Origin: Pseudomonas lalucatii
GTDB taxonomy: Bacteria; Pseudomonadota; Gammaproteobacteria; Pseudomonadales; Pseudomonadaceae
Direction: 5' to 3'
Length of the DNA stretch: 64,000 nt
Assembly: GCF_018398425.1 (NCBI RefSeq)
Contig: NZ_JADPMV010000001.1
Location: 620,001 to 684,000, forward strand
Under the pieces are notes generated by a model. It was not told the origin of the DNA. It was given only the letters and a program-made list of their open reading frames with translations, and did no database searches. This document shows, piece by piece, positions 1 to 64,000 of this stretch; position 1 is the first letter of the stretch, and every line of letters starts with the position of its first letter. A program made the translations under genes and the position numbers.

Positions 1-1137
1 CACGGCATCGGCCACCAGGCCGGCGAGATAATCGGTCTTGCCCTCCTCGGGCAGCGGCGTCAGGGCCACGTCGGGCTCCCAGGGCATGCCCGGCTTGAGC
101 GCGGCGAGCTTGCTGGCGAACTTGTCGAGGAAGCTGTCGACCACATCCTCGTGGACGAAGAGGATCTTCAGGGCGGTGCAGCGCTGGCCGTTGAACGACA
201 GGGCGCCGGTGAGCGCCTCGCTCACCGCGTTGTCCAGGTCGACCTCGGGCAGGACGATGCCCGGGTTCTTCGCGTCCAGGCCCAGGGCCGCGCGCAGGCG
301 GTGCGGCCGCGGGTGCAGCTTCTTCAGCGCACTGGCGCCCTTGTGCGTGCCGATGAAGGCGAACACGTCGATCTTGCCGCTGGCCATCAGCGCGCTGACC
401 GCCTCGCGACCACCGCTGTAGATGACGTTGATCACCCCGGCCGGGAAGCTGTCGCGGAATGCCTCGAGCAGCGGACGGATCAGCAGCACGCCGAACTTGG
501 CCGGCTTGAACACCACGGTGTTGCCCATGATCAGTGCCGGGATCAGGGTGGTGAAGGTCTCGTTCAGCGGGTAGTTGTACGGCCCCATGCACAGGGTCAC
601 ACCCAGCGGCATCCGGCGGATCTGGCCGAGGGTGTCCTGCTCCAGCTCGAAGCGGCTGGAGCGGCGGTCCAGCTCCTTCAGGGCGCCGATGGTGTCGACG
701 ATGTAGTCGCAGGTGCGGTCGAACTCCTTCTGCGAATCCTTGAGGTTCTTGCCGATCTCCCACATCAGCAGCTTGACCACCTGCTCGCGCTGCTCGCGCA
801 TACGCACCAGGAAGGCCTCGACATGGGCGATGCGCTCGGCCACGCGCAGGGTCGGCCAGGCGCCCTGGCCATTGTCGTAGGCGCGCACCGCCGCATCCAG
901 GGCCTGCAGCGCCGCCTCGGCGTCGAGCTCCGGCGTGCTGCCGAGCATCACCTGCCGGTCGCCCTGCTCGGTCGCCAGGAACACCGGGCTGCGCACCGGC
1001 GCCAGGGGCCCCTCCCAGCGGCGCAGCTGGCCATCGACCAGGTAGTCGCGCTGCTCGATCGGCTCGCCGAGGCGATAGGCCTCGGGAATTTCGGCCAGGG
1101 TGGGGAACAGCGCGCTGAGACGGCTTGCGGTGGTCAT
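1..1137 (-). CDS. gapN: NADP-dependent glyceraldehyde-3-phosphate dehydrogenase, GAPN type (3' end outside window)
   Basis: Aldehyde dehydrogenase superfamily protein, expected to oxidise glyceraldehyde-3-phosphate directly to 3-phosphoglycerate with NADP, bypassing the ATP-yielding steps. The first 379 residues are present; the family is usually about 480-540, so the C-terminus lies left of the window. Visible: the N-terminal VDGQLRRWEGP segment typical of GAPN rather than generic ALDHs, the MGPYNYPLNE cofactor-fold motif, and the nucleophile in FNGQRCTALK (Cys320). The usual ELGGK motif reads LGLDAKNP, as in a GAPN subgroup, but with Asp where I expect Glu. Last gene of a minus-strand series pyk - small ORF - eno - gapN, with a 92-base gap after eno. 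Assignment as GAPN is strong by motif; substrate is inferred. Confidence 0.8.
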   Translation of the reverse strand, partial: MTTASRLSALFPTLAEIPEAYRLGEPIEQRDYLVDGQLRRWEGPLAPVRSPVFLATEQGDRQVMLGSTPELDAEAALQALDAAVRAYDNGQGAWPTLRVAERIAHVEAFLVRMREQREQVVKLLMWEIGKNLKDSQKEFDRTCDYIVDTIGALKELDRRSSRFELEQDTLGQIRRMPLGVTLCMGPYNYPLNETFTTLIPALIMGNTVVFKPAKFGVLLIRPLLEAFRDSFPAGVINVIYSGGREAVSALMASGKIDVFAFIGTHKGASALKKLHPRPHRLRAALGLDAKNPGIVLPEVDLDNAVSEALTGALSFNGQRCTALKILFVHEDVVDSFLDKFASKLAALKPGMPWEPDVALTPLPEEGKTDYLAGLVADAV

Positions 1138-1229
1138 GGCATTACCTCATCTGATTGCGAGTGGGCGGAGGCCAGCGTTGACTGGCGCCCCGCGCCCGGT
1201 GCGAACAACAGCTCCGACGGAAACCGGCA

Positions 1230-2706
<1,477 letters not shown>

Positions 2707-2720
2707 AGACACCCCCTGGA

Positions 2721-4169
2721 TCAGCAAATTGCGTCGCCCACGCGGACCACCCGCAGGCAGTTGGTGCCGCCCTGGGCATTGGCGTAATCACCGCGCGAGA
2801 TCAGCAGGTGATCACCCGCCTCCACCACGCCACGGCGCACCAGCTCGTCGACGGCACGGGCATTGACCTCGTCCACCGGAAAGCTGTCGCAATCGAACGG
2901 AATGGTCTGCACGCCGCGGAACAGGGTCACGCGGTTCTGCGTGCGCGGGTTGCGCGAGAAGGCGTAGATCGGCAGGTGCGAGCGAATCCGCGACATCAGC
3001 CGCGGCGTGTCGCCGCTCTCGGTCATGCAGATGATCGCCTTGACCCCGTGCAGGTGGTTGGCCGCGTACATGGCGGCCATGGCGATCGACTCGTCGATCT
3101 TGTGGAACACCTCGTCCATACGGTGCTTGGAGCGATGGGTCTGCGGGTGCTTCTCCGCTCCGACTATGACCCGACGCATGGCCTCGACCGTTTCGATCGG
3201 GTAGGCGCCGGCGGCGGTCTCGGCCGAGAGCATCACCGCGTCGGTGCCGTCGAGTACCGCGTTGGCCACGTCGAACACCTCGGCGCGGGTCGGCATCGAC
3301 TGGGTGATCATCGACTCCATCATCTGCGTGGCGGTGATCACGATGCGATTCAGGGTCCGGGCACGCTCGATGATCAGCTTCTGCACCGCCACCAGCTCGG
3401 CGTCGCCGATCTCCACGCCCAGGTCGCCGCGCGCCACCATCACGCCCTCGGAGGCCTCGATGATGGCATCCAGCACGCGCGGATCACCGACCGTCTCGGC
3501 GCGCTCGATCTTGGCGATCAGGCCGGCCTCGCCGCCGGCCTCGCGCAACAGGCGGCGGGCCTGCTGCATATCGGCGGCATCGCGCGGGAAGGACACCGCC
3601 AGGTAGTCGACCTGCATGGCGGCGGCAGTGTGGATGTCGGCGCAATCCTTCTCGGTCAGGGCCGAGGCCGAGAGACCGCCGCCCTTGCGGTTGATGCCCT
3701 TGTTGTTGGACAGCGGGCCGCCGACCAGCACCTCGCAGAACAGCTTGCCGCCCTCGACCCGCAGCACCTTGAGTTCGATCCGTCCGTCGTCCAACAGCAG
3801 GATGTCGTCCGGGCGGCTGTCGCTGATCAGCGCCTCGTAATCGATGCCGACGGCGTTCTCGTCGCCGGCATGCTTGTCCAGCCCGGCATCGAGCACGAAG
3901 ACCTGGCCCTTGCGCAGCTGCACCTTGCCCGCGGCGAAACGGGCTATGCGGATCTTCGGCCCCTGCAGGTCGGCCAGCACGGCGACGAAGCGACCGTGCT
4001 TGCGCGCCATCTCGCGCACCAGATCGGCGCGAGCGACGTGCTCCTCGGCGCTGCCATGGGAGAAGTTCAGGCGCACCACATCGACCCCGGCCAGCACCAG
4101 GCCCTCGATGGCCTCGGGCGACTGCGTGGCCGGCCCCAGGGTGGCGACAATTTTCGTTCTTCGCTGCAT
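2721..4169 (-). CDS. pyk: Pyruvate kinase
   Basis: Transfers phosphate from phosphoenolpyruvate to ADP, the last step of lower glycolysis. 482 residues, full length. The N-terminal [14 protein letters not shown] and VVRLNFSHG motifs, [11 protein letters not shown] with the active-site Lys, [12 protein letters not shown] and the [11 protein letters not shown] helix are all present, followed by the C-terminal regulatory domain with [14 protein letters not shown]. It resembles the PykA form of pseudomonads more than PykF. It heads the pyk - small ORF - eno - gapN series and has a 388-base upstream region containing a promoter that almost duplicates the lamB promoter, pointing to joint regulation with sugar uptake. 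Confidence 0.95.
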
Positions 4170-4557
4170 AGCTGAGCGTCCTCAAAGACGTGCGTGACGG
4201 ACTGGACCAGCGAGGGCCGAGCGAAGCCGACAGGGACCGGCGCGTGTTGCACCGAGGTCCGCCGCCGTGAACCCAATCGCCCAATCACATGGTTGCTTTA
4301 ACAAACTACGCTATTGATACTCGGATCAAATGCATTTATCAAGACAAAATGTTGTAATAAAACAACATAAAGACAATGGACCGCCGAGCAGAACCCGAGG
4401 CGCGCGACTGGGCGCCGACGAAGAGCCGGAGCGCCGGGCTCGACCACAGCGCGGCGCAGCCGCCAGGCGATCGAGCAAGTCGCTACGGGAAGGATGTGAC
4501 TGCCGGCGCCGGCGCACAGGGCGCACGCGCAGCCGAGCCGGAACGGTCGCCGGGGCA
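4170..4557. other. Intergenic region carrying the pyk promoter and leader
   Basis: No credible gene. The pyk-proximal third is GC-rich leader; 4290-4368 is AT-rich and holds the promoter and operators described separately; the mutarotase-proximal part shows no clear terminator with a T-run. Confidence 0.7.
4290..4368 (-). promoter_or_regulatory. pyk promoter with two operator-like palindromes
   Basis: Read on the minus strand: a perfect inverted repeat with arms ATGTTGT/ACAACAT around 6 bases (4349-4368), then -35 TTGATA (4342-4337), 17 bases, -10 TATCAA (4319-4314), then a second site matching TTGT-N7-ACAA at 7 of 8 positions (4304-4290) over the start region. The layout equals that upstream of lamB at 6887-6965, with the same spacings. 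TTGT-N7-ACAA resembles the published HexR operator form; the upstream palindrome has a 6-base centre and may belong to another regulator such as GltR. Confidence 0.6.
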
Positions 4558-5469
4558 TCAGCCCCGCCGCGCATGCAGGCGCAACACCCCTTGCTCGCCG
4601 GCCTGCAGGCTCAGGCTATCGGGGCCGCAGCTGGCCGCCTCGACACAGAGGAAACCCAGCGCCTCGTTCCAGCCGACATCGGTCAGCGGCCGACTGCCGG
4701 GATGCCAGACCACAGTGTTGGCGCCACCAGCGGTATCCAGCAGCAGACGCCGCTGCCACTCCAGATCCAGCAGCTGCAGCTCACCGGCGCGCCGGAAGAT
4801 CCGGTGGCAGCCGCCCTCGATACGCAGCCCGCCCTGCTGCAGGCAGTCGCCACGACTGAGCAGGTCGTAGCCCGGGGCGCCTTCCAGGCCGAGCAGCGCC
4901 ACCCGCGCCACATCGCCGACCCGCCAATAGGCATGCAGAGCGTGACTCAGCCGGCAGGGCTCACTGTCGGCGTGCCGGGTCACCAGGCGCAACGCCATCC
5001 GCTCGCCCAGCTCGGCCTCCAGGGTCACCTGCCAGTCGCACAGCTCCAGCCGCCAGCGCAGGCTCACGCCCTGCCCGTGCACCTCGCCGGACACCAGCTG
5101 CCAATCGCTCAGACGCGCCCAGCCATGGGACGGCCAGCCGCTCTCGGTGGGATGCCGGCCGAACCAGGGCCAACAGATCGGCACGCCGCCGCGAATGGGG
5201 CCATGGGGCTGCCAGCGACTGGCACACCACAGCCAGGGCCTGTCGCCGCTGGGCTGGAAATGCAGCAACTGCGCACCCTGGCGACTGAACACCGCACGGC
5301 AACGAGGGTGCTCGACCAACAGCAACTCACGCCCCTGGTGCGTCACCCAGCGCAGCGCCGGCCCTCCGGCAGACGGAAACAACTCAGCCAGGGGATGCCC
5401 CGCGGCACCCCCTGGCTGAGTCGCCGATACGCCCTGCGGCGTACCGGGTAGCGGCCTATGCGACGACAT
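4558..5469 (-). CDS. D-hexose-6-phosphate mutarotase (aldose 1-epimerase family, YeaD-like)
   Basis: Expected to interconvert alpha and beta anomers of hexose 6-phosphates, feeding glucose-6-phosphate dehydrogenase. 303 residues. The diagnostic segment is RGGVPICWPWFG followed by SHGWAR; SHALHAYW carries the likely catalytic His and DVGWNEALGFLCVE the likely Glu. It starts 21 bases after the lamB stop on the same strand, so it is probably cotranscribed with the porin. In related pseudomonads a gene of this family sits in the same glucose transport locus. The extreme N-terminus before PLAELFPSAG is poorly conserved, so a slightly later start is possible. Confidence 0.85.
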   Translation of the reverse strand: MSSHRPLPGTPQGVSATQPGGAAGHPLAELFPSAGGPALRWVTHQGRELLLVEHPRCRAVFSRQGAQLLHFQPSGDRPWLWCASRWQPHGPIRGGVPICWPWFGRHPTESGWPSHGWARLSDWQLVSGEVHGQGVSLRWRLELCDWQVTLEAELGERMALRLVTRHADSEPCRLSHALHAYWRVGDVARVALLGLEGAPGYDLLSRGDCLQQGGLRIEGGCHRIFRRAGELQLLDLEWQRRLLLDTAGGANTVVWHPGSRPLTDVGWNEALGFLCVEAASCGPDSLSLQAGEQGVLRLHARRG

Positions 5470-5490
5470 CGACGCTCAGCCCCATAGCCC

Positions 5491-6855
<1,365 letters not shown>

Positions 6856-6886
6856 TTACGCAGACCGCGCAGAAGCCCATAAAATG

Positions 6887-6965
6887 TTGTTAACATAACA
6901 AGGCGCGCTATTGATACACGTAACAGGCTCCGTGATCAAGGCAATAACTTGTTATAAAACAACAT
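6887..6965 (-). promoter_or_regulatory. lamB promoter with two operator-like palindromes
   Basis: On the minus strand: an upstream site TTGT-N6-ACAA (6949-6962) inside ATGTTGTTTTATAACAA, -35 TTGATC (6939-6934), 17 bases, -10 TATCAAT (6916-6910), then the perfect palindrome TTGTTAACATAACAA (6887-6901) around the expected start. The last fits TTGT-N7-ACAA, the HexR form, and its position suggests repression; the site upstream of -35 is placed for activation or looping. Confidence 0.6.
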
Positions 6966-7044
6966 TTATAGAGGAGTTCTACGCCTCGCCGCGGCCGCTC
7001 CGGGAGCACCGCATCGGCAGATCCCGGGCCGCGATCCCATGCAC

Positions 7045-8202
<1,158 letters not shown>

Positions 8203-8212
8203 TTCGTTTCTC

Positions 8213-9046
8213 CTAACCTTTAACCGCGCCGGCGGTGAGCCCACGCAGGAAATACTTGCCGGCCAGCACGTAGACCACCAGGGTGGGCAGGCCGGCGATC
8301 ATCGCCGCGGCCATGTCGACGTTGTATTCCTTGACCCCGGTGCTGGTGTTGACCAGGTTGTTCAGCGCCACGGTGATGGGCTGGGTGTCGCCGCTGGCGA
8401 ACACCACGCCGAACAGGAAGTCGTTCCAGATCTGGGTGAACTGCCAGATCAGGCAGACCATGATGATCGGCACCGACATCGGCAGCAGGATCTTGCCGAA
8501 GATGGTGAAGAAGCCCGCGCCGTCCAGGCGCGCCGCGCGCACCAGGGCATCGGGGATGCTCACGTAGTAGTTGCGGAAGAACAGCGTGGTGAAGGCCAGG
8601 CCGTAGACCACGTGGATCAGCACCAGACCGCCGGTGGTGTTGGCCAGGCCGAGCTGGCCGAGGGTGAAGGAGGCCGGCAGCAGCACCACCTGGAACGGCA
8701 GGAAGCAGCCGAACAGCAGCAGGCCGAAGAACAGCTGCGAGCCGCGGAAGCGCCACATCGCCAGGACGTAGCCGTTGAGGGCACCGAGCAGGGTCGAGAT
8801 CAGTACCGCCGGCACGGTGATCTTCACCGAGTTCCAGAAGAAGCCGCCGACACTGTCCCAGGCCTTCAGCCAGCCGATGGCGGTGAACAGCTCGGGCCAG
8901 GACAGCAGGTTGCCGGTGCGGATGTCGTCCGGGGTCTTGAAGCTGGTGAGCAGCATGATCAGCAGCGGGATCAGGTAGACCGCGCAGGCCACCAGCAGGG
9001 TCGCGTAGATCGCCACGCGGCCCGGGGTCAGAGCACGCTTAGTCAT
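8213..9046 (-). CDS. gtsC: Glucose ABC transporter permease
   Basis: Inner-membrane permease subunit (gltG), 277 residues with about six membrane segments, the first at VAIYATLLVACAVYLIPLL. The loop contacting the ATPase is AARLDGAGFFTIFGKILLP, the EAA motif of MalG-like permeases. Its start overlaps the end of gtsB by 8 bases, indicating translational coupling; the stop is 10 bases before gtsD. Confidence 0.93.
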   Translation of the reverse strand: MTKRALTPGRVAIYATLLVACAVYLIPLLIMLLTSFKTPDDIRTGNLLSWPELFTAIGWLKAWDSVGGFFWNSVKITVPAVLISTLLGALNGYVLAMWRFRGSQLFFGLLLFGCFLPFQVVLLPASFTLGQLGLANTTGGLVLIHVVYGLAFTTLFFRNYYVSIPDALVRAARLDGAGFFTIFGKILLPMSVPIIMVCLIWQFTQIWNDFLFGVVFASGDTQPITVALNNLVNTSTGVKEYNVDMAAAMIAGLPTLVVYVLAGKYFLRGLTAGAVKG

Positions 9047-9947
9047 GGCGCTTGTTCCTCAGTTCGGAGTACAGGTACGGCACCAGGATCGCCAGCACCG
9101 CGCCGAGCATCAGGATCGCGCTGGCGGCGCCGAGGCCCATCTGGCCGCGGGTGAAGGTGTGGGCGTACATGAACATCGCCGGCAGGTCGGAGGAGTAGCC
9201 CGGGCCGCCGGCGGTCATCGAGGCGACCAGATCGAAACTCTTGATTGCGATGTGGGCGAGGATCATCAGGGCGCTGAAGAACACCGGCCCCAGGCTCGGC
9301 AGGACGATGCGCAGGTAGATGGCCGGCAGGCTGGCGCCGTCCACCTGGGCGGCGCGGATGATCGACTGGTCGACGCCGCGCAGGCCGGCGAGGAACAGCG
9401 CCATGACGAAGCCGGAGGCCTGCCACACGGCGGCCATCACCAGGCAGTACACCACGTACTGCGGGTCCACCAGCCAGTCGAAACGAACGCCTTCCCAGCC
9501 CCAGTCGCGCAGCAGCTTGTCCAGGCCCAGGCCGGGATTGAGCAGCCACTTCCAGGCGGTGCCGGTGACGATCATCGACAGCGCCATGGGGTAGAGGAAG
9601 ATGGTGCGGATGAACCCTTCGCGGCGGATGCGCTGATCCAGCAGCACCGCCAGCAGCACGCCCAGCACTAGGCTGATGGTGATGAACAGGCCGCCGAAAA
9701 CCATCAGGTTCTTGCTCGCCACCCACCAGCGGTCGTTGTCCAGCAGGCGCTGGTACTGCTCCAGGCCGACCCACTTGTAGCTGGGCATGAAGCGCGAGTT
9801 GGTGAACGACAGCAGCAGGGTCCACAGGATGTAGCCGTAGAAGCCGACCGTAATGATCAGCATGCTCGGCGACAGCACCAGCTTCGGCAGCCAGCGCTGC
9901 ACTGCGTCCTGCCTTGATGCCTTGGTAAAGACTGCGATTGAGCTCAT
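9039..9947 (-). CDS. gtsB: Glucose ABC transporter permease
   Basis: Partner permease (gltF), 302 residues, about six membrane segments after a cytoplasmic N-terminus (MSSIAVFTKASRQDAV...). The EAA-type loop is AAQVDGASLPAIYLRIVLP, typical of MalF/UgpA-like subunits without MalF's large periplasmic loop. It lies 127 bases after gtsA, a gap occupied by two hairpins that may let the binding protein be made in excess over the membrane subunits. Confidence 0.93.
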   Translation of the reverse strand: MSSIAVFTKASRQDAVQRWLPKLVLSPSMLIITVGFYGYILWTLLLSFTNSRFMPSYKWVGLEQYQRLLDNDRWWVASKNLMVFGGLFITISLVLGVLLAVLLDQRIRREGFIRTIFLYPMALSMIVTGTAWKWLLNPGLGLDKLLRDWGWEGVRFDWLVDPQYVVYCLVMAAVWQASGFVMALFLAGLRGVDQSIIRAAQVDGASLPAIYLRIVLPSLGPVFFSALMILAHIAIKSFDLVASMTAGGPGYSSDLPAMFMYAHTFTRGQMGLGAASAILMLGAVLAILVPYLYSELRNKRHD

Positions 9948-9990
9948 AACACAGGTCCATCACGTCGAGGGGAACGAATTCGGGGCGCAC

Positions 9991-10064
9991 CTATCCACGG
10001 CGCGGTTTGCACCGCACCGGGATAGCCGGGTCACCTGAAGAGAGCCGCCGGGCTGGCCGGCGGC
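9991..10064 (-). repeat. Two intercistronic hairpins between gtsA and gtsB
   Basis: A perfect 8-bp stem GCCGCCGG/CCGGCGGC with 5-base loop (10044-10064) directly follows gtsA, and a nested stem CTATCC/GGATAG (9991-9996 with 10020-10025) enclosing GCGGT/ACCGC lies just downstream. No T-run follows, so they look like mRNA-stabilising or partly terminating structures. Confidence 0.5.
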
Positions 10065-10074
10065 CAGGATTGGC

Positions 10075-11328
10075 CTACTGCACAGCCTTGATCGCGGCGG
10101 CCAGTTGCTGCGCGGCGCGCTGCGGATCGCCTTGCGGGTCGTTGAAGAAGTTGGTCACCACGTCGAACACCGCGCCCTGCACGTAGCTGGAAGCGGCCAT
10201 GCCGTGGGCCAGGCTCGGCTGCAGGCCGCCGTTGCCGGCCGCCTCCTTGAAGTCGGCCATGGAGGCCTGGGCGCAGGCGTCGAAGCCGCTCATGTCCTGG
10301 TCCAGGCGCACCGGGATCGAGCCCTTGTTGAGGTTGAAGAACTCCTGGAACTGCGGCGACATGACGGTCTCGGCCAGATCGGCCTGCGCCTTGCGGTTGT
10401 CGGCGTCGCCGAGCTTGAACATGGCCAGCGAATCGATGTTGTAGGCGAAGCTGCCCTGGGTGCCAGGGAACGGCAGGCACTGATAGTCCTTGCCCGCCAC
10501 CTTGCCGGCGGCGCTCCACTCGCTCTTGGCCCAGTCGCCCATCACCTGCATGCCGGCCTTGCCGTTGATCACCAGGCCGGTGGCGGCGTTCCAGTCGCGG
10601 CCGGCGGCGTTGGCGTCGATGTAGCCGCGTAGCCGCTTCAGGGCGGCGAAGGCCTCGACCATCTTCGGCCCGGTGAGGGTCGCCTCGTCCTGCTCGACGA
10701 AGGCCTTGTGGAAGCCCTCGGCGCCCAGGACGCTGAACACCAGGTCCTCGAACACGGTGCTGTCCTGCCAGGGCTGGCCGCCGTGGGCCAGGGGAATGAA
10801 GCCGGCGGCCTTGAGCTTCTCAGCGGCGGCGAAGAACTCCTCGAGGGTGGTCGGCGGCGTGGCACCGGCCTGGGCGAAGACTTCGGGGTTGATCCACAGC
10901 CAGTTGACCCGGTGCACGTTGACCGGCACGGCCACGTAATCGCCCTCGTACTTCATCACGTTGGCCACCTGCGCCGGCAGCAGCCGATCCCAGCCCTGCC
11001 GCTCGGCGACGCCGTTGAGCTCGGTCAGCAGGCCCAGCTCGCCCCACTCCTGGATGTCCGGCCCCTTGATCTGCGCGGCGGCCGGCGGGTTGCCGGAGAC
11101 GGCGCGGGTCTTCAGCACGGTCATGGCCGCCTCGCCACCGCCGCCGGCGACGGCGAAGTCCTTCCAGCTGTGGCCTTTTTCCTCGACCAGTTTCTGCAGG
11201 GTATCGGCAGCGCGCTTCTCGCCGCCGGAGGTCCACCAGTGCAGCACTTCGACTTCACCGGCATGGGCCGCCAGCGGCAGCAGGTAGGCGAGGGAAACGG
11301 CAGTTGTCAGGCGGGAGAACGCATTCAT
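10075..11328 (-). CDS. gtsA: Glucose ABC transporter periplasmic binding protein
   Basis: Captures glucose in the periplasm for the GtsBCD importer (also called gltB). 417 residues with signal peptide [23 protein letters not shown], then the extracellular solute-binding family 1 fold: [51 protein letters not shown], and [13 protein letters not shown]. The start at MNAFSRL has a GAAGG ribosome site; an upstream in-frame extension lacks a signal sequence. The leader carries AACAACAAGAA, a Crc/Hfq-type site overlapping the ribosome site region, and a long upstream inverted repeat may bind an activator. Confidence 0.94.
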
Positions 11329-11616
11329 GAACGGTACCTTCTTGTTGTTATCCACGGGATTGATGTGATCCACGGGCAAGTCTGGTGCTTGCGCTGCAGT
11401 GGATTCTATCCAGGGGCCTGGCTCTCGAGGGTAACGAAGGGATGCGCAAAGGTCACAGGCTCGTTACAAAGGCGCGCCCCTGCAACACTCCGGCCATTCG
11501 AGTGCCTGGCTGCACAGGCAGGAAGGCCCGGGCGACCTGCTCGGATCGTTCCGGGCCAACCGGAGCGCCGGGGGCGGCGCGCGCCTGTTTGGACGCATCG
11601 GCGCCCAGACAGGGGC
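11329..11616. promoter_or_regulatory. gtsA upstream region: A-rich leader site, -10 and long inverted repeat
   Basis: On the minus strand the leader has AACAACAAGAAGG (11349-11337), fitting the Crc/Hfq AAnAAnAA pattern. A -10-like TAGAAT lies at 11408-11403 without a good -35, which suggests activator dependence. Upstream of it is the inverted repeat GTAACGA-N23-TCGTTAC (11431-11437 and 11461-11467). Whether GltR or another protein binds it is not known from sequence. The rest up to the nitroreductase stop shows nothing clear. Confidence 0.45.
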
Positions 11617-12234
11617 TCAGGCGAACGCCATGACCTCGGGCAACGGTTTGCGCGGCTTCTGCGGCCAGTTGCCCCGGGCCGGGTAGCCGGCGGTGACCAG
11701 GATCACCGGAAGCTCATTGGCCGCCAGGTCGAACTCGCGCGCCACCGCCGCGGCATCGAAGCCGCTCATGGGCCCGGTTGCCAGACCCATGCCCTCGGCG
11801 GCCAACATCAGGGTCATGGCCGCCAGGGAGGCCGAACGCAACGCCTCGTCACGCTGCAGCTGCGGGTTGCCCCGGTGCGAGCCGGTGGCCGCGGCGACCC
11901 AGCCCTCGACCAGCGCCTGATCCAGGATGCCGGCCGCGACCGAGGGCTGCAGCGCCCGCGCGAGCCCCTCATGGGCCTCCAGGGTGCCGCAGACGATGTA
12001 GGTGACCGGGGCATCGAGCACCTGCTGCTGGCCGTAGGCCGCCCCGTGCAGGCGCGCCTTGGCCTCGGCGCTGCGCACGGCGATGAACTTCCAGTTCTGC
12101 AGGTTGTAGGCCGATGGTGCGCGGGCGGCCAGGCGCACCAGCTCGCTGACCTGTTCGTCCGACAGGTCGCGACTGGTGTCGTAGCGACCGGTCGATACGC
12201 GGGACTCGATGATCTGCTTGATGAAGTCGGACAT
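11617..12234 (-). CDS. Nitroreductase family FMN oxidoreductase
   Basis: Probable flavin-dependent NAD(P)H oxidoreductase of 205 residues. The FMN-contacting pattern APSAYNLQNWKFIAV after an N-terminal RVSTGRYD, and the C-terminal LPVILVTAGYP, are family hallmarks. Substrate unknown. It is 65 bases downstream of the EamA gene on the same strand, so likely part of the module controlled by the divergent MarR regulator. Such modules often handle quinones, nitro compounds or other xenobiotics; here that is only a guess. It interrupts the usual gtsA-gtrS adjacency. Confidence 0.85.
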   Translation of the reverse strand: MSDFIKQIIESRVSTGRYDTSRDLSDEQVSELVRLAARAPSAYNLQNWKFIAVRSAEAKARLHGAAYGQQQVLDAPVTYIVCGTLEAHEGLARALQPSVAAGILDQALVEGWVAAATGSHRGNPQLQRDEALRSASLAAMTLMLAAEGMGLATGPMSGFDAAAVAREFDLAANELPVILVTAGYPARGNWPQKPRKPLPEVMAFA

Positions 12235-12299
12235 GGGATTCTCCTCTGACGATGAATGATGAAGACCGCAGCGCGTGCCACGCTCGGCCAGGTTGCCGA

Positions 12300-13211
12300 T
12301 CAGCGCTGCAGTTGTGCGGCCGGCGCCGCGGGCGGTAGCGGAGCCGGCGCCGCTGAAGCCCACTGCACCGCCAGGATGCTGCCGAGCACCGCCAGCAGGC
12401 CCAGCAGCGACAGGCCGGTCAGGCTCTGGCCGAGCAGCGCCCAGCCGAGGACCACCGCGGTCAGGGGGCTGAGCAGGCCCAGCGAGGACACCGCGACCGG
12501 CGTCAGCCGGGCGATGCCGCGAAACCACAGGGCATAGGCCAGCAGCGCGCCGAACAACGACAGGTAGGCATAGGCCAGACACTGGCTGAGGCTCAAGCTC
12601 GGCAACGGCGGGTCGAGACGCCAGGCCACCGGCGCCAGCAGCAGCCCGCCGAGCAGCAACTGCCAGCCGGTGAAGGCCAGCAGCGGCACCTGCGGGCGCC
12701 AGCGCCGCGCCAGGTAGGTCCCGGCCGCCATGCAGGCGGTGCCGACGAAGGCCGCGGCAATGCCGAGCGAATCCCACACGGCCCCCGGCGCCAGTAGCAG
12801 CGCGGCCATGCCGGCCACCCCCAGCGCGCCAGCGCCCAGGGCCAGGTTGGCCGGCCGGCGACTGTCCAGCCCCCACACCAGGCCCATCACCAGCAGCGGC
12901 TGCAAAGCACCGACTACGGCCGCCAGGCCGCCGGGCAGGCGGTAGGCGGCGACGAACAGCAGGGCCTGGAAGAAGCCGATGTTCAGCGCCGCGAGCACGG
13001 CCAGGCGAAACCAGGCCGCACGGCCGGGCCAGTGCCGGCTGTACAGCACCAGCAACAAGCCGGCAGGCAGGCAGCGCAGCAGCGCGGCGGTGAAGGGCCG
13101 GTCCGGCGGCAACAACTCGGTGGTGACGATATAGGTCGAGCCCCAGATGGCCGGTGCCAGGGCGGTGATCAGCACATCGACCCAGGGCAGGGGTGCTTGC
13201 TTGCTGCTCAT
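12300..13211 (-). CDS. EamA/DMT-family transporter
   Basis: Inner-membrane drug/metabolite-type transporter, 303 residues, about ten hydrophobic helices in two repeated EamA halves (first half starts WVDVLITALAPAIWGSTYIVTTELLP, where the WGS motif is typical). C-terminal tail rich in Ala and Pro. Substrate unknown. Divergent from the MarR regulator with a 78-base spacer that holds a perfect palindrome, so likely its direct target; the nitroreductase follows on the same strand. Confidence 0.85.
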   Translation of the reverse strand: MSSKQAPLPWVDVLITALAPAIWGSTYIVTTELLPPDRPFTAALLRCLPAGLLLVLYSRHWPGRAAWFRLAVLAALNIGFFQALLFVAAYRLPGGLAAVVGALQPLLVMGLVWGLDSRRPANLALGAGALGVAGMAALLLAPGAVWDSLGIAAAFVGTACMAAGTYLARRWRPQVPLLAFTGWQLLLGGLLLAPVAWRLDPPLPSLSLSQCLAYAYLSLFGALLAYALWFRGIARLTPVAVSSLGLLSPLTAVVLGWALLGQSLTGLSLLGLLAVLGSILAVQWASAAPAPLPPAAPAAQLQR

Positions 13212-13257
13212 GCAATTACCTTCAATTCAAGATAAAATCAGAGCCTCGCACAGAATA

Positions 13258-13273
13258 ATCTTGATATCAAGAT
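13258..13273. promoter_or_regulatory. MarR-type palindromic operator
   Basis: Perfect 16-bp palindrome ATCTTGATATCAAGAT in the EamA/MarR divergent spacer; a further half site TCAAGAT lies at 13227-13233. Size, AT content and place fit a MarR dimer site controlling both directions. Confidence 0.65.
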
Positions 13274-13289
13274 AGATAAGGGGTATCCG

Positions 13290-13802
13290 ATGAGCACAGA
13301 TCGACGAGCGGATGCGGTAGACGCCATCCTCGCGCAATGGCGCCGCGAGCGCCCGGACCTGCAACTCGGCCCCATGGGCAGCATCGGCCGGCTCAAGCGC
13401 TGCGCCACCCTGCTCGGCCGGCGCCTGGACGAAACCTTCGCCACCTTCGGCCTGAGCGCCTGGGAGTTCGACGTGCTGGCGACCCTGCGCCGCTCCGGTG
13501 CGCCCTACTGCCTGGCGCCGACCGAGCTGTTCGCCACCCTGATGGTCACCTCCGGCACCATGACCCACCGCCTGAAGAGCCTGGAGGCCAGCGGCTGGGT
13601 GCAGCGCGAGGCCAACCCGGCGGACGCGCGCAGCCTGCTGGTGCGCCTGACCGACGACGGCAAGGCGCTGATCGACCGCGCGGTGACGGCCCACGTGGAC
13701 AACGAGCAGCGGATCATGGCGCCGCTGGACGCCGCCGAACTGGCAGCACTGGACGCCGGCCTGAGGCGCCTGCTGGCGATGCTGGAGGCGGCGGACGGCT
13801 GA
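13290..13802 (+). CDS. MarR-family transcriptional regulator
   Basis: DNA-binding repressor-type protein, 170 residues. The winged helix spans about residues 60-125: LSAWEFDVLATLRRSG, the recognition region TSGTMTHRLKSLEASGWV and the wing REANPADARSLLVRLTDDG. Divergent from an EamA transporter and nitroreductase, which it probably controls together with itself through the palindrome in the spacer. Its ligand is unknown. It ends 9 bases before the stop of gtrS on the opposite strand. Confidence 0.88.
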   Translation: MSTDRRADAVDAILAQWRRERPDLQLGPMGSIGRLKRCATLLGRRLDETFATFGLSAWEFDVLATLRRSGAPYCLAPTELFATLMVTSGTMTHRLKSLEASGWVQREANPADARSLLVRLTDDGKALIDRAVTAHVDNEQRIMAPLDAAELAALDAGLRRLLAMLEAADG

Positions 13803-13811
13803 TGCGCGCCC

Positions 13812-15269
13812 TCACTCGGCCTGGCGCGGCAGCATCAGGGTCACCCGCAGGCCGCCTTCGCGCAGGTTCTGCAGGCTCAGCTCGCCGCCGTGGCTGTGGG
13901 CGATGTTGCGCGCGATGCCCAGGCCCAGGCCGTAGCCCTGCTGCTGGCCGGCCAGGCGGAAATGCGGCTCGAACACCTGCTCCAGGCGCTGTTCGGGCAC
14001 CCCCGGCCCCTCGTCGTCGACGTGCAGGACGAAGGCCTTGCCGTCGTCCTCGATCCGCAGGTGGGCGCGCTCGCCGTACTTCAGGGCGTTGTCCACCAGG
14101 TTGCCGATGCAGCGCTTGAGCGCCAGCGGCTTTCCCGGGTAACTGGCCAGGGCCTGGCCCTCGAGGGTCACCCGGCCGTTGCCGGCCGGCGCCAGGTAGG
14201 GCTCGATCACGCAGTTGAGCAGATGGTTGAGGTCGACCGGCTCGATGTTCTCGTGGATGTCGGTGTCCTTGACGCACTGCAGCGCGCCCTTGACCAGCAT
14301 CTCCAGCTCGTCCAGGTCGCGGCCGAACTTGGCCTGCAACGCCTCGTCGTCGAGCAATTCGACGCGCAGGCGCAGGCGGGTGATGGGCGTGCGCAGGTCG
14401 TGGGAGATCGCGCTGAACAGCTGGCTGCGCTCGCGCAGGTAGCGGCCGATGCGTTCGCGCATGTTGTTGAAGGCGCGGCTGACCTCCACCACCTCGCTGC
14501 CGCCAGCCTCGGCCAGCGGCTCCACCTCGCTGCCCAGGGACATCTCCCGCGCCGCCACCGCCAGGCGCTTGAGCGGCCGGCTCTGCCAGTGCACCAGCAG
14601 GCCGATGAACAGCAGCAGGAAGCTGCTGGTGAGGATGATGAACCACAGCTGCTGGGCCGGCAGCCCCTGTTGCTCCAGGCTGACATAGGGTTCGGGCATC
14701 AGCGAGGCGAGGTACAGCCATTCGTTCGGCGCGATCCGGATCTGCGTCACCAGCACCGGCGGATTCAGCGGCTCCAGGCTCAGGGCGTAGTGCGCCCAGG
14801 AACGGGGCAGCTGGTCGAGCTTCAGGGCGCTGTTGAAGATCAGCAGGTCATCCGGGCTGACGAACTGCACGGAAAGGTCCAGGTCCTTGCCCAGGCGCTC
14901 GCGCAGCGTCGCATCCACGGCATCGAGCACCGCGCGCTTGCGCGGGGTCTGCGGCAGCACCTGCATGTCCAGCGGCTTGTCGTTGAGCGAGACGAAGAAC
15001 CGCGTGCCGCCCATGTTGCGCAACTGGTCGAGCACCAGCGGCCGGTAGCCCAGGGGCAGGGAGCGGAAGTAGCCGACGCTGGCGGCCATCGACTGGGCCA
15101 GGCTGCGCGCGCTGGTGAGCAGCCCCTCCATCTGGCTGGCGCGCAACTGCGAGACCCAGATGAAACTCGACAGGGCCTGGGCCAGCAGCACCACCAGCAG
15201 GGTCAGCAGCAGCATGCGCGCCAGCAGCGAGCGCGGCACCGGCAGCAGCCGGCGCAGGTTAATGGCCAT
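13812..15269 (-). CDS. gtrS: Sensor histidine kinase GtrS
   Basis: Membrane sensor kinase of 485 residues, partner of GltR; in P. aeruginosa this pair responds to 2-ketogluconate and activates sugar uptake genes. Layout: membrane segment about 17-37, periplasmic sensor domain about 38-208, second membrane segment FIILTSSFLLLFIGLLVHW, HAMP, then H-box SHDLRTPITRLRLRVELL, N-box NLVDNALKYGE and ATP-lid motifs DEGPGVPEQ and GYGLGLGIARN. The ATG overlaps the end of gltR by 11 bases. The gene name rests on locus position and domain layout. Confidence 0.88.
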   Translation of the reverse strand: MAINLRRLLPVPRSLLARMLLLTLLVVLLAQALSSFIWVSQLRASQMEGLLTSARSLAQSMAASVGYFRSLPLGYRPLVLDQLRNMGGTRFFVSLNDKPLDMQVLPQTPRKRAVLDAVDATLRERLGKDLDLSVQFVSPDDLLIFNSALKLDQLPRSWAHYALSLEPLNPPVLVTQIRIAPNEWLYLASLMPEPYVSLEQQGLPAQQLWFIILTSSFLLLFIGLLVHWQSRPLKRLAVAAREMSLGSEVEPLAEAGGSEVVEVSRAFNNMRERIGRYLRERSQLFSAISHDLRTPITRLRLRVELLDDEALQAKFGRDLDELEMLVKGALQCVKDTDIHENIEPVDLNHLLNCVIEPYLAPAGNGRVTLEGQALASYPGKPLALKRCIGNLVDNALKYGERAHLRIEDDGKAFVLHVDDEGPGVPEQRLEQVFEPHFRLAGQQQGYGLGLGIARNIAHSHGGELSLQNLREGGLRVTLMLPRQAE

Positions 15270-15993
15270 CGCCCAGGTACGGCGTGACGCTGGCCGCCAG
15301 CAGGTAGCCGCTGCCGCGCACCGTGCGGATCAGCCGCGACGGCTTGTCGGTGTCGCGCAGGCGCTGGCGCAGGCGGCTGACCGCCATGTCGACGATGCGC
15401 TCCAGCGGCATCACCTCGCGGCCACGGGTGGCGTTGCCGATGGTGTCGCGGTCGAGGATCTGCTGCGGATGGTCGAGAAACAGCTTGAGCAGGGCGAAGT
15501 CGGCGCCGGAGAGGATCACCTCCTCGCCGTCGGCGTGGAACAGCCGGTGGCTGACCATGTCCAGGCGCCAGTCATCGAAGGCCAGCACCTCGCTGCCGCG
15601 CTCATGGCTGAAATGGGCGCGGCGCAGCAGGGCCTTGATCCGCGCCAACAGCTCGCGGGGGCTGAACGGCTTGCCCAGGTAGTCGTCGGCGCCCAGCTCC
15701 AGGCCGATGACCCGGTCGGCCTCGTCGGAACTGGCGGTGAGCATGATGATCGGCACCTGGGCGAAACGCTGGTGCTCGCGCACCCAGCGGCACAGGCTGA
15801 AGCCGTCCTCGTCGGGCAGCATCACATCGAGGATCAGCAGATCCGCCGGCTCGGCGCACAGTCCCTGGCGCAAACCCGCGCCATCGCCGACCGTGCGCAC
15901 CTGGAAGCCGGCGCGGCTCAGGTAGGTGTGCAGCAGCTCGCGAATTTCCTGGTCGTCATCGACCAGCAATATCGACTTTCCGGGCAGGCTCAT
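15259..15993 (-). CDS. gltR: OmpR-family response regulator GltR
   Basis: DNA-binding response regulator of 244 residues. Receiver domain: acidic cluster LLVDDDQEIRE, phospho-accepting Asp in LLILDVMLPDEDG, and LGKPFSPREL. The C-terminal winged helix ends in RLIRTVRGSGYLLA. It lies upstream of gtrS on the same strand. Known role in pseudomonads: control of glucose transport genes; the gtsA and lamB promoters here are natural targets. The leader reads AACAATAAGGATGG (16013-16000), a Crc/Hfq-like A-rich site before the ribosome site. Confidence 0.9.
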   Translation of the reverse strand: MSLPGKSILLVDDDQEIRELLHTYLSRAGFQVRTVGDGAGLRQGLCAEPADLLILDVMLPDEDGFSLCRWVREHQRFAQVPIIMLTASSDEADRVIGLELGADDYLGKPFSPRELLARIKALLRRAHFSHERGSEVLAFDDWRLDMVSHRLFHADGEEVILSGADFALLKLFLDHPQQILDRDTIGNATRGREVMPLERIVDMAVSRLRQRLRDTDKPSRLIRTVRGSGYLLAASVTPYLGDGH

Positions 15994-16054
15994 GCTCCGC
16001 CATCCTTATTGTTAGATCATCGGCCGCAGGCGGCGCGAACGGGCGCGCGCCAGC

Positions 16055-17019
16055 CTACACCCGGGCCGTGGCAAATACTTGCTGCAAAGCGACACCCGCG
16101 CCCATCAGCCCCGGGTACTCGGCCGTCACCAGCCACGCCGGCACCCCGTCGAAATACGGGCTCATGACGCCCTTGTCGCGCAGGCAGCGGGCGAAGCCGC
16201 TGGCCAGGAACAGCTCGGCGAAACGCGGCACCACGCCGCCGACTATGTAGACGCCGCCGCGGCCTCCCAGGCTCAGCACCAGGTTGCCGGCCGCACGGCC
16301 GAGCCAGCAGCAGAACTGCTCGACCACCGCCTGCGCCGGGGCGTCGCCGGCCAGCGCCGCCGCGGTGACCTCGGCCGGCGAGCCCAGGTGCGGCTCATGG
16401 CCATCCAGGGCACAGAGGGCGCGGTACAGCGCCAGCAGGCCGCCGCCACTGAGCACGTCCTCGGCGCGCACATGGCCGAGCTGGCGATACAGCTGCTGCC
16501 ACAACGCGGCCTCGCGCGGACTGCCGATCGGCAGGTCGACGTGGCCGCCCTCACCCGGCAGCGCCAGCCAACTGCCGTCGGCCGACTGCAGCAGGGTGCC
16601 GACGCCCAGGCCGGTGCCGGGGCCGATCACCACGCAGGGGCGGTGCGCCTCCGGCGCGCCGGGACAGACCTGCAGGCGCTCGTCCTCGCGCAGGCGGGTC
16701 ATGCCCAGGGCCATGGCGGAGAAGTCGTTGACCAGCAGCAACTCGCGTACCTGCAGTTCGCGGCAGAAGGCCGCGCGGCTGATGCGCCAGTGGTTGTTGG
16801 TGAAGCGGAACAGGTCGCCGCCCACCGGCCCGGCGCAGGCCAGGCACACCGCGTCCACCGCGCCGAGCGGCAGCCCGAGCTCACCCAGATAGGCGCGGAT
16901 CGCCGCCTCCGGCCCCGGGTAGTCGGCGGTGGCCAGCACCCGCACCGACTCCAGCTGCGCGTCGCGCCACAGGGCGAAACGCGCATTGGTGCCGCCGATG
17001 TCGCCGACCAGCGCCAGCT

Positions 17020-17023
<4 letters not shown>
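16055..17023 (-). CDS. glk: Glucokinase
   Basis: Phosphorylates glucose to glucose-6-phosphate with ATP in the cytoplasm. 322 residues from a GTG start that overlaps the edd stop (GTGA), giving [18 protein letters not shown]; no ATG fits this conserved N-terminus. Motifs: phosphate loop [10 protein letters not shown], catalytic Asp in [22 protein letters not shown] and [11 protein letters not shown]. Translationally coupled to edd, so the pathway's kinase and dehydratase are made together and under the HexR-type control of the edd promoter. Confidence 0.96.
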
Positions 17024-18846
<1,823 letters not shown>

Positions 18847-18879
18847 GTTGTCGACTCCAGGCTGGCGAATGACGATATT

Positions 18880-18894
18880 TTGTACTTACTACGA
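18880..18894 (-). promoter_or_regulatory. HexR-type operator at edd
   Basis: TTGT-N7-ACGA on the plus strand, a 7 of 8 match to TTGT-N7-ACAA. On the minus strand it overlaps a candidate edd promoter with -35 TTGACT just upstream. Derepression by KDPG through HexR is established in Pseudomonas; here it is inferred from the site. Confidence 0.6.
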
Positions 18895-18935
18895 GAATAT
18901 TGCCAGTCAAACGGCTTGATTTCTACACCTTTGAA

Positions 18936-18960
18936 TATAATCTTGTAATTCCAACAACAA
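18936..18960 (+). promoter_or_regulatory. gap promoter -10, HexR-type operator and A-rich leader
   Basis: A consensus -10 TATAAT (18936-18941) is followed by TTGTAATTCCAACAA (18943-18957), an exact TTGT-N7-ACAA HexR-form operator over the expected start. AACAACAA (18953-18960) overlaps its right arm and fits the Crc/Hfq pattern. Confidence 0.65.
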
Positions 18961-18978
18961 AATCACGAGACCTCCACC

Positions 18979-19983
18979 ATGACCCTACGAATCGCCATCA
19001 ATGGCTTCGGCCGCATCGGCCGCAACGTCCTGCGCGCCCTCTACAGCCAGGACTACCGCCAACAACTGCAGGTCGTGGCGATCAACGACCTGGGCGACAG
19101 CGCGATGAACGCGCACCTGTTCAAATACGACAGCGTGCACGGCATCTTCGAAGGCCAGGTGCAGGCCGACGGCGAGCATCTGACGGTCAATGGCGACCGC
19201 ATCGCCGTCAGCGCCATTCGCAATCCGGCCGAGCTGCCGTGGCGGGCCCTGCAGGTCGACCTGGTGCTCGAGTGCACCGGGCTGTTCACCGAACGCGACA
19301 AGGCCGCCGCCCACCTGCGTGCCGGCGCCCACAAGGTACTGATCTCGGCACCGGCCAAGGGCGCCGACGCCACCCTGGTGTTTGGCGTCAACCAGGACGT
19401 GCTGCGCCAGTCCATGCAGATCATCTCCAACGCCTCCTGCACCACCAACTGCCTGGCGCCGGTGGCCCAGGTGCTGCAGCGCGAGCTGGGCATCGAGCAG
19501 GGCCTGATGACCACCATCCACGCCTACACCAACGACCAGAACCTCTCCGACGTCTATCACGGCGACCCCTACCGCGCCCGCTCGGCGACCCAGTCGATGA
19601 TCCCGACCAAGACCGGCGCCGCCGAGGCAGTGGGCCTGGTGCTCCCGGAACTGGCCGGCAAGCTGACCGGCATGGCCGTACGGGTGCCGGTGATCAACGT
19701 CTCGCTGGTCGACCTGACCCTGCAGGTCAAGCGCGAGACCACGGCCGAGGAGATCAACGCCCTGCTCAAGGCGGCCAGCGAGCAATCGCCGGTGCTCGGC
19801 TACAACAGCCTGCCCCTGGTGTCCTGCGACTTCAACCACAACCCGCTGTCGTCGATCTTCGACGCCAACCACACCAAGGTCAGCGGCAAGCTGGTCAAGG
19901 TCATGGCCTGGTACGACAACGAATGGGGCTTCTCCAACCGCATGCTCGACAGCGCCCTGGCGCTGTGCCACGCCCCCGCATGA
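18979..19983 (+). CDS. gap: Glyceraldehyde-3-phosphate dehydrogenase, phosphorylating
   Basis: Oxidises glyceraldehyde-3-phosphate with NAD and phosphate to 1,3-bisphosphoglycerate. 334 residues. NAD-binding [15 protein letters not shown] at the N-terminus, catalytic Cys in [15 protein letters not shown], and [12 protein letters not shown] near the end. A ribosome site ACCTCC-like stretch precedes the ATG. Divergent from edd and sharing a HexR-controlled spacer, as in other pseudomonads. It contrasts with the non-phosphorylating GAPN at the left edge: the two give the cell different ATP/NADPH yields from the same substrate. Confidence 0.96.
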
Positions 19984-20064
19984 GGCACGGCCGGGCAAGG
20001 GCCGGGCAAGGGCCGGGGCCAGGCGGCGGGTGCGCGCCGGCTCGCAAAGTTTTCTGCGGGGGCC

Positions 20065-20090
20065 TGTAACAAAAGTCCATACCGCCCGTC
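20065..20090 (+). promoter_or_regulatory. ECF-like promoter candidate before the buf operon
   Basis: TGTAAC, 16 bases, CGTC, about 130 bases before bufA. The GTAAC/CGTC pair with this spacing resembles promoters used by some ECF sigma factors; DUF2282 operons in other proteobacteria are often ECF-controlled. No sigma factor gene is in the window, so this is tentative. Confidence 0.35.
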
Positions 20091-20220
20091 AGATTGGGTA
20101 AGAACGGCACGCGCGATTGCCGGGCGCCGGCATCCGGCGCCGGCGAACCGGGCTGTCACTGCTGCTGTTCTATGCTGAATGCGCATGCATCACCCCCTCA
20201 GACATATGGAGATACCCAAG

Positions 20221-20529
20221 ATGAAAACCACTGCTTCCCATGCTGTTTCGGCCGCCGGTCTCGCCCTTGCCCTGGGGGCAGCCCTGGCAATCTCCAGCGC
20301 TCCGCTCACCGCCCAGGCGGCGGAGAACGAGAAGTGCTACGGCGTATCCATGAAGGGCAAGAACGACTGCGCCGCCGGCCCCGGCACCACCTGCGCCGGT
20401 ACCGCCAAGACCGACTACCAGGGCAACGCCTGGAAATTCGTCCCGGAGGGCACCTGCAAGGAAATCGCCTCGCCGACCTCGCCGACCGGCTTCGGCCAGC
20501 TCGAGGCCTTCGAGGAAGTGAAGTCCTGA
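20221..20529 (+). CDS. bufA: DUF2282 bufferin-type RiPP precursor (BufA)
   Basis: Small exported precursor of 102 residues: signal peptide MKTTASHAV...TAQAA (about 1-34), then a mature part with exactly four Cys at 39 (EKCYG), 50 (NDCAAG), 58 (TTCAGT) and 79 (GTCKEI). This is the DUF2282 pattern. Members made with an MNIO enzyme (bufferins) have Cys residues converted to thiooxazole-type copper-binding groups and protect cells from copper. The start is chosen by GGAG ribosome site and signal peptide; an upstream in-frame ATG would spoil the signal. It heads bufA-bufB-bufC-doxX, leading to a copper efflux set. Confidence 0.88.
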
Positions 20530-20551
20530 TCGGCCAGCAGGAGCGCTGTTG

Positions 20552-21454
20552 ATGATCCCCACCCCCAATCCCCCTGTCAGCAGCGCCCCTGCGCTTCGGC
20601 CCGCGCTTCCCAGCCGGGCCGGCATCAGCCTTAAATCGCAGCACTTCGAGGAGATTCTCGATAACCCGCCAGCCGTTGGCTTCTTCGAGGTCCATGCGGA
20701 GAACTACATGGTCGCCGGCGGCCCCTTCCACCACTACCTGGGGCTGATCCGCGAGCGCTATCCCCTGTCGATTCACGGCGTCGGATTGTCCATAGGCGGC
20801 CAGCAGGCCCTCGACAGCGAACACCTGCAGCGCCTGGCCAGGCTGCTCGAACGCTATCAACCCGAATCATTTTCCGAGCACCTGGCCTGGTCGAGCCATG
20901 GCGAGGTGTTCCTCAACGACTTGCTGCCGATCTGCTACGACGCACAGACCCTCGAGCGGGTCTGCGCCCACGTCGATCAGGTCCAGCAGCACCTGCAGCG
21001 GCAGATGCTGCTGGAGAATCCGGCAACCTACCTGCAGTTCGCCGGCTCCACCCTGGACGAGGCCCACTTCATCAACGAAGTGGTGCGTCGCACCGGCTGC
21101 GGCCTGGTGCTCGACGTCAACAACATCTATGTCTCCTGCATCAACCACCACTGGGACGCCCAGGCCTACCTGCGCGCCCTGCCGCTGGACGCGGTGGGCG
21201 AGATCCACCTGGCCGGCTTCACCGAGGACCGCGATGCGGCCGGCGACCGCCTGCTGATCGACAGCCACGGCGCGCCGGTCGACAACGCGGTGTGGCGGCT
21301 CTTCGAGGACGCCCTGGGGCTGATCGGGCCGACCCCCACCCTGCTCGAGCGGGACAACGCGGTGCCGCCGCTGGATGCACTGGTGCGCGAAGCGCAGCAG
21401 GCCCAGGCGCTGCTCGATGCCTGTGAGCCGCGTCGACAGCAGGCCCGGGCATGA
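20552..21454 (+). CDS. bufB: MNIO-family (DUF692) peptide-modifying iron enzyme (BufB)
   Basis: Multinuclear non-haem iron oxygenase of 300 residues, TIM-barrel fold, expected to modify cysteines of the DUF2282 precursor. Metal-ligand and core motifs: [65 protein letters not shown] and LLERD, together giving the usual set of His, Asp, Glu and Asn ligands. The start is ATG at 20552, with AGGAG 8 bases before, 22 bases after bufA. The stop overlaps the bufC start (ATGA), indicating coupling. Confidence 0.9.
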
Positions 21455-22230
21455 GCATGCAGCAGCAATTCGCCGCCGCCCTGCTCGATCCACAGCTGGA
21501 TTGCCCGGCACAGCTGCGCGCCTGGAACGGCTCCGACCCGGCACAGCGTTTCGCCGTCTACCGCAACAACGTACTCAGCTCCCTGGTCGATGCCCTGGCC
21601 GCCAGCTTCCCGGTGGCCCAGCAGTTGGTGGGCGAGGCCTTCTTCCGCGCCATGGCGGCCGAGTTCGTGCGTGGCGCGCCGCCACGCTCGCGCATCCTGG
21701 CCTACTACGGGGCCGGCTTCCCGGCCTTCATCGAAGGCTTCGCGCCGGCCGCCGGCCTGCCCTACCTGGCGGACGTGGCGCGCCTGGAACTGCTGCGCAT
21801 CGAGGCCTACCACGCCGCCGACGCCGCCCCCGTCGCCCATGATGCGCTGGCCGCCGCCCTGGCCACTCCCGAGCGCGTCGGCGCCCTGCACTTCCAGCTG
21901 CACCCGGCACTCGGCGTGCTCGCGTCGGCCTTCGCGGTGGTCTCGCTGTGGGCCGCCCATCAGGGCGAACGACGGCTCACCGGCCTGGACCCCGGCCTGG
22001 GCGAATGCGCCCTGGTCCAGCGCCGGGCGCTGGAGGTCGAGGTACTCGGCATCCGCCCGGGCGCCGCGCGCTTCATCCAGGCCCTGCAGCAGGGACGCCC
22101 CCTGGGGCAGGCCGCAGCAGACGCCCTGGCGCACGACGCCGAATTCGACCTCGGCCACTGCCTGGCCCAGCTGCTCGGCAGCGGCGCCATCATCCGCTTC
22201 GCCTACGCCAACCAAGGACAACAGCCATGA
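21451..22230 (+). CDS. bufC: DUF2063 partner protein of the MNIO enzyme (BufC)
   Basis: 259 residues, with the N-terminal DUF2063 pattern [18 protein letters not shown] followed by [13 protein letters not shown] and a C-terminal half rich in Ala and Leu. The domain was once labelled putative DNA-binding, but in RiPP clusters it acts as the recognition partner that brings the precursor to the MNIO enzyme; I infer the same here. Start overlaps bufB's stop by 4 bases and its stop overlaps the doxX start by 3, so the four genes are one translationally coupled unit. Confidence 0.85.
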
Positions 22231-22745
22231 GCAATTCCGCCGACCTGGCCCGCGCCGCCGCCCCCGTCCGCCTGATCGCCTGGGCGATCGACCTGTGCAA
22301 GCTGATTCCCTACAGCCTGGTGGCCCTGCTCGGTCGCTTCTCGATCGCCGCGGTGTTCTGGAAGTCCGGCCAGACCAAGATCGAGGGCCTGGCCATCGAC
22401 ATCGTCGAGGGCACCTTCGAGCTCGGCCTGCCCAGGCTCTCGGCTTCGGCCGTGCCGCTGTTCGAGCACGAGTACCAGGTGCCGCTGCTGCCCGCGGAAC
22501 TGGCCGCGCAGCTGGCGGCCTTCGCCGAGCACCTGTTTCCCATCCTCATCCTCCTCGGCCTGGCCACCCGTTTCTCCGCCCTGGCGCTGCTCGGCATGAC
22601 CCTGGTGATCCAGCTGTTCGTCTACCCTGGCGCCTACCCGACCCACGGCGTCTGGGCGGCCGTGCTGCTGCTGCTGGCGGCCAAGGGCCCCGGTGTTCTT
22701 GCCCTGGATCAACTCATCGCCAGGCACTATGGTTATAATCGCTGA
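22227..22745 (+). CDS. DoxX-family inner-membrane protein
   Basis: 172 residues with about four membrane helices, beginning IPYSLVALLGRFSIAAVFWKSGQTKI, a DoxX start pattern, and ending in an HGVWAAVLLLLAAKGPG helix. DoxX proteins commonly close DUF2282-DUF692-DUF2063 operons; their role there is unclear, perhaps redox or membrane protection during metal stress. Coupled to bufC. A TATAAT at 22734-22739 near its end could be part of a promoter for the downstream genes, but no good -35 accompanies it. Confidence 0.85.
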   Translation: MSNSADLARAAAPVRLIAWAIDLCKLIPYSLVALLGRFSIAAVFWKSGQTKIEGLAIDIVEGTFELGLPRLSASAVPLFEHEYQVPLLPAELAAQLAAFAEHLFPILILLGLATRFSALALLGMTLVIQLFVYPGAYPTHGVWAAVLLLLAAKGPGVLALDQLIARHYGYNR

Positions 22746-22773
22746 CCCGTCACAGCCGAATCATCACGCCACC

Positions 22774-23109
22774 ATGACCGCCCGCCTGCTCCTGTGCCTG
22801 CTGCTCTGCCTCGCGCTGCCCCTCAACGGGCTGGCGGCGCTGGCCGTGCAGGCCGAGCCCTGCCCGATGCCGGCCCAGGCCCATGAGACGCCGATGCCGG
22901 CCGGGAGCGATTGCTGCGACGCCCAGAAAAGCGCGCAGCTCGGCAGCAAGGTGTGCAAGAACGGCCAGCAATGCCAGAGCGCCGGCCTGCCCCAACTGGC
23001 CACGGCCAGGACGCAGTTCCCCGCCGCGGCCACCCCCGCCCCGACGGGCTACGGCGACTTCCTCCCCTCGCAGGCCCCCGAAGACCTCTGGCGCCCACCC
23101 CGCGGCTGA
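22774..23109 (+). CDS. Small exported cysteine-rich protein
   Basis: 111 residues: signal peptide MTARLLLCLLLCLALPLNGLAALA, then five Cys in the mature part (30, 47, 48, 61, 67) arranged EPCPMP, SDCCDA, KVCKNG, QQCQS, plus Met and His nearby. The layout resembles small metal-resistance proteins that precede copper exporters (CopL / DUF2946-like), but I cannot assign a family with certainty. It starts 28 bases after doxX and ends 99 bases before the cusC-like gene. No clear ribosome site precedes the ATG; an earlier in-frame ATG at 22729 exists. A periplasmic copper-binding role is inferred from context. Confidence 0.65.
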   Translation: MTARLLLCLLLCLALPLNGLAALAVQAEPCPMPAQAHETPMPAGSDCCDAQKSAQLGSKVCKNGQQCQSAGLPQLATARTQFPAAATPAPTGYGDFLPSQAPEDLWRPPRG

Positions 23110-23208
23110 TTCCCGTCCTGTCCTGAACGTCGCTGCGCGCTCCCTGGTGCACAGCGACACGTGCGCCTGCGCGTGTGCCGGCGCTGGATCATCAGCGGAA
23201 CTCCTGCC

Positions 23209-24459
23209 ATGAGAACACCTGAAACCCGCAGCGGGCGCACCGGCGCGCTGCTGGCCGCCTGCCTGCTGGCCCTGCCCGCCTGGGCGGCCGCCCTGACCCT
23301 GGACGAAGCCCTGCAGCTGGCCGAGCGACAGGCGCCCTCGCTGGCCGCCCAGGCAGCCGGCGTCGACGCCGCCCGCAACGCGGCCATTCCCGCCGGCGAA
23401 CTGCCGGACCCCAAGCTGCTGCTCGGCCTGCAGAACGTCCCCGCCGAAGGCCCCGACCGCGGCAGCCTCAACAGCGACTTCATGACCATGCAGATGGTCG
23501 GCGTCATGCAGGAGGTGCCCAATCGCGCCAAGCGCCGGGCACGGGTAGAGGTGGCCCAGGCCGGTATCCGGCGGGCCGACGCCGAGCAGCGGATCGAGCG
23601 GCTCAGGGTCAGACGGGAAACCGCCATGGCCTGGATCTCGACCCTGGCCGTCGAGCAGAAGCTCGACCTGTTCGCCAACCTCTACGAGGAGAACCGCCTG
23701 CTCGCCAAGGCCGTGCAGGCGCGCATCGCCGGTGCTCGCGGCCAGGTCGCCGACAGCGTGGTGCCCAAGCAGGAGGCGGCCCTGCTGGCCGAGGAGGAAG
23801 ATCGGCTGATCGCCGCACGCACCCGGCAGCAGGCCGCACTGCGGCGCTGGATCGGCGAGACGGCCACGCAGGCACCGGTCGGCCGCCAGCCCCAGTGGCC
23901 GGTCGACGCCCAGCACTACCGCAGCCAGCTGCAGCGACACCCGGAGCTGAGCGCCTTCGCGCCCATGACCGAGGAGGCCGAGGCCAGGGTGCGCGAGGCG
24001 CTGGCGGACAAGCGCCCGGACTGGAGCTGGGAGCTGGACTACCAGCGCCGCGGCCGCGCGTTCGGCGACATGCTGAGCCTGCAGTTCAGCGTCGACCTGC
24101 CGCTGTTTCCGGGCGCCAGGCAGAACCCCAGGATCGCCGCGCGCCACGCCGAGCTGGACCGTGTACAGGCCGAACGCGAAGCGCTGGAACGCGAACATGC
24201 CGCGCAGCTGGCCGAGGACCTGGCCGAATACCAGCGCCTGGACCGCGCCGTGCAACGCAGCCAGGACAGCCTGCTGCCGCTGGCCGAGGAAAAGCGCGCC
24301 CTGACGATGGCCGGCTACCGCGCCGGCAGCGCCGAGCTCGGCGAGCTGGTGGCCGCCCGCCGCGAACTGATCGAAGCCCGCCTGCGCCATATCGACCTCG
24401 AGGAACAGCGCGCCCTGAGCAACGCCCGCCTGTACTTCGCCTATGGAGAATCCCCTTGA
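23209..24459 (+). CDS. cusC: Outer-membrane channel of Cu/Ag efflux system (CusC/TolC family)
   Basis: Outer-membrane efflux protein of 416 residues with a signal peptide (RTGALLAACLLALPAWAAA). TolC-type repeats are visible as TLDEALQLAERQAPSLAAQ and long Ala/Glu/Arg-rich helices with GYRAGSAELGELVAARRELIEARLR near the C-terminus. The ATG at 23209 gives the proper signal sequence; upstream in-frame codons are Arg-rich. Its stop overlaps the cusB start by one base (TGATG). No N-terminal lipoprotein Cys typical of E. coli CusC is evident, so it is closer to CzcC-type members. Confidence 0.88.
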   Translation: MRTPETRSGRTGALLAACLLALPAWAAALTLDEALQLAERQAPSLAAQAAGVDAARNAAIPAGELPDPKLLLGLQNVPAEGPDRGSLNSDFMTMQMVGVMQEVPNRAKRRARVEVAQAGIRRADAEQRIERLRVRRETAMAWISTLAVEQKLDLFANLYEENRLLAKAVQARIAGARGQVADSVVPKQEAALLAEEEDRLIAARTRQQAALRRWIGETATQAPVGRQPQWPVDAQHYRSQLQRHPELSAFAPMTEEAEARVREALADKRPDWSWELDYQRRGRAFGDMLSLQFSVDLPLFPGARQNPRIAARHAELDRVQAEREALEREHAAQLAEDLAEYQRLDRAVQRSQDSLLPLAEEKRALTMAGYRAGSAELGELVAARRELIEARLRHIDLEEQRALSNARLYFAYGESP

Positions 24460-25934
24460 TGAGCACTCGAATCATGCAAGGCGCCGTGCTTGCCGGCCTG
24501 GCGCTCGCCATCGGCGCCCTCGGCGGCTACGGCCTCGCCAGACAGGCCGGCGCCCCCGCCGCCGACACCGCGGCAGCGGCGCCCGCCCCGCAAGGCGAGG
24601 TGCTGTACTGGTACGACCCCATGTACCCGCAACAGAAGTTCGACCAACCCGGCAAGTCGCCCTTCATGGACATGCAGCTGGTGCCCCGCTATGCCGACGG
24701 CGCCGGCGACAGCGCCGCGGTCAGCATCGATGCCAGCGTCGCCCAGAATCTCGGCATGCGCCTGGCCCCGGTCACCCGCGAGGCCATGAGCGGCAGCCTG
24801 GAGGTGGTCGGCAGCCTGACCTTCAACAGCCGCGATGTCGCCGTGGTGCAGGCGCGCAGCGGCGGTTTCGTCGAGCGGGTCTACCCGCTGGCGCCGGACG
24901 ACCTGCTGGCCGCCGGCGCGCCCCTGGCCGAGCTGCTGGTGCCCGCCTGGGCCCAGGCCCAGGAGGAGTTCCTCGCCCTGCGCGCCACGGCCGAGCCCGA
25001 GCTGCTGGCCGCCGCGCGCCAGGGCATGCGCCTGGCCGGCATGCCGGCCGCACTGATCGAGCAGGTGGCGCGCAGCGGCAGGGTGCAGACGCTGTGGACG
25101 GCCACCAGCCCCATCGCCGGGGTACTGCAGACCCTCGAGGTGCGCGCCGGCATGACCCTGGCTGCAGGCGAGCCGCTGGCGACCATCAACGGCCTGGCCA
25201 GCGTGTGGCTGGACGCCGCGGTGCCCGAGGCCCAGGCCCAGGGCCTGGCGCCCGGCCAGAGGGTCGAGGTGCGCCTGCCGGCCTTGCCCGGCGAGGTGCT
25301 GGAAGGACGCATCGAGCGCATCCTGCCCGAGGCCAACCTGGACAGCCGCACCCTGCGGGTCAGGGTCGCACTGGCCAACCCCGATGGCCGCCTGCGGCCG
25401 GGGCTGACCGCCCAGGTGCGCCTGGCCCGCCCGGCCGAGCGGGCCGCGCTGTGGGTGCCGAGCGAGGCGGTGATCCGCACCGGCCGCCGTGCCCTGGTGA
25501 TGCTCGCCGAGGATGGCGGACGCTACCGCCCGGCCGAGGTCCGCCTGGGCCGCGAGACCGGCGACAAGACCCAGGTCCTCGAAGGCCTGCAGGAAGGCCA
25601 GCGGGTGGTCGCCTCCGGGCAGTTCCTGCTCGACTCCGAGGCCAGCCTGCGCGGCATCCTCGCCCGGGGCCTGGACGGTCCCCAGACGCCCGCCGCCCAG
25701 CCGGCCCTGCACGAGGCCGAAGGCCGGGTCATCGCCATCGACGGCGACTCGCTGCGTCTCGCCCACGGCCCGTTCAAGACCCTCGGCATGCCGGGCATGA
25801 CCATGAGCTTCCCGCTGGCCGATCCGGCCTTGGCCCAGGGCATCCAGACCGGCGAGCGGGTGCGCGTCGGCGTACGCCAGAGCGATGAGGGCCTGCTGAT
25901 CGAGCGCCTGGAGAAGCTCGAGGTGCAGCCATGA
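24459..25934 (+). CDS. cusB: Cu/Ag efflux membrane-fusion protein with fused CusF-like domain
   Basis: Periplasmic adaptor of 491 residues that joins CusA to the outer-membrane channel. N-terminal anchor/signal, then a heavy-metal-binding domain [13 protein letters not shown]...[11 protein letters not shown] (about 48-80, Met-rich, a Cu/Ag signature), the biotinyl-lipoyl and beta-barrel adaptor region, and a C-terminal domain of about 70 residues (EGRVIAIDG...[14 protein letters not shown]) matching CusF-type metallochaperones. Thus the chaperone that is a separate protein in E. coli is fused here. Overlaps cusA by 4 bases. Confidence 0.93.
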
Positions 25935-28900
25935 TCGCCGCCCTGATCCGCTGGTCGGTGGGCAACCGCCTGCTGGTGCTGCTGGCCACCCTGTTCGCCA
26001 CCGCCTGGGGCGTCTGGTCGCTGCAGAACACCCCCATCGATGCGCTGCCCGACCTGTCCGACGTGCAGGTGATCATCCGCACCCCCTACCCCGGCCAGGC
26101 CCCGCAGATCGTCGAGAATCAGGTCACCTACCCCCTGGCCACCACCATGCTCGCGGTGCCGGGGGCGAAGACGGTGCGCGCCTATTCGTTCTTCGGCGAC
26201 AGCTTCGTCTATGTGCTGTTCGAGGACGGCACCGACCTGTACTGGGCGCGCTCGCGGGTGCTGGAATACCTCAGCCAGGTGCAGAGCCGCCTGCCGGCCG
26301 GCGCCAAACCGGCCCTGGGGCCGGACGCCACCGGGGTCGGCTGGATCTACCAGTACGCCCTGGTCGATCGCAGCGGGCGGCATGACCTGGCCCAGCTGCG
26401 CGCCCTGCAGGACTGGTTTCTCAAGTTCGAACTGAAGACCCTGGCCAACGTCGCCGAGGTGGCGACCATCGGCGGCATGGTCAAGCAGTACCAGGTACAG
26501 CTCGACCCGCTCAAGCTGGCCAGCCTGGGCATCACCCAGGCCGAGGTGACGGCGGCCATCGGCCGCGCCAACCAGGAAACCGGCGGTGCGCTGCTGGAGC
26601 TGGCGGAGACCGAGTTCATGGTGCGCGCCTCCGGCTACCTGCAGACGCTGGCGGACTTCCGCGCCATTCCCCTGCGCCTGGATCGCGGCGGCGTGCCGGT
26701 GACCCTCGGCGACGTGGCGCACATCCAGCTCGGCCCGGAGATGCGCCGCGGCATCGCCGAGCTGGACGGCGAGGGCGAAGTGGTCGGCGGCGTGGTGATC
26801 CTGCGCAGCGGCAAGAACGCCCGCGCCACCATCGCCGCGGTCAAGACCAAGCTCGAGGCGCTCGAGGCCAGCCTGCCGGAGGGGGTGGAGATCGTCACCA
26901 CCTATGACCGCAGCCAGCTGATCGACCGCGCGGTACGCAACCTGGGCGAAAAGCTGGTGGAGGAGTTCATCGTCGTCGCCCTGGTCTGCGCCCTGTTCCT
27001 CTGGCACCTGCGCTCCTCCCTGGTGGCCATCGTCTCCCTGCCGGTCGGCGTGCTGATCGCCTTCGCGGTCATGCAGCAGCAGGGCATCAACGCCAACATC
27101 ATGTCCCTCGGCGGCATCGCCATCGCCATCGGCGCGATGGTCGACGCCGCGGTGGTGATGATCGAGAACGCCCACAAGAAGGTCGAGGCCTGGCGCGAGG
27201 CCCATCCCGGCGAGGAGCTCAAGGGCGAGCAGCACTGGCAGGTGATGACCGCGGCGGCGGTGGAGGTCGGCCCGGCGCTGTTCTTCTGCCTGCTGATCAT
27301 CACCCTGTCGTTCGTCCCGGTGTTCACCCTGCAGGCCCAGGAGGGCCGTCTGTTCGGCCCCCTGGCCTTCACCAAGACCTACGCCATGGCCGCCGCCGCC
27401 GGCCTGTCGGTGACCCTGGTGCCGGTGCTGATGGGCTACTGGATTCGCGGGCGGATTCCCTCCGAGGCGCGCAACCCGCTGAACCGCGGGCTGATCCGCC
27501 TCTACCAGCCGGCCCTGGAAGGGGTGCTGCGCTGGCCCAGGACCACGCTGCTGGTGGCCGTGCTGGTGTTCCTCAGCGCCCTGTGGCCCCTGTCACGCCT
27601 GGGCGGCGAGTTCCTGCCGCCGCTGGACGAGGGCGACCTGCTGTACATGCCCTCGGCCCTGCCCGGGCTGTCGGCGCAGCAAGCCGCGCAGCTGCTGCAG
27701 CAGACCGACCGGCTGATCAAGACGGTGCCGGAAGTCGCCCACGTGTTCGGCAAGGCCGGCCGCGCCGAGACCGCCACCGACCCGGCGCCGCTGGAGATGT
27801 TCGAGACCACCATCGCTTTCAAGCCCCAGGAGCAATGGCGCGCCGGCATGACGCCGGACAGGCTGGTGGAGGAGCTGGACCGGGTGGTGCAGGTGCCGGG
27901 GCTGACCAATATCTGGATTCCGCCGATCCGCAACCGCATCGACATGCTCGCCACCGGTATCAAGAGCCCGATCGGGGTTAAGGTCGCCGGCAGCGACCTG
28001 GCGCAGATCGACGAGACCACCCAGGCCATCGAGCAGGTGGCCAAGCAGGTGCCGGGGGTCAGCTCGGCGCTGGCCGAGCGCCTCACCGGCGGCCGCTACA
28101 TCGACGTCGACATCGACCGCCAGGCCGCGGCGCGCTATGGCCTGAACATCGCCGATGTACAGGCCATAGTCGCCGGCGCCATCGGTGGCGAGAATATCGG
28201 CGAGACCATCGAGGGTCTGGCGCGTTTCCCCATCAGCCTGCGCTATCCGCGGGAATGGCGCGACTCCCTGGGCGGCCTGGAACAACTGCCGATCTACACC
28301 CCCCAGGGCAGCCAGATCACCCTCGGCACGGTGGCGCGCATCGCGGTCAGCGACGGCCCGCCGATGCTCAAGAGCGAGAACGCGCGGCCCTCGGGCTGGG
28401 TCTACGTGGACGTGCGCGGCCGTGACCTGGCCTCGGTGGTGGCCGACCTGCGCGGCGCCATCGAGCAGCAGGTGCGCCTGCAGCCGGGCGTCAGCCTGAG
28501 CTACTCGGGGCAGTTCGAGTTCCTCGAGCGGGCCAACGCACGGCTCAAGCTGGTGGTGCCGGCCACCCTGCTGATCATCTTCGTGCTGCTCTACCTGTGC
28601 TTCGCCCGCTTCAGCGAGGCGGCGCTGATCATGCTCACCCTGCCCTTCGCCCTGGTCGGTGGAGTCTGGTTCCTCTACCTGCTGGGCTACAACCTGTCGG
28701 TGGCCACCGGGGTCGGTTTCATCGCCCTGGCCGGGGTCGCCGCCGAGTTCGGCGTGATCATGCTGCTGTACCTGAAGAACGCCTGGGAGGCGAGCCAGGC
28801 GGCTGGCCATCACGGCGAGAACGCGCTGCTCGAGGCGATTCGCGAGGGCGCCGTGCAGCGCGTACGGCCCAAGGCCATGACCGTGGCGGTGATCATCGCC

Positions 28901-29098
28901 GGCCTGTTGCCGATCCTGCTCGGCAGCGGCACCGGCAGCGAGGTGATGAGCCGCATCGCCGCGCCCATGGTCGGCGGCATGCTCAGCGCGCCGCTGCTGT
29001 CGCTGTTCGTGCTGCCGGCGGCCTACCGCCTGATGCACGGCCGCGGCGTGGCGCGGGCCGGTGCCACAGGCGCCCTGCCGGCGGCCGCGAGCGACTAG
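25931..29098 (+). CDS. cusA: Cu(I)/Ag(I) RND efflux pump
   Basis: Proton-driven heavy-metal exporter of the HME-RND family, 1055 residues with twelve membrane helices in the usual 1+5+1+5 plan. The three Met residues that carry Cu/Ag in CusA are in conserved settings: [29 protein letters not shown] and [14 protein letters not shown]. This supports Cu/Ag over Zn/Co/Cd. Last gene of the copper block; its stop overlaps by 4 bases the tail of a LysR gene on the other strand. Confidence 0.95.
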
Positions 29099-29988
29099 CC
29101 GCTCGGGCCGAGGCGGCCGGCGAGGTAGTCGAGGAAGCAGCCGATGCGCGAGGCCAGCGCGGTGTTGCGGTAGTACACCGCGTGGATCGCCTGGCGCACC
29201 TCGACGGTGGCCTGTGGCAGCAGCTGTACCAGCTCGCCGCGGGCGCGGTCGCCACGGGTCATGAAATCGGCCAGGCAGACGATGCCGGCGCCGGCCAGGG
29301 CCAGTTGGCGCAGGGTCTCGCCGCTGGAGGCCACAAGGCTGGGGCTGATCGCCAGGCTGTCGCCCAGCGCGTGGCGCAGCGGCCAGTGGTTGAGGCTGTC
29401 CGGCTGGGTGAAGCCGAGCAGGCTGTGACCGGCCAGCGCCTCGACGCTCTGCGGCGTGCCATGGGCCGCCAGATAGGCCGGGCTGGCGAGCACGCGCAGA
29501 CGGTTGCTGCCCAGCGGGCGGGCATGCAGGCTCGAGTCGCGCAGCGCACCGATGCGGATGGCGACATCGGTGCGCTGCTCGAGCAGGTCGATGATGCGCT
29601 CGCTGCTGTGCAGCTCCAGCTGGATCTGCGGGTACTGCCGGCGAAAATCCTCGATCAGCGGCACCACCACATGCAGCATGAAAGGCGCCGCGGCATTCAC
29701 CCGCAGGCGCCCTGCCGGCTGCTGGCGGCGCAGAGCCATCTGCTCTTCGGCCTCGTCCACCGCAGCGACGATCCGCCGCGCCTGGACGAGGAACACCTGG
29801 CCCTCCTCGGTCAGCTCCAGGCGGCGGGTGGTACGGCGCAGCAGGGTGGTCTCGAGCTTGGTTTCCAGGCGGCCCAGGGCACGACTGATGCCCGAGGTGG
29901 TCTGCGCCAATTGCTCGGCCGCAGCGGTGATGGAGCCGCTGTCGACCACATGGATAAAGGCTTGCAGCTCGTCCAGGGTGCTTTTCAT
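29095..29988 (-). CDS. LysR-family transcriptional regulator
   Basis: 297 residues: N-terminal winged helix-turn-helix ([38 protein letters not shown]) and a C-terminal effector-binding domain. Divergent from an MFS transporter across 101 bases, with an inverted repeat TTGA-N7-TCAA in the spacer near its own start; it probably controls the transporter. Effector unknown. The CrgA/PA-type cluster of LysR proteins often works this way with efflux permeases. Confidence 0.9.
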
Positions 29989-29990
29989 TG

Positions 29991-30005
29991 TTGAATATTA
30001 ATCAA
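29991..30005. promoter_or_regulatory. LysR-type operator candidate
   Basis: TTGAATATTAATCAA, an inverted repeat TTGA-N7-TCAA 2 bases upstream of the LysR start codon, AT-rich and of T-N11-A form. Position fits autoregulation and control of the divergent MFS gene. Confidence 0.5.
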
Positions 30006-30089
30006 ATATCTTCTGCCTGAAACCCGGTTTTTCTGCATGAGTCCGCGTCGGACACTGCGCGCCATTCATCCAGAACCGGAGTTTTTGCC

Positions 30090-31292
30090 ATGCCCATTGC
30101 CCTCCTGGCGCTGACCCTCAGCGCCTTCGCCATCGGTACGACTGAGTTCGTTATCGTTGGTCTGATTCCCACTATTGCCGCCGATCTCGGTGTAAGCCTG
30201 CCTTCCGCCGGCCTGCTGGTCAGCCTCTACGCCCTCGGCGTGGCGATCGGCGCGCCGCTGCTCACCGCGCTGACCGGCAAGCTGCCGCGCAAGCGCCTGC
30301 TGCTGGGGCTGATGGTGTTGTTCACCGGCGGCAACCTGCTGGCCTGGCAGGCACCTGGCTACGAATCGCTGATCGTCGCGCGCATCGTCACCGGCCTGGC
30401 CCATGGGGTGTTCTTCTCCATCGGCTCGACCATCGCCACCAGCCTGGTGGCGAAGGAGAAAGCCGCCAGCGCCATCGCCATCATGTTCACCGGCCTGACC
30501 GTGGCCCTGGTCACCGGCGTGCCGCTGGGCACCTTTATCGGCCAGCACTTCGGCTGGCGCGAGACCTTCCTGGCGGTCTCCGCCCTGGGCCTGATCGCCT
30601 TCGTCGGCAGCCTGCTGTTCGTGCCGCGCGACATTCCCCAGGGCAAGCCCGCCGCGCTGCTGCAGCAACTGGCGGTGCTCAAGCAGCCGCGGCTGCTGCT
30701 GGTGTATGGGATGACGGCGCTGGGCTACGGCGGCACCTTCACCGCCTTCACCTTCCTCGCGCCGATTCTGCAGGACATCGCCGGCTTCAGCGCCGGGGCC
30801 GTCAGCCTGGTGTTGCTGGTGTACGGCCTGTCGGTGGCGGTGGGCAATATCTGGGGCGGCAAGCTGGCCGACCGCAAGGGGCCGATAGAGGCCCTGAAAC
30901 TGATCTTCCTGCTGCTCGCCGGGGTGCTCCTGCTGCTCACCTTCACCGCCAGCAATCCCTGGCTGGCACTCGGCACCGTGCTGCTGTGGGGCGCGCTGGC
31001 CTTCGGCAACGTGCCGGGCCTGCAGCTGTATGTGGTGCGCCAGGCCGAGCGCCATGCGCCGCACGCCGTGGACGTGGCCTCGGGCCTGAACATCGCCGCC
31101 TTCAACCTCGGCATCGCCGGCGGCGCCTGGGGCGGCGGGCTGATCGTCAGCCAGCTCGGCCTGATCCACACCGCCTGGATCGGCGCCCTGGTGGTGCTGC
31201 TGGCCCTGGCCCTGACTGCCTGGAGCGGCCACCTGGATCGCCAGGGCAGCCTCCAGACGACCGCGGACGGCACACTGGCCGCCGATCACTAA
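30090..31292 (+). CDS. MFS transporter, DHA1 family (AraJ/YdhP-like)
   Basis: Inner-membrane permease of 400 residues with twelve hydrophobic helices. The start ALLALTLSAFAIGTTEFVIVGLIPTIA is typical of the arabinose-efflux/chloramphenicol-type DHA1 group; helix 2-3 loop LTGKLPRKRLLLG and helix 4 ARIVTGLAHGVFF follow. Likely exports a small organic compound. Divergent from, and likely regulated by, the LysR protein. Confidence 0.9.
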   Translation: MPIALLALTLSAFAIGTTEFVIVGLIPTIAADLGVSLPSAGLLVSLYALGVAIGAPLLTALTGKLPRKRLLLGLMVLFTGGNLLAWQAPGYESLIVARIVTGLAHGVFFSIGSTIATSLVAKEKAASAIAIMFTGLTVALVTGVPLGTFIGQHFGWRETFLAVSALGLIAFVGSLLFVPRDIPQGKPAALLQQLAVLKQPRLLLVYGMTALGYGGTFTAFTFLAPILQDIAGFSAGAVSLVLLVYGLSVAVGNIWGGKLADRKGPIEALKLIFLLLAGVLLLLTFTASNPWLALGTVLLWGALAFGNVPGLQLYVVRQAERHAPHAVDVASGLNIAAFNLGIAGGAWGGGLIVSQLGLIHTAWIGALVVLLALALTAWSGHLDRQGSLQTTADGTLAADH

Positions 31293-31313
31293 AGCGCACG
31301 GTAAGCGTCGCCC

Positions 31314-31727
31314 TCAGAAATCCACCTTGCCCCGCCCCGCCTTGATCGCCCCGCGCTTGGTTTTACCTTCCAGCCGGCGTTTCTTCGAGCCCAGGGTCGG
31401 CTTGGTCGGGCGGCGGGCCTTCTCGGTCTTGCCGGCGCTGCGGATCAGCTCGGCCAGGCGCTCCAGGGCATCGGCGCGGTTCTGCTCCTGGGTGCGGTAC
31501 TGCTGGGCCTTGATGACGATCACGCCGCCGGCGGTGATGCGGCTGTCGCGCAGGGCCAGCAGGCGCTCCTTGTAGAACGGCGGCAGCGACGAGGCCTGGC
31601 TGTCGAAGCGCAGGTGCACGGCGCTGGACACCTTGTTGACGTTCTGCCCGCCGGCGCCCTGGGCACGGATGGCAGTCAGCTCGACTTCATCGTCGGGCAG
31701 GTGGACGCTGTTGGAGATCACCAGCAT
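31314..31727 (-). CDS. arfB: Peptidyl-tRNA hydrolase ArfB (ribosome rescue)
   Basis: Rescues stalled ribosomes by hydrolysing peptidyl-tRNA. 137 residues; catalytic GGQ in [23 protein letters not shown] and a basic C-terminal tail ([22 protein letters not shown]...) that enters the empty mRNA channel. Length and both features match ArfB (YaeJ) and not full release factors. Downstream of a VOC gene by 40 bases on the same strand. Confidence 0.95.
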
Positions 31728-31767
31728 GGCGGGGTCTTGGCGAGGAAGGTGTGCCCAGGATACCCCA

Positions 31768-32322
31768 TCAGCGCTCGCCAAACGCCTCGCCATGCTCCCG
31801 GCGCCATTGCGCCACGGGCCGGAAGCCGGGCCGCCCGCGGAGCTGTTGCTCGGTGAAGGCCAGCAGTTGCGCGTCGTCCCGCTCCAGGTCGATGGCGAAC
31901 CTGCAGGGCTGGTCGACATGCCAGGGCGTGTCGGCGAACACCTCCAGGCGGTTGCCCTCCGGGTCGCGGAAGTAGATCGACCAGGTGCTGCCGTGGGACA
32001 CCGCGTCCACGGCCACGCCGGCCTCCGCGCGCAGCGCCTGGTAGAAGCGGCGCACTCCGGCGAGGTCCGCGACACGGAAGGAGATGTGATCGAGGGGGCT
32101 GTCCGTGGGTCGCCCGGACGGCCGCGGGTTGAGCACCAGCTGGTGGTGCTCGCCGGCATTGCGGCTGAGGAACACCATGGCGTCCGCGCCGGCGCCCCTG
32201 TCGGTGACGATGAAGCCGAGGCAGGCGGTGTAGAAGGCCTCCATGCGCGCCGCATCGCGCACATAGAGTTCGAAATGACTCAGGGCCAGATCGGGAAAAG
32301 CCGTTGCGTGGGCCTCGCTCAT
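31768..32322 (-). CDS. VOC-superfamily protein (glyoxalase/dioxygenase fold)
   Basis: 184 residues. One vicinal-oxygen-chelate domain: [24 protein letters not shown], then [20 protein letters not shown] and [23 protein letters not shown], giving His and Glu metal ligands in the expected places. The C-terminal 45 residues are extra. Reaction unknown; resembles glyoxalase-type or ring-cleaving enzymes without enough context to choose. Start MSEAHATAF selected as the first Met before the domain. Confidence 0.82.
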
Positions 32323-32757
32323 GGTGGCCGGACTCCCTCGTTGCGCAGTGCTGGCAGGCTCGGCCGCTTCGCCAGGCAGGCTGACGCGCGGCTGCTTCCA
32401 GCATAGTGCCCTGCTTCGCTCGACACGGCCACGGGGCGCGTGGGCCTGCTCGACGCCGGCCGCCGCGCCTTCGCCGTCATGTGCCGGGCACCATGCGCGG
32501 CATTGCTTGCCACCGGGGCCCTGCCGGGATCCTGAATGCGCAGCAGACCGGAGCAGATGCACAAGGCGGCCTCACTGCAGTGCAGTTGTTCCCGCGCGGT
32601 TCTGGGCAGAACCCCCTGAAAATCCGGGACGTTAGGCAGCGGCACGCATTCGGCGCGCCATCTGATCCGCTTTTTAAATAAAAACCTGAGTCTGTTACCG
32701 AAGACGCCCCGGGTCGATCATGCCCCCGCCTGACCACTGCCAGAGGGGGCGATGCCC
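32323..32757. other. Intergenic region between VOC gene and ccoG
   Basis: About 430 bases with no convincing gene; open frames here lack coding character. Near 32669-32700 an AT-rich stretch (TTTTTAAATAAAAACC) precedes ccoG and may contain its promoter. I see no clear Anr/Fnr box (TTGAT-N4-ATCAA). Confidence 0.5.
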
Positions 32758-34173
32758 ATGACCGAACGCATACCCGCGCGCCTCGTCGAGACCCTCGACC
32801 CGCGCAGCCCGCTACGCCTGACGCCCGCCCAGGCCGGGGGCGCCATCCACACCCGCAGCTTCACCGGGCTGTTCCGCGACCTGCGCCGCTATGGCGCCGG
32901 CGCTCTCTGCCTGCTGTTCTTCGGCACCGCCTGGCTGGACTGGGACGGCCGCCAGGCGGTGCTCTGGGACCTGGGCAACAGCCGCTTCCACATCTTCGGC
33001 GCGACCTTCTGGCCGCAGGACTTCATCCTGCTCTCGGCGCTGCTGATCATCTGCGCCTTCGGCCTGTTCTTCATCACCGTGCTGGCCGGCCGCGTCTGGT
33101 GCGGCTATGCCTGCCCGCAGAGCGTCTGGACCTGGCTGTTCATGTGGGTCGAGCGGCTCGCCGAGGGCGAGCGCAACCGGCGCATCCAGCTGGACGCCGC
33201 GCCCTGGTCGGCCGCCAAGCTGCTGCGCCGTGCCGCCAAGCATGGCCTGTGGCTGGCCATCAGCCTGGCCACCGCGCTGACCTTCGTCGGCTACTTCACG
33301 CCGATCCGCGCGCTGAGCGGCGACCTGTTCGGCCTGCAACTGGGCGCGACCAGCGCCTTCTGGCTGGCCTTCTTCACCGTCGCCACCTACCTCAACGCCG
33401 GCTGGCTGCGCGAGCAGGTGTGCCTGCACATGTGCCCCTACTCGCGCTTCCAGAGCGCCATGTTCGACGATGACACCCTGCTGGTGAGCTACGACAGCGC
33501 CCGCGGCGAGGGCCGCGGCCCGCGCAAGAAGGGCGCCGATCCGCGCGCCGAGGGCCTGGGCGACTGCATCGACTGCACCCTGTGCGTGCAGGTCTGCCCC
33601 ACCGGCATCGACATCCGCGACGGTCTGCAGCTGGACTGCATCAGCTGCGGCGCCTGCATCGACGCCTGCGACGAGGTGATGGACAAGATGGGCTACGCCC
33701 GTGGCCTGGTGCGCTACAGCTCCAGCCGCGCCCTGGCCGGCGGCAGGACCCGCTGGCTGCGGCCGAAGCTGCTGGGCTACGGCGCCATGCTGCTGCTCAT
33801 GATCGGCGCCTTCGCCTGGGCCCTGCAGGCCCGCCCCCTGCTGTCGCTGGACGTGAGCAAGGATCGCGGCCTGTACCGCTACAACAGCGCCGGCCAGGTG
33901 GAGAACAGCTACCGCCTCAAGCTCATCAACAAGAGCCAGCAGGCCCGGCGCTATGCCCTGGTCCTGGTCGACGCTCCCGGCCTGAGGCTGCAGGGCCCGG
34001 GCGAACTGAACCTGGCGCCCGGGGAAATCCGCGACCTGCCGGTCAGCGTGGCGCGCATCGGCACCCCGGCTGGAGGGGCGACACAATCGCTGCGCTTCGA
34101 GGTGCGCGAGCTGGACGAACCCGGCACCCGGGTCGGCACCGCCAGCACCTTCATCGCCCCCCGCGCGCCCTGA
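32758..34173 (+). CDS. ccoG: Cytochrome c oxidase accessory protein CcoG (RdxA/FixG)
   Basis: Polyferredoxin-like membrane protein that acts in copper handling for cbb3 oxidase assembly by reducing Cu(II). About 471 residues; five or so membrane helices, conserved WCGYACPQSVWTWLFMWVE and CLHMCPYSRFQSAM, two ferredoxin-type clusters (CIDCTLCVQVCPTG and CISCGACIDACD), then a C-terminal periplasmic domain. GAGGGGG lies 8 bases before this ATG; an ATG at 32752 is only 2 codons earlier but closer to the site. It stands alone, without ccoNOPQ or ccoHIS neighbours. Confidence 0.93.
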   Translation: MTERIPARLVETLDPRSPLRLTPAQAGGAIHTRSFTGLFRDLRRYGAGALCLLFFGTAWLDWDGRQAVLWDLGNSRFHIFGATFWPQDFILLSALLIICAFGLFFITVLAGRVWCGYACPQSVWTWLFMWVERLAEGERNRRIQLDAAPWSAAKLLRRAAKHGLWLAISLATALTFVGYFTPIRALSGDLFGLQLGATSAFWLAFFTVATYLNAGWLREQVCLHMCPYSRFQSAMFDDDTLLVSYDSARGEGRGPRKKGADPRAEGLGDCIDCTLCVQVCPTGIDIRDGLQLDCISCGACIDACDEVMDKMGYARGLVRYSSSRALAGGRTRWLRPKLLGYGAMLLLMIGAFAWALQARPLLSLDVSKDRGLYRYNSAGQVENSYRLKLINKSQQARRYALVLVDAPGLRLQGPGELNLAPGEIRDLPVSVARIGTPAGGATQSLRFEVRELDEPGTRVGTASTFIAPRAP

Positions 34174-34246
34174 GCCCCCTCGCATGGGCAGCCGTCAGCC
34201 AGTACAGTGGTGCGCTGAATCTGCAGCCACCGCGGGCCCCGACCGG

Positions 34247-35656
34247 ATGAAGCGATACGAGAGGCTGGCCGACCAGATCGCCGCGCTGATCCGCAGCGGC
34301 GTGCTGGCGCCCGGGGCACGGGTGCCCTCGGTGCGCCACGCCAGCCGCAGCCACGGGGTCAGCCCGTCGACCGTGTTCCAGGCCTACTACCTGCTGGAGG
34401 ACCGAGGGCTGATCCAGGCCCGCCCGCGCTCCGGCTACTTCGTCCGCGAGCACGCCCGCCAGCTGCTGCCCGAACCGGAGATCGGCAGCGCCCAGGCCCA
34501 GCCCGCCGAGGTCGACGTCAGCGAGCTGGTGTTCTCCGTGCTCGGCTCGCTCAAGGACCCGGACACCGTGCCGTTCGGCTCGGCCTTCCCCAGCCCGGCG
34601 CTGTTCCCCCTGGCGCGCCTGGCCCGCAGCATGGCCCACGGCCTGCGCGACCTGGCGCCGCAGGCGGTGATTGCCGACATGACCGCCGGCAACCCCGAAC
34701 TGCGCCGGCAGATCGCCCTGCGCTACATGGCCTGCGGCGTACGCCTGCCGCCCGCGGAGCTGGTGATCAGCAACGGCGCCCTGGAGGCGCTCAACCTGTG
34801 CCTGCAGTGCGTCACCCAGCCGGGCGACCTGGTGGCCATCGAGGCACCGGCCTTCTACGCCACCCTGCAGGTGCTCGAACGGCTCAAGCTCAAGGCCGTG
34901 GAGATCCCCGTGCATCCGCGCGAGGGCATCGACCTGGAGCGCCTGGCCAGCAGCCTGACCCGGCTGCCGGTCAAGGCCTGCTGGTTCATGAGCAGCCTGC
35001 AGAATCCCCTGGGCGCGAGCATGAGCGAGGCCAAGAAGGCCGCGCTGTACGAACTGCTGCAGCGGCATCAGGTGCCGCTGATCGAGGACGACGTCTACGC
35101 CGAGCTGTACTTCGGCGCCCAGTCGCCCCGACCGGTGAAGAGCTTCGACCGCGACGGCCTGGTGATGCACTGCGGCTCCTTCTCCAAGTGCCTGGCGCCG
35201 GGCTACCGGGTCGGCTGGGTCGCCGGCGGCCGCTACGCCGAACAGATCGGTCGGCTCAGGCTGATGACCACCATCTCGCCTTCGGTGCCGGCCCAGGCAG
35301 CCCTGGCCGACTACCTGCAGCACGGCGGCTACGACCGCCACCTGCGCAGGCTGCGCCATGCCCTGGAGGCCCAGCAGGGCGCCATGCTGGCCGCCGCCGC
35401 GCGGCACTTCCCGGCCGACACCCGGGTCAGCCAGCCGAGCGGCGGCTACTTCCTCTGGTTCGAGTTCCCCGAACGGGTCGACTCCCTGCAGCTGTTCCAA
35501 CTGGCCCTGGCCCAGGGCATCAGCCTCGCCCCGGGACCGATCTTCTCCGCCACCCGGCGCTTCGGCAACTGCGCCCGGCTCAACTACGGCCACCCCTGGG
35601 ATGCCCGCAGCGAGCAGGCCATGGCCACCCTCGGGCGCATCCTCGCGGCCTTCTGA
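34247..35656 (+). CDS. MocR-type GntR regulator with aminotransferase domain
   Basis: 469 residues: N-terminal GntR winged helix (YERLADQIAALIRSGVLAPGARVPSVRHASR...VSPSTVFQAYYLLEDRGLI, about 1-70) linked to a fold type I PLP-binding aminotransferase-like domain, with the PLP Lys in HCGSFSKCLAPGYRVGW. Such proteins use PLP plus a ligand to sense rather than catalyse. Its target is not evident: no divergent gene, and the downstream gene is a membrane hydrolase. Start MKRYERL is the usual MocR N-terminus. Confidence 0.9.
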   Translation: MKRYERLADQIAALIRSGVLAPGARVPSVRHASRSHGVSPSTVFQAYYLLEDRGLIQARPRSGYFVREHARQLLPEPEIGSAQAQPAEVDVSELVFSVLGSLKDPDTVPFGSAFPSPALFPLARLARSMAHGLRDLAPQAVIADMTAGNPELRRQIALRYMACGVRLPPAELVISNGALEALNLCLQCVTQPGDLVAIEAPAFYATLQVLERLKLKAVEIPVHPREGIDLERLASSLTRLPVKACWFMSSLQNPLGASMSEAKKAALYELLQRHQVPLIEDDVYAELYFGAQSPRPVKSFDRDGLVMHCGSFSKCLAPGYRVGWVAGGRYAEQIGRLRLMTTISPSVPAQAALADYLQHGGYDRHLRRLRHALEAQQGAMLAAAARHFPADTRVSQPSGGYFLWFEFPERVDSLQLFQLALAQGISLAPGPIFSATRRFGNCARLNYGHPWDARSEQAMATLGRILAAF

Positions 35657-35762
35657 GCAGCCCCTGGCGCGGGCGCTTCGTAACCTTTGCTTGAAATTTA
35701 GCGGCAGCCGCGGCGCGGCGCCTCGGTTAACTTAGGGCATTGCCCGCAACCGAGGTCCACCC

Positions 35763-36830
35763 ATGGATTCGCTTACCCAGGCCCTGCTCGGCGCCACCCT
35801 CCAGGGCGCCCTGCTCGGCCGCTGGCAGGGGCGCAAGGCACTGCTGTATGGCGCCGCCCTCGGCACCCTGCCCGACCTCGACGTGGTGATCAACTACGGC
35901 GACGCGGTGGCGAACATGACCTACCACCGCGGCTTCACTCACTCGCTGTTCGTCCTCTCCGGCCTGGCCCTGCTGCTGACCTGGCTGATCCGCCGCTTTC
36001 GCCCGCACCCCGGCTATTCGGCCCGACGCCTGCTGGCCACGGTCGCCCTGGTGCTGCTGACCCACCCCCTGCTCGACTGCTTCACCAGCTACGGCACGCA
36101 GATCTTCTGGCCACTGCCCCAGGTGCCGGTGGCCTGGTCGAGCATCTTCATCATCGACCCGCTCTACACCGCGCCGCTGCTGGTTGCGGTGCTGTTCGGC
36201 GCGTTCTACGACCTGCGCGCCAAGGCACCCAGGGCGGCGCTGCTCGCCCTGGGCCTGTCCAGCCTCTACCTGGCCTCGACCCTGGCCGGCAAGGCCATGG
36301 CCGAGCGGCGCGTGGAAGCCGAACTGGCGCGTCAGGGCATCCAGGCCGAGGCGCTGTTCAGCACGCCGACGCCGCTCAACAGCCTGCTATGGCGGGTGAT
36401 AGTGCTGGACGGCGAGTCCTACCACGAGGCCCTGGTCGGCTGGCTCGACGAGCAGCCGCCGCGCCTCGAACGCATTCCCCGCGGCACCGCCCTGGCCGTA
36501 CCCCTGGCACAGTCGCCGGCGCACCGCCGCCTGCACTGGTTCACCAACGGTGTGCTGCGCTACGACCGGATCGACGAGCACCTGGTGGTCACCGACCTGC
36601 GCCTGGGCATGACCGGCTTCCATCCGTTCCGCTTCGATTTCGCCCACTGGCAGGACGGCGCCTGGCAGGTCAACCCGCAGATCCCGCGCTGGCCCATGGA
36701 CCGCGGCAACCCGCAGCACCTCGCCCTGTTGTGGGCGCGCATCTGGCAGCCCGAGGTCGAGATACCGCTGGCCGCCTGGGCCGCCGAGCTGGGCAAACCG
36801 CTGCTGGCGGCCAAGCCGCGCCACGACTGA
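35763..36830 (+). CDS. YdjM-like membrane-bound metal-dependent hydrolase
   Basis: 355 residues, family once called LexA-binding inner membrane-associated hydrolase. Conserved start DSLTQALLGATLQGALLG, DLDVVINYGD and the HRGFTHSLF motif with His residues for metal, within about five membrane helices; C-terminal half soluble. Function is not known biochemically. No SOS box was seen upstream. Confidence 0.85.
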   Translation: MDSLTQALLGATLQGALLGRWQGRKALLYGAALGTLPDLDVVINYGDAVANMTYHRGFTHSLFVLSGLALLLTWLIRRFRPHPGYSARRLLATVALVLLTHPLLDCFTSYGTQIFWPLPQVPVAWSSIFIIDPLYTAPLLVAVLFGAFYDLRAKAPRAALLALGLSSLYLASTLAGKAMAERRVEAELARQGIQAEALFSTPTPLNSLLWRVIVLDGESYHEALVGWLDEQPPRLERIPRGTALAVPLAQSPAHRRLHWFTNGVLRYDRIDEHLVVTDLRLGMTGFHPFRFDFAHWQDGAWQVNPQIPRWPMDRGNPQHLALLWARIWQPEVEIPLAAWAAELGKPLLAAKPRHD

Positions 36831-36849
36831 GGACCGTCGGCCCGCCGGC

Positions 36850-38793
36850 TCAGGTGCGGAACTGTCGCACCAGGTCCTGCAGCTCGACGCCCAGGCGCGC
36901 CAGCTCGGCGCTGGAGGCGGCCGTCTGCTGACTGGCGCCGGCACTCTGTTCGCCGATGTCGCGCACCCGGGTGATGCTTTCGCCTATGGTCTCCGCCACG
37001 GCGCTCTGCTCCTCGGCGGCGGCGGCGATCTGCTGGTTCATCTGCTCGATGGTGCTCACCGCCTGGGTGATCCGCCCCAGGGCCTCACCGGCCTCGCCGG
37101 CCAGGGCGACGGTGCGCTGGGTCAGGCTGCGGCTGCTCTCCATCTGCCGCACGGCACCCTGGGCCATGTGCTGCAGGCTGGCGATCAGCGCCTCGATTTC
37201 CTCGGTCGAGTCGTGGGTGCGCCGCGCCAGGGCGCGCACCTCGTCGGCGACCACGGCGAAGCCGCGGCCCTGCTCGCCGGCCCGCGCCGCCTCGATGGCG
37301 GCATTGAGCGCCAGCAGGTTGGTCTGCTCGGCGACACTGCGGATCACCTCCAGCACGCCGCCGATGCGGGTGCTTTCCTGGTTCAGCGCGGCGATGCCCT
37401 CGGCCGACTGCTCCACCGCACCGGCCAGCTCGGCGACCTGGCCGACCGCGTGCTGCACCAGGCGATTGCCCTGCTGCGCCTCGCGGTCGGCTTCGCCCGC
37501 GGCCACCGAGGCCTGCTCGGCGTTCTGCGCCACTTCCTGCACGGTCGCCACCATCTGGTGCATGGCGGTGGCGGTCTGTTCGGTTTCCAGCTTCTGCTGC
37601 TGCACCCCGGCGCTGGTCTGCGCGGTGACGGCCGAGAGCTGCTCCGCCGCCGCGGCGATCTGCCCGACGCCGGCACCGATGCGCCCGACCAGGTGGCGCA
37701 GGCTGTCGGTCATGCCCTGCATGGCGAGCATCAGCTGGCCCAGCTCGTCCCGGCGCTGCAGCGGCAGGTCCTGACTCAGGTCGCCTTCGGCGATGCGCCG
37801 GGCAAAGGCCACGCTCTGCCGCAGCGGGCCGACGATCGAACGGGAAATCAGCAACGCGGCGCACATGCCGAGCAGCACCGCCGCCAGCCCCATGACCGCC
37901 AGCATCAGCAGCGCCCGGCGACTCTCGCCGGCCATCTCCTGCTCCTCGCGGGCCTGCGCCGCCTGCGCCAGGTCCAGGACCTGCCGCGCCTGCTCGAGCA
38001 TCGCCGCCTCGCTCAGGCGGTTCTGTGCACGCACCTGCTGGTAGTTGGCGAACGCCTGCTGATACAGCTGCAGGGCCTGCAGGCTGGCCTCGATCGCGGC
38101 CTTCTGCCCCTCGTTCAGCCAGACCATCAGGCTGGTGGCCACGCCGTGCAGGTCGTCGCGCACGTACGCCCACTCCTCCAGCGCCTCGGCCGAACCGTCG
38201 ATGACGTACAGGCTCTCGTACCCGCGCAGGTCGAGCATGCGCTTGCTCAGCCCGGAGGCGGTTTCCGCCAGGGTCAAGGGGTCGCTGCCGCGCAGCTGGT
38301 CGCCCTGCAGGCGCAACTCGCGCACGGCGTCATACATGTCCAGTTCGAGGCTGTCGAACTGCTCGCGGGCCTGGCCGGCCGCCAGGTTCATCTGCTCGCG
38401 AGCCTGGCGCGCCCTGCTCTGTTGCTGGACGAAATCCTCGAACTGCTGGGCATAGGCCTGGACGGCCTGATCGATGCTCCGCAACTGCACGCTCGGCACG
38501 TCGGTCCCCTCGGCCAGGCGCTCGCGCACTATGGCGAGGCCCTCGCGCATCGCGTCGGCGGCCTCTGCGCTGTGGCTCAGGGCGAAATCCCGCTCGAGGC
38601 GCCGCGCCTGGAGAATCTGCGCCTCGATGGCCGCCAGGCTGCTGGCCCTGGCATGCCCCTGGAGGACCTCGTCGAGGGCGACAAAACCGGTGGCGACGAC
38701 GGCAACGGTGAGCAAGAGCACCAGGGCGAAACCGCCGAGCAGCTTCTTGCCCACGGCAAGGTCGGCGAACAGGCGGGTGGCAGACTGCAGCAT
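36850..38793 (-). CDS. Methyl-accepting chemotaxis protein, probable HBM sensor type
   Basis: Chemoreceptor of 647 residues. Membrane segment about 17-37, a long all-helical periplasmic domain (about 40-285) with [13 protein letters not shown] and a second bundle, consistent with the helical bimodular (HBM) sensor, a second membrane segment [27 protein letters not shown], and the signalling hairpin [19 protein letters not shown]. No C-terminal CheR-docking pentapeptide. HBM receptors often sense organic acids; ligand unknown here. The leader has AATAACAACGGAGA, a Crc-like site before the ribosome site. Confidence 0.9.
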
Positions 38794-39181
38794 GGGGGGC
38801 TCTCCGTTGTTATTGGCCGCGCCGGCGCGAGCCCGGTCGAAGGCGAAGGGCTCGCTGCGCGTAAGCGGACAGAGGCAATCCCTGTACCAGCTTGGCCGTC
38901 GTGGCCTGTGGCGGGCCGGCGACGGGAGCCCGGCGGCACGGGTTCGAACAACTGGAGAAGGAGCGCGCGGCCAGGCACCGCGGCCAAGGGGCGGATTATC
39001 GCCACCAGACGCCATCAAGGCGGCGGATTGCCGCCGAGAGTTCATGAGCCGGCAGGCTGCCGGCGACTGCCGCGCCAAGCCACAGGGGCGCCTGGCGCTG
39101 CGCCCTTCGCCTGGCCCCACCCACTCGCCCCAGCAGACCGCGCCGGCCCGCGCGGCGCGGCGGCGGCCGGCCAGGTTCAGG
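38794..39181. other. Intergenic region upstream of the chemoreceptor gene
   Basis: About 390 bases, GC-rich, with no credible gene. Holds the receptor leader with its A-rich AATAACAA site (38807-38814). I could not find a convincing sigma-28 promoter. The maiA-proximal end has no T-run terminator. Confidence 0.5.
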
Positions 39182-39832
39182 CTACTGGGCGTCGGGTTGC
39201 GCCTCTGGTGCCGCCTGCTTGAACGCCGCCAGCCCCTCGCAACGCGCCGCCATCGCGAGCAGGCGGGGGTAGTCCTCGAGCGCGCAGTCGAAGCGACGGG
39301 CGTTGTACAGCTGGGGAATCAGGCAGGCCTCCAGGTAGCCGGGCCGCTCGCCGAGGGACAGGCGTCCGTCGAACGGCGCCAGGCCCTGCTCCACCGCGGT
39401 CAGGCCACGGGCCACCCAATGCCGGTACCAGGTGTTCTTCGCCTCGTCGCTGGCCCCCAGTTCGGCGGACAGGTACTGCAGCACCCGCAGGTTGTTCAGC
39501 GGATGCACCTCGCAGGCGATATGCAACGCCAGCGCCCGCACCCGCGCACGCTGGGCCGGGTCGGCCGGCAGCAGCGCCGGCACCGGATAGACCTCCTCCA
39601 GGTACTCGAGGATCGCCACCGACTGGGCGATGCGCACGCCGTGATTGCCGGCATCGACCAGCAGCGGCACCAGCTCCTGCGGGTTGAGCGCCTGGTACTC
39701 GGGGGCGTGCTGCTGGCCGCCGTCCTTGACCAGGTGCACCGGCACCTGCTTGTAGCCCAGGCCCTTGAGGTTGAGGGCGATGCGCACCCGATAGGCGGCG
39801 CTGGAGCGCCAGTAGCTATAGAGCGTCAACAT
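39182..39832 (-). CDS. maiA: Maleylacetoacetate isomerase
   Basis: Zeta-class glutathione transferase fold, 216 residues, isomerises maleylacetoacetate to fumarylacetoacetate in tyrosine breakdown. N-terminal thioredoxin-fold active site [20 protein letters not shown] and the cis-Pro/QS segment [16 protein letters not shown], then the helical domain ending [20 protein letters not shown]. Last gene of the hpd-hmgA-fah-maiA series, 23 bases after fah. Confidence 0.95.
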
Positions 39833-39855
39833 GGCAGAGCCTCCGCCCGCGGCGG

Positions 39856-40839
39856 TCAGGGTTCATAGCGTTCGACCTGCTGGTCGATGGCGCCGAAGAT
39901 GCTCCGGCCCTCGGCGTCGAACATCTCGATGCGCACCCGGTCGCCGAACTTGAGGAAGGGCGTGCGGGCCTCGCCCTGTTCGATGATCTCCAGCATGCGC
40001 TTCTCGGCCAGGCAGGAAGAACCGGCACTGCGGTCGTAGTTGGACACCGTGCCCGAGCCGATGATGGTGCCGGCGCCCAGGGGCCGGGTCTTGGCGGCGT
40101 GGGCCACCAGGGTGGGGAAATTGAAGGTCATGTCGGTGCCGGCGTCCGGCTGGCCGAACAGCGCGCCGTTGATATGCGACACCAGCGGCCGCTGCACCTT
40201 GCCGTCCTTCCAGCAGTCGCCCAGCTCGTCCGGGGTCACCGCCACCGGCGAGAAGCTCGACGACGGCTTGCTCTGGTAGAAGCCGAAGCCCTTGGCCAGC
40301 TCGCCGGGGATCAGGTTGCGCAGCGACACGTCGTTGACCAGCATCAGCAGCTGGATGTGCGCGGCGGCCTCGGCCGGCGTGGCGCCCATCGGCACGTCGT
40401 CGGTGATCACCGCCAGCTCGGCCTCCAGGTCGATGCCCCAGGCCTCATCGGCCAGCTGAATCGGGCTGTGTGGCGGGATGAAGGCGTCGGCGCCGCCCTG
40501 GTACATCAGCGGGTCGTGCCAGAAACTCTCCGGCATCTCGGCGCCGCGGGCCTTGCGCACCAGCTCCACATGGTTGACGTAGGCGCTGCCGTCGGCCCAG
40601 TGGTAGGCCCGCGGCAAGGGGCTGTGGCAATCGGCCTGATCGAAGACGAAGGCGTCTTCGCACAGGCCGTTGTTCAGGCGCTGGTAGATGGCCTCCAGCT
40701 GGGGACGCTTGATCGCCCAGTCGTCCAGAGCGGCCTGCAGGGTGGCGGCAATCTGCGGGACCTTCACCGCCCGGGACAGATCGCGGGAGACCACCAGCAG
40801 TTCGCCATCACGGCCTTGATTCAAAGAAGCGAGTTTCAT
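39856..40839 (-). CDS. Fumarylacetoacetate hydrolase family protein
   Basis: Splits fumarylacetoacetate to fumarate and acetoacetate, the last tyrosine-catabolic step. 327 residues, shorter than the classic eukaryote-like FAH. Metal-binding WGIDLEAELAVITDDVP, NDVSLRNLIP, FGFYQSKPSSSFSP, and SGTVSNYDRSAGSSCLAEKR. The start is ATG at 40839 with GAGGA 7 bases before; a TTG two codons upstream is less likely. Lies between maiA and the short hmgA-type gene, with a REP-like doublet filling the gap upstream. Confidence 0.93.
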   Translation of the reverse strand: MKLASLNQGRDGELLVVSRDLSRAVKVPQIAATLQAALDDWAIKRPQLEAIYQRLNNGLCEDAFVFDQADCHSPLPRAYHWADGSAYVNHVELVRKARGAEMPESFWHDPLMYQGGADAFIPPHSPIQLADEAWGIDLEAELAVITDDVPMGATPAEAAAHIQLLMLVNDVSLRNLIPGELAKGFGFYQSKPSSSFSPVAVTPDELGDCWKDGKVQRPLVSHINGALFGQPDAGTDMTFNFPTLVAHAAKTRPLGAGTIIGSGTVSNYDRSAGSSCLAEKRMLEIIEQGEARTPFLKFGDRVRIEMFDAEGRSIFGAIDQQVERYEP

Positions 40840-40851
40840 GCTCAATCCTCA

Positions 40852-40911
40852 TAGGGTGCGCGCTGCGCACCTCAGCTGTTCTTCAGGTAGCGGTGCGCGC
40901 GGCGCCCCCTA
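40852..40911. repeat. REP-like hairpin doublet between hmgA and fah
   Basis: Outer arms TAGGGTGCGC (40852-40861) and GCGCCCCCTA (40902-40911, one mismatch to its complement) enclose an inner hairpin GGTGCGC-GCT-GCGCACC (40855-40871) and a second GGTGCGC copy (40892-40898). Same design as the element at 42068-42135. Confidence 0.7.
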
Positions 40912-40913
40912 CT

Positions 40914-42053
40914 TCAGTGGTCTTTGCCCGGCGCACGCCAGGAGTTCACGTATTCGGCGACATCCACCGCCGCGGCGGCCTCGCCGACCTCCAGGGCGCG
41001 ACGGGTGTCGATCATCACCGCCACCTCCTCTACGAAGGTCGCCGGGCTTTCCTGGCTCTTCTTCAGCGCCTTGGGATGGGGGCCGTGGGGGAAGCCGCAG
41101 GGGTGCAGGGTGACCATGCCGGCCTCGATATTGTCGCGACTGAAGAAGTTGCCACGGTGGTAGAACAGCACTTCGTCGTAGTCGTCGTTGTTGTGGTAGA
41201 ACGGCACCTTGAGCGCGCCGGGGTCGCTCTCCACCGGGCGCGGGGTGAAGGTGCAGACCACGAAGCCGTTGGCCACGAAGGTGGTGTGCGCCGACGGCGG
41301 CAGGTGGTAGCGGTGGCTCATCAGCGGGCGGATGTCCCGCCAGTTGAGGCGCACCACGGTGTTGTCGCCATGCCAGCCGACCACGTCCAGCGGGTTGTAG
41401 GGGTAGGTCACGGTGCTGATCTGGCCGCGCCGCTTGATGCGGATCTGCCAGCTGCTCTCGTCCTGCTGGGCCTTGAAGGCAGCGTCCAGGCGCGGATGGT
41501 CGAGCACCGCCGCATCGAAGATCGCCTGCGGGCCGAGCAGGCCCTTGTCCGGCAGCTGGTAGGCACCGTCCGAACTCTCGATCAGCAGCATGAAGGTCGG
41601 CTCGCTGGCCTCGATGCGCCAGGCGGTGCCGCGCGGAATCATCAGGTAATCGCCGTCGCGGTACTCCAGGTGGCCGAAGTCGCAGTAGAAGTGCCCCGTC
41701 CCTTCGTGGATGAACAGCAGGTCGTCGCCGTCGGCATTGCGCACCAGATGGCCCATGGCGCCGTGGCTCTTCCACACCCGCAGCTTGACGTCGCCGTTGT
41801 GCAGGCACAGTGGCGCCAGCAGCGGGCAGTCGCGCTCGCTGGCGATGTCGTTGAAATTGAAGGCATGGGGCCGCAGCGGTCCCTGCCAGTCGATCCAGCC
41901 GGTGGGCGGATGCTTGTGGTGCAGGTGCGCGGTGGGGCCGAAGAAGCCCTCGCGACCCATCTCCCGCTCGTAGGTGCCCTCGGGAAAATCGCAGTGCGCC
42001 TGGCGTGAACACTCGCCCTCGCGCAGGGGGAAACTGATCCATTTGCGGCTCAT
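40914..42053 (-). CDS. hmgA: Homogentisate 1,2-dioxygenase, short form
   Basis: Iron-dependent ring cleavage of homogentisate to maleylacetoacetate. 379 residues, about 50 fewer than the well-studied HmgA, and of the cupin subgroup found beside hpd in Shewanella and some pseudomonads. Probable iron ligands lie in HNNDDYDEVLFYHRG and TLHPCGFPHGPHP; ARPHAFNFNDI-like and LLFIHEGTGHFYCDFGHLEY are other conserved blocks. The start MSRKWISFP has a GGGAG-like site before it. Operon position between hpd and fah is the main support for the substrate. Confidence 0.88.
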   Translation of the reverse strand: MSRKWISFPLREGECSRQAHCDFPEGTYEREMGREGFFGPTAHLHHKHPPTGWIDWQGPLRPHAFNFNDIASERDCPLLAPLCLHNGDVKLRVWKSHGAMGHLVRNADGDDLLFIHEGTGHFYCDFGHLEYRDGDYLMIPRGTAWRIEASEPTFMLLIESSDGAYQLPDKGLLGPQAIFDAAVLDHPRLDAAFKAQQDESSWQIRIKRRGQISTVTYPYNPLDVVGWHGDNTVVRLNWRDIRPLMSHRYHLPPSAHTTFVANGFVVCTFTPRPVESDPGALKVPFYHNNDDYDEVLFYHRGNFFSRDNIEAGMVTLHPCGFPHGPHPKALKKSQESPATFVEEVAVMIDTRRALEVGEAAAAVDVAEYVNSWRAPGKDH

Positions 42054-42067
42054 GAGAAGACTCCCTC

Positions 42068-42135
42068 TAGGGTGCGCCACGCGCACCTCATAACTCGGCA
42101 TTGCGGGTGCGCGGGGCGCACCCTAAGGACTGCCG
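42068..42135. repeat. REP-like hairpin doublet between hpd and hmgA
   Basis: Perfect 10-base outer arms TAGGGTGCGC (42068-42077) and GCGCACCCTA (42126-42135) enclose two 7-bp hairpins GGTGCGC-CAC-GCGCACC and GGTGCGC-GGG-GCGCACC. It occupies most of the 101-base gap, so it is transcribed within the operon. Confidence 0.75.
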
Positions 42136-42154
42136 GGCCTAGGCCCGGCCGGGA

Positions 42155-43237
42155 TCATTCGTCCTTGAGCACACCGCGCTTGATCTGGTCTTCCTCGATG
42201 GACTCGAACAGGGCCTTGAAGTTGCCTTCGCCGAAGCCCTGGTTGCCCTTGCGCTGGATGATCTCGAAGAAGATCGGGCCGATCACCGTGTTGGTGAAGA
42301 TCTGCAGCAGGATGCCGTCGTCGCCCGGGGCGCCGTCGATCAGGATGTTCAGCTCGCGCAGTTGCTCCAGCGGCTCGCCGTGGCCGGCGACGCGGGTGTC
42401 GACCTTGGCGTAGTAGGTGTCCGGGGTCTGCATGAAGTCCACGCCGTTGGCGCGCAACTGGCGCACGGTGGCGTAGATGTCCTCGGTGCTCAGGGCGATG
42501 TGCTGGATGCCCTCGCCGTGGTACTCGCGGATGAACTCCTCGATCTGCGACTTCTCGTCGGCCGACTCGTTGATCGGGATGCGGATCTTGCCGCAGGGCG
42601 CGGTCATGGCCCTTGAGAGCAGGCCGGTGAGCTTGCCCTCGATATCGAAGTAGCGGATCTCGCGGAAGTTGGCGATGCGCTCGTAGAAGCCCGACCAGAC
42701 GTCCATCTGTCCGCGCTTGACGTTGTGGGTCAGGTGGTCGATCTCCTTGAGACCCACGGCGTTGTCGTTGGCCGAGCGGCCCTCGATGTACTCGAAGTCG
42801 ACGTCGTAGATGCTCTTGTCGCCGTAGCGATCCACCAGGTACAGCAGGGAGCCGCCGATGCCCTCGACGCAGGGAATGTTCAGCTCGCCGAAGTTGGCGT
42901 GGCTGCCGACCAGCTTGGCGCCCTGGGCCTCGACATAGGCGGCGGCCTGGGCCGCGTTCTTCACCCGGAAGGCCATGGCGCAGGCGCTCGGCCCGTGCTT
43001 GAGGCCGAACTCGCGGACATGGCCGGTGGGGCTGCCGTTGAGCACGAAGTTGATGTCGTTCTGCTGGAACAGCCAGACTTCCTTGGAGCGGTGCTTGGCC
43101 GTCTCGGTGAAGCCCATGGCGGTGAACAGCTCGCGCAGCTGCTGGATGCCTTCTGGGGTCGGGGCGGTGTATTCGACGAACTCGAAGCCGTCGGTGCCGA
43201 TGGGGTTGTGCTGTTCGATCTTGTTCACGGCGTTCAT
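42155..43237 (-). CDS. hpd: 4-hydroxyphenylpyruvate dioxygenase
   Basis: Converts 4-hydroxyphenylpyruvate to homogentisate using Fe(II). 360 residues, two VOC domains. Iron ligands: His in KEIDHLTHNV, His in GIQHIALSTEDI and Glu in GPIFFEIIQRKGNQGFG; the C-terminal NFKALFESIEEDQ is standard. First gene of hpd-hmgA-fah-maiA. The leader reads ACAACAACAATCGGGAGG, a strong Crc/Hfq-type tract right before the ribosome site, agreeing with known catabolite repression of aromatic amino acid use. Confidence 0.97.
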   Translation of the reverse strand: MNAVNKIEQHNPIGTDGFEFVEYTAPTPEGIQQLRELFTAMGFTETAKHRSKEVWLFQQNDINFVLNGSPTGHVREFGLKHGPSACAMAFRVKNAAQAAAYVEAQGAKLVGSHANFGELNIPCVEGIGGSLLYLVDRYGDKSIYDVDFEYIEGRSANDNAVGLKEIDHLTHNVKRGQMDVWSGFYERIANFREIRYFDIEGKLTGLLSRAMTAPCGKIRIPINESADEKSQIEEFIREYHGEGIQHIALSTEDIYATVRQLRANGVDFMQTPDTYYAKVDTRVAGHGEPLEQLRELNILIDGAPGDDGILLQIFTNTVIGPIFFEIIQRKGNQGFGEGNFKALFESIEEDQIKRGVLKDE

Positions 43238-43551
43238 TGCGCCTCCCGATTGTTGTTGTGGATGCACCGCCACGCGGCGCTGGAATAGCCTCATCACACC
43301 CCAACGGCCCAGGCCGGACAAGCACGCCGGGGCGCCCGAGCCCGGCCGCCCAGCGCGCCGCCCGGCAACTTATCGTTACACGGGACGCGACAACCATAGG
43401 CATCAGGATAGCCACTCACGAGGCGTAACGTATTGTTGCCAGGGTGGTCTGGCAGCCTGCCAGAAGCATCCCTCGGCCGAGGGATGCGGCCAGGAACAGC
43501 GCGCAAGGTTGGATGGTCGCGGACTCGCCGCATGCGGGCAGGGGCGCCGCC
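43238..43551. other. hpd upstream region with A-rich leader and a long palindrome
   Basis: No gene seen. Contains the hpd leader site AACAACAA (43250-43257), widely spaced inverted TCGTTAC (43373-43379) and GTAACG (43425-43430), and a perfect 22-bp palindrome at 43466-43487 centred on CGGCCG, which lies just past the ABC exporter gene and may act as its transcript end, though no T-run follows. Confidence 0.5.
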
Positions 43552-45330
43552 TCAGTGCTGCAGGTGGCCGTAGAGCTTGGCGTACAGGCCGCCGACGGCG
43601 ATCAGCTGCTGGTGGTCGCCGTCCTCGGCGATGCGCCCGCCGTCGAACACCAGCACCCGGTCGGCCTGCTTCACCGCGCTCAGGCGGTGGGCGATGATCA
43701 GGGTGGTACGACCGCTGAGGAACTGCGCCAGGGCCTGGTGCAGGGCGTACTCGGTGGCCGCATCCAGGGCCGAGGTGGCCTCGTCGAGGATCACCACCTT
43801 GGGCTCGGCCAGGACCATGCGGGCGATGGCCAGGCGCTGGCGCTGGCCGCCGGACAGGCGCACCCCCGAGCGACCGACTATGGTGTCCAGGCCCTGCGGC
43901 AGCATGCCGATGGTCGTGCTCAGCTGGGCGATCTCCAGCGCCCGCCAGCAGGCCGCGTCGCTGCGCTCGCGGCCCATGCACAGGTTGGCGCGCACCGTGT
44001 CGTTGAACAGCGCCGGGTGCTGCAGCACCACCGCGACCTGGTCGCGGACCTTCTCCAGGCCGATCTCCGCCTGGCTGCTGCCGCCGAAGCTGATGGTCCC
44101 GGCCTGGGGGGTGTAGAGGCCGAGCAGCAACTGCACCAGGGTGCTCTTGCCGCCACCGCTGGCGCCGACTATGGCGACCTTCTCGCCGGCGGCGATGCTC
44201 AGGTCGAGGCGGTCCAGCACCGGTTCGTCGTTGTAGGCGAAGCTCAGGCCGCGCACCTCGATGCCGACCGTGTCGCGGCCCTTGAACGGGTCGAGGCGCC
44301 CCGGGTACTGCGGCTCGTCGGCCCGCGCCAGCAGCTCGTTGATCCGCTGCAGGGCGCCGCCGGCGGCGTAGAAGGCGTACTGCAGGCTGAGCAGCTGCTC
44401 GACCGGGCCGATCATGAACCACAGGTAGCTGAACACCGCGAGCATCTGGCCGATCGACAGGTCGGAGAACAGCACGGTGAGCATGGCCGCGGCGCGGAAC
44501 ACGTCGATGCCGAACTGGAACAGCAGGCCGCTGGCGCGGTTGGAGGCATCGCTCTTCCACTGCGAGGCGGTGGCGTAGTCGCGCACTTCCCGGGCGCGAC
44601 CGCCGAGGCGGCCGAGGAAGTAGCCCTGGCGATTGCTCGCGCGGATCTCCTGGATCGCCTCGAGGGTCTCGGTGAGCGCCTGGGTGAAGCGCGAGGTGCT
44701 GTCGTTCTCCAGCTTCTTCAGCTGTTTGACCCGCTTGCCCAGCTGCACCGAGGCGAAGATCACCAGGGGGTTGAACAGCAGGATCAGCAGCGCCAGCTGC
44801 CAGTGCATCCACAGCAGGATCGCCGCGGTGCCGGTGAGGGTCAAAGTCGCCACCAGGAAGCGGCTGAGGGTCTCGCCGACGAACTTGTCCAGGGTGTCCA
44901 GGTCGGTGACCAGATGAGTGGTCACAGTGCCGCCGCCGAGGCTCTCGTACTCGCCGAGGGAGATGCGCTTGAGCCGCTCGATCAGGCGGATGCGGATGCG
45001 GTAGACGATGTCCTTGGACAGACGGGCGAACTGGCGTGCCTGCAGCACGTTGAACACCAGCGCCGCGCCGCGCAGCAGCAGGGTCAGCAGCAGCATCAGG
45101 CCGATATAGCCGGCGGCGCTTTCCCAGGCGCCAGGCAGGAAGCGGTCCATCACCCGGAGCGCGGCGTCGCCGTCGCCCAGCAGCACCTCGTCGACCAGCA
45201 GCGGCAGCAACAGCGGGATCGGCACGCTGCACAGGGTCGCCAGCAGCGCCACGCCATTGGCCAACAGCAGGGCTTTCTTGTGCTGCAGGGCCAGGCGACG
45301 GATTTCCGCCCAGCTCAGGCGGTCAGCCAT
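43552..45330 (-). CDS. ABC exporter, fused membrane and ATPase domains
   Basis: 592 residues: a six-helix ABC transmembrane type 1 domain (about 1-320) and a nucleotide-binding domain with Walker A GASGGGKSTLVQL, signature VRLSGGQRQRLAIARMVL and Walker B VVILDEATSALDAATE. MsbA/multidrug exporter class; substrate not deducible. Start overlaps the dsbA-like gene stop by 8 bases, so it belongs to the trhO - dsbA-like - ABC operon. Confidence 0.9.
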   Translation of the reverse strand: MADRLSWAEIRRLALQHKKALLLANGVALLATLCSVPIPLLLPLLVDEVLLGDGDAALRVMDRFLPGAWESAAGYIGLMLLLTLLLRGAALVFNVLQARQFARLSKDIVYRIRIRLIERLKRISLGEYESLGGGTVTTHLVTDLDTLDKFVGETLSRFLVATLTLTGTAAILLWMHWQLALLILLFNPLVIFASVQLGKRVKQLKKLENDSTSRFTQALTETLEAIQEIRASNRQGYFLGRLGGRAREVRDYATASQWKSDASNRASGLLFQFGIDVFRAAAMLTVLFSDLSIGQMLAVFSYLWFMIGPVEQLLSLQYAFYAAGGALQRINELLARADEPQYPGRLDPFKGRDTVGIEVRGLSFAYNDEPVLDRLDLSIAAGEKVAIVGASGGGKSTLVQLLLGLYTPQAGTISFGGSSQAEIGLEKVRDQVAVVLQHPALFNDTVRANLCMGRERSDAACWRALEIAQLSTTIGMLPQGLDTIVGRSGVRLSGGQRQRLAIARMVLAEPKVVILDEATSALDAATEYALHQALAQFLSGRTTLIIAHRLSAVKQADRVLVFDGGRIAEDGDHQQLIAVGGLYAKLYGHLQH

Positions 45331-45955
45331 GGGCGGCCTGCTCCAGCCAGCGGCCGAGCAAGGGCGCCAGCGTCGCCAGCGGCTGGTAGCCGTTGGTCAG
45401 CAGCGCCAGCTGGCCGTTGCGCTGGGCCAGCAGGGTGGGGAAACCGGCGATGCCCAGGTCCTGCACCCAGGCGAAATCGGCGGCGGTGGCCGCGTGCATG
45501 GCCGGGCTGTCGAAGGCTTCGGCGAACTCGATGCGCGGTATCCCCGCCTGTTCGGCCAGGGCCACCAGGGCCGCCGCCTGGGTGACGTCGACGCCCTCGG
45601 TGTAGAACGCCCGCTGGATCAGCTTGGCCAGCGGCCAGGCGCTCTCGGGATCGAGCTGGCGCGCGGTGACCAGGGCCCGGCAGGCCGGCTCGGTATCGTA
45701 GACCAGGCCCTCGGGCAGGCCACGGTCGAAGTCGAACAGCTGGCCGGTGCTGGCGTTGACCGCCTGCCAGTAGCCGAGGTAGCGCACCCGCGCCGCCGCA
45801 TCGACGGCGATGCGCTCGCGGCGCAGGCCGCCGACCACCAGCTGCAGCGGCACGCCGGCCGCGGCCGCCTGCCCGGCGAGGGACTCGAGCACCGGGGCGA
45901 AGCCCCAGCACCAGGAACACATCGGGTCCATCACATAGAGCAGGCGTGCGGGCAT
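45323..45955 (-). CDS. DsbA-family (FrnE-like) thioredoxin-fold protein
   Basis: 210 residues, no signal peptide, so cytoplasmic. Begins ARLLYVMDPMCSWCWGFAPVLE, with a CSWC active-site pair in the position used by DsbA/FrnE-type oxidoreductases, and has GIAGFPTLLAQRNGQ carrying the cis-Pro. Known cytoplasmic members act as disulfide isomerases or glutathione-linked enzymes; the exact role here is open. Starts 2 bases after the trhO stop and overlaps the ABC exporter, implying one transcript. Confidence 0.87.
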   Translation of the reverse strand: MPARLLYVMDPMCSWCWGFAPVLESLAGQAAAAGVPLQLVVGGLRRERIAVDAAARVRYLGYWQAVNASTGQLFDFDRGLPEGLVYDTEPACRALVTARQLDPESAWPLAKLIQRAFYTEGVDVTQAAALVALAEQAGIPRIEFAEAFDSPAMHAATAADFAWVQDLGIAGFPTLLAQRNGQLALLTNGYQPLATLAPLLGRWLEQAAHG

Positions 45956-45957
45956 GG

Positions 45958-46896
45958 TCAGGCCTCGGAGGATTGGCGGGGGTCGCGGCCCAGAGGGTGC
46001 GGCAGGTTGCGCGCCTTGGCCAGTTCGATCTGCTTCTGCCGCTCGCGGGCGCCGGCGCGGGTCTTCTCCGGCAGCGAATCCCAGCAGTGCGGGCAGCTGA
46101 CGCCCGGGGTGTAGAACTCGGATTCGCGGTCGGCCAGCGACACCGGGGTACGGCAGGCGTGACACTGGTCGTAGTCGCCCTCGGACAGGTCGTGGCGCAC
46201 CGTGACCCGGTTGTCGAAGACGAAGCAGTCGCCGCGCCAGCGGGTCTGCTCCTGAGGCACCTCCTCGAGGTACTTGAGGATGCCGCCCTTGAGGTGGAAC
46301 ACCTCCTCGAAGCCCTCGCCGAGCATGTAGCTGGAGGCCTTCTCGCAGCGGATGCCGCCGGTGCAGAACATCGCCACCTTCTTGTGCCTGGCCGGGTCGA
46401 AGTGGGCCTTGATGTACTCGGGAAATTCGCGGAACGACTGGGTCTTGGGGTCGACCGCGCCCTCGAAGGTGCCGATGGCCACCTCGTAGTCGTTGCGCGT
46501 GTCGATCAGCAGCACCTCGGGGTCGCTGATCAGCGCGTTCCAGTCCTTGGGCTCGACGTAGGTACCGACCCGCTGGCTGGGGTCGACGCCCGGCACGCCG
46601 AGGGTGACGATTTCCTTCTTCAGCTTGACCTTGGTGCGGTAGAAGGGCTGCTCGTCGCAGTAGGACTCCTTGTGGTCGACATCGGCCAGGCGCGGGTCCA
46701 GGCGGAACCAGGCGAGCAGCCCGTCGATGCCTGCGCGGCTGCCGGATACGGTGCCGTTGACGCCCTCCTCGGCCAGCAGCAGGGTGCCTTTGATGCCGTT
46801 GTCCAGCAGGGTTTGCAGCAGGGGCTCGCGCAGCGCCTGGTAGTCCGTCAGGGTGACGAACTTGTACAGCGCCGCCACGACGATCTTGTCGGTCAT
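45958..46896 (-). CDS. trhO: tRNA uridine(34) hydroxylase TrhO (YceA family)
   Basis: Rhodanese-like enzyme that hydroxylates wobble uridine in tRNA, a step toward 5-oxyacetyl/methoxyuridine. 312 residues: N-terminal acylphosphatase-like domain ([21 protein letters not shown]), rhodanese domain with [17 protein letters not shown] and active Cys in [16 protein letters not shown], then a Cys-rich tail ([20 protein letters not shown]), probably zinc-binding. First gene of an operon with a DsbA-like protein and an ABC exporter. Confidence 0.93.
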
Positions 46897-46942
46897 GGAG
46901 GTCTTCCTTCAGTAGTCGCCCTCGCAAAGGGCGGACTGGGCC

Positions 46943-46971
46943 TAAAAATGCAGACGCCGGCGAGGCCGGCG
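46943..46971 (-). terminator. Intrinsic terminator-like hairpin after bolA
   Basis: On the minus strand a CGCCGGC/GCCGGCG 7-bp stem with a 3-base loop is followed 6 bases later by TTTTT. It lies between bolA and trhO, so it probably ends the DUF2059-bolA transcript. Confidence 0.55.
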
Positions 46972-47053
46972 CGGGGTGCAGTTTACGTTTCCCGGCGCCG
47001 CTCGTGTAGGGGCAATTGCCCCGGCGGGCCGCTTGGCGCCACCGTCGCGGGCC

Positions 47054-47359
47054 TCAGTGCTCGTGCTGGCTGCCGCCGCGGCAGGTCGGCGAGTCCGGTG
47101 CGGCGCCCTGCTGCGCCCACTCCTCGGGGGTGTAGGTGTGCAGCGCCAGGGCATGCAGCTGGCCCATCAGCTCGCCGAGGCTGGCGTAGACCTTCTGATG
47201 ACGCTTGACCGCATTCAGGCCGCTGAACTGCGGGCTGACGATGACCGCCTTGTAGTGGGTTTCCAGCCCGCGGCTGTGCATATGGCTTTCATCCAGCACC
47301 TCGAGGTGCTGCGGCTGCAACGCGGCAAAGGCCGCCTGCAGCTGTTCCAGTTTCGACAT
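47054..47359 (-). CDS. bolA: BolA-family protein
   Basis: 101 residues. The class II KH-like fold has SHMHSRGLETHYKAVIVSPQF, the FSGLNAVKRHQKVYASLGELM helix and the HALALHTYTPEEW ending, with conserved His residues for shared [2Fe-2S] binding with a monothiol glutaredoxin. Involved in iron-sulfur trafficking and stress morphology. Follows the DUF2059 gene by 12 bases. Confidence 0.93.
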   Translation of the reverse strand: MSKLEQLQAAFAALQPQHLEVLDESHMHSRGLETHYKAVIVSPQFSGLNAVKRHQKVYASLGELMGQLHALALHTYTPEEWAQQGAAPDSPTCRGGSQHEH

Positions 47360-47371
47360 CTAGGCCTCCGG

Positions 47372-47872
47372 TTAAGGTTTTTTCGCGTCCAGTTTGCCGC
47401 TCATTTCCGCCAGCAACTCGTTCACCCGCGGCACCGCCGCCTCCAGCTTGTTCTGGGTCAGGCGCGCCGACTGCGCGGTGAGCATCGGCATCTTCTCCAG
47501 CACCTTCTGCCCCAGGGGCGAGCGATAGAAGGCCAACAGCTCCTGCATCTCCCGTTCGTCGAAATGAGTGGTGTAGAGCTCGACCAGCGCCGGCTTGAGC
47601 ACCGGCCAGCCGACCGCCCGATCCAGTGCCGCATTGGCCTTGGCCTGGTAGCGCTCGAGCAGCGCCTGCTGGCCCGCCGGCGCCCCGCTCTCGGCGAAAC
47701 GCTGGGCGAACATCTGCTGCACCTGGCCGTACACCGGCACGGTCAGCCGGTCGGCCCGCGCCAGCTGCAGGAAGCGCTCGGCATCGGCGGCGTGGCTGGC
47801 GGCATCGGCGAAGGCCTGGACGCTGCCACAGGCCAGCAGCAGCGTGGCACACAAAGCGGTAAGACGAGACAT
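47372..47872 (-). CDS. DUF2059 exported protein
   Basis: 166 residues with signal peptide MSRLTALCATLLLACGSVQAFA. Mature part is helical, with the DUF2059 core ALVELYTTHFDEREMQELLAFYRSPLGQKVLEKMP. Function unknown; family members are periplasmic. The start follows GGGAG. Upstream codons in frame are Arg/Pro-rich and not coding-like. Confidence 0.87.
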   Translation of the reverse strand: MSRLTALCATLLLACGSVQAFADAASHAADAERFLQLARADRLTVPVYGQVQQMFAQRFAESGAPAGQQALLERYQAKANAALDRAVGWPVLKPALVELYTTHFDEREMQELLAFYRSPLGQKVLEKMPMLTAQSARLTQNKLEAAVPRVNELLAEMSGKLDAKKP

Positions 47873-48122
47873 CGAGTACTCCCGGGCAAAAAGGTGGAGC
47901 CTGACGCCCCTGAGGCGACATTCTGGGCCCAAGCCTCCCGCACACTCAAGCCTCGGCGACCCGGCGGGCCGCCGAGGCCGTGTGCCGCCCAACCGCGGAC
48001 AAAATGCCAGCACTTGCCCAACCCGGGGCAGGCTGGGCATGCTGAGCACCTCGCGATCCTCGACTAGGCTCTATACACCACAGCCCGCGCCCCGCCGCAC
48101 GGCACACACATGGACGTGTCCG

Positions 48123-49133
48123 ATGAACAGCTTCGCCCAGCCCCATGCCCAGACGCCCGTCGCGCTATGCGACGGCCAAGGGCGACTCAACCCGCAGGCC
48201 ATCGGCTGGTCGCCCCGACCACACCTCGACTGCACCCTGCCCGGCCCCTTCGGACGGCGCAAACGCTGGAATCACTGGTGCATCACCACGCCGCACTGGA
48301 TGCTCTCGCTGACCCAGGCCGACCTCGATTACCTGGGCTATGGCGCCGCCTACTTCCTCGACCTGGAGAGCGGCGCGGCCCTCGCCCATAGCCGCATGCG
48401 CCTGCTGGCGCGCGGCTGCCGGCTGCCGGCGCAGGCGCAACAGGGCCATGAGTTCAACCACCCGCGCCTGCACCTGCGCGTCGCCGAGCAGGCCGGCCGC
48501 GTGCGCCTCACGGTCGCCGCCACGCCACTGGGCGGACAACCGCTGCAGGTCGCCCTGGACATCCAGCGCCCCGCCCACCTCGACTCGGTCAACCTGGTCG
48601 CGCCCCTGGCCCCGCACGGCTTCCACGCCACCTGCCGGCAACTCGGCCTGCCCGTCAGCGGCAGCGTGCAGCTGGGCAACCGCCACTACAGCTGCAGCGC
48701 CGGACAGAGCTTCGCCGCCCTGGACTTCGGCCGGGGCGTCTGGCCGCTGCACAGCCACTGGACCCGCGCCGCCTTCGCCGCGCCGGGCGGCATCGCCGCG
48801 AACTTCGGCGCCGGCTGGACCGACCACAGCGGCCTCTCGGAAAACGCCCTGTGGTTCGGCGGCGAACTGCAACACCTGGACAGCCCGGTGCATATCGAGC
48901 AGAGCCCCCATAGCGTCCTGGCGCCCTGGTCCCTGAACACCGACGACGGCCGGGTCCAGCTGCGCTTCAGCCCACGCCAGCAACACCGGGCCTGCCCGCG
49001 CGTGGGGCCGCTGTTTGCCGACACCCGGCAGTGGTTCGGCCACTTCGACGGCATCCTGCGCGGCCCCGCAGGCGAGCGGGTGCCGGTGAGCGGCGCACTG
49101 GGCTGGCTCGGCGCGACCCGGGCGCGCTGGTAA
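48123..49133 (+). CDS. DUF2804 family protein
   Basis: 336 residues, no clear signal peptide. Seen: [20 protein letters not shown] at the start, [23 protein letters not shown], and SALDFGRG-type [20 protein letters not shown] with Trp-rich beta strands to the end. The N-terminal CDxxGxLNPxAxGWSR-like motif is typical of the family, whose function is unknown. Faces away from the DUF2059 gene and precedes fumC by 70 bases. Confidence 0.85.
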
Positions 49134-49203
49134 TAGCCAGGCCGAGGGAACCTGCACCGGCCGGCGCGGCCTAAACTTGCTAGATCGCCCCCGGAGAACG
49201 CCC

Positions 49204-50598
49204 ATGAGCCGCACCGAAACCGATAGCATCGGCCCTATCGAAGTCCCCACCGATGCCTACTGGGGCGCCCAGACCCAGCGCTCGACGCTCAACTTCGCCA
49301 TCGGCGAGGAGCGCATGCCGCTGGCCGTGGTGCACGCCCTGGCCCTGATCAAGAAGGCCGCCGCGCGGGTCAACGGGCGCGTCGGCAACCTGCCCCAGGA
49401 CATCGCCCGACTGATCGAGCAGGCCGCCGACGAGGTGATCGCCGGCCAGCACGACGCGCAGTTCCCCCTGGTGGTCTGGCAGACCGGCAGCGGCACGCAG
49501 AGCAACATGAACGTCAACGAGGTGATCGCCGGCCGCGCCAACGAGCTGGCCGGCGGCCCCCGGGGCGGCAAGAGCCCGGTGCACCCCAACGACCACGTCA
49601 ACCAGGCGCAGAGCTCCAACGACAGCTTCCCTACCGCCATGCACATCGCCGCCGCCCGCGCCGTCCAGCACGACCTGCTGCCGGCCCTGGCCGAGCTGTC
49701 CGGCGGCCTGGCCGAGCAGGCCGCGCGCCACGCCAAGCTGGTCAAGACCGGGCGCACCCACCTGATGGACGCCACGCCCATCACCTTCGGCCAGGAACTC
49801 TCGGCCTTCGTCGCCCAACTGCGCTACGCCGAGCAGGCGCTTCGCGGCGCCCTGCCGGCGGTCTGCGAGCTGGCCCAGGGCGGCACCGCCGTCGGCACCG
49901 GGCTCAACGCCCCCACCGGCTTCGCCGCGGCCATGGCCGCGGAACTGGCCGCCCTCAGCGGCCTGCCGCTGGTCAGCGCACCCAACAAGTTCGCCGCCCT
50001 GGCCGGCCACGAGCCCCTGACCCACCTGTCCGGCGCCCTGAAGACCCTCGCCGTGGCCCTGATGAAGATCGCCAACGACCTGCGCCTGCTCGGCTCCGGC
50101 CCCCGCGGCGGGCTGGCCGAGGTGCGCCTGCCGGCCAACGAGCCGGGCAGTTCGATCATGCCCGGCAAGGTCAACCCGACCCAGTGCGAGGCGCTGTCGA
50201 TGCTCGCCTGCCAGGTAATGGGCAACGACGTGACCATAGGCTTCGCCGCCAGCCAAGGCCATCTGCAGCTGAACGTGTTCAAGCCGGTGATCGTCCACAA
50301 CCTGCTGCAGTCGATCCGCCTGCTGGCCGACGGCTGCCGCAACTTTCAGCTGCACTGCGTCGCCGGCCTGCAGGCGGACGCCGCACAGATGGCCGCCCAC
50401 CTGGAACGCGGCCTGATGCTGGTCACCGCGCTCAACCCGCACATCGGCTACGACCAGGCCGCGCAGATCGCCAAGAAAGCCTATGCCGAGGGCACCACCC
50501 TGCGCGCCGCGGCGCTGGAGCTGGGCCTGCTGACCGACGAACAGTTCGACGCCTGGGTCCGCCCCGAGGACATGCTGGGAAGCGACAAGCATGAATGA
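49204..50598 (+). CDS. fumC: Fumarate hydratase class II
   Basis: Iron-independent interconversion of fumarate and malate in the TCA cycle. 464 residues. Signature loop [46 protein letters not shown] and [15 protein letters not shown]. This enzyme replaces Fe-S fumarases in iron limitation or oxidative stress in Pseudomonas, where it is usually Fur-controlled with sodA; here no sodA or Fur box was seen, and a flavodoxin-fold reductase overlaps its end by 8 bases. Confidence 0.96.
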
Positions 50599-51208
50599 GA
50601 CGAAGAGCGGCGCGACGCCGCTGGAAGGCGATGGCAAGCGCATCCTGATGATCCTGGGCACGCCGAAAACCGCGGGGCTGTGCCATGCCCTCGGCGACGC
50701 CTACGCCCAGGGCGCGCGCGGCAAAGGCCACGTGGTGCGGCAGCTGAAGCTGGGGGAACTGCAGTTCGATCCGGTGCTGCGCGACGGCTACGACCAGGGC
50801 CAGCACCTGGAGCCGGACCTGCTCGAGGCGCAGCGGCAGATCCACTGGGCCGAGCACCTGGTGTTCGTCTACCCGGTCTGGTGGGGCGGCCTGCCGGCGC
50901 TGCTCAAGGGCTTCTTCGACCGGGTGTTCCTGCCGGGATTCGCCTTTAAGTACCGTGGCCGCTCGCAGGCCTGGGACAAGCTGCTGCACGGCCGCACCGC
51001 CGACCTGCTGGTGACCCTGGACACGCCGCCCTGGTACTTCCGCTGGATCTACGGCGCGCCGGCGCACCGCCAGATGACCCGCACCATCCTCGGCTTCAGC
51101 GGCATCAGGACCCGCCGCCTGGCCGAATTCGCCCCGGTTCGACCCTCCTCCGAAGCACAGCGGCAGAACTGGCTGCTGCGCGCCGAGAAACTGGGGATAG
51201 ATGCCTGA
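50591..51208 (+). CDS. NAD(P)H-quinone oxidoreductase-like flavodoxin-fold protein
   Basis: 205 residues, MdaB/KefF/NQO type flavodoxin fold: [23 protein letters not shown] for FMN phosphate, [31 protein letters not shown] for the flavin ring. Expected to reduce quinones by two electrons or act on similar acceptors. Coupled to fumC by an 8-base overlap, suggesting a shared stress-linked role. Confidence 0.88.
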
Positions 51209-51236
51209 GCGCCGGCCCGCCACCGGCCGGCAGGCG

Positions 51237-52202
51237 CTACAGCGGCGTCGCCAGCTTGCGCACCCGACGTGCGCGCAGGCCGGCCAGCAGCGACGGCGCC
51301 AGGGCGGTCAGCGCCGAACCCAACACCACCAGCACGGCGCCGCCATAGGCGATCCAGTTGAGCTGCTCGGGGCGCACATGCTCCGGCCACCAGGTGGCGG
51401 CCAGGGCCACCGAGGCGAAGGTCACCAGCGGCGTGATCGCCAGGGTCGCGCTGACCCTGGAAGCCTCCCAGTGGGCCAAGGCCTCGGCGAACGCACCATA
51501 GGCCACCAGGGTGTTCAGGCAGCAGGCCAGCAGCAGCCAGCCCTGTACCGGGTTCAGCTGCAGCACTTGCAGCGGCTGCGCCCAGGGCGTGAGCAACAGA
51601 GCGCAGGCCAGGTAGATCACCATCATCACCTGCAGCGAGTTCCACACCGTCAGCAGCTGCTTCTGCGCCAGGCCGTAGAAGGCCCAGACGAACGCCGCCA
51701 GCAGCACGATCAGCACGCCGGTGGTGTAGGCGCTCAACGAACTCAGCAGCTCGTCCAGGCGCTGGTTGAAGAACAGCGCGAAGCCCGTCAGCAGCAGGGC
51801 CAGGCCAATGCCCTGGCCGACGCCGAAACGCTCGCGAAAGACCAGCACGCTGCCGACCAGCAGCAGAATCGGCGCCACCTGGATCACCAGCTGGGTGGTA
51901 CCGGGCGAAAGCCGGTTGAGGCCCATCAGGTACAGCACGTAGTTGCCGCTCAGCCCCGCGATGGCCAGCACCAGCAACCAGCCGCCACTGCGCCCCAGCG
52001 GACGGAAGCGTGGCAGGCGCCGCGCCGCAGCCAGGTAGGCGAGCAGGATGGAGCCGGCCACCAGCAGGCGGTACCAGGTCACGGTTACCGGGTCCATCAC
52101 CTGCAAGACTTCTTTGAGTTTGATCGGCAGCACGCCCCAGAGCAGCGCCGTGCCCAACGCCAGGAACATGCCGTATAGCCACCGGCCGGAAGAGATATGC
52201 AT
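51237..52202 (-). CDS. EamA/DMT-family transporter
   Basis: 321 residues with ten predicted membrane helices in two EamA repeats (LYGMFLALGTALLWGVLPIKLK at the start, GGAVLVVLGSALTALAPSLL at the end). Substrate unknown; similar proteins export amino acids or metabolites. Start MHISSGRWLYG is the first Met near the first helix. Confidence 0.88.
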   Translation of the reverse strand: MHISSGRWLYGMFLALGTALLWGVLPIKLKEVLQVMDPVTVTWYRLLVAGSILLAYLAAARRLPRFRPLGRSGGWLLVLAIAGLSGNYVLYLMGLNRLSPGTTQLVIQVAPILLLVGSVLVFRERFGVGQGIGLALLLTGFALFFNQRLDELLSSLSAYTTGVLIVLLAAFVWAFYGLAQKQLLTVWNSLQVMMVIYLACALLLTPWAQPLQVLQLNPVQGWLLLACCLNTLVAYGAFAEALAHWEASRVSATLAITPLVTFASVALAATWWPEHVRPEQLNWIAYGGAVLVVLGSALTALAPSLLAGLRARRVRKLATPL

Positions 52203-52496
52203 GACTGCCTCTGCTGCACGACGCCCGCAAGCGCCTGAAATAGAGCGGGCGGAGGCCGTAAACGGGCATTCTAGGCGGGCACCGGCGAGTGGCACAGCTA
52301 CAGTTCAACGCCGTTCGCTGCGCAATCTGTTCTGCTGGCCTTTTGGAATCGTCATGTTATTGGCGCCATATTAACGTAGGAATACGGCAAAAACCCCGAA
52401 CGCGCGGAAAACAACAACCATTGGTCGCTAACTCCGGCGCCCGCATGAGCCGGGGTTAGACTCTCAGAATTAGGCTTACAGCGTGAGGTCCTACCC

Positions 52497-52706
52497 ATGT
52501 TCGGTCAGCGGCAAATCGATCCCGGCCCCGGTACGCACTATCGCAGCGAACGCGTCAGTGCGGTCAACGGACAATATTTTTTCGCCACCCGCGAAGGCAC
52601 CCTGGAAGGCCCCTACTTCACCCGCGTCGATGCCGAGCGGGAAATCGCCCTGTACGTCCGCCGCATGATCCAGGCCAACGACATCGTCGAGAGCCGGGCG
52701 TTCTAG
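52497..52706 (+). CDS. Small DUF6316-like protein
   Basis: 69 residues, soluble, acidic-basic mixed: HYRSERVSAVNGQYFFATREGTLEGPYFTRVDAEREIALYVRRM. The pattern FFATREG...GPF/Y...A resembles short pseudomonad proteins grouped as DUF6316. GAGG lies before the ATG. Function unknown. A strong hairpin follows it. Confidence 0.75.
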   Translation: MFGQRQIDPGPGTHYRSERVSAVNGQYFFATREGTLEGPYFTRVDAEREIALYVRRMIQANDIVESRAF

Positions 52707-52717
52707 CGGCCCGAATC

Positions 52718-52759
52718 CCCCAGCGGAAGACCGCGCCTCGGCGCAGCCTTCCGCTGGGG
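52718..52759. terminator. Long hairpin between the DUF6316-like and thiolase genes
   Basis: Perfect 12-bp stem CCCCAGCGGAAG/CTTCCGCTGGGG with an 18-base loop, in the 78-base gap between two convergent genes. No T-run, but symmetric position suggests a bidirectional transcript end. Confidence 0.6.
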
Positions 52760-52784
52760 CCTGCCGCCAAGGCGGTTCCGCCGC

Positions 52785-53969
52785 TCAGTGCAGCGCCTCG
52801 AACAGACCGCTGGCGCCCATGCCGCCGCCCACGCACATGCTGACGACGCCGTAGCGCAGGTTGCGCCGCTGCAACTCGCGCACCAGATGGCCGACCTGAC
52901 GCGAGCCGGTCATGCCGAAGGGATGGCCGATGGCGATGGAACCGCCATTGACGTTGTATTGCTGATTATCGATCTCGAGCCGATCGCGGGCGTACAGGCA
53001 CTGCGAAGCGAAGGCCTCGTTCAGTTCCCACAGGTCGATGTCGGCCACGCTCAGGCCCTTGGCCTTGAGCAGCTTGGGCACCGAGAACACCGGCCCTATG
53101 CCCATCTCGTCCGGCGCGCAACCGGCGACGCTGAAGCCGCGGAACAGGGCCTTGGGCTTGAGGCCCAGAGCCAATGCCCTGTCCAGGCTCATCACCAGGG
53201 TCATGGAGGCGCCATCGGACAGCTGCGAGGCATTGCCGGCGGTGACCGAGCCATCCTCGGCGAAGGCCGGCTTGAGCGCCGCCAGGCTCTGCAGGGTGGT
53301 GTCGGCACGGTTGCAGTCGTCGCGATCGACGATCCCCTCGAGGACCCGGCGCTCGCCGCTGGCCTTGTCATCGACCAGGTAGCGCACGCTCATCGGCACT
53401 ATCTCGTCGTCGAACAGGCCCTCGGCCTGGGCCCGCGCGGTGCGCTGCTGGCTCTGCAGGGCATAGGCGTCCTGGGCCTCGCGGCTGACGCCGTAGCGCC
53501 TGGCGACCACCTCCGCGGTCTGCCCCATGGGGTAGTAGATGCCCGGCACATCCCGCTGCAGGATAGGGTTGAACAGGTGATCGCCGTTCAGGCTCTTGAG
53601 CGTCAGGCTGATCGACTCCACGCCGCCGGCCACTATCGCCTCGGAACAGCCGGAGGCGATCTGGTTGGCGGCGATGGCGATGGCCTGCAGGCCCGAGGAA
53701 CAGAAGCGGTTGAGGGTCATGCCGGCGACATGGATGCCCAGCCCCGACAGCACCGCGACATTGCGACCGATGTTCATGCCCTGGGCGCCCTCGTTGGAGC
53801 CGGCGCCGACGATGCAATCGTCGACCAGCGCCGGGTCCAGGTCGTTGCGCGCCAGCAGCGCATCGACACAGTGGGCCGCCATGTCGTCGGGGCGGGTCTG
53901 GTTGAACTTGCCGCGGAAGGACTTGGCCAGGCCGGTCCGGACGCTGTCGACTATCACCACTTCACGCAT
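52785..53969 (-). CDS. Thiolase family acetyl-CoA acyltransferase
   Basis: 394 residues. Degradative-type thiolase: nucleophile Cys in LNRFCSSGLQAIA, His in IAIGHPFGMTGSRQVGHLV, second Cys in SMCVGGGMGASGLFE. Splits 3-ketoacyl-CoA with CoA, or condenses acetyl-CoA. Chain length not deducible. In P. aeruginosa a thiolase also precedes the PPK2 gene. Start MREVVIVDSVRTG is standard. Confidence 0.93.
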   Translation of the reverse strand: MREVVIVDSVRTGLAKSFRGKFNQTRPDDMAAHCVDALLARNDLDPALVDDCIVGAGSNEGAQGMNIGRNVAVLSGLGIHVAGMTLNRFCSSGLQAIAIAANQIASGCSEAIVAGGVESISLTLKSLNGDHLFNPILQRDVPGIYYPMGQTAEVVARRYGVSREAQDAYALQSQQRTARAQAEGLFDDEIVPMSVRYLVDDKASGERRVLEGIVDRDDCNRADTTLQSLAALKPAFAEDGSVTAGNASQLSDGASMTLVMSLDRALALGLKPKALFRGFSVAGCAPDEMGIGPVFSVPKLLKAKGLSVADIDLWELNEAFASQCLYARDRLEIDNQQYNVNGGSIAIGHPFGMTGSRQVGHLVRELQRRNLRYGVVSMCVGGGMGASGLFEALH

Positions 53970-54077
53970 GACGCACCTCGATCGTTGCCGTTGCAGGAGG
54001 CCCGAGCATAGATCCCGGAAATCTCCTGGGGCGACGATCATTCACCGAGCATATGCGCAGCCATCGGCAGCGCCCCG

Positions 54078-55565
54078 TCAATCCCGGGCGAAGGCCGCCT
54101 CCAGCGCCCGGTTGAGGGTACGCAGCACCTTGACCCGGGCGTAGCGCTTGTCGTTGGCCTCGACCAGGGTCCAGGGCGCGATCTCGGTGCTGGTACGGTC
54201 GACCATGTCCTCCACCGCCTCGCAATAGAGCGGCCATTTCTCGCGATTGCGCCAGTCGTCCTCGGTGATCTTGAAGCGCTTGAAGGGGATCTTCTCGCGC
54301 GCCTGAAAACGCGCCAGCTGGGTGCCCGAATCGATGGCCAGCCAGAACTTGACCAGGACCACGCCGGCCTCCGTCAGCTGCTCCTCGAAGTCGTTGATCT
54401 CGCCATAGGCGCGCAGCCAGTCGGCGGGCGTACAGAACCCCTCGACCCGCTCGACCAGCACCCGGCCGTACCAGGAGCGGTCGAACAGGGTAAAGCCGCC
54501 ACGCGCCGGCACATGTCGCCAGAATCGCCAGAGATAAGGCTGGGCGCGCTCCTCCTCGGTGGGCGCCGCCACCGGCACGATGCGGTACTGGCGCGGGTCC
54601 AGGGCCCCGGTCACGCGGCGAATGGCGCCGCCCTTGCCGGCGGCGTCGTTACCCTCGAACACGGCGACCAGCGCGTGGCGGCGCATGCGCTTGTCGCGCA
54701 TCAGACCGGCGAAGCGCGCCTGCTCGGTGGCCAGTTGTTCCTTGTAGTCCGCCTTGTCCAGCGCCAGGCTCATGTCCAGGCTGTCGAGCAGCCCCCGCTC
54801 GTCCAGACTCGAGGTCAGCGGCGCCGCATGGGGTTGCGGCACGCGCGCAGCCTTGGCCTGCAGCGCCGCCTGCAGGCCGTCGAGCAGGATGCGCCCGACC
54901 GTCAGGCTGCGGTAATACTCGTCGACGCCCTCCACCACATACCAGGGCGCATGCTCGCGACTGGTGCGGCGCAACACCCGCTCGCCGAAGCGCACGAACT
55001 TGTCGTAGGTCTTGGACTGCTGCCAATCCAGCGGGCTGATCCGCCAGTTGTGCAGCGGGTCGTCCTGCAGCGCCTTGAGGCGTGCCTTCATCTGTGGCTT
55101 GGACAGGTGGAACCAGAACTTGAAGATCAGCGCCCCCTCGTCGCAGAGCATCTGCTCCAGGCTCAGGGCGCCGCCGATGGCCCGCTCCAGTCCGGCGTTC
55201 TTGATCTCGCCGCGCACCCGCCCCTGGAGCATCTGGCTGTACCAGTTGCCGAAGAAGATGCCGATGCGCCCCCTGGGGGGCAGTTGCCGCCAGTAGCGCC
55301 AGGCCGGCGGCCGGGCCAGCTCCTCGTCGCTCTGCTGGTCGAAGGTGCTGACCTGGATCAGGCGCGGGTCCATCCACTCGTTGAGCAGCTTGACCATCTC
55401 GCCCTTGCCGGCGCCCTCGATGCCGTTGAGCAGGATGATCACCGCGAAGCGCCCCTGCTGGCGCAGCTCGTACTGCGCCTCCAGCAGCGCCTCGCGCAGC
55501 AGCGGCTCCTCGGCCTCGAACACGGCCTTGTCGATGGCGTGACCAATCTCGGCGGATTCGAACAT
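54078..55565 (-). CDS. Two-domain polyphosphate kinase 2 / polyphosphate:AMP phosphotransferase
   Basis: 495 residues made of two PPK2 domains in tandem: Walker A GIEGAGKGE in the first (about residue 52) and GNDAAGKGG in the second (about 300), each followed by PPK2 lid and Walker B-type blocks (GNWYSQML and FDRSWYGRVLVERVEG). This matches class II PPK2, which phosphorylates AMP to ADP from polyphosphate, the second domain being catalytic. Start MFESAEIGHAIDK with GGGAG before it; a TTG 5 codons earlier is less likely. Confidence 0.92.
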   Translation of the reverse strand: MFESAEIGHAIDKAVFEAEEPLLREALLEAQYELRQQGRFAVIILLNGIEGAGKGEMVKLLNEWMDPRLIQVSTFDQQSDEELARPPAWRYWRQLPPRGRIGIFFGNWYSQMLQGRVRGEIKNAGLERAIGGALSLEQMLCDEGALIFKFWFHLSKPQMKARLKALQDDPLHNWRISPLDWQQSKTYDKFVRFGERVLRRTSREHAPWYVVEGVDEYYRSLTVGRILLDGLQAALQAKAARVPQPHAAPLTSSLDERGLLDSLDMSLALDKADYKEQLATEQARFAGLMRDKRMRRHALVAVFEGNDAAGKGGAIRRVTGALDPRQYRIVPVAAPTEEERAQPYLWRFWRHVPARGGFTLFDRSWYGRVLVERVEGFCTPADWLRAYGEINDFEEQLTEAGVVLVKFWLAIDSGTQLARFQAREKIPFKRFKITEDDWRNREKWPLYCEAVEDMVDRTSTEIAPWTLVEANDKRYARVKVLRTLNRALEAAFARD

Positions 55566-55688
55566 GGGCGGCTCCCGCAATTGAATGCCTGCAGCCTAGC
55601 GGAGAGTCGTGCCCTTTGTCCGCGCCGAACCTGCAATAGAGCCGGGGGGATCGGCTAGAATGCGCGCCTGCCCAACCCGGTGGCCACC

Positions 55689-57701
55689 ATGTCCGAGCTC
55701 CCCGCCAACCACCCCGACTGCCAGCCAGCCCAGCTCGACTGGGATGCCAAGGGCCAGCCGCTGTCGCGCCGCTACGGCGACGTGTACTTCTCCCAGGACA
55801 ACGGCCTGGAGGAGAGCCGCTACGTCTTCCTCGCCAACAACCGCCTGGCCGAGCGTTTCGCCGCCCTGAACGCGGACGAGCACCTGGCGATAGGCGAGAC
55901 CGGCTTCGGCACCGGACTGAACTTTCTCTGCGCCTGGCAGCTGTTCGACCAGCACGCGCCCGCCGGAGCCCGCCTGCACTTCGTCAGCGTCGAGAAGTAT
56001 CCGCTGAGCCGTGCCGACCTGCGGCGCGCCCTGGCCCTGTGGCCGCAACTGGCGAACTTCGCCGAACCGCTGCTGACGCAGTACGTCGCCCTGCACCCGG
56101 GCTTTCAGCGCCTGGTATTCGACGGCGGGCGCGTCGTGCTGACCCTGCTGATCGGCGACGCCCTGGAGCTGCTGGCGCAGCTCGACGCGCGCATCGACGC
56201 CTGGTTCCTCGACGGCTTCGCGCCGGCGAAGAATCCGGAGCTGTGGAGCGCCGAGCTGTTCGCCGAACTGGCCCGGCTGTCCGCGCCGGACGCCACCTTC
56301 GGCACCTTCACCAGCGCCGGCGTGGTGCGTCGCGGCCTCAAGGCGGTCGGTTTCGAGGTCAAGCGGATGCCGGGCCAGGGCAAGAAGTGGGAGGTGCTCA
56401 AGGGACGCTTCACCGGCGCACCGGCGGCGGCGGGCAAACCCTGGTTCGCCCGCCCACCCAGGCACCTCGGCGAGCGTCACGCCCTGGTGATAGGCGCCGG
56501 CCTGGCCGGCTGCGCCACGGCCGCCAGCCTGGCCGCCCGCGGCTGGAAGGTCAGCCTGCTGGAGCGCCACGCCGAGATCGCCCAGGAAGCCTCCGGCAAC
56601 CCCCAGGGCGTGCTCTACCTCAAGCTCTCGGCCCACCACACGGCGCTGTCGCGGTTGATCGTCAGCGGTTTCGGCCACAGCCGTCGCCTGCTCGAACGCC
56701 TGCCCAGGGGACAGGACTGGGACGCCTGCGGCGTGCTGCAGCTGGCCTTCGACGCCAAGGAAGGCCAACGCCAGGCGCAGCTGGCCGCCGCCTTTCCCGC
56801 CGACCTGCTGCGGCCGCTGCCCCGGGAAGAGGCCGAACGCCTGGCCGGCGTGCGGCTGCCCAGCGGCGGCCTGTTCTATCCCCAGGCCGGCTGGGTGCAC
56901 CCGCCGGCGCTCTGCCGCCTGCTCAGCGAACACCCGAACATCCGCCTGCTGACGCACCACGAAGCCCTCGACCTGCGCCGCGACGGCGAGCAGTGGCAGG
57001 CCTGCAACGGCGACCGGCTGCTCGCCGCCGCGCCGCTGGTGGTGCTGGCCGGCGCCGCGGAGATCAAGCGCTTCCCCTGCAGCGCCGCGCTGCCGCTCAA
57101 GCGCATCCGCGGGCAGATCAGCTGCCTGGCGCAGACCCGGGACAGCCGCGCCCTGTCGACCGTGGTATGCGCCGAGGGCTACGTCGCCCCGGCGCGCCTG
57201 GGCGAGCACACCCTGGGCGCCAGCTTCGACTTCAACAGCGACGACCTGAGGCCGAACAGCGCCGATCACGCGGGCAACCTGCGGCTACTCGAGGAGATTT
57301 CCCCGGACCTGAGCCAGCGCCTGCACGCCAGCGAGCTGGACCCGGCGCGGCTGGCGGGGCGCGCCGCCTTTCGCTGCACCAGCCCCGACTACCTGCCGAT
57401 CGTCGGCCCCCTGGCCGAGCACGCCGCCTTCGCCGCCGCCTACGCCGCGCTGGGCAAGGACGCCCGCCAGGTGCCGGACACGCCCTGCCCCTGGCTCGCG
57501 GGCCTGTACATCAACAGCGGCCACGGCTCCCGCGGCCTGATCAGCGCACCGCTGTCCGGCGAGCTGCTGGCCGCCTGGCTGGACGACGAACCCCTGCCCG
57601 TGCCACGCGAGGTGGCCGAGGCCTGCCACCCCAACCGCTTCGCCCTGCGCCAGCTGATCCGCCACGGCGGCCCCGGCAAGACTTCCACCAAAAGGTCCTA
57701 G
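55689..57701 (+). CDS. mnmC: Bifunctional tRNA modification enzyme MnmC
   Basis: Final steps of mnm5s2U34 synthesis. 670 residues: N-terminal methyltransferase domain (GETGFGTGLNFLCAW SAM loop, DAWFLDGFAPAKNPELW, about 1-245) and C-terminal FAD oxidase domain starting ALVIGAGLAGCATAASLAARGW (about 265). Both activities are thus present in one chain as in E. coli. Start ATG at 55689 (MSELPANHP); an in-frame GTG lies 3 codons upstream. Confidence 0.95.
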   Translation: MSELPANHPDCQPAQLDWDAKGQPLSRRYGDVYFSQDNGLEESRYVFLANNRLAERFAALNADEHLAIGETGFGTGLNFLCAWQLFDQHAPAGARLHFVSVEKYPLSRADLRRALALWPQLANFAEPLLTQYVALHPGFQRLVFDGGRVVLTLLIGDALELLAQLDARIDAWFLDGFAPAKNPELWSAELFAELARLSAPDATFGTFTSAGVVRRGLKAVGFEVKRMPGQGKKWEVLKGRFTGAPAAAGKPWFARPPRHLGERHALVIGAGLAGCATAASLAARGWKVSLLERHAEIAQEASGNPQGVLYLKLSAHHTALSRLIVSGFGHSRRLLERLPRGQDWDACGVLQLAFDAKEGQRQAQLAAAFPADLLRPLPREEAERLAGVRLPSGGLFYPQAGWVHPPALCRLLSEHPNIRLLTHHEALDLRRDGEQWQACNGDRLLAAAPLVVLAGAAEIKRFPCSAALPLKRIRGQISCLAQTRDSRALSTVVCAEGYVAPARLGEHTLGASFDFNSDDLRPNSADHAGNLRLLEEISPDLSQRLHASELDPARLAGRAAFRCTSPDYLPIVGPLAEHAAFAAAYAALGKDARQVPDTPCPWLAGLYINSGHGSRGLISAPLSGELLAAWLDDEPLPVPREVAEACHPNRFALRQLIRHGGPGKTSTKRS

Positions 57702-57718
57702 CGCCTCTCAAAGGCGCA
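57702..57718. terminator. Short hairpin between mnmC and the MarR gene
   Basis: GCGCCT-CTCAA-AGGCGC in the 21-base gap between convergent genes; no T-run. Possible shared transcript end. Confidence 0.35.
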
Positions 57719-57722
57719 CGCC

Positions 57723-58196
57723 TCACTCCATCTCGCCGCATAGCTCCGCGGCGCGCAGCAGCGCCGCGGTCAGGCCATGCCGCTCCCAGTCGGCCAACGC
57801 GGCGAAGCGCTGGCGGAACCCCGGCGGCAGCAGGCTCGGCGCCTGCTGCACCAGCTCGCGGCCGGCATCGCTGAGCAGCAGCCACTGGCGGCGCCGATCC
57901 TGGTCGTCGCGCTGGCGCTGCAGCAGGCCGCGCTCCTCCAGACGGTCGAGCATGCCCGACAGGGTCGCCGCCGTCAGGCTCACCCGCCCACTCAGGTCAC
58001 TGGCGGTCAACCGCGCCTCGCCGGCCAGCACCTGCAGGATCATCAGCTGCATGGGCGTCAGCCCACCGAAGCGTGCCAGCCGCTTGGCGTGCACCTCGCC
58101 GGCCTGCTGCAGCCGCCGCAGGGACTGGAAGATCGGCAGTTCGAACGCCATCACAGATGACAAATCTATTTCAGTCGAAACTATTTTTTCGCCCAT
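57723..58196 (-). CDS. MarR-family regulator divergent from NAGGN genes
   Basis: 157 residues with a winged helix: LTPMQLMILQVLAGEARLTASDLSGRVSLTAATLSGMLDRLEERGLLQRQRDDQDRRRQWLLLSDAG. Start at 58196 is preferred because AAAGGTG lies before it; later (58151) and earlier (58253) Met codons lack a ribosome site. Adjacent and divergent to asnO, as in other pseudomonads, so likely a regulator of osmoprotectant synthesis; ligand unknown. Confidence 0.83.
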   Translation of the reverse strand: MGEKIVSTEIDLSSVMAFELPIFQSLRRLQQAGEVHAKRLARFGGLTPMQLMILQVLAGEARLTASDLSGRVSLTAATLSGMLDRLEERGLLQRQRDDQDRRRQWLLLSDAGRELVQQAPSLLPPGFRQRFAALADWERHGLTAALLRAAELCGEME

Positions 58197-58224
58197 ACAC
58201 ACCTTTAAAGCCCGGATTAAAGCT

Positions 58225-58258
58225 TTGACATAAAAGCATTTTTTTGTTCCCATGTAAA
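58225..58258. promoter_or_regulatory. Overlapping divergent promoters, MarR gene and asnO
   Basis: On the minus strand TTTACA (58258-58253), 17 bases, TTTTAT (58235-58230) is a good promoter for the MarR gene. On the plus strand TTGACA (58225-58230) overlaps it and could be the -35 for asnO, though its -10 is weak. One bound regulator could thus block both. Confidence 0.45.
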
Positions 58259-58310
58259 AGGTTCGGCGAGCCCGGACGACTCCCCAACGGCAATACCGGT
58301 AAGGAAATTT

Positions 58311-60080
58311 ATGTGCGGAATAGCTGGAGAACTACGTTTTGATCAACGACCGGCCGACCTGGCCGCGGTCGAGCGAATCACCCATCATTTAGCGCCGCGC
58401 GGTCCTGACGCGCACGGCTTCCACAGCCAGGGGCCGATTGCCCTTGGCCATCGTCGGCTGAAGATCATGGATCTCGCCGAGGCGTCCGGCCAGCCGATGA
58501 TCGACAGCGATCTCGGCCTGTCCATGGTGTTCAACGGCGCCATCTACAACTACCCGGAACTGCGCAGCGAGCTGGAGAATCTCGGCTACCGCTTCTTCTC
58601 CGGCGGCGACACCGAGGTGCTGCTCAAGGGCTACCACGCCTGGGGCAAGGACCTGCTGCCCAGGCTCAACGGCATGTTCGCCTTCGCCGTGTGGGAACGC
58701 GACAGCCAGGAGCTGTTCATTGCCCGCGACCGCCTCGGCGTCAAGCCGCTGTACCTGTCGCGTACCGGCCAACGCCTGCGCTTCGCCTCCAGCCTGCCGG
58801 CGCTGCTACAAGGCGGCGACATCGGCAAGGCGCTGGACCCGATCGCCCTGAACCACTACCTGAACTTCCACGCCGTGGTGCCGGCGCCGCGCACCATCCT
58901 CGCCGGCGTCGAGAAACTGCCGCCGGCCACCTGGATGCGCATCGACGCCCAAGGCAACTGCCAGCAGCAGAGCTGGTGGCAGCTGGACTACGGCCCCAAG
59001 CGCGAGGAGATCGCCTTCGAGCTGGAGGACTGGCGCGACAAGGTACTCGACGGCATGCGCGAGGCGGTGTCGATCCGCCAGCGCGCGGCGGTGGACGTCG
59101 GCGTGCTGCTGTCCGGCGGCGTCGACTCGAGCATGCTGGTCGGCCTGCTGCGCGAGGCCGGGGTGGAGAACCTGTCGACCTTCTCCATCGGCTTCCAGGA
59201 TGCCGGCGGCGAGCGCGGCGACGAGTTCCAGTACTCGGACCTGATCGCCGAGCGCTTCAGTACCCGCCACCACCAGCTGCGCATCGGCGAGAACGAGATC
59301 CTCGAGCAGTTGCCGGCGGCCTTCCGCGCCATGAGCGAGCCGATGGTCAGCCACGACTGCATCGCCTTCTACCTGCTGTCCCGGGAAGTGGCCAAGCACT
59401 GCAAGGTGGTGCAGAGCGGCCAGGGTGCCGACGAGCTGTTCGCCGGCTACCACTGGTACCCGCTGGTGGATGGCGCCGAGGACGCCTTCGCCGCGTACCG
59501 CAAGGCCTTCTTCGACCGCGAGCACGAGGAATACGCCCAGTGCGTGCAGCCCGAGTGGCTGACCGACGACCATGCCGGCGAGTTCGTCCGCCAGCATTTC
59601 GCCCAGCCCGGCGCGCTGGCCGCGGTGGACAAGGCGCTGCGCCTGGACAGCACGGTGATGCTGGTCGACGACCCGGTCAAGCGGGTCGACAACATGACCA
59701 TGGCCTGGGGCCTGGAGGCGCGCACGCCGTTCCTCGACTATCGCCTGGCCGAGCTGTCGGCGCGCATCCCCGGACGTTTCAAGCTGCCCGATGGCGGCAA
59801 GCACGTGCTCAAGGAGGCCGCCCGCCAGGTCATCCCGGCCGAGGTCATCGACCGCAAGAAGGGCTACTTCCCGGTGCCGGGCCTCAAGCATCTGGAGGGG
59901 GCTACACTGGGCTGGGTCCGCGACCTGCTGGTCGACCCGAGCCAGGACCGCGGCCTGTTCAACCCGGCCATGCTCGACCGCCTGCTGACCGATCCACAGG
60001 GGCAACTCACCCCGTTGCGCGGCTCGAAACTCTGGCAGATGGCGGCGCTCAACCTGTGGTTGAGCGAGCAAGGCCTGTAA
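58311..60080 (+). CDS. asnO: N-acetylglutaminylglutamine amidotransferase (asparagine synthetase-like)
   Basis: Amidates the dipeptide N-acetylglutaminylglutamine to the osmoprotectant NAGGN. 589 residues: N-terminal glutaminase with nucleophile Cys2 (MCGIAGEL), then the synthetase domain with the PPi loop LLSGGVDSSMLVG (about 267) and VVQSGQGADELFAGYHWYP. Family AsnB-like, but the neighbouring ngg and M42 genes identify the NAGGN version. The downstream gap holds a 10-bp stem hairpin. Confidence 0.93.
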   Translation: MCGIAGELRFDQRPADLAAVERITHHLAPRGPDAHGFHSQGPIALGHRRLKIMDLAEASGQPMIDSDLGLSMVFNGAIYNYPELRSELENLGYRFFSGGDTEVLLKGYHAWGKDLLPRLNGMFAFAVWERDSQELFIARDRLGVKPLYLSRTGQRLRFASSLPALLQGGDIGKALDPIALNHYLNFHAVVPAPRTILAGVEKLPPATWMRIDAQGNCQQQSWWQLDYGPKREEIAFELEDWRDKVLDGMREAVSIRQRAAVDVGVLLSGGVDSSMLVGLLREAGVENLSTFSIGFQDAGGERGDEFQYSDLIAERFSTRHHQLRIGENEILEQLPAAFRAMSEPMVSHDCIAFYLLSREVAKHCKVVQSGQGADELFAGYHWYPLVDGAEDAFAAYRKAFFDREHEEYAQCVQPEWLTDDHAGEFVRQHFAQPGALAAVDKALRLDSTVMLVDDPVKRVDNMTMAWGLEARTPFLDYRLAELSARIPGRFKLPDGGKHVLKEAARQVIPAEVIDRKKGYFPVPGLKHLEGATLGWVRDLLVDPSQDRGLFNPAMLDRLLTDPQGQLTPLRGSKLWQMAALNLWLSEQGL

Positions 60081-60087
60081 CTACAGC

Positions 60088-60112
60088 GCAGGGCGGGAGC
60101 TGCCCGCCCTGC
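60088..60112 (+). repeat. Hairpin between asnO and ngg
   Basis: Perfect stem GCAGGGCGGG/CCCGCCCTGC with 5-base loop AGCTG, 8 bases after asnO. Without a T-run it may act as partial terminator or processing/stability element between the two genes. Confidence 0.55.
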
Positions 60113-60212
60113 TGCATGACACACGCCGTAGCCGGAAGTAATCCGGAGCAGTCACGACTGAACTCAGCGCCCGGCCCAACCGGGTGATGCGGACAGCTAA
60201 GGAATTCCCCCC

Positions 60213-61952
60213 ATGCGAGCCACTGCCTACAACCAACGCCTCCTGCGCGGCCAGGCGCCCTCCTACGAGCGCCTGCAGGCGCGCTTCGCCGAAGAACGCG
60301 GGGTCAAACCCAGCGAGTCACTGGCCGTGCACTGCGGCTGGGGCCGCCTGCTGATCGGCCACACCTACCCCGACCCGGCCGTATTGGCCGACGAGCTGCT
60401 GAGCGAACGTCCCGGCGAACGCGACATCGCCCTGTATGTCGCCGCGCCGCAGCAGGTGCTGGCCCAGGCACCGCAGCAGCTGTTCCTCGACCCCTCGGAC
60501 ACCCTGCGCCTGTGGTTCAGCGACTACCGCCCGGCGCGCCGCGGCTTCCGCGGCTACCGCATACGCCGGGCGCAGAACGCCGCGGACTGGCAGGCGATCA
60601 ACTGCCTGTACCAGATGCGCGGCATGCTGCCGCTCGACCCGGCCAAGCTGACCCCGCGCCACCAGGGCGGGCCGGTGTACTGGCTGGCGGAGGACGAGGA
60701 CAGCGGCGCGGTGATCGGCAGCGTCATGGGCCTCAACCACCACAAGGCGTTCAAGGACCCGGAGAACGGCAGCAGCCTCTGGTGCCTGGCGGTCGACCCG
60801 CGCTGCAGCCGCCCCGGGGTCGGCGAGGTGCTGGTGCGCCACCTGATCGAGCACTTTATGAGCCGCGGGCTCAGTTATCTTGATCTTTCCGTATTGCACG
60901 ACAACCGCCAGGCCAAGGGCCTGTACGCCAAGCTGGGCTTTCGCGAGCTGCAGACCTTCAGCATCAAGCGCAAGAACAGCATCAACCAGCCGCTGTTCCT
61001 CGGCCCCGGTCCCGAGGCCGAACTCAACCCCTATGCCCGGATCATCGTCGACGAGGCGTTGCGCCGCGGCATCGAGGTGCAGGTCGATGACGCCGAGGCC
61101 GGCCTGTTCACCCTCAGCCACGGTGGCCGGCGCATCCGCTGCCGCGAGTCGCTGACCGACCTGACCAGCGCCGTGAGCATGACCCTGTGCCAGGACAAGC
61201 GCCTGACCCACCGCGCCCTCGAACGTGCCGGCCTGCGCCTGCCGGCCCAGCGCCTGGCCGGCAGCGCCGAGGAGAACGCGGCCTTCCTCGCCGAACACGG
61301 CAGCCTGGTGGTCAAGCCGGTGGACGGCGAGCAGGGCCAGGGTGTGGCGGTGGATCTGCGCAGCCCGGGTGAAGTCCAGGAAGCCATCGAACGGGCCCGG
61401 GTCTTCGACGGCCGGGTGCTGCTGGAGAGCTATCACGAGGGCTTCGACCTGCGCATCCTGGTGATCGGCTACGAGGTGGTCGCCGCGGCCATTCGCCGCC
61501 CGGCCGAGGTCGTCGGCGACGGCCGCCACAGCATCGGCGACCTGATCGACGCCCAGAGCCGTCGACGCCAGGCCGCCACCGGTGGCGAGAGCCGCATCCC
61601 CAAGGACGCGGAAACCCTGCGCACCCTGCACGCCGCAGGCGTCGACTACGACAGCATCCTGCCGGCCGGCAAGCGCCTGGCCGTGCGCAAGACCGCCAAC
61701 CTGCACACCGGAGGCAGCCTCGAGGACGTCACCGAGATCCTCCATCCGGCCCTGGCCGAAGCGGCGGTCAAGGCGGCCCGGGCCCTGGACATCCCGGTGG
61801 TCGGCCTCGACCTGCTGGTACCGGCGGCCGACCGCCCCGAACACGTGTTCATCGAGGCCAACGAGCGCGCCGGCCTGGCCAACCATGAGCCGCAGCCGAC
61901 CGCGGAGCGCTTCGTCGACCTGCTGTTCCCCCTCAGCCAGGTGACCGGCTAG
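60213..61952 (+). CDS. ngg: N-acetylglutaminylglutamine synthetase
   Basis: 579 residues, two parts: an N-terminal GNAT acetyltransferase domain (about 115-265; SSLWCLAVDPRCSRPGVGEVLVRHLIEHF is the acetyl-CoA loop region) and a C-terminal ATP-grasp domain (about 310-575; LVVKPVDGEQGQGVAV, FDLRILVIGYEVVAAAIRRPAEVVGDG and VFIEANERAGLANHEPQP). Joins acetylation and peptide-bond formation to make N-acetylglutaminylglutamine. Between asnO and the M42 peptidase. Confidence 0.94.
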   Translation: MRATAYNQRLLRGQAPSYERLQARFAEERGVKPSESLAVHCGWGRLLIGHTYPDPAVLADELLSERPGERDIALYVAAPQQVLAQAPQQLFLDPSDTLRLWFSDYRPARRGFRGYRIRRAQNAADWQAINCLYQMRGMLPLDPAKLTPRHQGGPVYWLAEDEDSGAVIGSVMGLNHHKAFKDPENGSSLWCLAVDPRCSRPGVGEVLVRHLIEHFMSRGLSYLDLSVLHDNRQAKGLYAKLGFRELQTFSIKRKNSINQPLFLGPGPEAELNPYARIIVDEALRRGIEVQVDDAEAGLFTLSHGGRRIRCRESLTDLTSAVSMTLCQDKRLTHRALERAGLRLPAQRLAGSAEENAAFLAEHGSLVVKPVDGEQGQGVAVDLRSPGEVQEAIERARVFDGRVLLESYHEGFDLRILVIGYEVVAAAIRRPAEVVGDGRHSIGDLIDAQSRRRQAATGGESRIPKDAETLRTLHAAGVDYDSILPAGKRLAVRKTANLHTGGSLEDVTEILHPALAEAAVKAARALDIPVVGLDLLVPAADRPEHVFIEANERAGLANHEPQPTAERFVDLLFPLSQVTG

Positions 61953-62020
61953 CCCATCCCGCGCGCGCCCGGCGTCCGCCACGGACGCCGGGCCAGGACC
62001 ATTTCGCGAAGGAGCCTGCA

Positions 62021-63211
62021 ATGCAGCAACTGCCCGAACCCGACCTCGAATACCTGCGCAAGGTCCTGCTGGAGATGCTCGCCATCCCCAGCCCGACCGG
62101 CTTCACCGACACCATCGTGCGCTATGTCGCCGAGCGCCTGGAGGAGATCGGCATCCCCTTCGAGCTGACCCGCCGCGGCACCATCCGCGCCACCCTCAAG
62201 GGCAAGCAGAGCAGCCCGGACCGCGCCGTGTCGACCCACCTCGACACCATCGGCGCCATCGTCCGCACCGTGCAGGACAATGGCCGCCTGGGCCTGGCCC
62301 CGGTCGGCACCTGGTCCAGCCGCTTCGCCGAAGGCAGCCGGGTCAGCCTGTTCACCGAGACCAGCGTGATCCGCGGCAGCGTGCTGCCGCTGCTGGCCTC
62401 CGGCCACGCCTTCAATACCGAGGTGGATCAGCTGCCGATCAGCTGGGACCATGTCGAGCTGCGCCTGGACGCCTACTGCGCGACCCGCGCCGACTGCGAG
62501 TCCCTGGGCATCGCGGTGGGCGACTTCGTCGCCTTCGACCCGCTGCCGGAATTCACCGAGAGCGGCCACATCAGCGCCCGTCACCTCGACGACAAGGCCG
62601 GTGTCGCCGCCCTGCTCGCCTCGCTCAAGGGCATCGTCGAGAGCGGCGCCGAGCTGGAGATCGACTGCCACCCGCTGTTCACCGTGACCGAGGAAGTCGG
62701 CTCAGGTGCAGCCGCGGCGTTGCACTGGGACGTCAGCGAGTTCGTCGGCGTCGACATCGCCCCGGTCGCCCAGGGCCAGGCCTCCAGCGAACACACGGTC
62801 AGCGTGGCCATGCAGGACTCCGGCGGCCCCCACGACTATCACCTGTCGCGCCAGCTGCTGCGCCTGGCCCGCGAGCATGAGATCCCGGTGCGCCGCGACC
62901 TGTTCCGCTACTACCACAGCGACGCGCAGTCGGCGGTCGGCGCCGGCCACGACGTGCGCACCGCCCTGCTGGCCTTCGGCTGCGACGCCACCCACGGCTA
63001 CGAGCGCACCCATATCGACAGCCTGATCGCCCTCAGCCGGCTGCTCAGCGCCTATATGCTCAGCCCGCCGGTGTTCGCCAGCGATGCCCAGCCGGCGCAG
63101 GGCTCGCTGGACCGCTTCAGCCACCAACTGGAACACGACGCGCAGATGGCCAGCGATACCCAGGTGCCCGCGGTCGACAGCCTGCTCGGCCCCCGCGGCG
63201 GACAGCGCTGA
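62021..63211 (+). CDS. NAGGN-system M42-family peptidase
   Basis: 396 residues, zinc aminopeptidase fold: STHLDTIGAIV (first metal His/Asp), RHLDDKAGVAALLASL (bridging Asp), FTVTEEVGSGAAAAL (catalytic Glu pair) and FVGVDIAPV. This subgroup is found with asnO-ngg; it may process or recycle NAGGN or its precursors, which is not established. AAGGAG precedes the ATG. Confidence 0.92.
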   Translation: MQQLPEPDLEYLRKVLLEMLAIPSPTGFTDTIVRYVAERLEEIGIPFELTRRGTIRATLKGKQSSPDRAVSTHLDTIGAIVRTVQDNGRLGLAPVGTWSSRFAEGSRVSLFTETSVIRGSVLPLLASGHAFNTEVDQLPISWDHVELRLDAYCATRADCESLGIAVGDFVAFDPLPEFTESGHISARHLDDKAGVAALLASLKGIVESGAELEIDCHPLFTVTEEVGSGAAAALHWDVSEFVGVDIAPVAQGQASSEHTVSVAMQDSGGPHDYHLSRQLLRLAREHEIPVRRDLFRYYHSDAQSAVGAGHDVRTALLAFGCDATHGYERTHIDSLIALSRLLSAYMLSPPVFASDAQPAQGSLDRFSHQLEHDAQMASDTQVPAVDSLLGPRGGQR

Positions 63212-63318
63212 GGCGGACCCCACGCTCGGCGCCATGGACGACGCCGGGCGCCGGCAATGGGCTGACAGCCGGCATGGCCAGCGGTTAGCATCGCCGCCGT
63301 CCCCTGGAGAGCCGAGCC

Positions 63319-63558
63319 GTGTTGATCCCCCCGCACCTGCTGCAAGCCGAGACCCTGACCCACCTGATCGAGGACTTCGTCACCCGCGAGGGCACCGACA
63401 ACGGCGACGAAACCCCGCTGGAAACCCGCGTGCAGCGGGTACGCCGCGCCCTGGACAAGGGCGAGGCGGTGATCGTCTTCGATCCGGAAAGCCAGCAGTG
63501 CCAGCTGGCGCTCAAGCGCGACGTGCCCAAGGAGTGGCTGCAGGCACTCGACGACTAG
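63319..63558 (+). CDS. YheU family protein (UPF0270)
   Basis: 79 residues, MLIPPHLLQAETLTHLIEDFVTREGTDNG is the family's invariant start, followed by RVQRVRRALDKGEAVIVFDPESQQCQL. Small, soluble, function unknown. GGAGAG lies before the start. Confidence 0.93.
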   Translation: MLIPPHLLQAETLTHLIEDFVTREGTDNGDETPLETRVQRVRRALDKGEAVIVFDPESQQCQLALKRDVPKEWLQALDD

Positions 63559-63582
63559 ACCGCGCCGCGGCGCTGCCACCGG

Positions 63583-64000
63583 CTAGCCGCGCAAGCCGCC
63601 CTCGCGCTCCCAGGCGCAACGCACCCGCAGCTCGCCTTCGTGGGGGCTGTGGCCGCCACTCTCCGACTCCCAGCGGAAGGTGTGGGTGCCGTTGAGCTCG
63701 GTGTCCAGATGCACCACTGCGCTGGCCCAGTACAGGCGCTTGAGCAGCGCCTCGAACTGCTCGACCCAGAGACTCCACTCGTATTCCACGGCCCGGTAGC
63801 TGGCGCCGAAGTGGATCACCTGGGTCTGGTACAGGTCATCGCCCGGCGGCTCGCAGCAGGCGAACATCTCGCGGCCGAGCAGCGACCAGGCGTCGGCGCT
63901 CGGCAGTTCGCCCAGCGCCTGCCGATTGAGCTCGCGCCGCAGGCGGCTCTGCTCCGCACTGTCCGCCGGCCAGTCGCGGATGCAGCCATAGACGATGGAT
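63583..64000 (-). CDS. Hypothetical protein, 5' end outside window
   Basis: Open frame to the right edge giving the last 138 residues. Readable part begins SIVYGCIRDWPADSAEQSRLRRELN, then LGRE-MFACCEPPGDDLYQTQVIHFGASYRAVEYEWSLWVEQFEALLKRLYW and ends in a beta-rich ESGGHSPHEGELRVRCAWE. The true start is expected just beyond the edge. I do not recognise a family with confidence. Convergent with yheU by 24 bases. Confidence 0.7.
   Translation of the reverse strand, partial: SIVYGCIRDWPADSAEQSRLRRELNRQALGELPSADAWSLLGREMFACCEPPGDDLYQTQVIHFGASYRAVEYEWSLWVEQFEALLKRLYWASAVVHLDTELNGTHTFRWESESGGHSPHEGELRVRCAWEREGGLRG

Follow-up and report, generated by a model that had tools for sequence, protein, structure and literature searches.

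Do a bufferin operon and a Cus copper exporter that lie end to end on one strand of a Pseudomonas genome constitute a single copper-handling locus, and what, if anything, is new in their association? In the window analyzed here (the whole 64 kb stretch of DNA), eight same-strand genes occupy positions 20221–29098 (+) in the order bufA-bufB-bufC-doxX-cysR-cusC-cusB-cusA, where cysR is our own label for the Cys-rich gene. An initial sequence-only reading had proposed this layout and these families, and both hold: all genes lie at the proposed coordinates on the + strand, and every gene but cysR scores above the curated Pfam cut-offs. On the 3′ side of cusA follow a LysR gene (29095–29988, − strand) and an MFS gene. 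Both halves are of known kinds, and the novelty is their join. We consider it rather probable that together they form one composite locus for buffering Cu(I) in the periplasm and exporting it, in which the bufferin-1 operon and cysR-cusCBA would share a transcript and a hand-over of copper.

The Bufferin Half

The first four genes make up a bufferin-1 cluster, with a DUF2282 precursor carrying four conserved Cys residues, a BufB-type MNIO, a DUF2063 partner, and a DoxX gene. The bufferin-1 precursor BufA (102 aa; 20221–20529, +; PF10048, 87.8 bits, cut-off 22.4) has, by eye, a signal peptide-like N-terminus and Cys residues at positions 39, 50, 58, and 79, and finds no match in NCBIfam. BufB (300 aa; 20552–21454, +) is assigned as an MNIO bufferin maturase by both Pfam (PF05114, MbnB_TglH_ChrH/MNIO, 353.9 bits, cut-off 25) and NCBIfam (NF050167, "MNIO family bufferin maturase", 384 bits, cut-off 310), and can be aligned with the solved MNIO structures 3bww, 8hci, and 7dz9. 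The DUF2063 partner protein BufC (259 aa; 21451–22230, +; PF09836, 98.1 bits, cut-off 27.2) and the DoxX-family membrane protein encoded by doxX (22227–22745, +; PF07681, 57.2 bits, cut-off 23.6) also give sub-cut-off matches to the NCBIfam models HvfC (49.2 vs 142 bits) and HvfX (34.4 vs 80 bits), respectively.

The same four core genes are found in the Caulobacter operon CCNA_03363–03366, in Cupriavidus gigPABT, and, reportedly, in the Legionella GIG operon. In the available portions of the literature, bufferin-1/gig operons are described as combining a DUF2282 precursor with four Cys, an MNIO, a DUF2063 protein, and DoxX (PMC12452194, PMC8224329, PMC10304878), with some published Buf1 clusters also including sigma and NrsF genes (PMC12452194). 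In Cupriavidus, the corresponding excerpt describes a gig transcript that extends "not beyond" gigT and an adjoining ECF sigma/anti-sigma pair (PMC10304878), whereas the window locus has no adjoining sigma gene, and a Cus exporter comes next.

The Exporter Half and the Cys-Rich Protein

The second half encodes a CusC channel, a CusB adaptor with Met motifs and a fused CusF, and an HME-RND CusA with its Met triad. The outer membrane factor gene cusC (23209–24459, +) has its best start at 23209, and its Pfam score (PF02321, OEP, 110.2 bits, cut-off 22) was taken on a longer reading from 23161. The adaptor gene cusB (24459–25934, +; PF16576, PF11604, PF19335) encodes an N-terminal HMBD (39.7 bits, cut-off 23.6) and a C-terminal CusF_Ec domain (76.7 bits, cut-off 27), and its product retains the DPMYP and PFMDM motifs of E. 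coli CusB (3ne5), while its scores against the NCBIfam CusB (325.6 vs 390) and CusF (19.7 vs 143) models are sub-cut-off. Taking the reference residues of E. coli CusF to be the MTM pair, a His, and a Trp, the fused domain retains the MTM pair and the His, with Met at the Trp position. The copper exporter gene cusA (25931–29098, +; ACR_tran, 773.2 bits, cut-off 28; TIGR00914 "CusA/CzcA family", 1395.8 bits, cut-off 701.45) is the only CusA-like gene of the genome at E ≤ 1e-100. Its product aligns with E. coli CusA (3t51) with a score of 1618 bits, and Met573, Met623, and Met672 align with Met at identical positions in 3t51, which we take to be the copper-binding site. The Met triad and Met motifs are thus as in E. 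coli CusCFBA; unlike in both that system and Cupriavidus cusDCBAF, the CusF domain here forms part of CusB, and no CusRS-type two-component system adjoins the locus, although its absence does not strictly count against the assignment. That copper is the common theme of the two halves, as initially proposed, agrees with this Met triad and with the functional interplay of Gig and Cus described for Cupriavidus in the excerpt available (PMC10304878).

Between the two halves lies cysR (22774–23109, +), which encodes a small exported protein with the pattern PCPM..CC..CKxGxxC..WRPPR (24-row alignment), to which no Pfam or NCBIfam family could be matched. The sequence-only reading had taken both the physical join and this extra protein as its new-looking points. 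The former stands, but CysR is ruled out as a novel component, as cysR is carried by 154 of 398 genus genomes, typically next to cusCBA. A cusA match lies beside cysR in 22 of the 24 standalone loci read, most of which were chosen via a cusA match in the first place (among the eight chosen by cysR alone, six had cusA). The window shares its gene order with these standalone Pseudomonas cysR-cusCBA cassettes, including the Cys-rich first gene. According to the portion of the source available, the Cupriavidus protein CusD is a lipoprotein that leaves the cytoplasm by the TAT route and contains Met-rich motifs (PMC10304878); compared with this description, CysR is Cys- rather than Met-rich, and shows by eye neither a twin arginine nor a lipobox.

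Rarity of the Join

Gene order in other Pseudomonas makes the join a rare one: of the 398 genomes from the genus, the window's own included, at least 5 carry it, and it occurs in none of 80 named Pseudomonas buf loci. It is likewise found in 0 of 60 buf loci of a phylum-wide draw (where locus L193 ends at bufC, and 6 of the 66 listed places, namely the window, three congeneric genomes, G532, and G574, were left out), which rules out a general bacterial buf-cus linkage. Both modules are present in 99 genus genomes and joined in 5 of these; the listed unjoined copies lie 9 kb apart in one genome, and in the others either come no closer than 18 kb or sit on different contigs, with one genome unplaced. 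The join is therefore not required.

The bufA-cysR pairing over these 99 genomes was taken from match lists, with distances for the 41 in which both share a listed contig (that of G009 being approximate, from its locus sequence). The count of five is a lower bound because the positions of some cysR copies are unlisted, namely extra copies in G030, G046, G180, G265, G320, G358, G360, and G390 and the sole copy in G169; among these genomes, the buf locus read was that of G265 (L096), which has no cysR match. Draft contig ends could conceal more joins. An MNIO-cluster survey, in the portion available, took unrelated genes into account only if 10 bp or less separated them from a gene of the cluster, and describes further conserved genes as extremely infrequent (PMC12452194), such that joins with gaps of 17–28 nt were probably omitted from it.

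Junctions and Transcription

The join is as tight as first described, with 28 nt from the doxX stop to the cysR ATG, and this spacing is 17–28 nt across all five joined loci. Elsewhere in the locus, ATGA overlaps are found at bufB/bufC, bufC/doxX, and cusB/cusA, and a TGATG overlap at cusC/cusB, with 22 nt between bufA and bufB and 99 nt between cysR and cusC. An in-frame ATG at 22729, inside doxX, was rejected as an alternative cysR start, since it is out of the cysR frame in the two closest joined relatives (hand-derived), and the idea that the MVIIAD reading over the doxX end is a leader peptide was dropped, as this reading is in the cysR frame only in the window.

Upstream of bufA lies a putative ECF-type promoter, TGTAAC-N16-CGTC (20065–20090, +), which precedes bufA in all seven gap-linked loci of the window's clade. 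A related TGTAA-N18-CTCT is found in 75 of 108 Pseudomonas loci (a set with at least one duplicate, L003 and L100 being one stretch of one genome), with fewer than 0.1 per set in composition shuffles. The ECF motif does not serve as genome-specific proof, with 8 sites in the whole genome and 18 in a backward-read control. There is no sigma-70 region 2 gene within the 64 kb window. Its genome has no NrsF, which speaks against an NrsF-SigF circuit.

A second candidate element lies at the 3′ end of doxX, where TATGGTTATAAT (22728–22739, +) could provide an internal −10 element for cysR-cusCBA. Read as codons, it is TAT GGT TAT AAT, a stretch that three joined genomes share unchanged despite a doxX GC3 of 0.88–0.91. 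Across seven genes of these genomes, 2072 codons are conserved in their amino acid; 44 of them are identical and A/T-ending, and this is the sole run of four (the second-longest, of three, is in bufA). The element is missing from four gap-linked relatives without cus. Its conservation suggests that cus may be able to be transcribed independently, and may also own an internal promoter.

This observation leads to an alternative to a composite locus, albeit one that we consider unlikely, in which two adjacent copper units share no transcript and are separately controlled, with cysR-cusCBA transcribed mainly from the internal promoter (TATAAT at 22734–22739, start probably at ~22746), perhaps driven by a CopR/CusR-type regulator encoded elsewhere, and buf from its own promoter. 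Such a regulator is available, in that a CopR/SilR-type gene lies elsewhere in the genome (C2:317959, 334.8 bits, cut-off 279.2), the only one above cut-off. In addition, 17 of the 24 standalone cysR genes are preceded by a −10-like box (TANANT), 10–20 nt ahead of their ATG; the window's lineage has none (0 of 3), doxX lying 28 nt upstream instead. Against separate control, the TATAAT lacks a good −35 at normal spacing, a consensus promoter scan gave no + strand match there, and no exact palindrome (arms 5–7) is found at 22561–22800. Moreover, read-through would still be possible past an internal promoter. A terminator scan gave no candidate site in the doxX-cysR gap.

History of the Join

Three relatives (L085, L087, and L089) have the same chromosomal site with the arrangement gap-bufABCD-lysR but without cus, lysR directly following doxX, and their cus genes are found elsewhere (on another contig for L087 and L089, and ~1.6 Mb off for L085). 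This suggests that cysR-cusCBA was inserted behind doxX. The joined locus L083 has upstream genes as in the window, but the LysR gene that lies some kb downstream from its cusA is a different one (34%). In two of the five joined genomes, the join is at a different chromosomal site.

A single joined clade is rejected by concatenated BufABC-DoxX (AU p = 6e-5) and weakly by CusA alone (p = 0.032), but not by BufB alone (p = 0.085) or CysR-CusCBA (p = 0.062), and the five joined Cus sets fall with four standalone sets into one nine-row clade (100/100). The latter results would fit one ancestral join with later splits, in which relatives such as L085–L089 and L002/L003 lost or moved cus. We nevertheless judge this history improbable, given the Buf rejection, the different chromosomal sites of the two joined groups, and a −10-like box before cysR in L084/L122 that is absent from the other joined loci. 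Two separate joins in Pseudomonas are likely from these sequences, though not proven.

Beyond the window, two related genomes keep the join and two further genomes have it at another site, which argues that it is more than noise. A functionally meaningless accident of gene order would suit its rarity (at least five genus genomes, no phylum-draw loci) but is quite implausible, as the join is maintained in three related genomes despite divergence of 0.18–0.35 changes per column along the concatenated Cus path, is present again at a second site, and would be expected by chance only ~0.03 times, if a join is taken as cysR following bufA in the same orientation at a distance of up to 3 kb (a rough hand estimate for 99 genomes of ~5 Mb).

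A Probable Composite Buffering-plus-Export Locus

Our preferred reading remains that of a composite locus, in which a bufferin-1 operon (bufA, its modifiers bufB and bufC, and doxX) would have acquired a cysR-cusCBA cassette directly behind doxX. Envelope copper stress would turn on the promoter upstream of bufA, the transcript of which would read through into cysR-cusCBA, with a second promoter at the end of doxX probably placing the pump under additional basal or separate control. CysR and the modified form of BufA would bind periplasmic Cu(I), and CusB (with its own CusF domain), CusA, and CusC would draw Cu(I) from that pool for expulsion. This reading is supported by the family matches, the lack of a terminator-like site between doxX and cysR, the short gap in all joined loci, the absence of the standalone −10-like box in the window's lineage, the cus-free site in L085, L087, and L089, the two sites and two lineages (by Buf proteins), the CusA Met triad, and the conserved ECF-like motif before bufA. 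It is also supported by Cupriavidus metallidurans, in which gig and cus are separate and, in the available part of that work, Cus raises copper resistance only when Cup, Cop, or Gig plus glutathione is present as well (PMC10304878). Against it stand the TATAAT in doxX, the small joined fraction, the different LysR gene downstream in L083, and the lack of NrsF and of any sigma-70 region 2 gene within the 64 kb. Also against it, the same work describes that in Cupriavidus deletion of gig alone is without effect on copper resistance and that cus is not regulated by Gig (PMC10304878).

A more specific version, to which we give little credence at present, would have the bufferin serve CusCBA specifically, as its Cu(I) carrier in the periplasm, which collects Cu(I) and, with CysR, passes it to the CusB-fused CusF. 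The partnership would then be tight enough for evolution to have linked the two operons at least twice in Pseudomonas.

Implications

That so rare a join has seemingly arisen more than once hints that the bufferin peptide and the Cus pump act as partners. Bufferins are widespread, and to our knowledge the fate of bufferin-bound copper is not settled; if the bufferin feeds CusCBA, export would be the sink of this copper. With buf joined to the genome's only close CusA exporter, the idea that bufferin feeds Cus becomes testable within one locus, and close relatives in which both parts are present but unlinked would provide natural controls.

Gene Content of the Locus

The genome containing the window is 4.58 Mb in size, and the locus comprises eight genes on one strand in the order bufA, bufB, bufC, doxX, cysR, cusC, cusB and cusA (20221–29098), where bufA encodes the DUF2282 precursor, bufB the MNIO maturase and bufC a DUF2063 protein, and cysR is our label for the small Cys-rich gene between doxX and cusC. 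Spacing is mostly operon-like: bufA and bufB are 22 nt apart, bufB/bufC and bufC/doxX each overlap in ATGA, doxX and cysR are separated by 28 nt and cysR and cusC by 99 nt, and cusC/cusB and cusB/cusA overlap in TGATG and ATGA, respectively. BufB exceeds the NCBIfam bufferin-maturase cut-off, and the best 80 of its 331 matches in named genomes all come from Pseudomonas. Aligned to its E. coli counterpart, CusA scores 1618 bits, and Met573, Met623 and Met672, which form the copper site, each fall opposite a Met of the E. coli protein structure; its gene is the only CusA-like one in the genome at E ≤ 1e-100. CusB ends in a C-terminal CusF domain, and both the NCBIfam CusB and CusF models score below cut-off on it. 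We note that the region directly upstream (15259–20000) is a seemingly ordinary glucose-catabolism cluster, its genes named by eye (an OmpR-type regulator, a glucokinase-like stretch, edd and gap); edd and gap served as markers of the window's chromosomal site.

CysR matched no Pfam or NCBIfam family, and its conserved pattern in a 24-row alignment is PCPM, CC, CKxGxxC and a C-terminal WRPPR. Its gene is a usual first gene in Pseudomonas cus cassettes: 22 of the 24 standalone cysR loci examined, the majority chosen by CusA match, have a cusA match (the exceptions being L117, cut by a contig end, and L119, with none), as do six of the eight chosen by cysR alone. All 33 plasmid-borne cysR records are from Pseudomonas. 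We infer a periplasmic Cu(I)-binding role for CysR, which is unlike CusD of Cupriavidus, a TAT lipoprotein with Met-rich motifs according to PMC10304878.

Rarity and Origin of the Join

Around 80 named Pseudomonas buf loci, with flanks of up to 10 kb per side (shorter at contig ends), we found no cysR, cusC or cusA, and a single CusB match (L070, 69 residues at 30% identity). Across 398 genomes of the genus, the window included, bufA is present in 234, cysR in 154 and both in 99, while bufA lies just upstream of cysR in at least five (the window, L082, L083, L084 and L122, from genomes G138, G185, G041 and G042, respectively), a lower bound since some cysR copies are without listed coordinates. 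The next closest pair is 9.4 kb apart on the same strand (G070), and the other pairs listed on a shared contig are at least 18 kb apart. In G070, the buf locus (L101) is rearranged, with doxX beside bufA and bufB and bufC further along; a cysR-cusCBA cassette follows in the same orientation, about 9 kb downstream. A phylum-wide draw, in which 63 of 299 genomes were positive, gave 60 buf loci for examination; these held no cysR, cusC or cusB, and their sole CusA match, a 25% fragment, lay about 6 kb away from buf.

Three relatives (L085, L087 and L089) carry the window's site as edd-gap-bufABCD (bufABC plus doxX) followed by a lysR 83% identical to that of the window, with no cus between. Elsewhere in these genomes, cus is on a different contig (L087 and L089) or about 1.6 Mb away on the same one (L085, genome G380). 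The cysR-cusCBA cassette was therefore inserted behind doxX, ahead of lysR, in the lineage of the window. A fourth relative, L088, has gap-bufABCD but lacks both cus and this lysR gene. Of the joined relatives, L082 keeps lysR and an MFS gene downstream, and L083 has a different LysR gene (34%), beyond which its genes match the window again (84% to 35763–36824). L084 and L122 share flanking genes on both sides, none of which has a match anywhere in the window's 64 kb; their join is at a second chromosomal site.

Two separate joins are the likely reading of these sequences, and a single ancestral join with later splits is less likely. A single joined clade is rejected by the concatenated BufABC-DoxX proteins (AU p = 6e-5) and weakly by CusA alone (p = 0.032), but not by BufB alone (p = 0.085) or CysR-CusCBA (p = 0.062). 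The window, L082 and L083 group with full support in the concatenated CysR-CusCBA tree and do not form one clade in the best CusA-only tree (p = 0.078 vs grouping them); L122 and L084 have long branches.

Candidate Promoters

All seven gap-linked loci of the window's clade (the window, L082, L083, L085, L087, L088 and L089) carry TGTAAC-N16-CGTC ahead of bufA, and 75 of 108 Pseudomonas loci have the related TGTAA-N18-CTCT. The Caulobacter sigma-F motif, GTAACC-N16-CGAA (PMC3511200), occurs in six of these 108 and in 13 of the 60 phylum loci. When the letters of the 168 upstream regions were shuffled, each motif gave <0.1 matches per set; the motif counts are not independent, as many of the loci are closely related and one is included twice. 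Genome-wide, TGTAAC-N16-CGTC is not specific, with 8 sites vs 18 for a backward-read control. The genome has 11 sigma-70 region 2 genes, none within the window or near the other sites of this motif, and lacks NrsF. The sigma-F-type motif is seen in more distant Pseudomonas bufferin loci (L090, L091, L098, L129, L130 and L135), and a different ECF-like motif is found in the clade of the window and in most of the remaining Pseudomonas loci. One operon type would thus appear under two control classes within the genus. A second −10-like element, GTTC[TC]ATGCT, precedes bufA by about 50 nt in the window, L082, L083, L087 and L088, and is not kept in L085 and L089; with it, bufA may have two promoters.

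TANANT lies 10–20 nt upstream of cysR in 17 of 24 standalone loci; L084 and L122 have TAGAGT or TAAAGT at this position, and the window, L082 and L083 are without it. In these last three, the final doxX codons, TAT GGT TAT AAT, are identical, the only run of four among the 44 identical A/T-ending codons in 2072 conserved codons of seven genes (cysR left out; longest other run 3, in bufA), and the cus-free gap-linked relatives have no TATAAT there. Lying about 35 nt ahead of cysR, this TATAAT has the look of a −10 element that has been kept, with no evident paired −35, and the conserved codons argue against a purely single-promoter operon. An ATG GTT ATA ATC GCT GAC reading overlaps the doxX end (22728–22774), sharing the cysR frame in the window only; in L083 it closes at a TGA that overlaps the start of cysR. 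Either a small leader frame or a simple by-product of TATAAT could account for it. TTAATGC words recur upstream of standalone cysR (L101, L106, L109, L113, L115 and L119), possibly as a response-regulator box.

Relation to Known Copper Systems

The four-gene Pseudomonas cluster has been described as Pep1 (PMC8719888). Our literature search, which covered few subscription papers, found neither a description of bufferin genes joined to those of a Cus exporter nor a paper with both DUF2282 and cusA, and "efflux", "cusA" and "RND" are absent from the main texts of PMC12452194 and PMC13097082. The buf and cus parts are of known kinds and their join may be new, although its absence from the literature covered is weak evidence for that.

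According to PMC13097082, copper binding by DUF2282 products is ordered, and the Caulobacter bufferin locus is copper-induced (PMC8224329). In Cupriavidus metallidurans, PMC10304878 presents the bufferin operon gig, verified through the end of gigT and not beyond, and cus as separate determinants; gig deletion alone had no effect, cus is not regulated by Gig, and Cus raises resistance under conditions including Gig plus glutathione. As this interplay was measured in Cupriavidus, the join in Pseudomonas connects two systems already known to interact elsewhere.
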